DNA of 47,981 bases from Salibacterium aidingense DSM 18341 (lineage in GTDB: Bacteria > Bacillota > Bacilli > Bacillales > Marinococcaceae): positions 1-47,981 of the forward strand of contig NZ_AUCI01000025.1 of the NCBI RefSeq assembly GCF_000429685.1, written 5' to 3'. A model generated the notes under the pieces. That model searched no databases. It was not told the DNA's origin and saw only the letters and a program-made list of their open reading frames with translations. Of this stretch, positions 1 to 47,981 are shown piece by piece (within the stretch, counting starts at the first letter, position 1; the number at the start of each line of letters is the position of its first letter). Both the position numbers and the translations under genes were made by a program.

Positions 1-1
1 C

Positions 2-172
2 ATGCGGGGACGACGGTTTCCGTCCCATCAACAGGCGCATGACAAGATTTTTCGCTATATTGAACTGATTTACAACCGCAAGCGTATCCACAGTACCCTG
101 AACTATTTGACCCCGGTGCAGTATTATAAACAGCAGGTTCTGCGGAGTCGAGCGCCCGTAGAAACCTCCTAA
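2..172 (+). CDS. IS3-family transposase OrfB, C-terminal fragment (5' truncated by window edge)
   Basis: The open frame from base 2 to the TAA at 170-172 encodes the last 56 residues of an IS3/IS150-type DDE transposase. The stretch FRYIELIYNRKRIHSTLNYL followed by TPVQYYKQQ is the typical C-terminal end of the rve integrase-core domain, where the last conserved region has YN.R.H..L.Y..P. The catalytic Asp and Glu residues lie upstream, outside the window, so activity cannot be judged. The ATG at 2-4 is internal and is not the start. It reads out of the left edge, and nothing suggests it is linked to the genes on its right. Confidence 0.85.
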   Translation: MRGRRFPSHQQAHDKIFRYIELIYNRKRIHSTLNYLTPVQYYKQQVLRSRAPVETS

Positions 173-204
173 TGCAGGCAGGAGAGTACTTTTTTCCTTA
201 ACCA

Positions 205-317
205 CCGCTCTAGATGATAGAGCGGATGGGTCAAGCGGTTTGAGCTTGACGCTTCCGCGGCATCATCTATCCTGACAGGTGGGAAAAAACCTGCGTCCGT
301 TCCGTTTTATAACGGAC
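205..317. repeat. Cluster of stem-loops in the IS3 tail
   Basis: Three perfect short inverted repeats follow each other downstream of the transposase stop. CCGCTCTA pairs with TAGAGCGG (205-212 / 218-225, 5-base loop). GTCAAGC pairs with GCTTGAC (230-236 / 244-250). GTCCGTT pairs with AACGGAC (295-301 / 311-317). They lie between the transposase and the inferred right end. They may act as terminators or transposition-related structure; no T-run follows the first two. Confidence 0.5.
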
Positions 318-411
318 AAATCATAAAAAAGGGTGTCTACTTTCTTGACATAGATCCATCCATTCCGCTATTTGGCGTTAGAACATCTTCGTTTACGTTG
401 AAAAAGAGAAA

Positions 412-480
412 TAACGCACTATATGTCCGTTTGGCCCTTTAACATGAACAAAATCAAGACGATAGCGGACAAATGTCCGT
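412..480. repeat. Two copies of a dispersed 18-bp repeat (TAACGGAATAAATGTCCG type)
   Basis: TAACGCACTATATGTCCGT (412-430) and TAGCGGACAAATGTCCGT (463-480) are imperfect copies of the 18-mer found at 40080-40257 and 47563-47580. The 338 bases between the IS3 gene and dhaM contain no gene I can support, only IS tail and these repeats. They may also serve as the 3' boundary of the dha operon. Confidence 0.5.
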
Positions 481-510
481 CTACCGCCCCTGCCTTCTCG
501 TATCCCATAC

Positions 511-900
511 TTATTTCACAAATTCCTGACGCCGGACAGCTTCGGCCACTTCTTCGAGCGCTTTCCCCATTCCGGCTTCCACTACCGCGACATAGGTGCC
601 TTCCACAATCGGAGCATCCATAATTTCCACCCCTCCTTCCAGATCGGGAAGCATATCGAGAGCGAGTTCCGCGTTCATCACAGCGCTGCCGATATCATAA
701 AACACGAGGACGCCGCCCTCCCCGTCTGCCTGTTCCAGGACAGCTTTTATCTTATCTGCGCTGGTACCAATTTCTCCTGCTTCTGTGCCTCCCGCAGAAA
801 ATACCTGGACATCCGGCTGTTTTGTCTGGGAAACAAGGTCGACGATTCCTTCTGCAATTTTTGCACTGTGGGAAATAACAACAACGGCCGCTTTATTCAT
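511..900 (-). CDS. dhaM: Dihydroxyacetone kinase phosphoryl-donor subunit DhaM (EIIA-Man-like)
   Basis: This 129-residue protein is the PTS-dependent phosphoryl donor for dihydroxyacetone kinase. It passes phosphate from HPr to ADP held in DhaL. The N-terminal motif VVVISHSAKIAEG contains the expected phospho-His (His11), and GVLVFYDIGSAVMNAEL is the second conserved EIIA-Man-type segment. It has only the EIIA domain, without the HPr and EI domains fused to it in E. coli DhaM, which is the usual short form in Firmicutes. The start ATG follows AAGGAGG and overlaps the end of dhaL by 4 bases (ATGA), showing translational coupling. It is the last gene of dhaK-dhaL-dhaM. Confidence 0.93.
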   Translation of the reverse strand: MNKAAVVVISHSAKIAEGIVDLVSQTKQPDVQVFSAGGTEAGEIGTSADKIKAVLEQADGEGGVLVFYDIGSAVMNAELALDMLPDLEGGVEIMDAPIVEGTYVAVVEAGMGKALEEVAEAVRRQEFVK

Positions 901-1520
901 CCTTCTTCCTCCTTGGTGACCGCTTCAGCCAACGCTTCAAACAAGAGATAAGAAGAATAGGCCCCGGGATCGAGGTGGGAGGTTGATTTTTCCCCATAGT
1001 ACGAGGCTCTGCCTTTTTTTGCTGTCATGTCTGCCGTACCTTCCATAGCTTCTTTCGCCGTTTTTGTGAGCTCCGTTGGCACAAGCTCTTGGTTCTGCAC
1101 ATATTCCAGAACAGGAATCCAAACATCCAGAAGCGTTTTTCCTCCGCGTTCTGCCTTCCCCCGGGTCTTGATTCCCTCCACCGCGGCTTCGATTCCTTTG
1201 GCAAATTCCCCTGCCGTCACGACCTGCTTTCCTTTCCATTCATCCGATGCTTTTAGAAAAGCCGTTCCGTATAAGGGGCCGGAAGCTCCGCCTACCTTTG
1301 AAATGAGGGTCATCGCTGCCGATTTCATCACAGCTCCCATGTCCTCCTCATTATCATCTTTCAGACTCTCCACTGTTTCCTGAAAACCCCGGGCCATGTT
1401 ATGCCCGTGGTCGCCGTCTCCGATCGCCTGGTCCAGTTCGGATAAATAGTCTTTATTGTACTGCATTTTCTCATTAGCCATAAAAAGCCAGCGCTTGATT
1501 TCTGCAGATGTTATTTCCAC
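897..1520 (-). CDS. dhaL: Dihydroxyacetone kinase ADP-binding subunit DhaL
   Basis: This 207-residue subunit binds ADP/ATP as a permanently held coenzyme and phosphorylates the dihydroxyacetone bound to DhaK. The motif LDQAIGDGDHGHNM places three magnesium-binding aspartates at residues 30, 35 and 37, the same numbers as in E. coli DhaL. The loop GGASGPLYGTAF and GGKTLLDVW are also typical of the family. The start is GTG at 1520 (on the reverse strand), preceded by AAGGAAGG. It sits 20 bases after dhaK and overlaps dhaM by 4 bases, so the three genes form one operon. Its location next to uxuAB hints that DHA or a related ketose is produced during sugar-acid breakdown, but that is inference. 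Confidence 0.93.
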   Translation of the reverse strand: MEITSAEIKRWLFMANEKMQYNKDYLSELDQAIGDGDHGHNMARGFQETVESLKDDNEEDMGAVMKSAAMTLISKVGGASGPLYGTAFLKASDEWKGKQVVTAGEFAKGIEAAVEGIKTRGKAERGGKTLLDVWIPVLEYVQNQELVPTELTKTAKEAMEGTADMTAKKGRASYYGEKSTSHLDPGAYSSYLLFEALAEAVTKEEEG

Positions 1521-1540
1521 TGTTCAGCCTTCCTTTCTGA

Positions 1541-2497
1541 TTATGGTAAGTATTTATTCAGCGTCGAATCGAGTTTCAGAAGAGTAAAAGAACATCCTGC
1601 CATTTCGAGAGAAGTCATATATTCCCCTACCATTGCCTTTTTCACAGAGATGTTATTTTCCGTGAGAATTTCTTCTGCTTTACGGTACATGATATACAGT
1701 TCCATCAGCGGGGTGGAACCCTGTCCATTCACAAGAACGGCCGTCTCATCGCCGCTGCTCACCTCCAGCTCTGCCATCACTTTTTCCAAGAGCTCTTCGG
1801 TAATGGCATCAGCCGATTTCAGTTTCTTCCTTTCCATTCCAGGTTCCCCGTGAATACCAGTACCAAGCTCCATCTCATCTTCGGCCAGCGTGAATCCAGG
1901 TTTTCCGGAAGCCGGGACGGTACTTGGCTGCAGGGATACTCCCATTGATTTCATGCTGCCTGATACTTGATGGGCAAGCTCCGCCGCTTCCTGCAGATTC
2001 AACCCTTCTTCCACAGCGGTCCCTACGATTTTATGAACTAAAATAGTTCCTGCCACGCCACGGCGGTCCTCTTCGTTTTCCACGGCGACATCATCTTTTA
2101 CCACCACCTGTTCCGTATCTATGCCTTCCGCGGCTGCCATCTCCGCAGCCATATCAAAATTCATGACGTCCCCGCTGTAATTTTTCACGATCAAAAGGAC
2201 CCCATTGCCGCTGTCTACGGCTTTGATTGCTTCCAGTATTTGATCCGGCGCCGGCGAGGTGAAAACTTCTCCCGCTACCGCCGCATCCAGCATATTTTCT
2301 CCAATAAACCCGGCATGGGCGGGTTCGTGGCCGCTTCCCCCTCCGCTCACCAGGCCGACTTTTCCAATCATCGGTGCATCTTTACGTACAAGCACATTCC
2401 AGCCGGGCAGACGCCTTATAACATCGGCGTGCGCTGCCGCTATGCCGTCCAACATCTCATCTACGACATGATCCGGATCATTGATGAGTTTTTTCAT
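1541..2497 (-). CDS. dhaK: Dihydroxyacetone kinase substrate-binding subunit DhaK
   Basis: The 318-residue protein is the PTS-dependent DhaK subunit, which binds dihydroxyacetone covalently as a hemiaminal. The N-terminus LVSGGGSGHEPAHAGF and the segment LGTGIHGEPG with the active His near residue 216 are diagnostic. The length is close to the usual 330. It begins the dhaKLM operon and is separated from uxuB by a strong terminator (2624-2658), so it probably has its own promoter in the about 125-base gap. TGGTAT and ATACCA flank 20 bases within that gap (about 2515-2547) and could be an operator. No DhaS/DhaR-type regulator is next to it. Confidence 0.93.
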   Translation of the reverse strand: MKKLINDPDHVVDEMLDGIAAAHADVIRRLPGWNVLVRKDAPMIGKVGLVSGGGSGHEPAHAGFIGENMLDAAVAGEVFTSPAPDQILEAIKAVDSGNGVLLIVKNYSGDVMNFDMAAEMAAAEGIDTEQVVVKDDVAVENEEDRRGVAGTILVHKIVGTAVEEGLNLQEAAELAHQVSGSMKSMGVSLQPSTVPASGKPGFTLAEDEMELGTGIHGEPGMERKKLKSADAITEELLEKVMAELEVSSGDETAVLVNGQGSTPLMELYIMYRKAEEILTENNISVKKAMVGEYMTSLEMAGCSFTLLKLDSTLNKYLP

Positions 2498-2623
2498 TAG
2501 AGAACCTGCCTCCTCCTTATGGTATTAATTACTTCTTCCATACCACTATTCTCTATTCCTTTTTTATACAAAATTAAAAACCAAATGCTTTTAACGAAAA
2601 TGAGGAAGTCTCTTCCAGCAAAT

Positions 2624-2658
2624 AAAAAACCTGCTGCCTTCGATCTGCAACAGGTTTT
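2624..2658 (-). terminator. Rho-independent terminator after uxuA-uxuB
   Basis: On the reverse strand, AAACCTGTTGC pairs with GCAGCAGGTTT (one G-T wobble) across a 9-base loop, followed directly by a run of six T. It lies 11 bases beyond the uxuB stop and separates the uxuAB unit from dhaKLM. Confidence 0.85.
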
Positions 2659-2668
2659 CCTATTCTCT

Positions 2669-3517
2669 CTACACGCCTGAGTATGCCATGAATCCGCCAT
2701 CTACCGGCACTGTTACACCCGTTACGAATCCTGACATCCGTTGATCGGTCAGCCATAACAGCGTTCCGGTTAAATCTTCTGCCTTCCCAAAGCGCTCCAT
2801 CGGGGTATGATCGATGATTTTACGGGATCTTTCGGTATAGTTTCCTTCCTCATCCAGCAGCAAATTTCGGTTTTGGGAGGTTAGGAAAAAGCCGGGGGCA
2901 ATCGCGTTGCAGCGTATGTTTTCTTTGGCCATATGCACAGCTAGCCACTGTGTAAAATTATCAATGCCTGCTTTGGCTGAGCTGTAAGACAATACTTTCG
3001 TCATAGGACTCGGAGCACTCATGGATGAAATATTAATAACAACGGGGTTTGCTCTTTCAAGCATTCCTTTCATGAATACCTGTGTAGACAGCACGGCTCC
3101 AATATAATTCAAATGAAATACATGCTTCAGCCCTTCTTCGGTCAAGTCAAAAAAAGTTTTGACCTCTTCGTTTTGAAGATGTTCTTTTTTGAAATATTCT
3201 TCCGACGTGGCGGCGTCCGGATGATTGCCGCCGGCCCCATTAATCAAAATATCGTAGCCATCATAATGCTTCCGTATTTCGCGGTCGGCTTCCTGAATAC
3301 TTTCCAGCTGAAGGACATCGCAGGCCACGGCGATGGCTTCGCCGCCTTCCTGTATAATTTCTTCTGCCACGGTCTCTGCATTCTCTTTTTTCCTGCTTAG
3401 TACGGCGACTTTAACTCCCTGTCTCCCCAATTCACGGGCCATTTCGCCGCACAACACACCGCCGCCGCCCGTTACAACGGCGACTTTTCCTTTTAATCCC
3501 TGATTTTCCTTACTCAT
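2669..3517 (-). CDS. uxuB: SDR-family D-mannonate oxidoreductase (fructuronate reductase), UxuB/YjmF type
   Basis: This 282-residue short-chain dehydrogenase very likely reduces D-fructuronate to D-mannonate with NAD(P)H. The N-terminal Rossmann motif VVTGGGGVLCGEMA, NGAGGNHP, the catalytic SYSSAKAG (Tyr-x-x-x-Lys) and the C-terminal GFVTGVTVPVDGGF are classical SDR features. NGAGGNHPDA plus the long insertion after it is characteristic of the mannonate oxidoreductase group (B. subtilis YjmF/UxuB). It overlaps the upstream uxuA by 4 bases (ATGA), so the two consecutive steps of the pathway are translationally coupled. A gluconate 5-dehydrogenase-like role is the alternative, but the uxuA partner makes that unlikely. 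Confidence 0.88.
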   Translation of the reverse strand: MSKENQGLKGKVAVVTGGGGVLCGEMARELGRQGVKVAVLSRKKENAETVAEEIIQEGGEAIAVACDVLQLESIQEADREIRKHYDGYDILINGAGGNHPDAATSEEYFKKEHLQNEEVKTFFDLTEEGLKHVFHLNYIGAVLSTQVFMKGMLERANPVVINISSMSAPSPMTKVLSYSSAKAGIDNFTQWLAVHMAKENIRCNAIAPGFFLTSQNRNLLLDEEGNYTERSRKIIDHTPMERFGKAEDLTGTLLWLTDQRMSGFVTGVTVPVDGGFMAYSGV

Positions 3518-4584
3518 TGTTTATAACCACCTTTTTCTAAAGTATCCCAAATTCCCAGCATATACATTATTCCAAGGGCTCTGTCATACAGCCCGTAGCC
3601 CGGCCTGCAGTTTTCCCCCCACAAATGACGACCGTGGTCCGGCCGGATATAGCCTTCATACCCAATCTCATGATAAGCCTGTATCACTTTCACAATATCC
3701 ACGGAACCGTCTGCGGCACGATGAGACGTTTCAATAAAATCTCCATTGTCATACCGCCGCACATTCCGGACGTGGGCAAAATGAATGCGGTCTTTAAATT
3801 CATGGATCATTGCGGGAATATTATTCTCCGGATGCGCCCCGAGTGCCCCGCTGCATAACGTAAGGCCATTGTACTCACTATCAACCAGGCCGACTAGTCT
3901 TTGCAAGTCCTTACGGCTGGAAATAATCCTGGGCAGTCCAAATACAGACCACGGAGGATCATCCGGATGTATCGCCATACGAATGTCACATTCTTCACAT
4001 ACTGGAATCACTTTTTCCAGAAAGTATCGTAAATGCTCCCAAAGATCCTCCTCCGTTATATTTTTATATTGATCTATCAATGTTTGAATCTGATCCAGTC
4101 TTTCCGGCTCCCACCCCGGCATCGTGAATTCAGGATTTTTAGTTATTTTTTTGATTAATGCTTCCGGTGTGATATGTTGAATCTTGTTATTTTCATAGAA
4201 CAAAGCGGTAGAGCCATCTTCCAATTCTTTATGAAGATCGGTTCTTATCCAGTCAAATACCGGCATAAAGTTGTAACATATTACTTTCACTCCGGCAGAA
4301 GCCAAGTTTCGTATTGTCTGTACATATTTTTCTATGTATTCTACTCGGGAAGGCAGTCCGAGCTTAATATCTTCATGGATGTTCACGCTTTCTACTACCT
4401 CCGCGTGTAAACCGTAAGAACGAATCCCTTCTACGGTTTCCTGAATCTCAGGCTGATTCCAGACTTCGCCCGGCTGTTTATCATGGAGAGCCCATGCAAC
4501 CCCATCCGTTCCCGGTATCTGATTAATATGGTTTAATAAAACGCTATCATTATTTTTCCCGTACCAACGAAAAATCATTTTCAT
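3514..4584 (-). CDS. uxuA: Mannonate dehydratase UxuA
   Basis: UxuA converts D-mannonate to 2-keto-3-deoxy-D-gluconate. I set the start at 4584, giving MKMIFRWYGKNNDSV, which matches the usual N-terminus. A GGAG lies 9 bases upstream there, whereas the longer open frame to 4650 has no ribosome binding site and runs through the operator. The protein is 356 residues, the normal length. Conserved segments seen include VICYNFMPVFDWIRTDL, MAIHPDDPPWSVFGLPRI, TLCSGALGAHPEN, HVRNVRRYDNGDFIETSHR and IRPDHGRHLWGE, which carry the metal ligands. A TATACTAGTATA operator is only 31 bases upstream, so repression by the divergent GntR is likely. Confidence 0.95.
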   Translation of the reverse strand: MKMIFRWYGKNNDSVLLNHINQIPGTDGVAWALHDKQPGEVWNQPEIQETVEGIRSYGLHAEVVESVNIHEDIKLGLPSRVEYIEKYVQTIRNLASAGVKVICYNFMPVFDWIRTDLHKELEDGSTALFYENNKIQHITPEALIKKITKNPEFTMPGWEPERLDQIQTLIDQYKNITEEDLWEHLRYFLEKVIPVCEECDIRMAIHPDDPPWSVFGLPRIISSRKDLQRLVGLVDSEYNGLTLCSGALGAHPENNIPAMIHEFKDRIHFAHVRNVRRYDNGDFIETSHRAADGSVDIVKVIQAYHEIGYEGYIRPDHGRHLWGENCRPGYGLYDRALGIMYMLGIWDTLEKGGYKQ

Positions 4585-4615
4585 AGCAGCTAACTCCAAT
4601 TCAACAAAGTTATTG

Positions 4616-4627
4616 TATACTAGTATA
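4616..4627. promoter_or_regulatory. GntR-type operator, perfect palindrome TATACTAGTATA
   Basis: TATACTAGTATA is a perfect 12-base palindrome located between uxuA and the divergent gntR. Near-identical sites occur at 4695, 12249, 12400 and 12495, always in promoter regions of the same gene set. This spacing and sharing suggest the binding site of the FCD-type GntR proteins encoded alongside. Confidence 0.7.
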
Positions 4628-4694
4628 TAAGAATAATCTATTAAAATCAACTATGAATAACCTATTCATTTGAAGGTTGTTTCGCTACATTCAG

Positions 4695-4706
4695 TATGCT
4701 AGTATA
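4695..4706. promoter_or_regulatory. GntR-type operator TATGCTAGTATA upstream of gntR1
   Basis: TATGCTAGTATA differs from the palindrome at 4616 by one base. It lies about 50 bases before gntR1 within a stretch (4692-4725) nearly identical to 12492-12525 in front of gntR2. Autoregulation of gntR1 is the likely role. Confidence 0.65.
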
Positions 4707-4759
4707 CAAATACGTTAATAAACAAACAAAAGGAGGAAAAGAAAATAACACAACAATCC

Positions 4760-5422
4760 ATGAGAAGTAATGGCTACAGCGCCATTAAAGACCAAATTAT
4801 TAAACTAGAGCTGAGACCTGGTCAAAAAATTACAGAGAACGAATTGGCAGAACGTTTTCAAGTCAGCAGAACTCCCATTCGTGAAGCTATTAGCCGTTTA
4901 TCTCAAGAAGGACTGATTGATGTATATCCTCAGAGAGGGACATTTGTTTCCTTAATTGATGAAGAGCACGTCGAAGAAGGACGTTTTATGAGAGAGCATA
5001 TGGAAATCGCCGTCGTGAAGCTAGCATGTAAAAAGCTTTCTGCGACCGAATTACAGGATCTTTCAGAAAATCTGTTATTGCAGGAAATGAGTGTAAAAGA
5101 AAAGAACTATCAAAGAATATTTCAGCTTGATGAGGATTTTCACCGTATTATCTTTGCGGGATGCAAAAAACAACGAACATGGCAATCTGTTCAAAGCATG
5201 ATGGTTAACTTAAATCGAACGAGAATGCTCAGCCTGGCTTCGGAGTATAACTGGGAAATGATTTTAGACCAGCATAAAAAGATTTATGAAGCTATTAAAC
5301 AGTGGCAACCGGAAAAAGCTGAATATATTATGCAAGAGCATTTATCCCTCGTTAATATTGATTTAGCCGAATTAAAAGAACGTTATGCCGGTTATTTTCA
5401 GAAGCAGAGTATAAATAAATAG
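4760..5422 (+). CDS. FadR-type (FCD) GntR regulator of uronate genes, copy 1
   Basis: The 220-residue protein has an N-terminal winged helix (about residues 5-67: LAERFQVSRTPIREAISRL, then PQRGTFVSLI) and a C-terminal all-helical FCD ligand domain (about 75-205). It is probably a repressor of uxuAB and the ABC operon, relieved by a uronate intermediate. It has about 89% identity to the second copy at 12567 (24 substitutions in 216 residues by hand count). The ATG at 4760 is 23 bases from the AGGAGG at 4731-4736, too far for normal initiation. An in-frame ATA at 4745 sits 8 bases after it, giving an alternative five-residue extension (see findings). Divergent from uxuA, sharing operators. Confidence 0.88.
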   Translation: MRSNGYSAIKDQIIKLELRPGQKITENELAERFQVSRTPIREAISRLSQEGLIDVYPQRGTFVSLIDEEHVEEGRFMREHMEIAVVKLACKKLSATELQDLSENLLLQEMSVKEKNYQRIFQLDEDFHRIIFAGCKKQRTWQSVQSMMVNLNRTRMLSLASEYNWEMILDQHKKIYEAIKQWQPEKAEYIMQEHLSLVNIDLAELKERYAGYFQKQSINK

Positions 5423-5519
5423 AAAAATAACTGACGGGTATTCAGATGGAAAGGAAGCAATCATATCAATCACAGTACAAAATGATTATAATAAAGATGA
5501 TTAGCTTCCCCTCCCCGCC

Positions 5520-6147
5520 TTTCTTATTAGATTTTTCAGCATTCAAGTAAGAATGTATATTGTAGTAATCCTTTGAACTATCGCTACCAGTCTTCCCATT
5601 TCATGGGATTCTCTCCCTTTTCTACCCATCGTCCACTAATGTGGCATAAGACTTTCTGAAAGTATTCATGTCTTGTATAGGATAATAGGCTTCAAGAACT
5701 TGTCACTTGCCTATAAAATTAGATAATACTCCGACATTGGTTAGTGTTTTAACCTTTCCTTCTATCCCGTCTTTTTGATCGTTACCATGCTGCCCCAAAC
5801 GAATCTTTTTCTAGAATGGTTCCAGGAAAATTACCTGCCGTAGCGGTACCCTATAATTATCACGAGGGTTCAAACAACACAAAATGGGTAATTTATTTCT
5901 TTTCTCTAAATCATTTAAAACACTAGATAGCTCTTCTGCATAGTTAAAATCCGCAATGGAATCAAAACCACTATTCAATCCAATCTCCTAACCCTTTCTT
6001 GTATGGACGTTTCTTAAGCTTCCAATATGCAATTGCAGGGCAATGATAGTCAAAAAATTTACATGTCATTAGCGTATTGACAATATAGGCGTGGGGCTGA
6101 ATTAGTTTTTTGCATGAAATTGTCTTCCAAAAATTCTTTATTTATTC
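5520..6147 (-). pseudogene. uxaC: Decayed uxaC (classical glucuronate/galacturonate isomerase) relic
   Basis: Reading the reverse strand, three blocks resemble UxaC. Near 6147-6060 the frame reads NKEFLEDNFMQKTNSAPRLY then CQYANDM and a stop, like the UxaC N-terminus. Near 6062-6045, after a frame change, IFDYHC is the start of the metal-binding motif. From about 5975 downward the frame reads SGFDSIADF, LPILCCLNPRDN, NDQKDGIEG and, past stops, NVGVLSNFIGK and [11 protein letters not shown], matching the C-terminal third. Several stops and frame shifts plus loss of the middle (about 630 bases remain against about 1,400 expected) mean it is dead. It directly follows the YdaE-like gene and was probably the last gene of the ABC operon. 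The remaining 5423-5519 holds nothing I recognise. Confidence 0.75.
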
Positions 6148-6156
6148 TCCTTTGTA

Positions 6157-6699
6157 TTATAGGGGCTTTTGTTTTCTGATAATACGTGGATCAGTAAAGA
6201 CATCATATTCATCCATACTTGTTGTAGAGAATTCTGAAACAATGGCCCCTTCCCTTCCAGCTTGAAACCAATGCAATGTATTAGGAGGGATGGTATAGGA
6301 CTGCCCAGGTTTTAACTTCACTTCTTGAAAGACTGTGTAATAATGCTCACTCCCTATAGGCAGCCGAGCATCAATACTAGAAGATCTCTCTCCTTCTACA
6401 TAAAGGAATACTTCTCCTTGCCGGCACCGAAATGTTTCTAATTTGCCTTTCTTCCCATTTACAGGAGGATGCCTATGTTCCGGACAGGTTTGCCCTGGAA
6501 ATAATATTAGTTCTTTGGCACAATAAAAATCATTGTTAATGTAAACAATTAGCTGTAAACCTTGCTTTTCCAGTTCCTTCAAACCGAAATCAGCAATCTC
6601 GACATTCTCTTTTTCAGATGCTGATAAAATAATACGCTGTTGTTCAAGAATTTGGATGACTTTGCGTTTTTCCTCTACATATTCCTTGTTTACATACAC
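6157..6699 (-). CDS. D-lyxose isomerase-like cupin (YdaE family)
   Basis: This 180-residue single-domain cupin closely resembles B. subtilis YdaE, a D-lyxose ketol-isomerase interconverting D-lyxose and D-xylulose. FPGQTCPEHRHPPV supplies His75 and His77, and GKLETFRCRQGEVFLYVEGE supplies Glu88. IPPNTLHWFQAG supplies the last His, completing the manganese site. EFSTTSMDEYDVFTDPRI is the conserved end. It starts with GTG at 6699, preceded by GGGGGAG. It is the last intact gene of the operon with two Gfo/Idh/MocA dehydrogenases and an ABC importer. In that context the real substrate could be another ketose or aldose formed in uronate or oligosaccharide breakdown. Confidence 0.82.
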   Translation of the reverse strand: MYVNKEYVEEKRKVIQILEQQRIILSASEKENVEIADFGLKELEKQGLQLIVYINNDFYCAKELILFPGQTCPEHRHPPVNGKKGKLETFRCRQGEVFLYVEGERSSSIDARLPIGSEHYYTVFQEVKLKPGQSYTIPPNTLHWFQAGREGAIVSEFSTTSMDEYDVFTDPRIIRKQKPL

Positions 6700-6724
6700 G
6701 AGATCTCCCCCTCTTAAGAGAATC

Positions 6725-7801
6725 TTATGACTCTATTTTCACCGCCATATCCTGTGCGTTTATACATAAGGAAGCCGCCTTAAACGCATGCTCCTGTGTC
6801 ATCGCATGTTCCGTCCCATTCAAGCAGTCTAAAATAAATGCTCCAAAAAACGGGTACCCGACTTCTCCAGCTAAAGAATAATGTTTTTCCCCTTCTTGAT
6901 TGACTAAATATAAATGATCGGAGGTGCTTTCTCGAGCTATATCAATATACTTTCGAACCTCTATATATCCTTTGGTTCCCTGTATAAACACACGGCCATC
7001 CCCCCACGTTCCAAGACCATCCGGCGTCAGCCAATCCACTCGAAAATAGAAAGATGCTCCATTATCCGCCACCAATGTGGCATCTCCAAAATCCTGGAAT
7101 TCTGGGTATTCTTTTAAAGAATAATTTGCAACTTTGCTATGAACGACCTCAGCATCCGATGCTCCGCTGTAATAGAGAAATTGTTCAATTTGATGACTGC
7201 CTATATCACATAGAATGCCGCCAAATTTTTCAGGATCAAAAAACCATTCCGGACGTTTCTCTGGATTGGCCCGGTGAGGTCCTGTACCAATAACTTGAAC
7301 AACTCTGCCAATGGCATCCTCTTGGATTAATTGACCGGCAAACACGGCACTTTCGACGTGTAATCTTTCACTGTAATAGATTCCCCATTTCAAACCAGTT
7401 TTAGTTGTCAGCCTCTTCGCTTTATCTATTTGTTCCATTTTTGTAAATGCAGGTTTGTCAACAAAGTAATGTTTACCTGCCTCAAGTACTCTTGCACCTA
7501 ACTCGTAGCGATGGGAGGGAATGTTGGCGCCTGCTACAAGGGTTATTGTTGGATCGTTCAGAATTTCGCCTTCAGACTCCGCTCTTTTTACACCTGGAAA
7601 TTTCTCACAAAATGTAGTTACTTTCTCTCCATCAGGATCATATACAGCAACAAGCTCACCACCAGCTTCTATTAACCCATTGCACATTCCGTAAATATGT
7701 CCATGGTCCAGACCAATAGCAGCAAATAGAAACTCTCCCTCTTCCACCACTTTATTGACTTTACCTTTTGGAGCATAATTCATGCCATCGTGTTTACTCA
7801 T
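6725..7801 (-). CDS. Gfo/Idh/MocA-family sugar dehydrogenase, copy A
   Basis: A 358-residue oxidoreductase with an N-terminal Rossmann domain (FLFAAIGLDHGHIYGMC, residues about 24-40). The catalytic-lysine motif is VDKPAFTK (usually EKP) near residue 115, and the Gfo/Idh/MocA C-terminal beta-sheet domain starts near GGILCDIGSHQIEQFLYYSG. Such enzymes oxidise or reduce sugars, inositols or sugar acids with NAD(P). The N-terminus is about 25 residues longer than usual and the glycine motif is atypical (GLDHGH in place of GxGxxG), placing it in a distinct subgroup. It is in an operon with copy B (30 bases away), ABC permeases and a YdaE-like isomerase. The exact substrate is unknown. Confidence 0.82.
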   Translation of the reverse strand: MSKHDGMNYAPKGKVNKVVEEGEFLFAAIGLDHGHIYGMCNGLIEAGGELVAVYDPDGEKVTTFCEKFPGVKRAESEGEILNDPTITLVAGANIPSHRYELGARVLEAGKHYFVDKPAFTKMEQIDKAKRLTTKTGLKWGIYYSERLHVESAVFAGQLIQEDAIGRVVQVIGTGPHRANPEKRPEWFFDPEKFGGILCDIGSHQIEQFLYYSGASDAEVVHSKVANYSLKEYPEFQDFGDATLVADNGASFYFRVDWLTPDGLGTWGDGRVFIQGTKGYIEVRKYIDIARESTSDHLYLVNQEGEKHYSLAGEVGYPFFGAFILDCLNGTEHAMTQEHAFKAASLCINAQDMAVKIES

Positions 7802-7831
7802 ATTAAAAATATCCTTTCTTTTAAGAGCGAA

Positions 7832-8989
7832 TTAAGATTGATAATTTCCTCCCGTTGTAATTTCATTCTCATCAAAATCTTGTACGACATTTTTCTTTTC
7901 ATAAAAATGTGGAGCATTTTTTAACATGTTTTCACGGGTATAAAAAGGGCTGTTATTATCTAAAGGAAGCTTTACTGATTCTTTAAATGTTGAAGATTGA
8001 TAAATCGCAGTAATAAGTTCAAGTGTTTTACGTCCTTCTTCTCCATCAACAAGCACTTCCGAATCGTTTTCCACTGCTTCTAATACGTCGTCAATTTGGC
8101 CGGGATGTCCTTCATAAGAAAGAACTGGCTGTGCTTCATATTCTTTCTTAATTTTAGCAGTTAATTCCTCATCCTCTTCTGGAAATCCATTTTCTTTTGA
8201 CTTGGACGCTTTTAACTTCCAGGGAACAGATACGCGAGCATTTTTCCCCTGAAATATCAATTGCTGCTCTTCTCCATGATGGACAACTGAACTTGTTATT
8301 TGGGCGAGACTTCCATTTTCATAACGTCCTATCGCTACAGATAAATCTTCTATTTCTGCATTGTCATGAGTAGTATTAGCTGTCACTGCTGTTATCTCTG
8401 CAGGCATGCCATTCATCCACTGAAAAATATCGATATGGTGAACAGCATGGTTTAAGGTGCATCCGCCTCCTTCTTTTTCCCAGGTTCCTCTCCACCACAA
8501 GTCATAATAGCTATACCCTCTCCACCAAAAAGAATCGACCTGAGTGTGTACAATCGGTCCCATTAATTTTGTTTCAAGCACATGCTTAAGGCTCATCATT
8601 TCCGTTTTGAAACGATTTTGTGCCACAACAGATAATTGCCTGCCGCTTTCACGCGCTGCCTGATTCATTGCATCGCATTCTTTTAAAGAAGAAGCCATTG
8701 GTTTTTCTACCAGCACATGCTTGCCGGCTTTTAATAAATCGATAGAGATATCTGCATGAGTGTAAGGAGGCGTACATACAGAAACCAGGTGAATATCTTC
8801 ACGCTCCAGTAATTTTTTATAATCGTTCACTATGTCTACTTCAAGGTTAAATTCGTCTGCCCTTTTCTCCGCCTTTTCTGGCGTGATGTCACATAACGCC
8901 TGCAAACGGCACCTGTCAGAAAACTGTAAATAACTTTTAATGTGCGAAGGACTAATTGCTCCCATTCCAACAATTGCAACATTAATCAT
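7832..8989 (-). CDS. Gfo/Idh/MocA-family sugar dehydrogenase, copy B
   Basis: A 385-residue oxidoreductase with a canonical Rossmann start (NVAIVGMGAISPSHIKSY), CTPPYTHADISIDLL, the catalytic VEKPMASS segment near residue 95, and GGCTLNHAVHHIDIFQWM with the conserved His pair of the active site. It is a typical NAD(P)-dependent sugar or inositol dehydrogenase. Together with copy A it could interconvert a sugar through a keto intermediate, as paired Gfo/Idh/MocA enzymes do in other sugar operons; that is inference. The ATG follows AAAGGAGAG. The gene sits 46 bases after the ABC permease gene. Confidence 0.85.
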   Translation of the reverse strand: MINVAIVGMGAISPSHIKSYLQFSDRCRLQALCDITPEKAEKRADEFNLEVDIVNDYKKLLEREDIHLVSVCTPPYTHADISIDLLKAGKHVLVEKPMASSLKECDAMNQAARESGRQLSVVAQNRFKTEMMSLKHVLETKLMGPIVHTQVDSFWWRGYSYYDLWWRGTWEKEGGGCTLNHAVHHIDIFQWMNGMPAEITAVTANTTHDNAEIEDLSVAIGRYENGSLAQITSSVVHHGEEQQLIFQGKNARVSVPWKLKASKSKENGFPEEDEELTAKIKKEYEAQPVLSYEGHPGQIDDVLEAVENDSEVLVDGEEGRKTLELITAIYQSSTFKESVKLPLDNNSPFYTRENMLKNAPHFYEKKNVVQDFDENEITTGGNYQS

Positions 8990-9035
8990 ATATTTCTCTC
9001 CTTTTCTATAAATAAATTCTCTTATCGTGCTAATG

Positions 9036-9911
9036 TTATCCCTTCACTGCACCATCAGCCATCCCTTTAATGATTTGCTCTTGAAAAATCACATAAACAA
9101 TTAATACAGGAATAATAGATAATATAACCCCTGAAGCAATGAGTCCGTACTCACTTAATTGGGAAGACTGAAAGCTCGCCAATCCTAAAGGCAGCGTTTT
9201 AGCAATATCCGAAGAAATCAAAACACTGGCGAACACATATTCATTCCAGGCTGCTATGAAAACCAGAATTCCTGCAGTTGCCAACCCTGGCTTGCTTATA
9301 GGCAGTATGACTCTAAAAAATACCGACCAATAACTACATCCATCAATAATGGCCGCTTCTTCCATTTCTTTAGGTAAACCTTTCATAAAACCAACTAGTA
9401 AAAAAACCGTTTTTGGTAAGTTCAAGGCCGTGTATACAGTAATGAGTCCAAGCAGACTATCTCTTATTCCGATATCGTCCATTTTAAAAAACATCGGAAA
9501 AATTAATGACTGCAGTGGAATGGTTAACCCAATCACAAACAAAATATAGACAAGCATGTTTCCACGAAATTCAAATCTGGCTAACGCATAGGAAATCGTC
9601 GCACCAAATGCTAAACATAACAATACTGTAGCGACAGTAACAACGGTGCTATTCCATAAATACAACCCCATATTGACATTGGTTAATGCAAAAATGTAAT
9701 TAGAAAAATCGAAAGAACTGGGCAAGCCAAAGGGGGAAGAAAATATTTCACTGTTATCTTTAAATGATGTCATCAGCACCCATAAAAATAAACCGAACGT
9801 AATGAAAAAGTATCCCCACACTAATAAATATTTGAAAAATTTCCCTAATCCACTGCTGATTGGCAGGCGATTGTTTACATTTTTTGCAGCTAATCCATTG
9901 TCATCATTCAT
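9036..9911 (-). CDS. Sugar ABC transporter permease, MalG type
   Basis: This is the second inner-membrane subunit of a CUT1-type carbohydrate importer, with six predicted membrane helices. The EAA loop reads EMEEAAIIDGCSYWSVFFRVILP, which docks the ATPase. I use the ATG at 9911 (8 bases after AGAGG), giving 291 residues; the GTG at 9920 overlaps the ribosome binding site. It lies 14 bases downstream of the MalF-type partner. No ATPase gene is in the operon, so a shared MsmX-type ATPase encoded elsewhere is expected, as in B. subtilis. Confidence 0.92.
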   Translation of the reverse strand: MNDDNGLAAKNVNNRLPISSGLGKFFKYLLVWGYFFITFGLFLWVLMTSFKDNSEIFSSPFGLPSSFDFSNYIFALTNVNMGLYLWNSTVVTVATVLLCLAFGATISYALARFEFRGNMLVYILFVIGLTIPLQSLIFPMFFKMDDIGIRDSLLGLITVYTALNLPKTVFLLVGFMKGLPKEMEEAAIIDGCSYWSVFFRVILPISKPGLATAGILVFIAAWNEYVFASVLISSDIAKTLPLGLASFQSSQLSEYGLIASGVILSIIPVLIVYVIFQEQIIKGMADGAVKG

Positions 9912-9925
9912 GTTTAACACCTCTT

Positions 9926-10789
9926 TTAATCCTTAGGCTTCAAGACTTTGTTGATGACAAGTGTTATTACGATAACAATCCCCATCATAGTAACCGCGAT
10001 AGCATTTCCATAACCATAATTGCTTTGTGAAAACCCTTGTTTGTACATATAAGTCCCTGTTACTTCTGTTAAATGCACCGGTCCTCCATTCGTAAGCAGT
10101 AAAACATAATCAAACTGTTTGAAAGCATAGGAAATACCCAATACCAAACAAATGAAAAGAACGTTACGAACAGAAGGCAAAATAATATAAATGATTTTTT
10201 GCAGTGCATTTACTCCATCTATTTCTCCGGCTTCGATTAACTCATCGGGAATCGATTGCAAACCGGCAAATAATATTACCATCATCAAACCAATATAATT
10301 AAAGACAAAGGGCAGTGATACAGCAGTCATCGCAGTAATAGGATCTGTCAGCCAAGCAGTCGTTAAATGATCCAATCCTACTAATTTCAAGAGGGAATTT
10401 AATATCCCGAAATTCGCTTCGTAAATAAACGAAAACGCTAGCGAAATGGCAACCGAAGATGTAATGACAGGGATAAAATAGACCGTCCTTAAAAATTTAA
10501 ACCCTTTTATCTTTTGATATATAAAATAAGCCAGAAAAAAACCTATGGGGATTTGCAAAACGATGACAAGGACGACCCAATACAGGGTATTGACTAATGA
10601 CTTATAAAAAATCGGATCCTGCAGCAAAGTTATGTAATTTTCTAGAAAAATAAATACTTTATCCGAAATCCCATCCCATTCATGAAAACTATCTATCAGT
10701 GTGCTTGTTACCGGCATTAAGAAAAAATAAGTATAAAATAGTAACGTAGGTAAAATAAACGCTAATAGGACCCAACGTTGCTGCACCAT
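9926..10789 (-). CDS. Sugar ABC transporter permease, MalF type
   Basis: A 287-residue permease with six predicted membrane segments and the EAA-loop motif ELIEAGEIDGVNALQKIIYIILP, typical of the first CUT1 membrane subunit. TLIDSFHEWDG and TYMYKQGFSQSNYGYGNA are typical family segments. It follows the binding-protein gene by 64 bases and precedes the MalG-type gene. The substrate is probably a uronic acid oligosaccharide or related sugar, judged from operators shared with uxuA; this is inference. Confidence 0.92.
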   Translation of the reverse strand: MVQQRWVLLAFILPTLLFYTYFFLMPVTSTLIDSFHEWDGISDKVFIFLENYITLLQDPIFYKSLVNTLYWVVLVIVLQIPIGFFLAYFIYQKIKGFKFLRTVYFIPVITSSVAISLAFSFIYEANFGILNSLLKLVGLDHLTTAWLTDPITAMTAVSLPFVFNYIGLMMVILFAGLQSIPDELIEAGEIDGVNALQKIIYIILPSVRNVLFICLVLGISYAFKQFDYVLLLTNGGPVHLTEVTGTYMYKQGFSQSNYGYGNAIAVTMMGIVIVITLVINKVLKPKD

Positions 10790-10853
10790 CTGGTTAATCC
10801 CTCACTTTGTTTTGGTACAAAGGGTCAAACAACCCTTCGTACCAAATAATCAC

Positions 10854-12176
10854 TTATTCAAATTGAACACTTGGGTACTCTTCTATCAAAGCATTCATTT
10901 CTTCTACATATTGTTCCGGCGTAAGATCTTGTTGTAACAATTGATCCGTCATAGACCAATAATCATCTTCCACGTCTTGAGAGAAGAGCTGTTCATCATA
11001 GGAAGGCACCACATTTTCGTCATTTTCAATGAAATCCATGATTTGATTCATGACGGGGCTAACCTCAGCCGGATCATATTCTACATTCAACGCGGTAGGG
11101 TTCGGAATTTCTTCTACAAATTTTCTACCCACTTCTGGTCCAGCTATTTTTTTCATCAATTCCCATGCCGCTTCTCGTTTTTCAGGATCTTCATACGCTT
11201 CTTTGCTCATATAGATAAAATGTCCTGTTCCGGCTATTGTGGTTGGGGTTGATGCCTGATCCCCAAGCGGGAAAGGTATTACTTCATACTGGTCTTCCAT
11301 CTCCGGGTCAATTTCTCCAGCGGTCCAGCTGTGTTGATAAAACATCGGGGCTTGCCCTTGTCTAAAAAGTTCAAAGGATTGAGCTGTCTCTAATGATTGA
11401 TACCCTTCGGGAAAAGCCCCCATTGCAGATAATTCAGCTACTTTATCCGCAGCGTCACGTAGATCTTCCCCAAAAGGTTCTTCTGCAGTAGCATATTTAA
11501 TCAAGCTGTCTGTATCGTTCTTTTGGGCAAACCAGGTCAACATCATATAGCGAGCACTATGGTTATTCGCAGCAAATGGAATTAATCCTGCGTCATTAAA
11601 TTGCTCTACTGCCGTAACCAGCTCCTCGTAGGTGGTAGGAACCTCTACGCCGTGCTCTTCAAAAAGTTCTGGGTTAATCAACAGATAATAGCTGTAACCC
11701 TGAAATGGAAGTCCATAAATACCTCCTTGATACTCAACAGGATTGTAAGCATCTTCAATATACCGATCCTCCATATCACTGTCGGCTTCAATCGATTCTG
11801 ATAAATCCGGAAGCAGGCCATTTTCAATGTAATTTTGAACGCGTCTCATCCCCCAGTGCGTAAACACATCAGGTGGGTCACCGGCAGACATTTCCGTTCT
11901 AAGTTGCTCAAGTATGTCATTCCCAGGGGCTGTCTGAATATCTAAAGTGACATCAGAGTGTTCTTCATCAAACTCTTCCAATGCCGGTTCAATCACGGGA
12001 GCTTGTGGTTGACTGCCCGAAAAGCTGTGTAAAACTCTAAGATTCACCGCACTGTCTGAATTTTGAGCATTTCCAGCATTTTCTTCATTCGTTTCTCCTC
12101 CCGGACTACATCCAGCAATCATTAAAGTAGAAAAAACAACCAACAAAAAGCAAAAAATAGATTTTTCTTTGTACAA
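10854..12176 (-). CDS. Sugar ABC transporter substrate-binding lipoprotein
   Basis: The protein is the extracellular, lipid-anchored receptor of the CUT1 importer. I choose the TTG at 12176 as start: GGAGGGG lies 6 bases upstream, giving LYKEKSIFCFLLVVFSTLM and then IAGCSPGG with lipobox cysteine at residue 23, 440 residues in total. The longer frame to 12221 would put 15 extra residues before the signal peptide. After an acidic linker the mature part has the type-1 carbohydrate-binding fold (LRVLHSFSGS, TAPGNDILEQLRTEMSAGDPPDVF, YGLPFQGYSYYLLINPELF). It heads the operon SBP-permease-permease-Gfo-Gfo-isomerase-(uxaC relic). Cre and TATACTAGTATA-type sites lie just upstream. Confidence 0.92.
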   Translation of the reverse strand: MYKEKSIFCFLLVVFSTLMIAGCSPGGETNEENAGNAQNSDSAVNLRVLHSFSGSQPQAPVIEPALEEFDEEHSDVTLDIQTAPGNDILEQLRTEMSAGDPPDVFTHWGMRRVQNYIENGLLPDLSESIEADSDMEDRYIEDAYNPVEYQGGIYGLPFQGYSYYLLINPELFEEHGVEVPTTYEELVTAVEQFNDAGLIPFAANNHSARYMMLTWFAQKNDTDSLIKYATAEEPFGEDLRDAADKVAELSAMGAFPEGYQSLETAQSFELFRQGQAPMFYQHSWTAGEIDPEMEDQYEVIPFPLGDQASTPTTIAGTGHFIYMSKEAYEDPEKREAAWELMKKIAGPEVGRKFVEEIPNPTALNVEYDPAEVSPVMNQIMDFIENDENVVPSYDEQLFSQDVEDDYWSMTDQLLQQDLTPEQYVEEMNALIEEYPSVQFE

Positions 12177-12232
12177 GCTAAACCCCTCCATATATATTTT
12201 GTATAATGTTTCTTCCACCACCTACTATGAAG

Positions 12233-12246
12233 TTAAAGCGCTTTCA
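12233..12246. promoter_or_regulatory. CcpA cre-like site upstream of the ABC operon
   Basis: The reverse strand reads TGAAAGCGCTTTAA, which agrees with the cre consensus TGWAANCGNTNWCA except at the last positions. It lies about 57 bases before the TTG start of the binding-protein gene, so carbon catabolite repression is plausible. Confidence 0.55.
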
Positions 12247-12248
12247 GA

Positions 12249-12271
12249 ATACTAATATACTTGTATACTAG
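12249..12271. promoter_or_regulatory. Paired GntR-type operator half-sites before the ABC operon
   Basis: ATACTAATATAC (12249-12260) and GTATACTAG (12263-12271) are variants of the TATACTAGTATA palindrome found before uxuA. Their location next to the cre-like site suggests co-control of the ABC operon by the two GntR paralogues. Confidence 0.55.
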
Positions 12272-12399
12272 CACCCCATTATTTTCTTGTCAATTCCTAA
12301 ATTTATTAAGGGAATTACAAGTAAACTTTTTTATTCTTGTGAAATTAAGGCTAGAAGATTAAATGTGTGAAACTCAAAATTCTGTTTTCTAAAATGCAG

Positions 12400-12411
12400 T
12401 ATACTAATATA
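12400..12411. promoter_or_regulatory. GntR-type operator TATACTAATATA
   Basis: TATACTAATATA differs from the perfect palindrome by one base and lies mid-way in the 390-base divergent region (12177-12566). That region holds no gene I can support, only the operators and promoters for both directions. Confidence 0.55.
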
Positions 12412-12494
12412 TAAGTTTAAACCAACTATGAAATTTTTGCCAATAGTAGAATGATGTCAGCTTTTAAAATTGTAGGTTGTTTAGAAAATTTCAG

Positions 12495-12506
12495 TATGCT
12501 AGTATA
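12495..12506. promoter_or_regulatory. GntR-type operator TATGCTAGTATA upstream of gntR2
   Basis: This is identical to the site at 4695-4706, and the flanking bases (12492-12525) are also nearly the same, showing that the promoter was duplicated together with the regulator gene. Confidence 0.65.
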
Positions 12507-12566
12507 CAAATATGTTAATAAACAAACTTCTGAAAAAGGGGGCGGAAGGAAATAGCACAACAATCG

Positions 12567-13217
12567 ATGAGAAGTAATGGTTACAGTGCCATCAAAGACC
12601 AAATCATTAACCTCGAACTCCCTCCCGGCCAGAAAATTACAGAAAATGAATTGGCGGAACGGTTTCAAGTAAGTAGGACACCTATTCGCGAGGCTATTTT
12701 CCGTTTATCTCAGGAAGGGTTGATTGACGTGTACCCTCAAAGAGGAACTTTTGTATCCCTCATTGATGAAGATCACGTCGAAGAAGGACGATTTATGAGA
12801 GAGCATATGGAAATAGCTGTCGTAAAACAGGCCTGTGAGAAACTCTCTGCCACGGCCCTGCAGGCTCTCTCAGAAAACCTGGTGTTACAGGAAATGAGTG
12901 TGAAGGAGAAAAACTATCAAAGAATTTTCCAGCTGGATGAAGATTTTCACCGAATCATCTTTGCGGGATGCAAAAAACAGCGAACATGGCAGTCCGTGCA
13001 AAGCATGATGGTCAATTTAAACCGTACTAGGATGCTGAGTCTTGCTTCGGAATATAACTGGGAAATGATTTTAGGCCAGCACCAGAAGATTTATGAAGCA
13101 ATGAAAAATCAGAAGCATGAAGAAGCGGAACACATTATGAGAGAGCATTTATCGCTGGTGAATATCGATTTGGCAGAGTTAAAAGATCAATATGCGTACT
13201 ATTTTAAGAGGCAGTAA
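12567..13217 (+). CDS. FadR-type (FCD) GntR regulator of uronate genes, copy 2
   Basis: A 216-residue paralogue of the regulator at 4760, with the same winged helix (ERFQVSRTPIREAIFRL) and FCD ligand domain. Most substitutions fall in the last 45 residues, so DNA recognition is probably shared while ligand or partner surface may differ. It has the same start problem: ATG at 12567 has no nearby ribosome binding site, but an in-frame ATA at 12552 (ATA-GCA-CAA-CAA-TCG-ATG) follows a GGGGGCGGAAGGA tract. It is the first gene of the unit gntR2-uronate isomerase-dctPQM, with the isomerase 23 bases downstream. Confidence 0.88.
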   Translation: MRSNGYSAIKDQIINLELPPGQKITENELAERFQVSRTPIREAIFRLSQEGLIDVYPQRGTFVSLIDEDHVEEGRFMREHMEIAVVKQACEKLSATALQALSENLVLQEMSVKEKNYQRIFQLDEDFHRIIFAGCKKQRTWQSVQSMMVNLNRTRMLSLASEYNWEMILGQHQKIYEAMKNQKHEEAEHIMREHLSLVNIDLAELKDQYAYYFKRQ

Positions 13218-13240
13218 GCTAAAACAAGGAGGATCGTTCT

Positions 13241-14464
13241 ATGAGTCTTCAGGAAAATGTAAACGAAGTCATTCAACAGACGCCTGTGATAGACATGCAT
13301 ACTCATCTCTTCCCTTCTGAGTTACAAACTCTTTGTTTAACCGGTATTGATGAACTGCTTACCTATCACTACTTAGTCTCAGAATCTTTCTTATGGCTGG
13401 ATATGGATTATTCCGCGTTTTTCGAACTCTCTAAAAAAGAGCAGGCAGAAATTGTTTGGGAGACCCTGTTTGTAAAACGTTCTCCAATAAGCGAAGCAGC
13501 CCAGGGTATTCTTACAATACTGAATGGACTTGGTATTCCTTATTCCACCAGCCTTGAAGACATCCGCCATTATTTTGCTTCCATAGAGAAGGAAGGATAT
13601 GTCGAATATCTTATGAGTCTGGCAGGCGTTTCTTCTATTCTCATGACCAATAACCCTTTTGATCGAGAGGAAAGAGCGTATTGGAAGAACAACACGTCTT
13701 TTCCCGCGGAAACATTTATACCGGCCCTTCGGGTAGATCCGTTACTCAGTCATTGGCCGGAAGCGGCTCAAATTATCAGAGAAGACGGTTTTCCAGTATC
13801 AGACACCGTAAACATGGAAACGATCGAATCGGTAAAGCAATTTTTACGCTCTTGGATCCAAGAGATGCAGCCGGTCTATGTTGCTGCTTCCCTGCCCTGG
13901 GATTTTCCTCAAAGGAATGTTGAAAGCGTTTTATTGAAAGATTGCATTCTGGCGGTATGCCGGGAATTTCAGCTTCCATTGTCTTTAATGATCGGGACAA
14001 AAAGAGGAATGAATCCAGAGCTTCAAATCGCAGGAGACGGCACGGGTGCATTTCAAATGCAATATTTGGAGAATCTCTGTGTTCACTATCCGGATCAGAA
14101 GTTTCTAATTACTATGCTTTCCCGGGAAAACCAATACGAACTTACAGTCCTGGCGCAAAAGTTTAGAAACGTCATGGTATTTGGCTGTTGGTGGTATTTA
14201 AACACCCCCCAGTTTATGAAAGAAATAACGCAGATGCGGTTAAGTCAACTGGGTCTCCGCTTTATTCCCCAGCATTCCGACTGCAGGGTGATGGAACAAT
14301 TAATTTATAAATGGAAGCATTTTAAAGAAGTGTTTTCTGCATTGATGTATGATCACTATCTGTCCCTGGAAAAAAAGGGTGTTCATGTAACCCGCCATGA
14401 TATCGAAAATGATATTCATACTATGTTTCAACATAATTTTTGGACATTTGTTAATGAAAAATAA
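13241..14464 (+). CDS. Divergent uronate isomerase, Bh0493 type (amidohydrolase superfamily)
   Basis: The 407-residue protein closely resembles Bh0493 of Bacillus halodurans, which isomerises D-galacturonate to D-tagaturonate (and D-glucuronate to D-fructuronate) although only distantly related to UxaC. Shared segments are VIDMHTHLFPSE (metal-binding HxH at residues 20 and 22), DELLTYHYLV, FVKRSPISEA, VASSLP-like VAASLPWDFP, FLITMLSRENQYEL, VFGCWWYLNTP and LRFIPQHSDCRV. ATG follows AAGGAGG. It lies between gntR2 and a TRAP transporter, so import and isomerisation are co-transcribed. It probably replaces the decayed uxaC at 5520-6147. Confidence 0.87.
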   Translation: MSLQENVNEVIQQTPVIDMHTHLFPSELQTLCLTGIDELLTYHYLVSESFLWLDMDYSAFFELSKKEQAEIVWETLFVKRSPISEAAQGILTILNGLGIPYSTSLEDIRHYFASIEKEGYVEYLMSLAGVSSILMTNNPFDREERAYWKNNTSFPAETFIPALRVDPLLSHWPEAAQIIREDGFPVSDTVNMETIESVKQFLRSWIQEMQPVYVAASLPWDFPQRNVESVLLKDCILAVCREFQLPLSLMIGTKRGMNPELQIAGDGTGAFQMQYLENLCVHYPDQKFLITMLSRENQYELTVLAQKFRNVMVFGCWWYLNTPQFMKEITQMRLSQLGLRFIPQHSDCRVMEQLIYKWKHFKEVFSALMYDHYLSLEKKGVHVTRHDIENDIHTMFQHNFWTFVNEK

Positions 14465-14478
14465 GGAGTGAAAAAATC

Positions 14479-15512
14479 ATGAAACAATATTTTTCTGTTT
14501 TTATCTTAAGTAGTTTGCTATTTCTTGCTGCCTGCGGCGGGGGAAACTCCGAGGAAAATAACGGAGAAAACGCGGAAGGATCGGAAGGCGGCAGCAGCGG
14601 AGAATCTTACGACTTCAAGTAGGGATCGTGGTCTCTGAAAACGATCCGATGTACGAAGGATTAGAACAGTTTAAAGAAAACGTAGAAGAAAAAACGGATG
14701 GTAATTTAACCGTCGAATTATTCCCGAACTCTTCCCTGGGAGATACGCCGGAAATACAAGAACAAGCGATGTCCGGCGCGAACGTCGGAACACTCGCTGA
14801 TGCTGCTATCATGTCAGACTTTAAACACGAAATTGGTATATTGCAGGGACCTTATCTTTTTGAGAATTATGACCAAATTCAAAAAGTTACAAATTCTGAT
14901 TTATTTGCTGGATGGAAAGAGAACTTGGCAGCAGAAAATAATCTGCAGATTCTCTCGTTCAATTGGTTTCAAGGTGCAAGACACGTTATCAGTAACAAAG
15001 AGGTACAGACCCCGGAAGATTTAGATGGTTTGAACTTAAGAACAATTGGAGCTGACATTTTCACAAAGACGATTGAATCCATGGGAGCAAATGCTACCGG
15101 ACTGGATTGGGCGGAAGTATACTCCGGCATCCAGCAGGGAGTTATTGACGGAGCAGAAGCGCAGCACTCTGCAACCCACGGAGCCAGTCTTTACGAAGTG
15201 GCTGATAATTATTCCAAAACAAATCATATTCAGCTCATCACCGGCCTGGTTGTCGGAGCAGATTGGTTTAACAGCCTGCCGCAGGAATACCAGGATATTG
15301 TGAACGAGGAAGCAAAGGCAGCCGGCCAATATGCATCTGAAACCGTGATGGATAGTTCTGATGAGTATGAAAGCAAGATGGAAGAAGAAGGTATGACCAT
15401 TACAGAACCGGACACCGCTCCTTTCAAAGAAGCGACTAAAGATGTCTACGAAGAATTCGAGGGGTATCCGGAACTGAGAGAGCAGATTATAGAAATCATT
15501 GAAAACGAGTAA
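14479..15512 (+). pseudogene. dctP: TRAP transporter substrate-binding protein DctP with single-base frameshift
   Basis: The gene begins with ATG at 14479 after AAGGAGTG and encodes a lipoprotein signal (MKQYFSVFILSSLLFLAACG, Cys19) and an acidic linker, then hits TAG at 14620-14622. The remainder (VGIVVSENDPMYEGL to the TAA at 15512) is a complete DctP family domain in another frame. Inserting one A before AAGTAGGG restores a continuous protein with DFKVGIVV. The 1,034-base length is one short of a multiple of three. No slippery heptamer is present, so this is a real inactivating deletion or a sequencing error. TLADAAIMSDF, GLNLRTIGADIF and GVIDGAEAQHSATH are typical DctP motifs for sugar acids. 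Confidence 0.85.
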
Positions 15513-15534
15513 TTTTTAACAGGAGGGGCTCTTC

Positions 15535-16053
15535 ATGAAACATCTAGCCACTGTTCTGACAAGAATTGAAGATATCATCACCAAGCTGCTGCTCGCATCC
15601 ATTGTCATCTTAGTCTTTTACTCCGCTATGGTTAGATGGCTGGGAGTCCCTGTTGCCTGGTCTGTAGAAATGGGGCAATTATTATTTATCTGGCTGATAT
15701 TTCTAGGAGCTAATCAAGCCATGCGCAAGAACAGGCACATCGGTGTAGATGTTTTCACAAACAGGCTGCCGGACAAATTAAAAACGCCTGTAAACGTATT
15801 TACAGACAGTCTCATTGCCTGTTTTTTGATTGTTATTATTTTCTATGGTACACAGCATGCTGCCGATCATGCATTGCGCAGCGTGCAGATTCTGCCGCTC
15901 AGCTATTCCTACATTACAGCTTCGGTCCCGGCAGGATGTACGTTAATGCTGGTAACGTTATTGATGAAATGGATCTCTTTTTGGTTCAATAGAAACAAAA
16001 ATCCATCCATCACCGATGAAGAAGACGGCAATTCAAGGGGGATGCTATCGTGA
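15535..16053 (+). CDS. dctQ: TRAP transporter small permease DctQ
   Basis: A 172-residue protein with four predicted membrane helices, the small integral subunit of a tripartite ATP-independent transporter. Typical features are VRWLGVPVAWSVEMGQLLFIWLIFLG and NRHIGVDVF after the second helix. Its stop overlaps the start of dctM by 4 bases. It is 22 bases downstream of the frameshifted dctP, and a good AGGAGGGG precedes its ATG. Confidence 0.92.
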   Translation: MKHLATVLTRIEDIITKLLLASIVILVFYSAMVRWLGVPVAWSVEMGQLLFIWLIFLGANQAMRKNRHIGVDVFTNRLPDKLKTPVNVFTDSLIACFLIVIIFYGTQHAADHALRSVQILPLSYSYITASVPAGCTLMLVTLLMKWISFWFNRNKNPSITDEEDGNSRGMLS

Positions 16054-17330
16054 TCTGGGTTGTTCTTTCCTTTGTATTATTAATCATTCTTAATGTTCCA
16101 ATCGCTTTTTCTATTGGTATATCTGGATTGATTTATTTTATACTCGATCCAAATCTTCCTATTAATTTAGCTATCCAACGCTTTGCATCCGGAACCCAGT
16201 CTTTCCCTTTACTGGCAGTGCCATTCTTTGTATTGGCCGGGAACCTTCTGAATGCCACAGGGATAACGGAACGCTTAATTCATTTTGCTAACGCATTAAC
16301 GGGTCATATGGGTGGCGGCCTTGCCCATGTCTCTATCATTTTGAGTGCCATGATGGGCGGGGTTTCCGGTTCAGCCAATGCGGATGCTGCCATGCAAAGC
16401 CGGATTATGGCACCCCAAATGATCACAAAAGGATACTCGGGCGGGTTTTCTGTTTCTGTTATTGCGTTAAGTGCCTTAATCACAGCAACGATTCCCCCAA
16501 GTGTCGGTCTCATTTTATATGGATTCGTAGGCGAAGTATCGATCGGCCAGCTGTTTATTGCGGGGGTAGTACCAGGCATTTTAATGACCATTACCTTAAT
16601 GATAACGTCCACCATCATTTCCAAAAAACGAAACTATCAACCGGCCAATATCGAAAGGGCTTCTTTCAAAACCGTACTGCGGACATTTAAAGAAAGCTTC
16701 TGGGGCCTGCTTTTTCCGGTCATCCTTATAGTCGGAATCCGCTTCGGCGTTTTTACCGCTTCAGAAGCCGGAGCCTTTGCGGTCGTTTATGCTTTCTTGG
16801 TGGGAATGTTTATTTATAGGGAATTGGATTGGAAAAAGTTAAACAAAGTCCTGAAAAATACGGTAGAGGATAATGCCGTCATTATGCTCATGATTGCTGC
16901 TGCCTCTATTTTAGGGTATGTCATTACATCAGCGCGCATCCCCCAGCAGGCCACTCAAGGCATACTGGCATTCACGGATAACTCATTCCTAATTATTCTT
17001 GTCGTCTTATTCTTTCTCTTAATAGCCGGGATGGTGATGGAAGCAACAGTAAATACTTTGCTGTTAACCCCTATTCTTCTGCCGATCATGACCAATATCG
17101 GCGTAGACCCGGTTCATTTCGGCATATTAATGATGACCATCGTAACGATGGGCGGCATGACTCCTCCTATCGGAGTAACCATGTATACGGTTTGTTCATT
17201 ATCGAACGTCTCTGTATATGATTATATGAAAGAATCTGTCCCTTTTATATTATCCATCATCCTTTTTGTCATGGTGCTGGCCATCTTTCCCCAGATTACC
17301 TTATTCCTCCCCGAATTATTAATGCGTTAA
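16050..17330 (+). CDS. dctM: TRAP transporter large permease DctM
   Basis: The 426-residue, roughly twelve-helix subunit forms the sodium-coupled channel of the TRAP system. GLAHVSIILSAMMGGVSGSANADAA, ATIPPSVGLILYGF and GGMTPPIGVTMYTVCSLSNV are hallmark sequences. It is the last gene of gntR2-isomerase-dctPQM and is followed by a terminator at 17339. Both permeases are intact, so the frameshift in dctP is either recent or an assembly error. Confidence 0.94.
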   Translation: MIWVVLSFVLLIILNVPIAFSIGISGLIYFILDPNLPINLAIQRFASGTQSFPLLAVPFFVLAGNLLNATGITERLIHFANALTGHMGGGLAHVSIILSAMMGGVSGSANADAAMQSRIMAPQMITKGYSGGFSVSVIALSALITATIPPSVGLILYGFVGEVSIGQLFIAGVVPGILMTITLMITSTIISKKRNYQPANIERASFKTVLRTFKESFWGLLFPVILIVGIRFGVFTASEAGAFAVVYAFLVGMFIYRELDWKKLNKVLKNTVEDNAVIMLMIAAASILGYVITSARIPQQATQGILAFTDNSFLIILVVLFFLLIAGMVMEATVNTLLLTPILLPIMTNIGVDPVHFGILMMTIVTMGGMTPPIGVTMYTVCSLSNVSVYDYMKESVPFILSIILFVMVLAIFPQITLFLPELLMR

Positions 17331-17338
17331 TTTCCTAA

Positions 17339-17372
17339 ACAAGCTGTGGTCGACCACACAGCTTGTTTTTTT
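17339..17372 (+). terminator. Rho-independent terminator after dctM
   Basis: ACAAGCTGTG pairs perfectly with CACAGCTTGT across an 8-base loop (GTCGACCA), followed by seven T. It ends the uronate isomerase/TRAP transcript. Confidence 0.9.
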
Positions 17373-17429
17373 ATTTCTTCCCCTTTTTAATACACTCTTT
17401 ATAAAACTTTACCTCTTCTTAACTAACTC

Positions 17430-17445
17430 AACTTGTTAACAAGTT
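17430..17445. promoter_or_regulatory. Probable PhnF operator, perfect palindrome AACTTGTTAACAAGTT
   Basis: AACTTGTTAACAAGTT is a perfect 16-base palindrome 35 bases before phnF. GntR/HutC regulators bind such AT-rich palindromes, so autoregulation and control of the phn operon by PhnF is likely. Confidence 0.7.
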
Positions 17446-17479
17446 ACGGTATAACTAGTTGGACAGGAGGTGATAACGG

Positions 17480-18202
17480 ATGGCGCTGGAAAGCTTTTCT
17501 AGCCTGCATCTTGAAGTTTCCGATTATATTATCAGCCAGATTAAACATGATCATTACAAGCCCGGGCAGAAGATTCCTTCGGAACATGCGCTTGCGGAAA
17601 CATTTCAAACCAACCGGTCTGTCATACGGCAGGCAGTGATGCGTGTGACGAATCTCGGGTGGGTCACCCCGGTTCAAGGTAAAGGAGCATTTGTCAATGA
17701 ACGGCCAAAACCAATCCCATTTCATCTTTCTTCCCGCACCTGTTTTTCTAAAAATGTGGAGAAAACTGGAAAACGTTTTGGAAGCAAACTAATGAAATGG
17801 TCCAAAGAACCCCCTACTGAATATGAAGCCGACAGACTGCAGCTGGGAGGGAAAAGTTTAGTATACCGACTTCATATACTTCGCAGTGCGGATGAACATC
17901 CAATGGCTTTAACCACATCGGTGCTGCCGGCCGAAGAAGTCCCCGCCCTTGAAAAGCAGTTGGACCACTTTTATTCCCTTTATCAAATGCTGGAAGAAAC
18001 GTATCATTTCACCCCTCTTCGGTCTTTTTCTACGGTGGCTGCGGAATTTCCGTCCATCGAAGAGGGTCAGCATTTGGAAACACCGGAAAACGTGCCGATT
18101 ATTCATATTGAAAGCGTGATGAATCACCCAGGCGGGGCGCCCGTCGAACTGGCCAATGCCAAAATTCGGAGTGACATGGCCACCTGTTTCATTGAATTTT
18201 AA
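17480..18202 (+). CDS. phnF: GntR/HutC-family (UTRA) regulator PhnF
   Basis: The 240-residue protein has an N-terminal winged helix (KIPSEHALAETFQTNRSVIRQAVMRV, then VQGKGAFV) and a C-terminal UTRA ligand domain (about residues 90-235, ending in MNHPGGAPVELANAKIRSD). It lies first in the phosphonate cluster, so it is the PhnF-type regulator, and the 16-base palindrome in front fits. ATG follows GGAGGTGAT. It is separated by 74 bases from phnD. Confidence 0.85.
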   Translation: MALESFSSLHLEVSDYIISQIKHDHYKPGQKIPSEHALAETFQTNRSVIRQAVMRVTNLGWVTPVQGKGAFVNERPKPIPFHLSSRTCFSKNVEKTGKRFGSKLMKWSKEPPTEYEADRLQLGGKSLVYRLHILRSADEHPMALTTSVLPAEEVPALEKQLDHFYSLYQMLEETYHFTPLRSFSTVAAEFPSIEEGQHLETPENVPIIHIESVMNHPGGAPVELANAKIRSDMATCFIEF

Positions 18203-18276
18203 CCGAAGAAGAAAAGCTCTGAAATTAGTGCCAAGACAGAATTCCCTAAAAATATTACAAAGGAGTGGAAGACTCG

Positions 18277-19194
18277 ATGTTGAGAAGTGTGAATGTTTTT
18301 TTCGCCGTCTTTACGATTATCTTCCTTATGAGTGGCTGCGGCGGGGAAAATGATGTATCTGGAGAGCAGAATAATAGCAGCGCGGATGAAACAATAACAT
18401 TTGCTGTGACCGATTTAGTAGGAATGGAAGAGTTAAAACGAAACTTTGAACCATTTCAGGAAGAATTAAGCAATATTCTGGAACAAGAGGTGGAGCTCTT
18501 TCCCGTATCCGATCGGACAGCTGCCGTTTCCGCCCTCCAGTCAGATCAAGCTGACTTAGTTCTAACCGGGCCGGCAGAGTACATTATTATTAACGAAACC
18601 ACAAATATTGCTCCATTGGTGGGGTTAACACGTCCCGGTTACCGGTCTGCCATCGCTGTGAAGAAATCCAGTGATTACGAATCTATTGAAGATTTAGAAG
18701 GTGCCTCCATCGGTATGTCTGATATTGGATCCACAAGCGGGCATCTGGGACCATCCAAAATTCTCATGGATAACGGGATAAACCCGCAGGAAGATGTTGA
18801 TATAAAAATGCTGGGCGATGCCGATCTGACCGCTTTTGCTAACGGGGATGTAGAGGCATGGGGAGGCAACCTTCCCGATGATCTTCAGCGCTTTGCCGAA
18901 TCCGACTCAAATGACCTTTCCATGGACGAGCTTCGTATCTTTGAAGGACGGGAACTGCCAAACGATATTTTCATTGCAAACAGTAATACCTTATCGGAAG
19001 AGCAGATCAACCGTATTCAGGAAAGCATGAGCAATAACGCTCAGGCCCTGGTTGATTCTATTGCCGACGGCAGTAAAAACAAAAAATACGAAGAGTCGGA
19101 GATTATCGAAGCGGACGACAGCCAATATGAATATGTCCGCGGAATGTATGAAGCGATTGGTGTGAACGACCTGACTGAATTCGTCGGAGACTAA
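18277..19194 (+). CDS. phnD: Phosphonate ABC transporter substrate-binding lipoprotein PhnD
   Basis: This is the extracellular phosphonate receptor. I start it at the ATG at 18277 (AGGAG 11 bases upstream), giving MLRSVNVFFAVFTIIFLMSG and lipobox Cys21, 305 residues in total. The mature part has the PhnD type-2 periplasmic fold: FAVTDLVGMEELKRNF, LQSDQADLVLTGPAEY, GASIGMSDIGSTSGHLGPS and GDADLTAFANGDVEAWGG. The GSTSGH and GPAEY segments line the phosphonate site in the family. It is followed 18 bases later by phnC. Confidence 0.93.
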   Translation: MLRSVNVFFAVFTIIFLMSGCGGENDVSGEQNNSSADETITFAVTDLVGMEELKRNFEPFQEELSNILEQEVELFPVSDRTAAVSALQSDQADLVLTGPAEYIIINETTNIAPLVGLTRPGYRSAIAVKKSSDYESIEDLEGASIGMSDIGSTSGHLGPSKILMDNGINPQEDVDIKMLGDADLTAFANGDVEAWGGNLPDDLQRFAESDSNDLSMDELRIFEGRELPNDIFIANSNTLSEEQINRIQESMSNNAQALVDSIADGSKNKKYEESEIIEADDSQYEYVRGMYEAIGVNDLTEFVGD

Positions 19195-19212
19195 AGGAAA
19201 GAGGGAGACGTT

Positions 19213-19968
19213 ATGCAAATATCAGTGAATCATTTGTCCAAAAAGTTTTCAGATGGTCATGCCGCGTTGGAGAACGTCTCGTTTTCAGTTAATGAGGGGG
19301 AACATGTCACCATATTGGGCCCAAATGGAGCCGGCAAATCTACGCTTATTAAAACCATCGTCGGTTTGGAAAAACCCACAACAGGGAGCATTAAGATCGG
19401 GGACACAGAGCTGAACAATATTACCACTAAAAAGTTACAGCAAGTGAGAAAGCGTATCGGGTTTGTCTTTCAAAATCTAAATCTCGTTCAAAATCTATCG
19501 GTTTTTCAGAATGTCCTATTTGGAACCATGGGCCGGACCAAAAACTTTTTAAGCTGGTGGCCGCAGACGGCTTCGCGTTATGACCGGGAACTGACTATGA
19601 GTTATCTGGAAGATGTCGGGATGGAACACAGCGCCAAAAAAAGAGTGGATCAGTTATCCGGCGGCCAGCAGCAGAGAGTGGCCATTGCCAAAATGATGAT
19701 GCAGCAGCCTGATATTGTTATTGCCGATGAACCCATTGCCAGCCTGGATCCTCAGGCCGGTGAAGAAATCATGCATTTATTAACGTCTCTTATCAAGCAA
19801 AACCATGTAACCATGGTTTCCGTGCTGCATCAATTAGAGATTTCAAAGAAATATGCGGACAGGCTGATCGGATTAAAAGGCGGAAAACTGGTGATGGATA
19901 CTTCTTCTTATGATACGAACACACAGCATTTAAACGAGTTATACAACAAATCTGCTGTTCTTGTGTAA
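19213..19968 (+). CDS. phnC: Phosphonate ABC transporter ATPase PhnC
   Basis: A 251-residue ABC ATPase. Walker A is GPNGAGKST (near residue 36), the Q-loop is VFQNLNLVQ, the signature is LSGGQQQRVAIAKMMMQQP, Walker B is DIVIADEPIASLD and the switch His is in VSVLHQLEI. The LFGTMGRTK insertion after the Q-loop is seen in PhnC proteins. It works with PhnD and PhnE as the phosphonate importer. Confidence 0.95.
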   Translation: MQISVNHLSKKFSDGHAALENVSFSVNEGEHVTILGPNGAGKSTLIKTIVGLEKPTTGSIKIGDTELNNITTKKLQQVRKRIGFVFQNLNLVQNLSVFQNVLFGTMGRTKNFLSWWPQTASRYDRELTMSYLEDVGMEHSAKKRVDQLSGGQQQRVAIAKMMMQQPDIVIADEPIASLDPQAGEEIMHLLTSLIKQNHVTMVSVLHQLEISKKYADRLIGLKGGKLVMDTSSYDTNTQHLNELYNKSAVLV

Positions 19969-19987
19969 AAAATGATTGGGTGATGGG

Positions 19988-20785
19988 ATGGAACATAAAC
20001 AACGGGCAGAGATGCCTAAAAGATGGGGAAAGCCTTCCGTACTGACATGGATATTAGGAATAGCTCTTATTCTTATTATCGTCCATGGTCTGGATCGAAG
20101 TGAATTGACAGTGGCCAGACTCTTTGAAGGAGCGGGAAGGCTGGCAGAATTTATAGCCCATGCTTTTCCTCCTAATGTAAATAGATTAAACGAAGTCCTG
20201 ATTGCTGCATTTGAAACGCTGGAAATTGCTGTAATCGGTACATTGACCGGTGCATTACTAAGTATACCAATCGCCCTGCTTGCTGCTCAAAATACAACGC
20301 CTCATAAAAGTTTATATGTCGGAGCACGGACCTTTATTTCTTTTTTACGTGCTATTCCCGACCTTGTCTGGGGACTGATTTTCGTAGTAGCCATCGGGCT
20401 TGGTCCGGCCCCCGGGATTTTTGCCATAACCGTCGACGTTATTGGTTTTTGCGGACGTTTCTTTTCCGAGCGCATTGAAGAAGTCGACGAGGGGCCGATC
20501 AATTCGTTAAAAGTAAGCGGAGCCCCGATTATTGCAATTGTGACCGGCGCTCTGCTTCCTGCCACGCTTCCTTCTTTTACCGCCACTACATTATTTGCTT
20601 TAGAACAGGCTATACGTTCCGCCGTCGTATTAGGGCTTGTCGGTGCCGGCGGTATTGGGGTAGAGCTGCAAACCTCCATGCAAATGCTGCTTTACGATGA
20701 GGCGTTAACGATCATTTTAATTATCTTTCTGATCGTCATTATGATAGAAAGGCTTTCTGCCTGGATCCGCAGTAAAATTATTTAA
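19988..20785 (+). CDS. phnE: Phosphonate ABC transporter permease PhnE
   Basis: A 265-residue permease with about six membrane helices. The EAA-like loop with RFFSERIEEVDEGPINSLKVSGA and LEQAIRSAVVLGLVGAGGIGVEL are typical PhnE segments. The ATG at 19988 is chosen; a TTG at 19976 would add four residues. It is the last gene of the importer before the C-P lyase core. Confidence 0.93.
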   Translation: MEHKQRAEMPKRWGKPSVLTWILGIALILIIVHGLDRSELTVARLFEGAGRLAEFIAHAFPPNVNRLNEVLIAAFETLEIAVIGTLTGALLSIPIALLAAQNTTPHKSLYVGARTFISFLRAIPDLVWGLIFVVAIGLGPAPGIFAITVDVIGFCGRFFSERIEEVDEGPINSLKVSGAPIIAIVTGALLPATLPSFTATTLFALEQAIRSAVVLGLVGAGGIGVELQTSMQMLLYDEALTIILIIFLIVIMIERLSAWIRSKII

Positions 20786-20821
20786 TTTTTCTGCCTGTAT
20801 AGATAAGGAGGTTCAACCACC

Positions 20822-22012
20822 ATGCATCAGACTATTATTACTAACGGAACAATCGTCACACCTGGGGAAACGTTCAAAGGAAACATTGTCCTTTCCAACG
20901 GAATCATTGAAGACATCGAGAAAACAGACGGTTCTTCCACCCTTCATTTACAATCTGATAACTATGAGACAGTGAATGCTGAGGATAAATACGTCCTGCC
21001 GGGCCTGATTGATACCCACAGTGACGCTTTCGAAAAAATAATTAATCCTCGTAAAAACGCCCTGTTCCCTTTCTCTTTCAGCTTCCAGGCTATGCAGCCC
21101 CAACTGCTCTCCTGCGGGATAACTACGATGCTGCATGCGGTATCCTTTAATGGAGAAGAAGGGCTGCGTTCCAATGAGAATGGACTGAAGATAGCACGTG
21201 AGATTGAAAAGCTTCAGCTCAGCAGGGATGCCAGCCTGCGGCACTTCCTTCACGTCCGCTATGAAATCACGAATGAAGAAGGGCTGACCGTCCTTAACGA
21301 TTTAATAGAACAAAAACTCGTCTATCTTCTTTCTATCATGGACCATTCTTCCCAATATGACAGTCCGTATCAATTGGATAAAACGGTGGGATTAACAGAA
21401 GAAGAAGTCTTTCAGTTAGCGGAAGACGCACGTTCCAAAAAAGCGTTGATTGATCCTTCTAAATGGAAGAAGTTAATCAATACCGCACAAAACCAGGGGA
21501 TTTCAGTGGCTTCTCACGATGACGAAACAAAAGAACACGTAGAACAGTTCCGGCAGTTAGGCGTTACGATCAGCGAGTTTCCTCTTACCACCGAAGCAGC
21601 TCAATATGCCGTAGACCACGATATGTTTACCGTTTTTGGAGCTCCTAATATTATCCGTGGAAAATCTCATAAAAACAGTATCTCTGCGAAAGAGGCTGTC
21701 GAAAAGGAACTCGCCGCTATCATTTGTTCAGACTACTACCCTTATTCTCTGCTTCCCTCTATTTTCCATCTTCATAACGAGGGGATGGAGCTCCATCAGG
21801 CTGTGGCTCTTGCTACGCTGCATCCTGCTCAGGCATTACAGGTAGATTCCTGGCTCGGCTCGTTAGAAACTGGAAAAACAGCCGACCTTTGCCTGGTCGA
21901 ACATACGCCTGAAGACCGTGTTTCCGTTACAGATGTCATGGTAAATGGAGAGTGGAATTTCGTGCAGAGAAAAGGAAATGTGCGGAATCCAGCCAACAGC
22001 GTACATTCTTAA
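20822..22012 (+). CDS. phnM: Ribose 1-methylphosphonate 5-triphosphate diphosphatase PhnM
   Basis: PhnM cleaves pyrophosphate from alpha-D-ribose 1-methylphosphonate 5-triphosphate, giving the 5-phosphate that PhnJ uses. The 396-residue amidohydrolase has the metal motif LPGLIDTHSDAFEK, MDHSSQYDSPYQL, ASHDDETKEH, GAPNIIRGKSHKN and AIICSDYYPYSLLPSIF. It starts 36 bases after phnE behind AAGGAGG. Placing phnM before phnG differs from E. coli, where it follows phnL. Confidence 0.94.
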   Translation: MHQTIITNGTIVTPGETFKGNIVLSNGIIEDIEKTDGSSTLHLQSDNYETVNAEDKYVLPGLIDTHSDAFEKIINPRKNALFPFSFSFQAMQPQLLSCGITTMLHAVSFNGEEGLRSNENGLKIAREIEKLQLSRDASLRHFLHVRYEITNEEGLTVLNDLIEQKLVYLLSIMDHSSQYDSPYQLDKTVGLTEEEVFQLAEDARSKKALIDPSKWKKLINTAQNQGISVASHDDETKEHVEQFRQLGVTISEFPLTTEAAQYAVDHDMFTVFGAPNIIRGKSHKNSISAKEAVEKELAAIICSDYYPYSLLPSIFHLHNEGMELHQAVALATLHPAQALQVDSWLGSLETGKTADLCLVEHTPEDRVSVTDVMVNGEWNFVQRKGNVRNPANSVHS

Positions 22013-22026
22013 CCGGAGGTGGCCTT

Positions 22027-22461
22027 TTGAAAAAAGCACGCTTGTCCAGAATCCTCGTTCATGCATCATTAGATTTTATTGAAGATTTTTCTAATCAAAT
22101 AGAAGAAAACTATCAGATAAGTTTGGAAACAAAACCACAAAAAAGTCTCGTTCTTATGAAAACAAAAGACTCGGTGTCCGGCCTGAATTTTTATAACGGC
22201 GAGATTCTTGTTACGGAATGTAAAGTAACGATTCACCACTTTCATGGCTTTGGTATTGTCATGGGAGAACAGCCGGATCGTTCCTTTTACATGGCTGTCA
22301 TCGATGCTGCGTTTAATGCAGAGCTGCCGGAAATCTCTTCCTGGAAGGATAGACTGATCCAGGAAGAAGCACGAATAGAAAAAGAAAAACTTTCCGAAAC
22401 AAAAAATGCCGAAGCCAGCCGGGTTCAATTTGACACCATGGAGGGATTTGATGAAAGGTGA
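22027..22461 (+). CDS. phnG: C-P lyase core subunit PhnG
   Basis: I place the start at the TTG at 22027, just after CCGGAGGTGG, giving 144 residues, close to E. coli PhnG (150). The longer open frame overlaps phnM in another frame and is unlikely. ARLSRILVHASLD, NFYNGEILVTECKV, HFHGFGIVMGEQPDRSFYMA and IDAAFNAELPE are PhnG-like. It is part of the PhnGHIJ complex that transfers the phosphonate to ribose triphosphate. It overlaps phnH by 11 bases. Confidence 0.9.
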   Translation: MKKARLSRILVHASLDFIEDFSNQIEENYQISLETKPQKSLVLMKTKDSVSGLNFYNGEILVTECKVTIHHFHGFGIVMGEQPDRSFYMAVIDAAFNAELPEISSWKDRLIQEEARIEKEKLSETKNAEASRVQFDTMEGFDER

Positions 22462-23053
22462 CCAAGCATTTGACCTTGTTCACGATTCCCAGCTCATTTA
22501 CCGGGAGATGCTGGAAGCTGTTTCCCGCCCCGGCACCATCTCCAACATCAAAACAGTCTTAACCAAGCTTCCTGATTCACCAGTGAATCCAGGCCTGATA
22601 GGCATGGCACTCACTATTTTGGACGGCGAAACCAGTTTTGCTGTGGTGCCGGAGTTCTCGAAGCTCTCCTCATATATCCAGCAAAAAACGGGGAGCCGGG
22701 TGGAAACGCTGGACCAGGCGGACTATATTTTAATGCATGATCTCTCCCTCGTTCCCTCATTTTCCGAGGTGATCGAAACGATAAAAAAAGGAACGTTGAT
22801 CGATCCACATGACAGTGCCACTCTCCTGATACAAGTGAAGAGCTTTTCTGCCACCAACGGGGCTCCCTATATATTAAGCGGACCCGGCATTGCTTCTGAA
22901 TCCCAGGTCCCTATCGAGGGGCTGCCGGAGAATTGGGAGAAAACCCGGCAACGCGCTAATAAGGAATTCCCATTAGGCATCGACTTCTTTTTCGTTTCTC
23001 AAGCGGCAGAGATCTTGAGCATTCCGAGGACAACGCGGATAAGAAAAGCATAA
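22451..23053 (+). CDS. phnH: C-P lyase core subunit PhnH
   Basis: A 200-residue PhnH starting at the ATG at 22451, behind GGAGGG inside the end of phnG. DLVHDSQLIYREMLEAVSRPGTI, LLDGETSFAV-like LTILDGETSFAVV, LIDPHDSATLLI, LSGPGIASE and FPLGIDFFFV are typical. It binds at the PhnI side of the core complex. A 144-base gap follows it, unusual inside this tightly packed operon. Confidence 0.92.
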   Translation: MKGDQAFDLVHDSQLIYREMLEAVSRPGTISNIKTVLTKLPDSPVNPGLIGMALTILDGETSFAVVPEFSKLSSYIQQKTGSRVETLDQADYILMHDLSLVPSFSEVIETIKKGTLIDPHDSATLLIQVKSFSATNGAPYILSGPGIASESQVPIEGLPENWEKTRQRANKEFPLGIDFFFVSQAAEILSIPRTTRIRKA

Positions 23054-23197
23054 GCGTCCCGGGAAGCCGTGACAGGTTCTAGACCGGCTCCGTATAAGGG
23101 AGGAAACCAGCTTTAGACGAAACGGTTTTTGTATTGCCTCCTCTTCAGTTTCTGCTTAGGAGAGGGCGAGTTTTTATTAGAGAAAGGGTGATTCAGC
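23054..23197 (+). other. Structured gap between phnH and phnI
   Basis: The only large gap inside phnMGHIJKL contains the inverted segment CCTCCTCTT .. AGGAGAGG (about 23138-23168) followed by TTTTT, which resembles a weak internal terminator or attenuator. No gene is seen here. Confidence 0.4.
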
Positions 23198-24307
23198 GTG
23201 GGATATGTCACCGTCACTGGAGGACAAACTGCCATTGAAGAAGCAGAGAAACTGCTGCACCACTACCGGACAGGGCAGTCCAGCCATCCTCTTCATCCCG
23301 AAACAATCGAAAAACAGATGCGCCTTCTTGTGGACCGGATTATGGGAGAAGGAGGGCTTTATGCACCGGACCATGCCTCTCTTGCCTTGAAACAGGCGGA
23401 AGGAGATCCGGCAGAGGCCGCGTTTTTATTAAGAGCCTACCGCTCCACGCTCTCCCGTAACTTTTATACGAAAACAGTAGATCCGGGAGAGATGAGATTG
23501 ATCCGTCGTATTTCCTCTACTTTTAAAGATATTCCGGGCGGCCAAGTTTTAGGCCCAACCTATGATTATACCCACCGCCTCTTAAACTTCAGCTTACGAG
23601 AAGAAACAGAAGAAGACTTTTCTGAGTTTCTGGAGGCTGTAGATATTGATTCAGAACAGGTTGAGCAAACCCCCTCGTTCAAAAAAGTAACAGAACTGCT
23701 GAAAGCAGAAAATTTACTGGCAGACTCAGAAATGGAGCAGGAACAGGAGCCGGTCGATATTACACGGGAGAAACCTGCATTTCCTTTAAGCAGGTCGGCA
23801 AGACTGCAGTCTTTGGCACGCGGGGAAACCGGAGCCATGTCAGCCCTGGCTTACAGCGCTGTCCGGGGTCACGGTAAAGTCCATCCTACGATTGGGGAAT
23901 TAAGAGTCGGCTATGCAGATATCGAAATCGAATACCCCGGCCGTGAAAACGAGAGCCTTTACATAGGGGAAACGATGCTGACCGAAGTCGAAACGGTAAA
24001 CTCTTTTACAGAGACCATAAATAATCAAGCCGGCGGGCTTAATCTTGGATACGGGCTTGTCTTTGGGCACAATGAATTAAAAGCAATCTCCATGGCTGTG
24101 TTAGAGCACAGCCTGGCAACAGAAGGAGAGGCTCCGGTGCACGACGAAGAATTTGTACTGCTTCATATAGACAGCGTCGATTCCTCCGGCTTTATTTCTC
24201 ATATGAAAATGCCTCATTACGTTACCTTCCAGGCCCAGTTAAACCGCTTAAGAAAATTTCAGGAAGAGGAAGGAGGGAAGCCGGAAGATGAGTCCCGAAA
24301 GCAGTAA
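23198..24307 (+). CDS. phnI: C-P lyase core subunit PhnI
   Basis: A 369-residue protein with a GTG start (AAAGGGTGA upstream). GYVTVTGGQTAIEEAE, MRLLVDRIMGEGGLYAPDHAS, FLLRAYRSTLSR, RISSTFKDIPGGQVLGPTYDY, GETGAMSALAYSAVRGHGKVHPT and GYGLVFGHNELKAISM are hallmark PhnI segments. With PhnG, PhnH and PhnL it attaches the phosphonate to ribose 1-position of ATP with loss of adenine. It overlaps phnJ by 20 bases, indicating coupled translation. Confidence 0.95.
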   Translation: MGYVTVTGGQTAIEEAEKLLHHYRTGQSSHPLHPETIEKQMRLLVDRIMGEGGLYAPDHASLALKQAEGDPAEAAFLLRAYRSTLSRNFYTKTVDPGEMRLIRRISSTFKDIPGGQVLGPTYDYTHRLLNFSLREETEEDFSEFLEAVDIDSEQVEQTPSFKKVTELLKAENLLADSEMEQEQEPVDITREKPAFPLSRSARLQSLARGETGAMSALAYSAVRGHGKVHPTIGELRVGYADIEIEYPGRENESLYIGETMLTEVETVNSFTETINNQAGGLNLGYGLVFGHNELKAISMAVLEHSLATEGEAPVHDEEFVLLHIDSVDSSGFISHMKMPHYVTFQAQLNRLRKFQEEEGGKPEDESRKQ

Positions 24308-25160
24308 ACGATTCAGGGTTTCCGCTTATAATTTCGGCTTTTTAGATGAAGGTTCCAAACGGGAAATCAGGCGTTCTACATTAAAAGCTGTCGCTATTCC
24401 CGGTTATCAGGTCCCTTTTGCCTCCCGGGAGCTTCCCATTGGAAAAGGGTGGGGGACCGGGGGCATGCAGCTTAGCTTATCATTAGCCGGCTCCCGCGAC
24501 ACGATCAAAGTGATCGATCAGGGCCACGATGACAGCGTAAACGCGGTCAGCATCCGTCATTTAATCCAATCCTGCACACAGGTGGAGATGACAAGGGATT
24601 CGCAAGCGGCCAGTTTAATCCAATCCCGGCACCGCATCCCGGAAATTCCACTTCGAAAAGATCAAATCCTGATTCTACAGGTTCCGCAGCCGGATCCTCT
24701 GAAGAAAGTGGAAAGTCATGAGAAGAAAGTGAAACAGCTTCACGCCGACAAGGATTATAAAGGCATGTGGCTGCATTTATACGAAGATATCAGCCAATGG
24801 GGGGATATTTCCATCAGCGCCGATTACCCGAGTACCGCCCACGAAAGATACTTATTTGCTCCGAGCCCCCTGCCGCGGTGGGATGTTCCTAAATTAAACC
24901 ATTCAGAGGCGTTGTGTCTTCTGGGCGCCGGACGGGAGAAAAAAATATACGCGATTCCTCCGCATACCCAGGTTACTCCGTTGGCATTTGACGATGTTCC
25001 TTTTACTACGGAAAACTTCGGGAAGGCGAGCTGTAAAAATTGTGGAGCCGACAATGTATATCTCGACGAGTTTATCGATGACGAGACTGGACAAAAAACC
25101 TACAGCTGCTCAGACACTGGTTACTGTCATCAGCGGATGGCCGAAAGGAGAATCCAGTAA
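24288..25160 (+). CDS. phnJ: Carbon-phosphorus lyase radical-SAM subunit PhnJ
   Basis: PhnJ breaks the C-P bond in ribose 1-methylphosphonate 5-phosphate using an iron-sulfur cluster and S-adenosylmethionine. The 290-residue protein has the unusual late cysteine motif: Cys249, Cys252 and Cys274 for the cluster, with Cys280 as the thiyl-radical residue. The spacing matches E. coli PhnJ (241, 244, 266, 272). YNFGFLDEGSKREIRRS, GGMQLSLSL and SADYPSTAHERYLFAPSPLPRWDVPKLN are also conserved. Its stop shares one base with the phnK start. Confidence 0.96.
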   Translation: MSPESSKRFRVSAYNFGFLDEGSKREIRRSTLKAVAIPGYQVPFASRELPIGKGWGTGGMQLSLSLAGSRDTIKVIDQGHDDSVNAVSIRHLIQSCTQVEMTRDSQAASLIQSRHRIPEIPLRKDQILILQVPQPDPLKKVESHEKKVKQLHADKDYKGMWLHLYEDISQWGDISISADYPSTAHERYLFAPSPLPRWDVPKLNHSEALCLLGAGREKKIYAIPPHTQVTPLAFDDVPFTTENFGKASCKNCGADNVYLDEFIDDETGQKTYSCSDTGYCHQRMAERRIQ

Positions 25161-26002
25161 TGTTTGATACGATCCAACATGAACCTGTGCTCTCTGTTCA
25201 ACACCTATCCAAACGTTTTGGTCCTGGATGCAGTAGTTGTGACGAACAGAAACTTCCTTCCAATATTTGTGCAGCCTGCGGAACCATCTGGGCCTGCAAA
25301 GATATGACCTTTGATTTGTTTCAAGGAGAGATCCTTGGCATTGTTGGAGAAAGTGGATCCGGGAAAAGTACCCTCATGCGCTGTTTGCATTTTGAGCAGG
25401 AAGCCACCCGCGGTGCCGTCTATATGCGTGATTATGATCAGAGAAGCACGGATACGCTCACCATTTCCCGCCAGGAAAAACAATATATTAAAGATCATGT
25501 TTTGGGGTTGGTTTACCAGAACCCATGGGAAGGGCTGAGAATGGATTTTTCCAGTGGAGGAAACATAGCAGAAAAACTCATTGCTGCGGATTATCGACAT
25601 GTCCGTACTATTGACCAGAGAGCAGAAGAACTGCTTGAAAAAGTAGATATTCCCATCGAACGCATGAGCGAATGTCCCCGGTACTTCAGCGGCGGAATGC
25701 AGCAGCGCGTCCAAATTTCAAAAGCCCTGGCCAATCAGCCTCCTCTTCTATTTTTAGATGAGGTCACTACCGGCCTGGATTTATCGGTGCAGGCCAAAGT
25801 ACTGGATTTAATACGTATGCTGCAGCGGGAGTTTCATGTATCTATCCTTATCGTTTCTCATGATTTAAGTGTCATCCGCATGCTCGCAGACCGTACCATG
25901 GTTCTAAAAGACGGAGATATAATAGAAACCGGGTTAACCGATCAAATCCTGGAAGACCCCCAGCATCCTTATACGCAATTACTGGTCCAATCTCTTATAT
26001 AG
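25160..26002 (+). CDS. phnK: C-P lyase ABC-type subunit PhnK with N-terminal Cys insertion
   Basis: A 280-residue ABC ATPase that docks on the PhnGHIJ core. Walker A is GESGSGKST, Q-loop VYQNPWEGLRMDFSSGGN, signature FSGGMQQRVQISKAL, Walker B LLFLDEVTTGLDLS, switch His in VSHDLSV. Between strand 1 and Walker A there is an insertion with five cysteines (24, 27, 37, 40, 46; CxxC-x9-CxxC) absent from E. coli PhnK (about 252 residues), which looks like a small zinc ribbon. ATG overlaps the phnJ stop (TAATG). Confidence 0.94.
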   Translation: MFDTIQHEPVLSVQHLSKRFGPGCSSCDEQKLPSNICAACGTIWACKDMTFDLFQGEILGIVGESGSGKSTLMRCLHFEQEATRGAVYMRDYDQRSTDTLTISRQEKQYIKDHVLGLVYQNPWEGLRMDFSSGGNIAEKLIAADYRHVRTIDQRAEELLEKVDIPIERMSECPRYFSGGMQQRVQISKALANQPPLLFLDEVTTGLDLSVQAKVLDLIRMLQREFHVSILIVSHDLSVIRMLADRTMVLKDGDIIETGLTDQILEDPQHPYTQLLVQSLI

Positions 26003-26017
26003 AAAGTAGAGATATAT

Positions 26018-26752
26018 ATGAGTGCACGAATAGAATGCCATCATGTAACCAAAACATTTGAACTCCACCAAAAAGAAACAAGAACGCTGCGTGGGTGCGA
26101 AGATATTTCGTTTACTGTCAACCCTGGAGAATTTGCCGGAATAACCGGCAAAAGCGGGGCAGGAAAATCGACCATTCTAAAAACACTTTACCGTACGTAT
26201 CTCCCCACCAGCGGTCATATGTATTATCGTTCCAACAGCACTGGAACAATAGATCTGGCCCAAGCATCCGAGCAGGAAATCCTTTACCTCAGGAAAAATG
26301 AAATCGGCTATGTGTCCCAGTTTCTAAAAATAATGCCCCGGGTCACCGCATTAGAAACTGTGATGGAAAGCCTCCTTGAAATGGGATATAGTCCCGGAGA
26401 AGCACGGAGCGAAGGAAGCGCCATGCTGTATCAGTTCGATTTACCGGAGTATTTATGGGATACCTATCCCGATACTTTCAGCGGCGGAGAAAAGCTGAAA
26501 TTGAATTTAGCAAAAGCTATGGTGAAACAACCGGCATTATTACTATTGGATGAACCGACAGCTTCCTTGGATGAGCATTCCAAAGCATACGTCAAGCATA
26601 TGATCCACCAGCTTAAAGAAGCAGGCACTACCATGATCGGCATATTTCACGACCTGACATTTATGGACACCGTAGTAGATAAAAAATATCATATGAAGGA
26701 AGGTAAGCTCACCGGAACAGAAGAAGCATTGGAGTTGAACAGAAATGATTGA
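26018..26752 (+). CDS. phnL: C-P lyase ABC-type subunit PhnL
   Basis: A 244-residue ABC-family protein: Walker A GKSGAGKST, signature FSGGEKLKLNLAKAMVKQP, Walker B LLLLDEPTASLDEHS, and switch His IFHDL. YVSQFLKIMPRVTALETV (Q-loop) is diagnostic of PhnL. It joins PhnK and the core complex in phosphonate activation. The ATG at 26018 follows only a weak AGTAGAGAT site. The end overlaps the PHP gene by 8 bases. Confidence 0.94.
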   Translation: MSARIECHHVTKTFELHQKETRTLRGCEDISFTVNPGEFAGITGKSGAGKSTILKTLYRTYLPTSGHMYYRSNSTGTIDLAQASEQEILYLRKNEIGYVSQFLKIMPRVTALETVMESLLEMGYSPGEARSEGSAMLYQFDLPEYLWDTYPDTFSGGEKLKLNLAKAMVKQPALLLLDEPTASLDEHSKAYVKHMIHQLKEAGTTMIGIFHDLTFMDTVVDKKYHMKEGKLTGTEEALELNRND

Positions 26753-27608
26753 ATTACATTGTCATACAAAAATATCAGATAACTCTATGAATATTGTGGA
26801 TATCATGGAGCTCGCCAGGGAAAAAGGGATAACTCATTTAGCTCTTACGGATCACGACACGATGGAAGGGCTGGAGCCAGCCAAAAAAATAGGAGAGAAA
26901 TATGAAATTACCATCATCCCCGGCATCGAAATGTCTGCCTATGATTTTAAAAGAAACACAAGGGCGCATATCTTAGGGTATTATATCGACCCCTATCATG
27001 AACCCCTGAAGAGAATATGCGATCCGATGGTAGCCCGCAGGCATGAAGCCAGCTATAAGATGGTAGAAAAAATTATGAATCTCGGTTATAACATTGACTG
27101 GCCGCTCGTTCAATCTTACGCTCAAGGAGGAACGGGGGTCTATAAACAGCATATTATGCATGCTCTGTGGGATAAAGGGTACACAAACGGCATATATACA
27201 GACCTGTACAAACAGCTTTTTTCCAGCGTCAAAAACAAACCTGGAGAAGCTTATGTTCCCGTGGAATATATTGATGTGAGAGAAGCGATCCAAACGATTA
27301 AACAGGCAGGCGGCATCCCTGTGCTTGCCCATCCCGGCCAATTTAATAATTTTGATGCGGTGCAGGAATGGGTGGCGCTGGGCCTCGAGGGGATTGAAGT
27401 ATGGCACCCGCTGCATGATGCCCATGTCGAACAGCTTGCACATTACTATGCTTCCACTTATAATTTGATTGAAACCGGAGGCAGTGATTTTCATGGACTA
27501 TACGGGGAGCATCACGACGAACTGGGAAGTAAAAACCCTGGTTTGAACGCCATGATTGCGTTAAAGGAAAAAGCTGTTTCTCAAGCTGCGCTTTCTTCGC
27601 TTCCCTGA
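26745..27608 (+). CDS. phnPP: PHP-domain cyclic phosphodiesterase, PhnPP-like
   Basis: The 287-residue PHP-family phosphoesterase starts with IELHCHTKISDNS (metal-binding HxH at 5 and 7), LALTDHDTMEGL, GIEMSAYDF, VLAHPGQF and ETGGSDFHG, the metal-binding series of the family. In the phn operon it most likely performs the job established for Eggerthella lenta PhnPP. That enzyme hydrolyses 5-phospho-alpha-D-ribosyl 1,2-cyclic phosphate, the C-P lyase product, to ribose 5-phosphate and phosphate. Overlap with phnL (8 bases) supports this. It would make PhnP and PhnN unnecessary, and both are missing here. Confidence 0.85.
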   Translation: MIELHCHTKISDNSMNIVDIMELAREKGITHLALTDHDTMEGLEPAKKIGEKYEITIIPGIEMSAYDFKRNTRAHILGYYIDPYHEPLKRICDPMVARRHEASYKMVEKIMNLGYNIDWPLVQSYAQGGTGVYKQHIMHALWDKGYTNGIYTDLYKQLFSSVKNKPGEAYVPVEYIDVREAIQTIKQAGGIPVLAHPGQFNNFDAVQEWVALGLEGIEVWHPLHDAHVEQLAHYYASTYNLIETGGSDFHGLYGEHHDELGSKNPGLNAMIALKEKAVSQAALSSLP

Positions 27609-27623
27609 TAAAGAGGGTTATGT

Positions 27624-28823
27624 ATGATAGATGTGAAAACGAAAGAATTTTGGCAGGCGACCCTGGCACTTGGCGCTTCTGCTTTGATGACCTTTGCCAA
27701 TCTGTATTTCCCGCAGCCGCTGCTGCCTTTATTTTCAAAAGAATTTGAGGTAACTGAAACAACCGCCAGCTTTTTAATTTCGGTGCCCCTCTTCGTACTC
27801 GGCATCAGCTTCTTTATATATACGGCGTTATCCGATGCGTTCGGGCGCCGTAACATTATATTTATTGCCATGGGGCTCGGCACTGTTGGAACCCTGATCA
27901 TCAGTGCTGCTCCCGGCTTTGAAATCATGCTGACAGGACGGATGTTTCAGGCGGCCGGGCTCGCCGGTATTCCGGTCGCAGGCATGGCTTATATCAGCGA
28001 AGAGTACACAGCCCGGGCGATGACGGTCGCGGTTGGTGTTTATATAAGCTGTAACAGTCTCGGGGGAATGAGCGGACGTGTCTTCAGCGGTGTATTAACG
28101 GACATATGGAATTGGAGAGGGGCATTTCTCGTAATGGCAGGGCTGAGTCTTGCCCTTTTTCTGATGGTATATTTTCTCCTTCCCGCTTCAAAGGAATTTC
28201 AGGCAAGACCCTTTAAACTGAAAACGATCCTGCAGGACAATAAAGACCACCTGGCAAATCCGCTGCTGCGAAATGCATATATTATCGGCGGCCTTCATTT
28301 CTTACTTTTTATGGGGATTTTTACATTTATTACGTATTACCTGAGTACCGATCCGTTCCATGTGTCCACTGCCGTACTCGGGCTCCTTTATCTTACTTAC
28401 AGTGCAGGAACCATCAGCTCTACGCTGGCCGGGAAAGCCGGGCAGCAATGGAAGCAGACAATCTGTATGTTCGCCGGGATGGGATGTATGGCGGTCAGTT
28501 TAGTGTTAACATTCATTCCCTCCTTTCCCTATATCATTGCAGCCCTATTCCTTTTATGCTTTGGCTTCTTTTTCACCCATTCCAATTCGAGCTCCTGGGT
28601 GACAAGGTTTGCCACACACGCTAAAGCGAGTGCTTCCGGTCTCTATCTTACCGCCTATTATATAGGAGGCAGTCTTGGAAGTCTGTATTACGGAGTGTTG
28701 TGGTCCTCTTTTGGCTGGCAGGGCGTCATCTATGGGTCCTTTTTTATCTTAAGCATCACTACCGTAGTGACGGCGAAAATGAAAAAGCTTGAAGATCAGG
28801 AAGCATACACCGGGCAGGCCTAA
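27624..28823 (+). CDS. MFS transporter, YnfM type, at the end of the phn operon
   Basis: A 399-residue major-facilitator protein with 12 predicted helices. NLYFPQPLLPLFSKEF at the start and ALSDAFGRRNIIF (motif A between helices 2 and 3) place it near the YnfM-type arabinose/drug efflux group. It starts 15 bases after phnPP with AGAGGG and is followed by a terminator, so it is transcribed with the phn genes. The cargo is unknown; release of a metabolite formed by C-P lyase is possible but not shown. Confidence 0.85.
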   Translation: MIDVKTKEFWQATLALGASALMTFANLYFPQPLLPLFSKEFEVTETTASFLISVPLFVLGISFFIYTALSDAFGRRNIIFIAMGLGTVGTLIISAAPGFEIMLTGRMFQAAGLAGIPVAGMAYISEEYTARAMTVAVGVYISCNSLGGMSGRVFSGVLTDIWNWRGAFLVMAGLSLALFLMVYFLLPASKEFQARPFKLKTILQDNKDHLANPLLRNAYIIGGLHFLLFMGIFTFITYYLSTDPFHVSTAVLGLLYLTYSAGTISSTLAGKAGQQWKQTICMFAGMGCMAVSLVLTFIPSFPYIIAALFLLCFGFFFTHSNSSSWVTRFATHAKASASGLYLTAYYIGGSLGSLYYGVLWSSFGWQGVIYGSFFILSITTVVTAKMKKLEDQEAYTGQA

Positions 28824-28910
28824 ATCCAATAGCTGTTTACCTATACAATTAAAGGCATGGCCCCACATGCAGCGGATCTCCTGTTAAGCAAACCATTGAT
28901 ATAGACCATA

Positions 28911-28955
28911 AAAACCATCCTGAAAGAGTGCGGCTCTAAAAAGGATGGTTTTTGT
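28911..28955. terminator. Bidirectional terminator between phn and iron-uptake operons
   Basis: AAAACCATCCT pairs with AGGATGGTTTT across a 20-base loop, with T-runs on both sides (TTTTT on each strand). It ends the phn operon on the forward strand and the siderophore operon on the reverse strand. Confidence 0.85.
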
Positions 28956-28989
28956 TCCTGCCAGAGATGGATTTTTTCCTGTTTCCTGC

Positions 28990-30012
28990 TCACCCATTTG
29001 TTTTCATAAGTAGATAAATAAAGTAAGGAGCGCCCAGGGCAGAAACTACAAGGCCTACCGGAATTTCAGAAGGCGCCAGCAGATTTTTTCCAATCGTATC
29101 GGCTGAGAGCAATAACAACGCTCCAATTGCAACGCTCGTCGGAATAAGATAATGATGCATCGGGCCGACGAGTCTTCTCGCCAGGTGGGGAGCTACCAGT
29201 CCGAGAAAGGCGATTCCTCCGGCGACGGCAACGCATGCCCCGGCGAGAGCGACTGCTGCCACAAGCAGCACTCTTCTTTCTTTTTCCACTCTTGTACCTA
29301 ACCCTGTCGCAATTGAATCCCCGAGGGAAAGAACATTTAAATGCTTGGCTTTGATCAGTGTAACCGGAATGAGAAGAGCAATCCAGGGCAGCACCGATAA
29401 GACAAAACTCCAATTCGCCCCCCAGATGCTGCCGGACAGCCACACCATCGCCTGCATAAAATCATTGGGTTCCATGCGGAGCTGAAACACAATCAGCATA
29501 GCATTAAATCCAGCGTTCACCGCTATTCCCACCAGAATAAGCCGCACCGGTGAAATTCCCTGCTTCCAGGCCAGAATATAGATGAAGAAAGCAGCCAGCA
29601 GAGCACCGCTTAGAGCAAAAAAGGGCATGGCAAAAATCGAAAAGGCGCCCATTTCGCCCATGGCCCCTTCAAAAAAGTAAATGAAGAGGACAACCGCCAG
29701 GCCGGCTCCAGCGTTTATCCCAATGATCCCCGGTTCCGCCAATTCGTTCTGGGCCACTCCCTGCAGAATCGCCCCTGATACGGCCAGGCCGGCTCCTACC
29801 AATAAGGCCAGCACCATTCTTGGCAGGCGGAAACTGAATAAAACGAGCGATGCCTCGTCAGACCCCCTGCCAAAAAGGGTTTTAAGTGTTTCAGCGGGAG
29901 AGAGGGGATAGCTTCCCAGGTTAAGGCTGATTAAAAACACAGCCAAAATAAGCACCGCTGCCGTCGTCACCACGGTTACAAACCGCTTTCGATGAATACG
30001 GTTGATATCCAT
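28990..30012 (-). CDS. FecCD-family siderophore ABC permease (second subunit)
   Basis: A 340-residue iron-chelate permease with about ten predicted helices. GAGLAVSGAILQGVAQNELAEPGIIGINAGAGLA and GGIAFLGLVAPHLARRLVGPMHH are hallmark FecCD stretches. It overlaps the other permease by one base (TAATG-type junction). The operon has no ATPase, so a shared YusV/FhuC-type ATPase is expected. Confidence 0.92.
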   Translation of the reverse strand: MDINRIHRKRFVTVVTTAAVLILAVFLISLNLGSYPLSPAETLKTLFGRGSDEASLVLFSFRLPRMVLALLVGAGLAVSGAILQGVAQNELAEPGIIGINAGAGLAVVLFIYFFEGAMGEMGAFSIFAMPFFALSGALLAAFFIYILAWKQGISPVRLILVGIAVNAGFNAMLIVFQLRMEPNDFMQAMVWLSGSIWGANWSFVLSVLPWIALLIPVTLIKAKHLNVLSLGDSIATGLGTRVEKERRVLLVAAVALAGACVAVAGGIAFLGLVAPHLARRLVGPMHHYLIPTSVAIGALLLLSADTIGKNLLAPSEIPVGLVVSALGAPYFIYLLMKTNG

Positions 30013-31055
30013 TAGAGGCCCCTCCCTTCTCCGCGGGCCAGATAAAGAAAGAAAGGCACGCCAATCAGGGCGGTGATGGCTCCTACCGGTGTTTCATAGG
30101 GGGCGTTTACCATTCTTGCCCCTAAATCAGCAAGGACAAGAAGAAGCGCTCCTAATACGGCAGAGCAGGGAATAATCCAGCGATAATCCACTCCGGCTAA
30201 AAATCGGGTAATATGCGGTATAACCAATCCAATAAAACCAATTCTTCCCGCGACCGCCACTGCGGCACCGGTAAGAAGCAGCACCGTAATAATCCCCAAG
30301 GTTTTTATTAATGCCGTTTTCTGTCCCAGTCCTTTGGACACTTCTTCCCCCAGACTGAGAATCGTAATAGCCCGTGAAATAAAAAAAGCAAGACCCAGTC
30401 CGATAACAGCAACCGGGATCAGCATTTGAATGCTGATCCACTGCATACCGGCCAGCCCGCCGGCAAACCAGAACGCCATATCCTGTGCCACATCGAAATG
30501 AATCCCAATAGCGGAAGAGAAAGAACTCAGCATCGCTCCGACCGCCACTCCGGCTAATGCTAATTTCACCGGAGTGATACCGCCCTTTGCAAACATTCCG
30601 ATTCCAAATACAAGCAGGGCCCCCAGCCCTGCTCCTGCAAAGGACCATACCAGCAACCCGATGTAGGAGGTACCCGGGAAAAAAGCGAAAGCCAGTGCGA
30701 TGGCAAACGCTGCGCCGTCCGTCACACCAAGAATGGCCGGAGACGCCAGCGGATTTCTCGTCATTCCCTGCATAATCGCACCGGACACCGCTAAAAACGA
30801 ACCGATAAACACAGCGCTTAGCACCCGGGGCAGACGAACTTCCTGGATGATTTGATGGTCCGTGACGTCCGGATTAAAGGCAACTAACGCTTCCCAAACG
30901 GTTCCAAGGTTGATAGAAGCAGCCCCAAACGAAATCGAGAGACCAAGCCCGAGTACCAGAGCTGCGGTTCCCAGCACAAGAATCAGGACCGCCCCGGCCG
31001 GTCCTTTTTGTTTTATTTTATTTTCAGCCGCCTGTTCTCTTTCTTTCTCTGTCAC
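30012..31055 (-). CDS. FecCD-family siderophore ABC permease (first subunit)
   Basis: A 347-residue permease with FecCD motifs RLPRVLSAVFIGSFLAVSGA, MQGMTRNPLASPAILGVTDGA and AGRIGFIGLVIPHITRFL. It forms a heterodimer with the neighbouring permease. It follows the lipoprotein gene by 15 bases and belongs to the same Fur-type operon. The family match is certain, but the specific siderophore cannot be read from sequence (catecholate or hydroxamate/citrate-type). Confidence 0.92.
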   Translation of the reverse strand: MTEKEREQAAENKIKQKGPAGAVLILVLGTAALVLGLGLSISFGAASINLGTVWEALVAFNPDVTDHQIIQEVRLPRVLSAVFIGSFLAVSGAIMQGMTRNPLASPAILGVTDGAAFAIALAFAFFPGTSYIGLLVWSFAGAGLGALLVFGIGMFAKGGITPVKLALAGVAVGAMLSSFSSAIGIHFDVAQDMAFWFAGGLAGMQWISIQMLIPVAVIGLGLAFFISRAITILSLGEEVSKGLGQKTALIKTLGIITVLLLTGAAVAVAGRIGFIGLVIPHITRFLAGVDYRWIIPCSAVLGALLLVLADLGARMVNAPYETPVGAITALIGVPFFLYLARGEGRGL

Positions 31056-31070
31056 GATAGCTCACTTCCA

Positions 31071-32003
31071 TTATTCGGACTCGGTGACTTTGTTCACTAG
31101 ATCGTCCAGCTGCCTTTCCAATAATATGGGATTGTATTCACTCCAATAGTCATTGTCCACCACATGAACTTTGCCGTTCTGAACGGCAGGAAGGTTCTTC
31201 CATATATCTTTTTCTTTCAGTTCTTCATAATTTTCTTCAGCTGACCTCCCGGAAAACATAACAAAAATTCGGTCGGCGCTGTATTCGGGGATCACTTCTT
31301 CAGACAGTGTAACCGGATCGGAAATCTCTGCTGCTTTTTCTGTCGGCTTAAACTGACCGGCATCATAAATGGTCGGAAACGCCGATGTATGGAACATGTG
31401 AATGTTCTTTTCATAGAACTGCATGACAGCTGCCGTTTCTCCCTCTTCGATATAGGGGTCCATGTCTTCCCGCGCCTGTTCTACCTTTTGTTCATATTCC
31501 TGCATCCAGGTTTCCCGTTCTTCTTCGCGTCCAGTAATTTCCGCTACATTCTCCAGCTGCTCCAGCGCAGGAGTTCCAAATTCGAGGGCTACGGTTGGAG
31601 CGATTTGCTGCATATTTTCAATCGCTTCCGCTTCCCGGTAATCCGAGACGATGATCAGATCGGGGTCCAGGGAAATGATCTTTTCTACATCCGACTGTTC
31701 AGAGCCTACGCTTTCGACCCCCTCTGTTAACTCGCCGCTGTATTTATTTAAATCATAATCCAGGGCCCCGACGGGTTTGATGCCAAGCGCCGCCAGTTCA
31801 CCGAAATAATTGACCGCCACCACATCTTCCGGGTTCTCCGGAATCTCCACTTCCCGGTCCAGGCTGTCCGTATATGTACGGGTCTCTTGTGTTTCTCCTC
31901 CGTTTTCATCAGGATCTTCTTCTCCGGAGCTTTCTCCGCACGCAGTCAGAAGCATCACGGCAAGGAGAAAACTAAAAAGTATATATATGCTGCTTCTTCT
32001 CAT
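31071..32003 (-). CDS. Iron-siderophore binding lipoprotein
   Basis: The receptor of the siderophore importer. I start it at the ATG at 32003 (GGAGG 9 bases upstream); the open frame to 32195 crosses the Fur box and is not coding. The 310-residue protein has MRRSSIYILFSFLLAVMLLT and lipobox Cys22, an acidic linker, then the FecB/BtuF-like fold (DSLDREVEIPENPEDVVAVNY, SLDPDLIIVSDYREAEAIENMQQIAPTVAL). It heads the operon with two FecCD permeases. Confidence 0.92.
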   Translation of the reverse strand: MRRSSIYILFSFLLAVMLLTACGESSGEEDPDENGGETQETRTYTDSLDREVEIPENPEDVVAVNYFGELAALGIKPVGALDYDLNKYSGELTEGVESVGSEQSDVEKIISLDPDLIIVSDYREAEAIENMQQIAPTVALEFGTPALEQLENVAEITGREEERETWMQEYEQKVEQAREDMDPYIEEGETAAVMQFYEKNIHMFHTSAFPTIYDAGQFKPTEKAAEISDPVTLSEEVIPEYSADRIFVMFSGRSAEENYEELKEKDIWKNLPAVQNGKVHVVDNDYWSEYNPILLERQLDDLVNKVTESE

Positions 32004-32025
32004 TTTCACGAACCTCCGCTTTAAA

Positions 32026-32040
32026 TGATAATGATTATTA
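32026..32040. promoter_or_regulatory. Fur box
   Basis: TGATAATGATTATTA is a 7-1-7 inverted repeat matching the Bacillus Fur consensus (TGATAAT-n-ATTATCA) in 14 of 15 bases. It lies about 23 bases before the siderophore lipoprotein start, indicating iron repression. Confidence 0.8.
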
Positions 32041-32047
32041 ATGTCAT

Positions 32048-32301
32048 GAAAATTATATCGGAGATAAGGCGTGAAAGCAATGAAAAAAGCAAATTCAGTG
32101 GATCTCTCTCTTATTATAAAGCTGCATGGCATGAAAACAGACATTATTTTCTTCCAAGTAAAAAATGTTGTCCAGTATCTTTCTATTAAGAACATTCCTG
32201 GCTGAATTCGTTCCGATTTTGTCTCTCATTCTGCTATTAAGAACATTTTGATACCGAAAATGTCCTTTATCCTGAGAGTCCCATCATCCTTCCCGGGCAC
32301 A
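32048..32301. repeat. Gene-free region with a direct 14-base repeat
   Basis: CTATTAAGAACATT occurs at 32183-32196 and again at 32234-32247. The second copy leads into an inverted repeat ACATTTT-7-AAAATGT (32242-32262). No gene is visible here. The region separates the Fur box from the copA terminator. Confidence 0.4.
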
Positions 32302-32332
32302 GAAAAAGAGGAGCCTTTGTTTAAAGACTCCT
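32302..32332 (-). terminator. Rho-independent terminator after copA
   Basis: On the reverse strand, GGAGTCTTT pairs with AAAGGCTCC (one mismatch) across AAAC and is followed by TCTTTTT, immediately beyond the copA stop. Confidence 0.8.
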
Positions 32333-32334
32333 TC

Positions 32335-34755
32335 TTACGATATTTTCATTTTCTGCAGGCGCAGGGCGTTCAGAACAACAGAGACAGAGCTGAAAGCCAT
32401 TGCGGCACCGGCAACCCATGGGGCAAGCAGGCCGGCTGCGGCAATCGGGATTCCCAGCGTGTTATAAATAAACGCAAAGAATAAATTCTGCTTGATATTT
32501 CTCATCGTGGTCCGGCTCATGAGGACTGCATCGGCCACACTGTTCAAGTCACCGCGCATTAAGGTGATGTCTGCGGCTTCAATGGCGACATCGGTGCCGG
32601 TGCCGATCGCCATGCCGATATCGGCAGCGGCGAGCGCAGGGGCATCATTCATCCCGTCGCCGACCATCGCTGTTTTCTTTCCTTCCTGCTGCAGTTTTTG
32701 GATTTCTTCGCTTTTCTGCTCCGGGAGGACCCCTGCGATAACACGAGCAATTCCGACCTGGGCCGCAATTGCATTTGCGGTCCGCTGGTTATCCCCGGTA
32801 AGCAGCACCACGTCGAGTCCAGATTGGTGCAGCCGCTCTACCGCCTGTTTGGACGTTTCTTTTATCGTATCCGCCACCGCTATCAGCCCTGCATAGCTTC
32901 CATCTATAGCACAAAGCATGACTGTTTTTCCTTCGGATTCAAGCTTCTGCAGCTCCTCTTCTGCTCCCTCTCCCCGGCTAACACCAGATTCGTCCATCAT
33001 TTTTCTTGTGCCAAGCTGAAGTTTCCGCTCGTTAACTACCGCCTGAATCCCCCTTCCTGGTAAAGCTTCCATATTTTCTGCATGAAGTAGAGATATAGTA
33101 CCAGCTTCTGCTCCTTTTACTACAGCCTGAGCCAGAGGATGCTCCGAATTTTTTTCTGCGGACGCGGCATATTGCAGGAGATGGTCCTCCTGCCAGCCGG
33201 ATGCCGGCACGACATCGGTGAGCTCTGGCTCCCCTTTCGTTACCGTTCCGGTCTTATCCAGTACTACGGTTTGAATGCTTTTCGTATTTTCCAAGTATTC
33301 GCCGCCTTTAAACAGCACTCCCGCTTCGGCGGCCCGTCCTGATCCGGCCATGATAGAAGTCGGGGTGGCCAGCCCGAGCGCGCAAGGACATGCAATCACA
33401 AGAATAGAAATCGTGGGAATTAGTGCACTGCCCACATCTCCGGGACGGACCAGGGTTATCCAAACCACAAACGTGAGCAGGGCAATCGCGATGACCGCCG
33501 GGACAAAGATGCCGGAAACCCGATCGGCAAGGCGCTGGACTGCGGCTTTGGAACTTTGCGCCTCTTCCACCACTTTGACGATTTGGGATAACGCCGTATC
33601 GTTTCCGACTTTGGAGGCTTTCACCTGCAGCACACCGTTTTTATTGATGGTGGCACCAAATACATCATCCCCCGCCGTCTTGTCCACGGGCATGCTCTCC
33701 CCGGTCAGCATCGATTCATCCACGGAGGACGCGCCTTCCAGCACCTCTCCGTCGACCGGTATTTTTTCTCCCGGCTTCACAAGGACGGTATCACCAATCT
33801 GCACCTGCTCGACCGGAATTTCCACTTCTTCACCCTGACGATACACTACCGCTGTCTTGGCACGCATGCCGAGCAGTTTTTGGATCGCCTGTGATGTTCT
33901 TCCTTTTGCCCGCGCTTCAAATAGTTTTCCGAGCAGAATCAAGGTAATAATGATCGCCGATGCTTCAAAATAAAGCTCCGGCATGCCAGTCCGGGAGCTA
34001 TTCAGCCACTGCCAGCCCAAATAAATACTGTAAAAATATGCCGCCGATGTCCCCATCGCCACGAGCACATCCATGTTGGCACTTTTATTACGGAGCGCTT
34101 TCCAGGCACCCTCATAAAACTGCCAGCCGATAACAAACTGTACCGGTGTGGCGAGGGCAAATTGTACCCACGGATTCATGAGAACGTCCGGCATCCACAG
34201 AAACGAGGTCCACTCAAAATGCGTCACCATCGTCCATAACAGCGGCAGTGATAAAACCGCGGCTGATATAAATTTTACCGTTTGCTTCCGGATGGCTTTT
34301 TCGCGGTGGTCTTCTCCCTCCCTGTCCTCTGTTTTTTCATGCAGTTGATAGCCGATTTTATCTATGGCCCGGGACATGTCTTCCGTAGATACCGCCCCCG
34401 GGTTATATTCAACTGAAGCAGTTTCCATCGCCAGATTGACATTAGCTTCCGTCACACCCGGAAGTGTATTCAGCCTTTTTTCCACCCGGGCGGCACAAGC
34501 CGCACATGTCATCCCGGCCACTTCAAATTCCGCTTTATCATGCTCGACCTGGTAGCCGAGCTTTTTGATCTTTTCTTCAAACTCCGCTGCATTGGTCTGT
34601 TCCGGATCGTACGTTACATTGGAACGTTCCATCGCCAGATTGACGCTGGCTTCCTGTACGCCGTCGATCTTGTTCAACCCTTTTTCAATCCGGTTCGCAC
34701 AGGCTGCACATGTCATCCCTGATATCTGCAGCGTCGTTTCTGCTTGTCTGTTCAT
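32335..34755 (-). CDS. copA: Copper-exporting P1B-type ATPase CopA
   Basis: An 806-residue heavy-metal ATPase. Two N-terminal HMA domains carry [13 protein letters not shown] and [13 protein letters not shown]. Membrane helices follow, with the CPC ion motif in [16 protein letters not shown]. Also seen are the actuator TGES, the phosphorylation site [20 protein letters not shown] (HP motif) and [20 protein letters not shown]. This is the standard arrangement of B. subtilis CopA, exporting Cu(I) from the cytoplasm. It is last in csoR-copZ-copA and its ATG follows AAGGAGG. Confidence 0.97.
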
Positions 34756-34793
34756 TTCCCTTTTCCTCCTTTCATAGCAGGGGCCCAGGGAAA

Positions 34794-35003
34794 TTATTCT
34801 TCCACATCATAGCCCTGATCATCAATCGCCTCTACAATATCTTCATGGGAAGTAACCTCTTTATCATATTCGACGTCGACTTTTCCCTGATCAAGGTGTA
34901 CCTTTACATTCGATACCCCTCTCAGTCCGCCGACACTTCCTTCTACCGCCTGCACACAATGGCCGCAAGACATTCCTTTTACATTCAGTGTTTCTGCTGT
35001 CAT
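34794..35003 (-). CDS. copZ: Copper chaperone CopZ
   Basis: A 69-residue single HMA domain ([19 protein letters not shown], Cu-binding Cys pair) that carries Cu(I) to CopA. It sits 38 bases before copA and behind a strong GGAGG. A CsoR-type operator is just upstream. Confidence 0.96.
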
Positions 35004-35027
35004 GGTTCATTCCTCCTTTTTTATACT

Positions 35028-35039
35028 ATACCTTGGTAT
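35028..35039. promoter_or_regulatory. CsoR-type operator between csoR and copZ
   Basis: ATACC-TT-GGTAT is an inverted repeat 25-36 bases before copZ. CsoR sites typically have ATACC/GGTAT arms; this indicates a second, copper-inducible promoter for copZA. Confidence 0.55.
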
Positions 35040-35078
35040 TGTATATTTAAATCAAAAAAACAACGTGAATGAAAATTG

Positions 35079-35375
35079 TTATTTTATCATCCGTTTCACT
35101 ACGTCCATTAATTCATTGATGGATTCTTCTCCTTCTCCGCTCTTAATGGCATTGGAGACACAGTGATGGGTATGGTCTTCCATTAAATTGATTGAAACTT
35201 TATCCACCGCAGATTGGATAGCCGCGATTTGATTCAGGATATCCACGCAGTAGCGGTCATTCTCCACCATATTGTGAACGCCGCGGACCTGCCCTTCAAT
35301 CCGTTTTAACCGGTTGAGCATCTGCTGCTTATTTGGCTGCACTGTACGCTTATCTGAATGTACCTGCTCTTCCAT
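35079..35375 (-). CDS. csoR: Copper-sensing repressor CsoR
   Basis: An all-helical, DNA-binding repressor that releases DNA on binding Cu(I). Starting at the ATG at 35375 (GAGGGG 8 bases upstream), it has 98 residues, with the Cu ligands Cys43, His68 and Cys72 in the same spacing as B. subtilis CsoR (45, 70, 74). RLKRIEGQVRGVHNMVE is the conserved helix. A GTG at 35384 would add three residues. It leads csoR-copZ-copA. Confidence 0.94.
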   Translation of the reverse strand: MEEQVHSDKRTVQPNKQQMLNRLKRIEGQVRGVHNMVENDRYCVDILNQIAAIQSAVDKVSINLMEDHTHHCVSNAIKSGEGEESINELMDVVKRMIK

Positions 35376-35399
35376 TCCCGTCACCCCTCATTATTTATT

Positions 35400-35416
35400 A
35401 TACCCATCCCCTGTAT
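35400..35416. promoter_or_regulatory. Probable CsoR operator before csoR
   Basis: On the reverse strand it reads ATACAGGGGATGGGTAT, an interrupted ATAC/GTAT repeat with a G-rich centre like known CsoR sites. It sits 25-41 bases before csoR, suggesting autoregulation. Confidence 0.5.
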
Positions 35417-35460
35417 TTTTAATTCTAATAACAGAATTCAAAAAAATCAAGAAAGAACGC

Positions 35461-35574
35461 TCATCTTTTATCATTAAAATGGGAAGCTTTTTGCACCATT
35501 TTATAGAGGATGCCGGCCATTATCGTTATAAACCCAATAAGACTAACAGTTAAAAACGTATGTATTCCTGCCAA
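35461..35574 (-). CDS. Small membrane protein, 37 residues
   Basis: A TTG at 35574 with GAGGGGGG 7 bases upstream opens a frame reading AGIHTFLTVSLIGFITIMAG then ILYKMVQKASHFNDKR and TGA. It has one hydrophobic helix (residues about 5-24) and a basic tail. I do not recognise the family. It lies upstream of csoR on the same strand, 45 bases before the CsoR site. Confidence 0.45.
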   Translation of the reverse strand: MAGIHTFLTVSLIGFITIMAGILYKMVQKASHFNDKR

Positions 35575-35693
35575 ACAGATACCCCCCTCAGGTGTTTTTT
35601 TCACCAAATTCCCTTCCGTCACTGTATCCTTAATTATATCACACCGCGGGCCGTAACAACCGTTTTCCAGGCAGGGAGCACATCCTGTGGATA

Positions 35694-35731
35694 GAAGCTG
35701 TTCCTGGACGGAGAGCCGCCGGAACAGCTTC
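35694..35731. other. Strong orphan hairpin in a GC-rich gap
   Basis: GAAGCTGTTCC (35694-35704) pairs perfectly with GGAACAGCTTC (35721-35731) across a 16-base loop. No T-run follows on either strand, so it is not a plain terminator. It lies in the gene-free stretch 35575-35792, which is richer in GC than its surroundings. Confidence 0.5.
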
Positions 35732-35792
35732 CATTTTCATCGGGCGGATGGATTTCGTTCCTGATTGGGCAGCAGCTGGGAGATTACTGCCG

Positions 35793-35936
35793 TTACATCA
35801 TTTCTTTTTCTTTTGCCTTATTGTACCCTTCTTCATAGCCTTTACGGTACGCCGCTTCAATCATACATTCCAGCTGCTCCCGCAATGCCTCATCTTTAAA
35901 TGTTTCAATAAATGTTTGTGCGTCTTTTGATTTCAT
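35793..35936 (-). CDS. Small charged protein, 47 residues
   Basis: ATG at 35936 follows GAGAGG and opens MKSKDAQTFIETFKDEALRE and then QLECMIEAAYRKGYEEGYNKAKEKEMM, TAA. It is predicted to be helical and charged, with one Cys. I do not recognise its function. The good start signal and coding-like composition support it as real. Confidence 0.5.
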   Translation of the reverse strand: MKSKDAQTFIETFKDEALREQLECMIEAAYRKGYEEGYNKAKEKEMM

Positions 35937-36128
35937 GTAACCTCTCAGTCCTCTTTCTCATCCAGCCCGACAATTACCCATACCTTCATTCTTTTACCAT
36001 AAAACTAGTTCCGTACAGGTAATTATTTCCTTCCCCATCCCTCCTTCATTGATAAAATAGTGTTGGCTCCGTACAATGATGGAAGTGGAACAGTTTTCGA
36101 CAATTTTCTACGAAAGGGGGACTTGGTG

Positions 36129-37052
36129 GTGAACTCAACATTATCGTTCTGGATGAAGGCTACGCGTTCTTTTGCTCTTCCGGTTATTATCGTACCGGTA
36201 CTCTTAGGGGCAGCTGCCGCTTATGCCTGGAAGGGGAGCTTTTATCCAGGATGGTTTCTCATCACATTAATTGGAGCCATTTCGGCGCACTTATTTTCCA
36301 ATATGATTAATGATCTGTGGGATTACCGCAATGGTGCAGATAAAGAAGCAGAAAAGGTAGAAACCGACATCCCCACTAATTCCAGGCTGCTGCCGAGCGG
36401 ACAACTTTCTGAAAGGACATTTGCTGCTGTAACCTGGGGGCTGTTTGCTGCAGCCGTACTTTGCGGGGTTATTATAACAGGGTTCAAGGGCTGGCCGGTG
36501 CTTGTTATTGCTGGTAGTGGCGGATTAATAGCCTATTTTTACGTAGCACCTCCGCTTAAATTCGGATACCGTGGCAAAGGATACAGTGAAGCAGCGATTT
36601 TTGCGGCATTCGGGGTACTTCCATTAATGGGGTCCTATTATGTCCAGACCGGGACATTCGATATCCGGGCGTTCGTATTATCCTTTCCTGTCGGAATTTT
36701 AACCACCCTGGTATTGTATAATCACCACTTTCTCCATCCCCGCGCCGATGAGGCGGCAGGGAAACGAACACTTGTTGTTGTGCTTGGAGAAAAAAAGGGC
36801 CTGATCCTTGCAAAATGGCTGACCATTTTGGCGTTTGCAGCCGTTATTCTGTGCATACTTATACAGGCCCTGCCGTGGTACGGACTCATCAGTCTGGCCG
36901 GTTTTATTCCATTAATCCAAATGCTTCGGACATTGGAAGAAACCAATCCACCGGACGCTTATCCGCCGTTTATGGGGGCTGCCTTAAAAGCATCCACCCG
37001 GTGCGGCGGCCTGCAGATCATCTGTTTAATCATTCATGGATTTTTACAATAA
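36129..37052 (+). CDS. UbiA/MenA-family prenyltransferase
   Basis: A 307-residue integral membrane prenyltransferase with about eight helices. I use the GTG at 36129, 8 bases after AAGGGGG; alternatives at 36126 (GTG) and 36123 (TTG) are closer to it. The first Asp motif is MINDLWDYRNGADKE (NDxxDxxxGxD). The second region, NHHFLHPRADEAAGKRTLVV, keeps AGKRTL but the usual Asp-rich motif is degenerate, with histidines in place of the N/D pairs. It may act like MenA on a naphthoate or attach prenyl to another aromatic. It is coupled (12 bases) to an unknown gene and is not in a men operon. Confidence 0.82.
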   Translation: MNSTLSFWMKATRSFALPVIIVPVLLGAAAAYAWKGSFYPGWFLITLIGAISAHLFSNMINDLWDYRNGADKEAEKVETDIPTNSRLLPSGQLSERTFAAVTWGLFAAAVLCGVIITGFKGWPVLVIAGSGGLIAYFYVAPPLKFGYRGKGYSEAAIFAAFGVLPLMGSYYVQTGTFDIRAFVLSFPVGILTTLVLYNHHFLHPRADEAAGKRTLVVVLGEKKGLILAKWLTILAFAAVILCILIQALPWYGLISLAGFIPLIQMLRTLEETNPPDAYPPFMGAALKASTRCGGLQIICLIIHGFLQ

Positions 37053-37064
37053 GGAGGCAGAGAC

Positions 37065-37796
37065 ATGGGAAAAGAAATAACTCTTGGTGATTTTGATACG
37101 ATTCTTTCGGAAGGAGGGCCGTGGCAGATTGGCGGCTTTCCTCTGCCCGACGGTTCCTTCTGGACATATAGAGAGCCGGAAGCCGTCGTTATTGTGCGCA
37201 ATGGAATGCTGTATGTCCGGGCCCCGCTCAGCCGAAAGCATGACCAAATTCAAATACTCGACAATGCAAAACATATGTACTATTCAAAAGAGCCAATAGA
37301 GGTTCCCGAAAACGGAGAAGTCAGCTTTGAATTTCAGATCCGGGCCCGCACCCAGGACACCGTCCCCGGCGATTTGTATGACGGCTATGTATCGGTCAAC
37401 CTGCTTGATTTCACGACCGGAGCTGCGCTCGATTTCTTTGCTTCAAATGATCAGTATTCCTCCGTCTACGGCGTCCTTCCGTTTCCAAATGTAGAAGTTC
37501 CGGAAACCAGTCAGACCAAATACTTTTGTATTTTCAAGGAAGACACCGCCCATTTTGAAGAGCAGGCCTTTAACACCTACAGGATTACGTATAACCGCGG
37601 GAACGATGAAGTGATTTACAGCGTAAATGGGAAAGAAGTACGGCGGGAGGAAAACGTTCCCCTTAAATTCAACCAATTCACTGTAGCTCTCGGCATTATG
37701 ACCGAAAAAGACCTAACCCCTGAAGGCAGCGTATCCGTTCACGGCCAAACCGTCACAGGCGAATGGTCCCCCATAAAAGTAACCGTAGAGGAATAA
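37065..37796 (+). CDS. Unknown beta-rich protein coupled to a UbiA prenyltransferase
   Basis: A 243-residue soluble protein without signal peptide. GPWQIGGFPLPDGSFWTYREPEA near the start, then alternating beta strands including VSFEFQIRARTQDT and YDGYVSVNLLDFTTGAALDFFA, suggest a jelly-roll (concanavalin-like) fold. It resembles the DUF6081 type of proteins as far as I can recall; I do not know a function. ATG follows AAGGAGG 12 bases after the prenyltransferase stop. The next gene is separated by a terminator, so the two form a bicistronic unit. Confidence 0.75.
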   Translation: MGKEITLGDFDTILSEGGPWQIGGFPLPDGSFWTYREPEAVVIVRNGMLYVRAPLSRKHDQIQILDNAKHMYYSKEPIEVPENGEVSFEFQIRARTQDTVPGDLYDGYVSVNLLDFTTGAALDFFASNDQYSSVYGVLPFPNVEVPETSQTKYFCIFKEDTAHFEEQAFNTYRITYNRGNDEVIYSVNGKEVRREENVPLKFNQFTVALGIMTEKDLTPEGSVSVHGQTVTGEWSPIKVTVEE

Positions 37797-37800
37797 TCTT

Positions 37801-37827
37801 AAACACTCCACTTTTTGGAGTGTTTTT
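37801..37827 (+). terminator. Rho-independent terminator after the prenyltransferase pair
   Basis: AAACACTCCA pairs perfectly with TGGAGTGTTT across CTTTT and continues into a T-run. Confidence 0.92.
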
Positions 37828-37900
37828 CTCTTGCGTTTCTTTTTCTCTGCCTCTGTGAGAAAATGAATGAAGAAAAAGGATGAAAAAGGAAGATGGTACG

Positions 37901-38821
37901 ATGTCACGACAGCAGGCTTATGTATGTGCTACCGCGGGAGCAGCGATGTGGGGCCTCATTGGCTTATTCGTACAGGCCCTTTACCACGCAGGCTTCACTC
38001 CATGGCAGACCGTCGCGGTACGGGCTGTTTTTTCCGCTTTATTAATCGTTGGCTTTCTTGCTGTTCGCCGCCCTCATCTCTTGAAAATAAACATAAAAGA
38101 CCTCCCCTATTTTATCGGAACCGGCATTATCAGTATTGTGTTCTTTAACTGGTGTTATTTCACGGTAATGGAGGAGGCTTCCTTATCTTTGGCCGTGGTT
38201 CTCTTATACACCGGCCCTTTATTTGTCACCCTTCTTTCCCGTGTTCTTTTTAGAGAGTGGCTGACACATCGGAAAATGATTTCTCTTTTTCTAACCATGA
38301 CCGGCTGTGCCTTCACCGTCGGCCTGCTTCCCTCTTTTGAAACCAGCCTCTCCTTCTTTGTTATTCTGGCAGGACTGGGTTCAGGTTTCTTCTATGCCCT
38401 TTACAGCGTTTTTGGAAAATATGTCAGCCGCCGGTATTCGCCGCTGACCATCACGGCCTACTCCTTTATCTGCGCCAGCTGTTTAATGATACCTGCCGGC
38501 GGTTTGATGCATCAGCTCCCGTTGTTCGCCGATCCGGCAGTCATTCTTTATGCTGTGGGCCTTGCGTTTGTGCCGACCGTGCTTGGCTATATCTTATACA
38601 CAAGCGGGCTGACATATATTGAATCAAGTCGTGCCTCTATTTTGACCACGATCGAACCGGTTGTTGCCATTATCATTGGTGTCACTGTTTTTGGCGACGT
38701 TCTTGGCGGGTGGCAGATTCTTGGGATCCTGCTTGTGCTTGCTTCGATATTTGTAATTTCCGAACGGGAAAAAGAACGATCTCAAAAACCTGCCGATGCT
38801 GCAGAGTCTCTAAAAAGCTGA
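37901..38821 (+). CDS. EamA/DMT-family membrane transporter
   Basis: A drug/metabolite-type permease with ten predicted helices in two EamA repeats (residues about 5-140 and 150-285). AAMWGLIGLFVQAL near the start and ESSRASILTTIEPVVAIIIGVTVFGD near the end are typical. I place the start at 37901 (AAAAAGGAA 9 bases upstream), giving 306 residues; ATG at 37880 is closer to a weaker site. Probably exports an amino acid or small metabolite; the cargo is unknown. Confidence 0.85.
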   Translation: MSRQQAYVCATAGAAMWGLIGLFVQALYHAGFTPWQTVAVRAVFSALLIVGFLAVRRPHLLKINIKDLPYFIGTGIISIVFFNWCYFTVMEEASLSLAVVLLYTGPLFVTLLSRVLFREWLTHRKMISLFLTMTGCAFTVGLLPSFETSLSFFVILAGLGSGFFYALYSVFGKYVSRRYSPLTITAYSFICASCLMIPAGGLMHQLPLFADPAVILYAVGLAFVPTVLGYILYTSGLTYIESSRASILTTIEPVVAIIIGVTVFGDVLGGWQILGILLVLASIFVISEREKERSQKPADAAESLKS

Positions 38822-38843
38822 CCTTTCCTGGTCAGCTTTTTCT
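38812..38843 (+). terminator. Rho-independent terminator overlapping the EamA gene end
   Basis: AAAAAGCTGACC pairs with GGTCAGCTTTTT across TTTCCT; the stem begins inside the last codons of the EamA gene. The symmetrical A/T flanks may let it work on both strands. Confidence 0.9.
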
Positions 38844-39015
38844 CGTTCTTTTCTCATAGGACCATGCCATGAAAATATTGTATTTTTTTCTATCCTTTTG
38901 CATCCCACAGCTTTTTTTGGTTTAATATAAGAACAAACGTTCGATTTCCTGGTTGTTTTTCACCGGGGGCTTTTGTCTTTTGATAATAAGAATGATCGAA
39001 AGGAGGGTCTTATGT

Positions 39016-39636
39016 TTGGAAAAAGAACTTTCCGAATTGCGCGGACGCTGCCGACAGCTTGATCAGTTTATGGAAGACCATCCTTCATTATGGGAACATT
39101 CTGTGATCCGCCGATTCATCAAAGACCCGCACCGCCGCTCATTACTTGCGGCCGCAGTGTGTACACCAACGAAAAAGAACAGGGAGTTGTTAAACCAAGC
39201 CTTTTATTCCTTTTACGGTGAAGCCAAATTAACGTCCTATATCATAAAAACCCTGCATTGGCGCGCTGTCCGTTATGACCAAAAAAAGCAGCAAACGACT
39301 TTCCGGCAGCCGTTAATATTAGACCAGCCCGCCGGAGGGGAACAGGCCGGCTCAAGAAGGGATTCTATCGTTTCGATGGATACCCTTCATATGGAAGAAG
39401 ATATGCTGGAACAAAGCCTGGATTTAAGACATTCTATTACCCACCCCTCTTTATATATGGCTTTTAATCATTTGACCCATCACCAGGAAGCGATTTTGCA
39501 AAAAAAATATAAAGAAGGCTGGTCTGACACCGAAATAGCAAAAGAATGGCATGTTTCGCAGCAGGCGGTTTATAAAACAAGACAAGCTGCACTGGATAAA
39601 TTAAGAACGTACCTGAAAAGGGGAGAATGCGAATGA
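39016..39636 (+). CDS. sigO: Sigma factor SigO-like (promoter -35 recognition subunit of a split sigma)
   Basis: A 206-residue protein whose C-terminal part (about 150-200) is a sigma region-4 helix-turn-helix: LQKKYKEGWSDTEIAKEWHV then SQQAVYKTRQAALDKLRTYL. The rest resembles B. subtilis SigO (YvrI), which acts only with RsoA. The frame starts at TTG 39016, 8 bases after AGGAGGG (39001-39007). An ATG at 39012 after the same site opens a different 16-codon frame and is ignored. It overlaps yvrJ at ATGATGA and is co-transcribed with yvrJ and rsoA. Confidence 0.8.
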   Translation: MEKELSELRGRCRQLDQFMEDHPSLWEHSVIRRFIKDPHRRSLLAAAVCTPTKKNRELLNQAFYSFYGEAKLTSYIIKTLHWRAVRYDQKKQQTTFRQPLILDQPAGGEQAGSRRDSIVSMDTLHMEEDMLEQSLDLRHSITHPSLYMAFNHLTHHQEAILQKKYKEGWSDTEIAKEWHVSQQAVYKTRQAALDKLRTYLKRGECE

Positions 39637-39809
39637 TGAATGTCATGAATGCCGCTGGATTTGTTCAGGTGCTTGCCAATTTTGGATTTCCGATCGTCAT
39701 TACTTTTTATCTGCTGTTCCGGTTTGAAAAAAGATTGGAACAGATGGAAAAAGCGTTTCATCGAAATGCAGAACGAGCCCACCGCCATTTTTACGATAAG
39801 GAGGACTAA
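39633..39809 (+). CDS. yvrJ: YvrJ-family small membrane protein
   Basis: A 58-residue protein with one membrane helix: FVQVLANFGFPIVITFYLLF then RFEKRLEQMEKAFH. This matches the YvrJ family, found beside sigO/rsoA. I use the ATG at 39633 because the ATG at 39627 is too close to AGGGGAG. It lies between the sigma subunits and may tie the system to the membrane. Confidence 0.82.
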   Translation: MMNVMNAAGFVQVLANFGFPIVITFYLLFRFEKRLEQMEKAFHRNAERAHRHFYDKED

Positions 39810-39813
39810 CCTA

Positions 39814-40068
39814 ATGATTACCATGGAACTGATTACACTGGCCAAACAGCACAATGAAGATGCTGTATTTCAGATTGTAGAGCAATTCGAACCGTTTATT
39901 CAGCAATCCCTCAAACAGACGAATCCACAGGACAGAGAAGATTTACGCCAGGAGCTGAGATTATCCTGTATCGAAAGCATTCACGCGTTTCAAATGGAAA
40001 GCGTCCCCGGGTTTTTTGAATTCTGCGAAAAAATCCAAACCGGGGATCGAGTATCGAAGCGGACTTAG
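39814..40068 (+). CDS. rsoA: RsoA-like sigma co-factor (region-2 subunit)
   Basis: An 84-residue protein starting at ATG 39814, 9 bases after AAGGAGG. Sequence such as NEDAVFQIVEQFEPFIQQSL and REDLRQELRLSCIESIHAF is typical of the sigma region-2 N-terminus, without any region 4. In B. subtilis RsoA (79 residues) supplies region 2 to SigO. The last dozen residues (EKIQTGDRVSKRT) run up to the inverted repeat that begins at 40080, so a repeat insertion may have replaced the original end. Confidence 0.75.
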   Translation: MITMELITLAKQHNEDAVFQIVEQFEPFIQQSLKQTNPQDREDLRQELRLSCIESIHAFQMESVPGFFEFCEKIQTGDRVSKRT

Positions 40069-40079
40069 TTCCCGGTGTG

Positions 40080-40257
40080 CGGACATTTATTCCGTTATTG
40101 CTTAGATTTTTTCTCTTTTGAAGGCGGAAAGGGACATTTGTGCCGTTATTTCCCTTTTCCATCGTGAAAAAAGGGGCCTGGAGCCCGGATAGCGGAATAA
40201 ATGTCCGAAAAAATGCCACGGACCAGTCATTCTGCCATTTAACGGAATAAATGTCCG
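40080..40257. repeat. Dispersed 18-bp repeat cluster forming a long inverted repeat
   Basis: CGGACATTTATTCCGTTA (40080-40097) is exactly inverted at 40240-40257. GGGACATTTGTGCCGTTA-like (40131-40149, forward) and TAGCGGAATAAATGTCCG (40190-40207, reverse) are near copies. The 321-base gap between rsoA and hxlB contains these four units; the part 40258-40389 holds nothing I recognise. Further copies at 412-480 and 47563-47580. Confidence 0.8.
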
Positions 40258-40389
40258 TATGGGGCTCAGCTTGTTATATCACTCGAAACCTGGCGAAAAA
40301 TATTTCTCTGCGCCAAATGGATTATCAAAGCTCAGCCAGATGTCTTAGAACAGAGGAAAAGCGGGTTACTCAACGGTCGTTGGCAGCCT

Positions 40390-40953
40390 TTATTCAAGAT
40401 TGGAGTGCCTGGCGAAATAATCGTTATTTGTTTCTGTCCCCGTCTGTTCCTGGGCATAAATGACAAAAGCATCCAGCAGCAGATGCAGGCTTTGGTCAAA
40501 TTGATTTCCAAGCGGCTGTATCGTATCTGGTTCTTCTTTTTTTCTGTATTTGGTAGCGGCGGGGATTTTTATCGTCTCGTTACTGACCTGGGCTAATGGA
40601 GATGCAGGATCCGTCGAAAAAAGCAGGACATAGGCGCCCGTTTCTTTCGCTTTCTCCGCAGCATTTAACAAGCCGGCTGTTTTTCCTGATCCCGACAGAA
40701 CAATCAACGTGTCTCCTTGTTGAATACTCGGAGTAATCGTTTCTCCAACGACGTATACCTCGTATCCGCCATGCATCAGCCGCATGGCAAACATTTTTCC
40801 AGCCAGGCCCGAACGGCCTTCGCCCAGAACAAAAATTCTTCCATTATTATTGAGCTTCTCTGCTGCAGAAGACAACTGCTCCGTATTAATATTTCCTAAG
40901 ACAGTCTGTATTTCGGTGCTTACCTTGTCCAAAATAGACGAGAAGGAGTTCAT
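40390..40953 (-). CDS. hxlB: 6-phospho-3-hexuloisomerase HxlB (SIS domain)
   Basis: A 187-residue SIS-fold isomerase. RIFVLGEGRSGLAGKMFAMRLMH is the HxlB N-terminal signature (phosphosugar loop), then VVGETITPSIQQGDTLIVLSGSGKT and a C-terminal EEPDTIQPLGNQFDQSLHLL. It converts D-arabino-3-hexulose 6-phosphate to fructose 6-phosphate in the ribulose monophosphate pathway. It overlaps hxlA by 4 bases and ends a LacI-controlled TRAP/KdgK operon. Confidence 0.92.
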   Translation of the reverse strand: MNSFSSILDKVSTEIQTVLGNINTEQLSSAAEKLNNNGRIFVLGEGRSGLAGKMFAMRLMHGGYEVYVVGETITPSIQQGDTLIVLSGSGKTAGLLNAAEKAKETGAYVLLFSTDPASPLAQVSNETIKIPAATKYRKKEEPDTIQPLGNQFDQSLHLLLDAFVIYAQEQTGTETNNDYFARHSNLE

Positions 40954-41573
40954 TCTTTCACCAGCCTTTTTATATTTTCTGCAGCTTCTCCCGGCTGATC
41001 CGCCTTGGTAATCGCTCCGCCGATAATAAATACGTCCGGGCGATATGGAAGAAGGTCCGGTATGGTCTTTTCATTAATTCCGCCGGCGACAGCCACGTCC
41101 CAGTGGGAATAATCCTGTAGTACGGAAAAATGTTCCCCCGAGACGCCGCCTTCTGTTTGCATGTCCTTGCCGATATGCAGAGAAACAAGATCTGCGCCAA
41201 GACCATCCAGCTCCGATAATCGTCGGGAATCGTTCACTCCCAGCAAATCGACCATCACTTTTTTATCAGAGACCGAAGCTTCCTCCAGAGCTGCGGTGAT
41301 CGCTGCATCAGCTGAAAAAGCCATCACTGTCGTAATATCCGCTCCCGCATCCAGGGCCTGCCTTGTCTCTGAAGCAGCCGCGTCACAGGTTTTCATATCT
41401 GCCACAATTGTTTTTTCCGGGTAGGCTTCCTTCATATCCCGTACGATCTGCATACCGTATTCCTTGATAACTCCTGTTCCCATTTCAATCCAGTCCATCT
41501 GTTTTTCCACCTGTTCCATCAAAGAAAAACATTCATTTCTGGATAAACGGTCTAATGCTAATTGAAGTTTCAT
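40950..41573 (-). CDS. hxlA: 3-hexulose-6-phosphate synthase HxlA
   Basis: A TIM-barrel enzyme of the orotidine-monophosphate-decarboxylase suprafamily. LQLALDRL, IEMGTGVIKEYG, VADMKTCDAAASE (the DxKxxD motif in hexulose-phosphate synthase form), VSLHIGKDMQ and VAVAGGIN identify it. It condenses formaldehyde and ribulose 5-phosphate, or the reverse. I start at the ATG at 41573 (GAGG 9 bases upstream), not 41582. It follows kdgK by 12 bases. A decarboxylase-type activity (as in UlaD/KGPDC) is possible but the residues look synthase-like. Confidence 0.88.
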   Translation of the reverse strand: MKLQLALDRLSRNECFSLMEQVEKQMDWIEMGTGVIKEYGMQIVRDMKEAYPEKTIVADMKTCDAAASETRQALDAGADITTVMAFSADAAITAALEEASVSDKKVMVDLLGVNDSRRLSELDGLGADLVSLHIGKDMQTEGGVSGEHFSVLQDYSHWDVAVAGGINEKTIPDLLPYRPDVFIIGGAITKADQPGEAAENIKRLVKE

Positions 41574-41585
41574 GCTGATCATCCT

Positions 41586-42536
41586 CTATCTTTCAATATG
41601 TTTTCGTTCGCCCATGGCGGTCTCGACTGCCTCCAGATAGGGGAGCCCCTCATTGTCCCCGGATACTCCTACTACGAGAGCCCCTACCGTGTTCGCAAAC
41701 CGCAGGGAGTGTTCTACGTCAAAACCCTTCAGGAGGGAATATAACAATCCAGCATCAAATCCGTCACCTGCTCCGACGGTGTCCACCACCTTCACTGACT
41801 CAGCTTCCACATGAGTAACCGGCTCTGCCGGGAAGAGTCCGGTGGCTCCGTTTCCGCCTTTTTTCAAGGCGATATAGGAAATACCGTATTGCTGAAACGT
41901 TTGAAGATGCTCTTCATCAGACTGTTCCCCAAATAACAGATCTGCCTCTTCTTTTCCACTCATGATGATATCCACTTCCGGAAGAATGGAAAGCAGTGTG
42001 TCTCTTCCTTCTTCTTCCCTCCACAGTTTCAAACGGATATTGGGGTCCAGCGCGATCAGGACATTGTGCTTTTTAGCCAGTTCAATAGCCCGCCTGATAA
42101 TACTAGGATTCTTTGGAGCCAGGGATAAAAAAACCCCGCTGATATATAAGACTCGAGCCTGTTTAATATAACTTTCCTGCATATCATCTGCCGTGATAGC
42201 TTCTGTCGGGGAAGGGAATCGATAATAAAAGGTGCTGCCAGAGCCATCCTCCATAATCTCTTTTACATTTAATGGAGTACGGTAGTTTTCCAGTAATTTT
42301 GTATGAGAAAGATCGACTCCTTCACCCCTCATATAGTTCAACACATACTGTCCGAATCCATCGTTTCCCAGACGGCTGATCCAGCCAGACCGCAGTCCGA
42401 GTCGTGCACAGCCGATGGCAAGATTTAATTCGGCCCCTCCTATTTTTCTTTCAAATTCATGAGAGAACATGAGAGGGCCTTTGGATTTCGGGTTCATTGT
42501 TATCATTCCATCACCAATTGAAATAACATCGAGCAT
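41586..42536 (-). CDS. kdgK: 2-keto-3-deoxygluconate kinase-like PfkB sugar kinase
   Basis: A 316-residue PfkB-family kinase starting at ATG 42536 (AAGGATGG 7 bases upstream). GAELNLAIGCARLGLRSGWISRLG, ALDPNIRLKLW and the C-terminal VVDTVGAGDGFDAGLL (anion hole and catalytic Asp) fit the KDG kinase group. It would convert 2-keto-3-deoxygluconate from UxuA to KDPG. The operon also carries TRAP transporter genes upstream and hxlAB downstream. No KDPG aldolase gene is seen. Confidence 0.85.
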   Translation of the reverse strand: MLDVISIGDGMITMNPKSKGPLMFSHEFERKIGGAELNLAIGCARLGLRSGWISRLGNDGFGQYVLNYMRGEGVDLSHTKLLENYRTPLNVKEIMEDGSGSTFYYRFPSPTEAITADDMQESYIKQARVLYISGVFLSLAPKNPSIIRRAIELAKKHNVLIALDPNIRLKLWREEEGRDTLLSILPEVDIIMSGKEEADLLFGEQSDEEHLQTFQQYGISYIALKKGGNGATGLFPAEPVTHVEAESVKVVDTVGAGDGFDAGLLYSLLKGFDVEHSLRFANTVGALVVGVSGDNEGLPYLEAVETAMGERKHIER

Positions 42537-42573
42537 GATTGATCCATCCTTATTTTTATCATTACAACATTTT

Positions 42574-43854
42574 CTACAAATTAAATGACTCAGGGAGCCA
42601 CATTGCAATCTCCGGGATAAAGGCAATGATGCCTATAACAAGGAGAATCACCGTAATATACGGAATGGTGGCGTAAAACGAGCGTCCAATGGAAATTTCA
42701 GCTATTTTACTGGCCAGCAGCAGACACAATCCATACGGTGGTGTTACTAATCCAACAGCCAGACACATCATGACAATTAAGCCAAAATGTATCGGGTCCA
42801 TCCCTAACTGCGTCGCTGTAGGCAGGACAATCGGGACGAATAAAACAATGGAAGGAATCGTATCCATAAACATTCCTACGAGTAGAAACAGCAATATAAC
42901 AGCAATGACAAACATCCAGTCGAACGGCAGCGCATTGGCAAAAAAGTTTTCAATCGTTCTTGGTACACTATAATAACTGATCAGTCGTCCGAGCGATGTA
43001 GCCGTTGCAAGGGCGAACAGAGTAAGGGAACTCAATTTCAAAGTATCGTAGACAATGCCTGGAATCTCTTTCAATGAAATAGTTCGGTAAATAAAAAAAG
43101 AGAGAACAAAGGCATACAGACAGGCCAAAACGGCTGCTTCTGTCGGTGTCACAATGCCTCCAACAATACCTCCCAGTATAATAAATGGGGTGAGAAGAGG
43201 TGGAATACTCTGAAGACCCTTTACCAAAACCTCTTTTACTTTCAAACGCTGGTATTTTGGATAATTCCGGCGATGGGAAATAACCCCGACTAAGGCCATC
43301 AGCCCAAGGGCAATAGCTGCTCCTGGTATAATGCCTCCTAAGAACATCTTTCCTACAGACACTCCGGCCAGGCTCCCATAGATGACCATCGGAATACTCG
43401 GGGGGATGATCATCCCCATCGTAGAGGAAGCTGCTGTTACCGCTGCAGCGGTTTCTTTATGATAGTTTTCCTTATGCATGCTGGGAATCATAATTTTCCC
43501 GATACCGGCTGTGTCGGCTGTAGAAGCTCCGGAGATTCCCCCGAAAAACATGGAAACCACGATATTGGCATGAGCCAGCCCGCCTCTTATGTGGCCGACA
43601 AGGGCTACGGCAAACTGAACGAGCTTCTCAGAAATTTCCCCGCGGTTCATAATATTAGCTGCAAAGATAAAGAGCGGTACAGCGAGCAGAATAAAAGATT
43701 CCAGTCCGGAAAACATTTGCTGGACTACAGCTTGAAGGGGAATGGCATCCAACAGAAAAAAACCTATATAGCTGACAATGCCAATCACAAATGCTATGGG
43801 AACACCTAGGAACATTAACCCGAAAAATAATAAAACCAAAAATAAGCCGGTCAT
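42574..43854 (-). CDS. dctM: TRAP transporter large permease DctM (second system)
   Basis: A 426-residue multi-helix subunit. The ATG at 43854 (GGAGG 7 bases upstream) gives the normal N-terminus TGLFLVLLFFGLMFLGVPIA; the longer frame runs into dctQ and is not used. GGLAHANIVVSMFFGGISGAST, MIIPPSIPMVIYG and VGLVTPPYGLCLLLASKIAEI are family hallmarks. It overlaps dctQ by 4 bases. Confidence 0.93.
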   Translation of the reverse strand: MTGLFLVLLFFGLMFLGVPIAFVIGIVSYIGFFLLDAIPLQAVVQQMFSGLESFILLAVPLFIFAANIMNRGEISEKLVQFAVALVGHIRGGLAHANIVVSMFFGGISGASTADTAGIGKIMIPSMHKENYHKETAAAVTAASSTMGMIIPPSIPMVIYGSLAGVSVGKMFLGGIIPGAAIALGLMALVGVISHRRNYPKYQRLKVKEVLVKGLQSIPPLLTPFIILGGIVGGIVTPTEAAVLACLYAFVLSFFIYRTISLKEIPGIVYDTLKLSSLTLFALATATSLGRLISYYSVPRTIENFFANALPFDWMFVIAVILLFLLVGMFMDTIPSIVLFVPIVLPTATQLGMDPIHFGLIVMMCLAVGLVTPPYGLCLLLASKIAEISIGRSFYATIPYITVILLVIGIIAFIPEIAMWLPESFNL

Positions 43855-44345
43855 GATGGTTCCTCCTTCTTGTTTTTCCGATACGCCTGAATGTCCTCCA
43901 GCCAATTTTGAAGAGCAAAAAGGATAACACTTACTCCAGCAGCTGGGATGGCGAGCCATGTATACCCCTGCCTTACCTGCGGAAGGTTATTCAGCGTCCA
44001 TCCCCAAAATTGTGTGGTTAACGTGTATCCATCGGTGATCATGACGATTCCAAAACCTATTATCAGAACATGAATCAAGGATTGAACCATCACAAGGGGC
44101 AGCCCTTTCATGTTATCGATCAACAATTCTACCGTAAAATGCCCTTTTTCCCGGACCATGACGGCCGTGCCCAAAAATACCATCCAGATAAAAGCGTAGG
44201 TCGCTATTTCAGAAGCCCACAGTACTTCAATACCGGGAATATATCGGGATGCCACCTGCATCGTGACACACGCAAAAAAAAGGAAGAAAAATAAGGCAGC
44301 CAATCGTAAATATAGCCCTTCTACCAGGGAAACAATCTTCAACAC
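43851..44345 (-). CDS. dctQ: TRAP transporter small permease DctQ (second system)
   Basis: A four-helix small subunit (VASRYIPGIEVLWASEIATY, EKGHFTVELLIDN). I place the start at GTG 44345, 9 bases after AGGAGG, giving 164 residues. The frame extends to 44402 but the ribosome binding site argues against it. It lies between dctP and dctM of the LacI operon. Confidence 0.88.
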   Translation of the reverse strand: MLKIVSLVEGLYLRLAALFFFLFFACVTMQVASRYIPGIEVLWASEIATYAFIWMVFLGTAVMVREKGHFTVELLIDNMKGLPLVMVQSLIHVLIIGFGIVMITDGYTLTTQFWGWTLNNLPQVRQGYTWLAIPAAGVSVILFALQNWLEDIQAYRKNKKEEPS

Positions 44346-44439
44346 GTTTTTCACCCTCCTACCTGCCTTCATTTCTAAAGAGAAACATAAGGGAAAAGGC
44401 AATCCATCGCAATCCGCCTTTTCCCATTTCCACTTCCGC

Positions 44440-45480
44440 CTAGTTCTCTTTCATTTCCACGACTTGTTCATATTCTTCTACCAGATCAAGAGATTCCGCA
44501 GCGTTTTCCCGGACCTCCTCGGTTTGTTCAAAAAACGCTTCCTGTTCTACTTCATTAATCTCTACTCCCGCTTCCTCCATCGCTGCTTTCGATTCTTCCG
44601 CCAGTTCCTGATCCGTTTCCCGTTCTGTCTGCGTAGCTTCTTCCGCCGCTGTCATGACTGCTTCCTGCTGGGATTCACTTAATTGATCCATCACCTGGTC
44701 AGACGTAAAGAAAAGACGGGTGGTATAATCATGCTGCGTTAATGATATATTGCTTGCCACTTCATGATGACTAGCTAAATAGATATTAGTGAAATCATTT
44801 TCTGCCGCATCCACCACATTGTTCTGCAGAGCCTGATACATTTCGTCCCATGCTACGCTGGTGGGCTGTGCCCCGAGAGCCTCCCATGTATTAGTGACTA
44901 CAGGGGAATCTTGTGTACGCAGGGACATGCCGTCCAGATCCGATGGGGTTTCAATGGGTTCTGCCCCATAATAATTCCGGACTCCCGCTGTCCAGTAGCC
45001 CAACACATCAAAACTGGTGTTACTTTCAATTTCGTTCGTTAAGGTATCCCCCACCTCTCCATCAATAACGGACTCCCAGTGGTCTCTGCTTTCAAAGAGA
45101 TAAGGCATGGAGAAAAAGTCTACTTCCTGGACGGACTGCGCCATAAATCCCGGTGCAGCGGCAACTAAATCCACAGAACCAGTTTCCAGATTCTGTACAA
45201 GCTCGTCTTCATTTCCTCCCAAATCGCCATTCGTATGCACTTCTACAGTAACGGATCCGTCACTTTCCTCTTCCACTACTTCTTTGAATTTCTCAAAGCC
45301 GGCAGCAAATGCACTCTCAGAATCCAGCTGTGTCGCTGCAATTAAGTTAACCTGATCTTCTGTGCCGTTTCCGCCCTCTGCTTCTCCTTCTGATCCACCG
45401 CTACTGTTTTCATTGCCGCATGCTCCAAACAACAGGACACTTACTGTTAAAAAGGATACTGCCAACCACTTTGTATTCAT
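44440..45480 (-). CDS. dctP: TRAP transporter substrate-binding lipoprotein DctP (second system)
   Basis: A receptor lipoprotein: MNTKWLAVSFLTVSVLLFGA with lipobox Cys21, acidic linker, then VNLIAATQLDSESAFAAGF, EVHTNGDLGGNEDELVQNL, LDGMSLRTQDSPVVTNTWEA, WDEMYQALQNNVVDAAENDF typical of DctP. I use the ATG at 45480, 7 bases after AGGAGG; 45483 is also possible. It follows lacI by 13 bases. Unlike the first dctP it is intact. Confidence 0.93.
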   Translation of the reverse strand: MNTKWLAVSFLTVSVLLFGACGNENSSGGSEGEAEGGNGTEDQVNLIAATQLDSESAFAAGFEKFKEVVEEESDGSVTVEVHTNGDLGGNEDELVQNLETGSVDLVAAAPGFMAQSVQEVDFFSMPYLFESRDHWESVIDGEVGDTLTNEIESNTSFDVLGYWTAGVRNYYGAEPIETPSDLDGMSLRTQDSPVVTNTWEALGAQPTSVAWDEMYQALQNNVVDAAENDFTNIYLASHHEVASNISLTQHDYTTRLFFTSDQVMDQLSESQQEAVMTAAEEATQTERETDQELAEESKAAMEEAGVEINEVEQEAFFEQTEEVRENAAESLDLVEEYEQVVEMKEN

Positions 45481-45493
45481 CATGTTACCTCCT

Positions 45494-46504
45494 TCATCTT
45501 TTATATAGAGAAGATTCACGTATTTTAAGTTTCGGTTCAAATTCCTGCGTTTCTCCTACAGCCTGTTCTGCTTTTCCATTAATCCGCTGAAGTAATAGGT
45601 CTGCTGCTTTCTCTCCCATCTCATATGCAGGCTGTTCCACTGTCGTAATCGCCGGCGTAAAGAACTCTGAGAACTCCACCTCATCAAACGTGATAAGGGC
45701 CAGTTCATCTGGCATCGAGATATTTTGCTGTTTTAAAACCGGCAGAACGCTTTTCAGCACTCTGTCATTCCCGCAAATTACAGCTGTAGGCGGGTCTTTT
45801 GCCTCCAGCATAGCCGAAAATTTATCCTTTAAATGGTTCATATCACCACCGAATACATAGTTTTCCTTTATGCCGGCACCTTTGTCTTCTAACGCTTTGA
45901 CATAGCCCTGATACCGCTCTTTTCTTGTACTTACGGTAAGAGGAGAGCTGATAAATGCTATATTTTCATGATTTTGATCCAGTAAATGCAGCGTCGCTTC
46001 ATAACCGGCTTTTACATTACGCAGAGTCACCGTCGGAACCGAAAGCGTTTCCACTTTTCTGTCCAAAAAGATTAAGGGATACCGCTCTTTTACCAGGTCC
46101 TTATACAGTCCCTCATTTAAACCGGTAGGAATAATAATAAATCCGTCTACCTGCTTCGCTTTCAACATGTCTACATACTTTTTTTCCTTTTCCGGGTCGT
46201 CGTCCGCATTACAAATAATCGTATGGTATTCATATTGATGGCAGATATCTTCAATGCCCCGGGACACCTGTGTGGAAAATCGATGTAAAATGTTCGCCAC
46301 GATAATACCGATGGTCGTTGTTTTTTTCTGCTTTAACCCCCTCGCCACAGCATTTGGCTGATATTCCAAAGAAATAATTGCTTCTTCTATTCTTTTCTTT
46401 GTGTCCTTTCCCATATGTTTGTAGCGGCCGTTCAGAAATTGGGAGACAGTACTTTGAGAAACCGAAGCGAGCTTCGCGACATCCTGGAGTGTTGGTTTTT
46501 TTAT
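45494..46504 (-). CDS. LacI-family regulator of the TRAP/kdgK/hxlAB operon, apparent ATA start
   Basis: The LacI helix-turn-helix (KKPTLQDVAKLASVSQSTVS then QFLNGRYKH) is encoded upstream of the first ATG at 46414. The only plausible initiation codon in frame before the upstream TAG is ATA at 46504, 8 bases after GGAGG, giving 336 residues. The rest is a periplasmic-binding-like domain (TTTIGIIVANILHRF .. TFDEVEFSEFFTPAITTVEQPAY). It is first in the operon, 13 bases before dctP, and likely controls it through the repeats at 46527-46553. Confidence 0.85.
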   Translation of the reverse strand: MKKPTLQDVAKLASVSQSTVSQFLNGRYKHMGKDTKKRIEEAIISLEYQPNAVARGLKQKKTTTIGIIVANILHRFSTQVSRGIEDICHQYEYHTIICNADDDPEKEKKYVDMLKAKQVDGFIIIPTGLNEGLYKDLVKERYPLIFLDRKVETLSVPTVTLRNVKAGYEATLHLLDQNHENIAFISSPLTVSTRKERYQGYVKALEDKGAGIKENYVFGGDMNHLKDKFSAMLEAKDPPTAVICGNDRVLKSVLPVLKQQNISMPDELALITFDEVEFSEFFTPAITTVEQPAYEMGEKAADLLLQRINGKAEQAVGETQEFEPKLKIRESSLYKR

Positions 46505-46526
46505 GACGACCCCCTCCTTCTATTCA

Positions 46527-46553
46527 GTAAATCGTTTTTGTAAATCGTTTTAC
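46527..46553. promoter_or_regulatory. Tandem LacI-type operators
   Basis: GTAAATCGTTTTTG (46527-46540) and GTAAATCGTTTTAC (46540-46553) are two abutting copies, the second with outer arms GTAAA/TTTAC around a central CG as expected for LacI-family operators. They are just upstream of lacI. Confidence 0.6.
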
Positions 46554-46576
46554 TAACCAATTTGACCTCAGTGTAA

Positions 46577-46591
46577 AAGAAAGCGTATACA
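46577..46591. promoter_or_regulatory. CcpA cre-like site before lacI
   Basis: AAGAAAGCGTATACA fits the cre pattern WTGNAANCGNWNNCW with one mismatch. It suggests carbon catabolite repression of the operon. Confidence 0.5.
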
Positions 46592-46654
46592 TTTTTCAAC
46601 CCTTTATTTTAGATTTCTTTTAAAAAAATTGATTTCCATTTAATAACAGGTAAA

Positions 46655-46670
46655 TGTTTCATGTGAAACT
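46655..46670. promoter_or_regulatory. parS-like 16-mer
   Basis: TGTTTCATGTGAAACT differs from the ParB/Spo0J parS consensus TGTTTCACGTGAAACA at two positions. It lies in a 387-base AT-rich gap (46505-46891) that otherwise holds the LacI sites, a cre-like site and a TATAAT at 46822-46827. Confidence 0.35.
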
Positions 46671-46891
46671 TTTTTATTTTCTGAAACGAAAATTCATTTC
46701 CCCTCGTCTTATAAGAAGAGAGAATTTTCCTTTATTATTAATTATTTTTCACCCTTGTGACAGTGATATTAAAACTGTTTAACGGTTTAACAATTACCTT
46801 CCCGCTTGTTTTTCACTGCTTTATAATAAAAAAAGACAGATATTGGAACGCTGAATAGACTAGGATTTTTCTAAAAAAGGTGTTGGGAACA

Positions 46892-47392
46892 ATGTTTTTC
46901 TATAAATTATTAAAATGGCTGGTACCTTTGTTCATCATTGGGTTTGCTGCTGCAGTGGTATATTTTTTCGTTACTCCTACATTCAGTCATGACTATAAAC
47001 AGTTGACAGAACGAGTAGAAGTTGGGTTGAAATATACAAACCCGGAGGAAAATACGGTATATTTTCACCCCTATATTGAAAATCCGAATCCTTCGTCCGA
47101 TCTTACCCTGACACACAGCCGAAATTTTATAAAAGTATGTGTGCTGAATAAAAACGGCGAAGTTCTTGAAAATTCTGTAACAATGCCGGAAGAAGAAACA
47201 AACTCAGAAGAAATGCTTCAAACCACCCTGGCCCCGGGGGAACAGGAACAGAATACGGATTATTATAGAGTGGAGTTTCCAGAGGAGGCAGATCGTATTC
47301 AGCTGACCTTTACCGGAGAAGTGGATGATGAATATGGCGTGGATGAAGTAGAAGAAATCATTGAAGTGAATATTGATTATTTAAATATATAA
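46892..47392 (+). CDS. Unknown membrane-anchored protein
   Basis: A 166-residue protein with one N-terminal helix (FYKLLKWLVPLFIIGFAAA then VVYFFV, residues 2-27) and an acidic extracytoplasmic domain of about 135 residues predicted to be mostly beta. I use ATG at 46892; GTG 46880 and TTG 46883 lie upstream in frame. I do not recognise the family. Nothing on either side is co-transcribed, so its role cannot be inferred from neighbours. Confidence 0.65.
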   Translation: MFFYKLLKWLVPLFIIGFAAAVVYFFVTPTFSHDYKQLTERVEVGLKYTNPEENTVYFHPYIENPNPSSDLTLTHSRNFIKVCVLNKNGEVLENSVTMPEEETNSEEMLQTTLAPGEQEQNTDYYRVEFPEEADRIQLTFTGEVDDEYGVDEVEEIIEVNIDYLNI

Positions 47393-47411
47393 TGGAAGCC
47401 ATCACGATAAC

Positions 47412-47456
47412 AAAGCAGGATTTTTACAGCTTTGACGCTGAGGACAATCCTGCTTT
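47412..47456 (+). terminator. Likely terminator hairpin after the membrane-anchored protein
   Basis: AAAGCAGGATT pairs perfectly with AATCCTGCTTT across a 23-base loop, 20 bases after the stop. The T-run is short, so efficiency is uncertain. Confidence 0.55.
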
Positions 47457-47562
47457 ATTCTGTTAAGTAAAACGGACCTTAGAATACCGTCCAAAATCCG
47501 TCCTTTCACATACTCCTGCTTTTCTCTCATGCCAAAGCGGATAATACAGAAAGAGCGCCTTG

Positions 47563-47580
47563 CGGACATCTGTTCCGTTA
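47563..47580. repeat. Dispersed 18-bp repeat copy next to IS256-like element
   Basis: CGGACATCTGTTCCGTTA matches CGGACATTTATTCCGTTA (40080) in 16 of 18 bases, here 8 bases before the IS256-like end. Confidence 0.7.
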
Positions 47581-47587
47581 CATGGCC

Positions 47588-47671
47588 GAATGAGGGGACT
47601 GAAGGATGACGTAAAATATTTTGTGTAAGGAATGAGGGGACTGAAGGATGACGTAAAATATTTTGTGTAAG
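47588..47671. repeat. Tandem 42-base duplication, probably IS256-type left end
   Basis: Bases 47588-47629 are exactly repeated at 47630-47671. Each unit includes GACGTAAAATATTTTGTGTAA, reminiscent of the terminal repeats of IS256-family elements, which contain TTGTGTAA. One copy is likely the true end; the other may be a leftover from an earlier insertion. Confidence 0.7.
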
Positions 47672-47689
47672 ACTTGAAAGCATAAAAAA

Positions 47690-47745
47690 AGGTAGGGTAC
47701 CCTTTGAAATAACACGAAAATTCATCAAAAGGAGGAACCCTACCT
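47690..47745 (+). promoter_or_regulatory. Hairpin enclosing the transposase ribosome binding site
   Basis: AGGTAGGGT (47690-47698) pairs perfectly with ACCCTACCT (47737-47745). The loop holds the AAAAGGAGG site and the stem ends right at the ATG (47746). In readthrough transcripts this could block transposase translation. Confidence 0.65.
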
Positions 47746-47981
47746 ATGAGTCATAGTATAGGACAGAATTGGATCGAAAATCAACTGGATGATATGATAC
47801 GCCCTTTCGTTAAAGAAAAAATGGAAATGATCATGAGAGAGGAAATGGAACAATATTTTGAGGTGGAGCATCCGGAACAAACGTATCAAAAAAATGGGTA
47901 TTATAACCGCAACCTGGATACGAAATACGGGCGAATCTCGGATCTGCAGGTTCCAAGAGACCGGGAGAATCACTTCCAGAC
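47746..47981 (+). CDS. IS256-family (mutator-type) transposase, N-terminal part
   Basis: ATG at 47746 after AAAAGGAGG opens a frame to the window end: SHSIGQNWIENQLDDMIRPF then VKEKMEMIMREEMEQYFEVE. The conserved stretch NGYYNRNLDTKYGRISDLQV then PRDRENHFQ follows. This is the N-terminal signature of IS256/mutator-type transposases (NGY..R...T..G...L.VPRDR). The catalytic DDE residues are beyond the window. Confidence 0.93.
   Translation, partial: MSHSIGQNWIENQLDDMIRPFVKEKMEMIMREEMEQYFEVEHPEQTYQKNGYYNRNLDTKYGRISDLQVPRDRENHFQ

Follow-up and report, generated by a model that had tools for sequence, protein, structure and literature searches.

A LacI-family gene with a predicted AUA start

The window analyzed in this study is a stretch of 47,981 nt from Salibacterium aidingense DSM 18341 (assembly GCF_000429685.1, contig NZ_AUCI01000025.1, forward-strand positions 1-47,981). 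On its minus strand, a frame of 341 codons is open from 46519 to 45494, has its stop within these coordinates, and begins with the codons AAG GAG GGG GTC GTC ATA AAA AAA CCA ACA CTC CAG. The frame contains a LacI-family repressor gene (45494..46504, minus strand; 336 codons counted from the ATA), where a helix-turn-helix (HTH) domain is followed by a periplasmic-binding-protein-like effector domain. In a Pfam search of the stop-to-stop frame, the HTH matched PF00356 over its entire profile (positions 1-46 of 46; E 5.3e-15, 55.4 bits against a cut-off of 27) and spanned residues 10-56, which correspond to codons 5-51 from the ATA. The C-terminal effector domain matched PF13377 and PF00532 above their cut-offs. 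Several NCBIfam models, RbsR, PurR, and CcpA among them, also matched the gene, and none exceeded its cut-off.

As claimed in a preliminary description of the locus, no ATG, GTG, or TTG was found in the frame from the upstream stop to the HTH. The same description had placed that stop, a TAG, at about 46519-46521; the codon is indeed present, and its actual position is one base away (46522-46520). The earliest in-frame ATG was at 46414, as described, and corresponds to codon 31 from the ATA. A start there would remove over half of the HTH, which agrees with the earlier view that it would produce a LacI protein without DNA binding. The only candidate before the HTH with both a Shine-Dalgarno (SD) sequence and a proper spacing was the ATA at 46502..46504 (minus strand), and the same codon was found in five other genomes. 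It is preceded by the SD sequence AAGGAGG (46513..46519, minus strand), with a predicted duplex of -18.0 kcal/mol at an aligned spacing of 7, where the pairing partner is the 16S 3' tail. The gap from GGAGG to the ATA is 8 nt, as had been reported. AUA, AUU, and AUC are the class of start codons that IF3 discriminates against, and the gene has the properties expected of this class, namely no usable AUG, GUG, or UUG and an AUA at a proper distance from the SD. Judged from its sequence, this LacI-family gene lacks a normal start codon, and its translation almost certainly begins at the AUA at 46504.

The leader and the downstream genes

The leader of the LacI gene includes several candidate regulatory elements on the minus strand. 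A putative promoter was assigned from consensus matches only, with a -35-like hexamer TTGAAA (46594..46599) and a -10-like hexamer TACACT (46570..46575). Between these hexamers lies a cre-like site, TGTATACGCTTTCT (46578..46591), labeled from its resemblance to the CcpA-type cre consensus. Closer to the gene, two operator-like repeats, GTAAAACGATTTAC and AAAAACGATTTACT (46526..46553), are by their resemblance putative targets, within the 5' leader, for the LacI protein that the gene encodes. When the leaders of relatives were compared by eye, TTGAAA or TTGATA was seen at a like place in S. qingdaonense (L009/L027), Alkalicoccus LCM1.Bin51 (L010/L060), and A. saliphilus (L011/L058), a cre-like element was seen in L009, L010, L011, L012, and L014, and TAAA-YCGR-TTTA-like palindromes were also visible. 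Autoregulation of the LacI gene through the leader repeats would be consistent with this arrangement.

Folding of the leaders placed the end of an operator-repeat hairpin just before the SD in both the window and S. qingdaonense. In the S. qingdaonense leader, the SD pairs with bases preceding the ATA, and the SD bases of the Alkalicoccus pair are partly paired as well. A folding scheme common to the leaders of the window, S. qingdaonense, and the Alkalicoccus pair was not found.

Six genes follow the LacI gene on the same strand. The first three encode the TRAP transporter proteins DctP (44440..45480; ATG start at 45480, with an SD that overlaps the LacI stop), DctQ (43851..44345; probable GTG start at 44345), and DctM (42574..43854; probable ATG start at 43854). 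These are followed by genes for a PfkB-family sugar kinase (41586..42536; probable ATG start at 42536), a protein similar to the 3-hexulose-6-phosphate synthase HxlA (40950..41573; probable ATG start at 41573; PF00215, and TIGR03128 with 263 bits against a cut-off of 200), and a SIS-domain protein similar to the 6-phospho-3-hexuloisomerase HxlB (40390..40953; PF01380, and TIGR03127 with 226 bits against a cut-off of 160). All six have canonical starts, with SD duplexes from -10.5 to -16.1 kcal/mol. The LacI gene is the first of a putative operon and would share an mRNA with the six downstream genes; it probably encodes the repressor of a sugar operon. Elsewhere in the window, an ORF at 47746-47979 (plus strand) runs off the window end; it resembles the N-terminus of an IS256-type transposase.

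Conservation of the ATA and the pattern of substitutions

The preliminary description had raised the question of whether close relatives carry an ATG at the position of the ATA. The nearest relative found, S. qingdaonense (79% identity), has an ATA at the same codon, which favors the AUA start, while sister species in Alkalicoccus carry ATG as their LacI start codon. The ATA was also present at the same codon in Alkalicoccus LCM1.Bin51 and A. saliphilus (55-56% identity), and in two genomes of the same class from outside the order, G509 (L209) and G467 (L205), with identities of 50% and 53%, respectively. In all six sequences with the ATA, the predicted SD duplexes ranged from -12.6 to -18.5 kcal/mol at a spacing of 7-8.

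The substitutions around the ATA provided further insight into where translation begins. Between the window and S. qingdaonense, 17 of the 29 codons from 2 to 30 were changed, 14 of them synonymously, and 14 of the 19 base changes were at third positions. Among the 20 codons before the ATA, 18 were changed and 17 of the changes were non-synonymous, in an ungapped comparison, which would exaggerate the difference should one leader contain an insertion. Since the changes turn codon-like directly after the ATA, the pattern indicates that the HTH of the LacI gene is translated. Between A. saliphilus and LCM1.Bin51, seven synonymous changes and one non-synonymous change were observed in codons 2-30 and none in the 20 upstream codons; hence, the boundary is visible in this pair only as coding-type change after the ATA. 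The earlier reading of an AUA, or another non-canonical, start is supported by the ATA in five other genomes, the strong SD, and the coding-type substitutions directly after the ATA.

Distribution of start codons in the LacI family

A total of 150 relative loci were aligned, from which five duplicates, the truncated L054, L069 with an in-frame stop near its start, and 17 rows below 44% identity were removed, leaving 126. A canonical codon was present in all 17 of the low-identity rows. L069 (G418:C1:1497-2450), a LacI relative with a TAG in frame near its start, is from an incomplete genome and may represent a pseudogene or an error. In the first tree, constructed from the 126 rows, a branch (SH-aLRT 88) set 15 rows apart from the rest. 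Seven of these had no canonical start inside the SD and spacing limits, one (L067) had an AUU much better than its TTG, and seven had ATG. Among the 111 rows outside, 109 passed the limits (98 ATG, eight TTG, and three GTG), and the other two had ATG at spacings of 12 and 15.

A profile search across the class returned 48 matches in 46 of 398 genomes. Initially, 29 loci besides the window were taken, nine of which duplicated rows already collected, and the 20 new loci comprised two with AUA (L209 and L205) and 18 with ATG. Twenty further matches were collected (five from other searches, and 15 of the 18 profile-search matches without a locus, of which three were already covered), and these together with the fragment L054 had a canonical start in 21 of 21 cases. 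These 21 loci stand outside the trees, and the fragments L054 (55% identity) and L346 (52% identity) among them might belong to the branch.

A tree of 82 rows was then built without residue 1; it comprised 14 rows of the branch, the 45 others of highest similarity, the 20 new rows, and three paralogues. All ten rows with AUA, AUU, or AUC were located inside one 16-row branch with moderate support (UFBoot 93, SH-aLRT 89), and this class of start occurred in none of the 66 rows elsewhere. AUA was found in six rows (L001, which is the window, L027, L058, L060, L205, and L209), AUU in three (L013, L042, and L067), AUC in one (L034), and ATG in the other six of the 16. In each of the ten rows, the AUA, AUU, or AUC was the best start behind a strong SD, under SD and spacing limits of our own choice and with ATG, GTG, TTG, ATA, ATT, and ATC as the starts weighed (CTG in one comparison). 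Three rows were less certain, each having a poorer canonical alternative: the AUU of L042 is doubtful given an ATG two codons upstream at a spacing of 2, the AUC of L034 given an ATG at codon 6, and the AUU of L067 given a TTG 13 codons upstream and a GTG inside the SD. The start class is therefore conserved across species, with AUA in six genomes including that of the window and AUA, AUU, or AUC in ten of the 16 branch rows, among genome samples drawn from larger groups with five candidates scored per genome. Outside the branch, all 129 rows had canonical starts (ATG, GTG, or TTG), two of which were ATG beyond the spacing limit. At least four changes of start class were required on the tree, a number as low as which was reached in none of 500 shuffles (shuffled mean 9.7). 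With the root placed by midpoint only, the four changes may represent a single gain that was reversed to ATG three times, or repeated gains.

Stretches of 8.5-12 kb were examined for 12 branch members, and nine of them had the gene order of the window. Variations were seen in L230, L234, and L235, where the LacI gene is followed by a PfkB gene and an ORF resembling an aldolase, which in L230 and L234 matches KDPG/KHG aldolase in Pfam, and in Paenibacillus cl123, where HPS- and PHI-like genes are upstream of the LacI gene. A link of the weak start to one operon type was considered and rejected: outside the branch, a canonical-start regulator also often precedes PfkB-, HPS-, or TRAP-like genes, as compared in the 65 of 82 rows with more than 200 nt of downstream sequence. 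Hence, gene order alone is not the explanation.

Other weak starts in the genome

In all 12 infC loci examined, including those of G000-G003, an ATT occupies the position of the known AUU start. This ATT is the probable infC start; 11 of the 12 loci also contain an ATG 3-4 codons further downstream. At the level of profile match and start codon, an altered IF3 was rejected as the cause of the weak LacI start, as infC exceeds the TIGR00168 cut-off and carries the usual ATT. Genes called ccpN-like from their position beside a PF03618 gene read GGCGGTGATG ATA ATC GAA in G000-G003 (L114-L117) and GGCGGTGATG ACC ATC GAA in G014 (L119). The search pattern had no match in L118 and L120, two of the seven stretches taken. 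The ATG overlaps the SD in all five matching genes, so that AUA or AUC is a possible start, and the sequences suggest that these genes may use one of the two codons, as published for ccpN.

A scan for a strong SD followed by AUA, AUU, or AUC without a canonical start nearby was applied to 400 kb (357 ORFs) and identified one candidate near a 5' end and 13 internal hits, the latter probably occurring by chance. The single candidate is an NlpC/P60 hydrolase (L258, from 16442 onward, plus strand), whose signal-peptide-like N-terminus begins at an ATT behind GGAGG. The same scan of the window (47 ORFs) gave one internal hit and three candidates near 5' ends, the LacI gene together with two GntR paralogues. 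The paralogues encode GntR/FCD regulators on the plus strand at 4745-5422 (ATA, SD -12.2 kcal/mol, spacing 7) and 12552-13217 (ATA, SD -12.1 kcal/mol, spacing 8), each with an ATG about four codons later. The orthologue in G003 also has an ATA; in G019 and G028, an ATG stands in place of the ATA itself and the later ATG is absent, which argues for the ATA as the start. From these sequences, the two GntR regulators of the window also look AUA-started.

Among 30 of the 45 GntR matches in the genome, the two window genes had no good canonical start, L294 had an ATG at a spacing of 12, and a gene on contig C39 had an AUU better than its GTG. The latter (L310/L285, G000:C39 10826-11473, minus strand) reads GAGGTGATGACC ATT with an SD of -14.6 kcal/mol and a spacing of 7, and its ATG and GTG overlap the SD. 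An AUA, AUU, or AUC start was found in none of 30 of the 42 SDR matches. One SDR gene (L331, G000:C8:46731-47306, minus strand) appears to have its SD-preceded ATG out of frame with the domain, with a run of A between them, which may reflect a frameshift or a sequencing error. The counts of the GntR, SDR, and ORF scans are small, and the window was picked because of one of these genes.

Alternative explanations

A sequencing or assembly error in place of a true ATG would require only one base, and AUA starts are rare. Yet the same ATA is found in S. qingdaonense, the two Alkalicoccus genomes, and the two genomes from outside the order, within differing sequence surroundings, and because of this recurrence in other assemblies an artefact is extremely improbable. 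Initiation at 46414, the first canonical codon of the frame, would yield a LacI-like protein without DNA binding that could act as a sensor or decoy. No SD at that position passed the cut-offs, changes in codons 2-30 are mostly synonymous, and many HTH residues were invariant in a 14-sequence alignment; translation from 46414 was rejected on the substitution pattern together with the missing SD and is very unlikely. Similarly, there is very little chance that initiation occurs upstream, at another near-cognate codon or by coupling to an upstream ORF, with the ATA read through as isoleucine. The frame is open for five codons before the ATA, and inspection of the window leader by eye revealed, in a different frame, an ORF that starts with TTG and whose TAA overlaps the ATA. 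However, the open codons are the SD region itself, the codons before the ATA change in a non-codon-like manner between the window and S. qingdaonense (ungapped), and the TTG is missing from the L009 leader; coupling to the TTG-started ORF, not seen by eye in L009, was rejected.

A neutral or decaying start, where drift produced the AUA in a regulator able to tolerate low translation and the codon plays no regulatory part, is a more serious alternative and still an unlikely one. Six of the 16 branch rows have ATG, so that either start state seems tolerated, and a strong SD could compensate for a slightly harmful start. In contrast, one branch has AUA, AUU, or AUC at seven places when the three less certain rows are included and L034 and L042 are taken together, the class is absent from the 66 rows elsewhere, and codons 2-30 stay constrained.

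Proposed role of the weak start

The locus very likely encodes a functional LacI-family repressor that would be initiated at the AUA at 46504, with the weak start throttling its synthesis. The basis for this reading at the sequence level is the lack of a usable canonical start, the AUA, AUU, or AUC in one branch, the strong SD at a fixed spacing, the apparent translation of the HTH, the gene order, and the six canonical downstream starts. In the proposed mechanism, the initiator tRNA would read the AUA as formyl-methionine, while the long SD would fix the initiation site and rescue the weak codon. Because IF3 discriminates against AUA, AUU, and AUC, initiation at the LacI gene would remain inefficient and dependent on IF3. 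The low yield would leave few repressor molecules compared with the transporter and enzymes encoded on the shared mRNA, presumably a benefit of low dosage, and would make the repressor level depend on the condition of the initiation machinery. That close relatives have AUA, AUU, or AUC at the same place points to deliberately low production of the repressor by the cell.

More broadly, it is possible, though somewhat less likely than not, that AUA, AUU, and AUC starts repeatedly serve, under selection, to throttle transcription repressors of the Bacillales, including the LacI branch, the GntR paralogues of the window, and ccpN, which would couple their dosage to IF3 and the growth state. If so, annotation limited to ATG, GTG, and TTG would miss such starts and trim DNA-binding domains or N-termini; for the LacI regulator, such rules would cut the protein inside its DNA-binding domain. 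To our knowledge, few bacterial genes with AUA, AUU, or AUC starts are known. The LacI branch adds a repressor in which the start class persists while the exact codon varies, with normal-start genes behind it, and the sister species of Alkalicoccus, with ATG in some and AUA in others, offer a natural comparison for studying why a cell might hold down a repressor of its own. No LacI- or GntR-family gene with an AUA, AUU, or AUC start was named in the titles and abstract openings of the literature searched, which mostly excluded subscription journals.

Comparison with known systems

The LacI gene shares its domain architecture, the operator-like palindromes in its leader, and the adjacent transport and catabolic genes with the LacI-family repressors of sugar operons in Bacillales. 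It differs in its start, as relatives outside the branch use ATG, GTG, or TTG.

In many bacteria, infC starts with AUU. The proposed likeness to the LacI gene is an IF3-discriminated start codon that limits expression. The two genes are nevertheless distinct: infC is on contig C9 of G000 and its own product, IF3, acts at its codon, whereas the product of the LacI gene is a DNA-binding repressor of the LacI family.

The closest precedent is ccpN. According to a recent report (Nat Commun 2026, PMC13009471), which also deals with citZ and cvfC1, the AUA starts of infC and ccpN in S. aureus were mapped by Ribo-Ret, and IF3 discrimination against such start codons is also stated there. Reporters with AUA or AUU reached about 10% of AUG in poor medium, and in rich medium the value for ccpN was as high as 30% (PMC13009471). 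As described in the same report, ccpN of S. aureus and B. subtilis encodes a carbon-metabolism repressor and has a conserved AUA behind a long SD, with reporters strongly reduced relative to AUG (PMC13009471); the likeness of the LacI gene is known here from its sequence. The LacI gene is not a ccpN orthologue, since CcpN combines an HTH with CBS domains beside a PF03618 gene and is not of the LacI family, and a CcpN-like ORF is beside a PF03618 gene on contig C3 of the same genome. In addition, the codon varies among AUA, AUU, AUC, and AUG in the LacI branch, and the gene stands at the head of its probable target operon. As CcpN is also a repressor, the predicted AUA start of the LacI gene is a further case of a kind already known, the conserved non-canonical start of ccpN.
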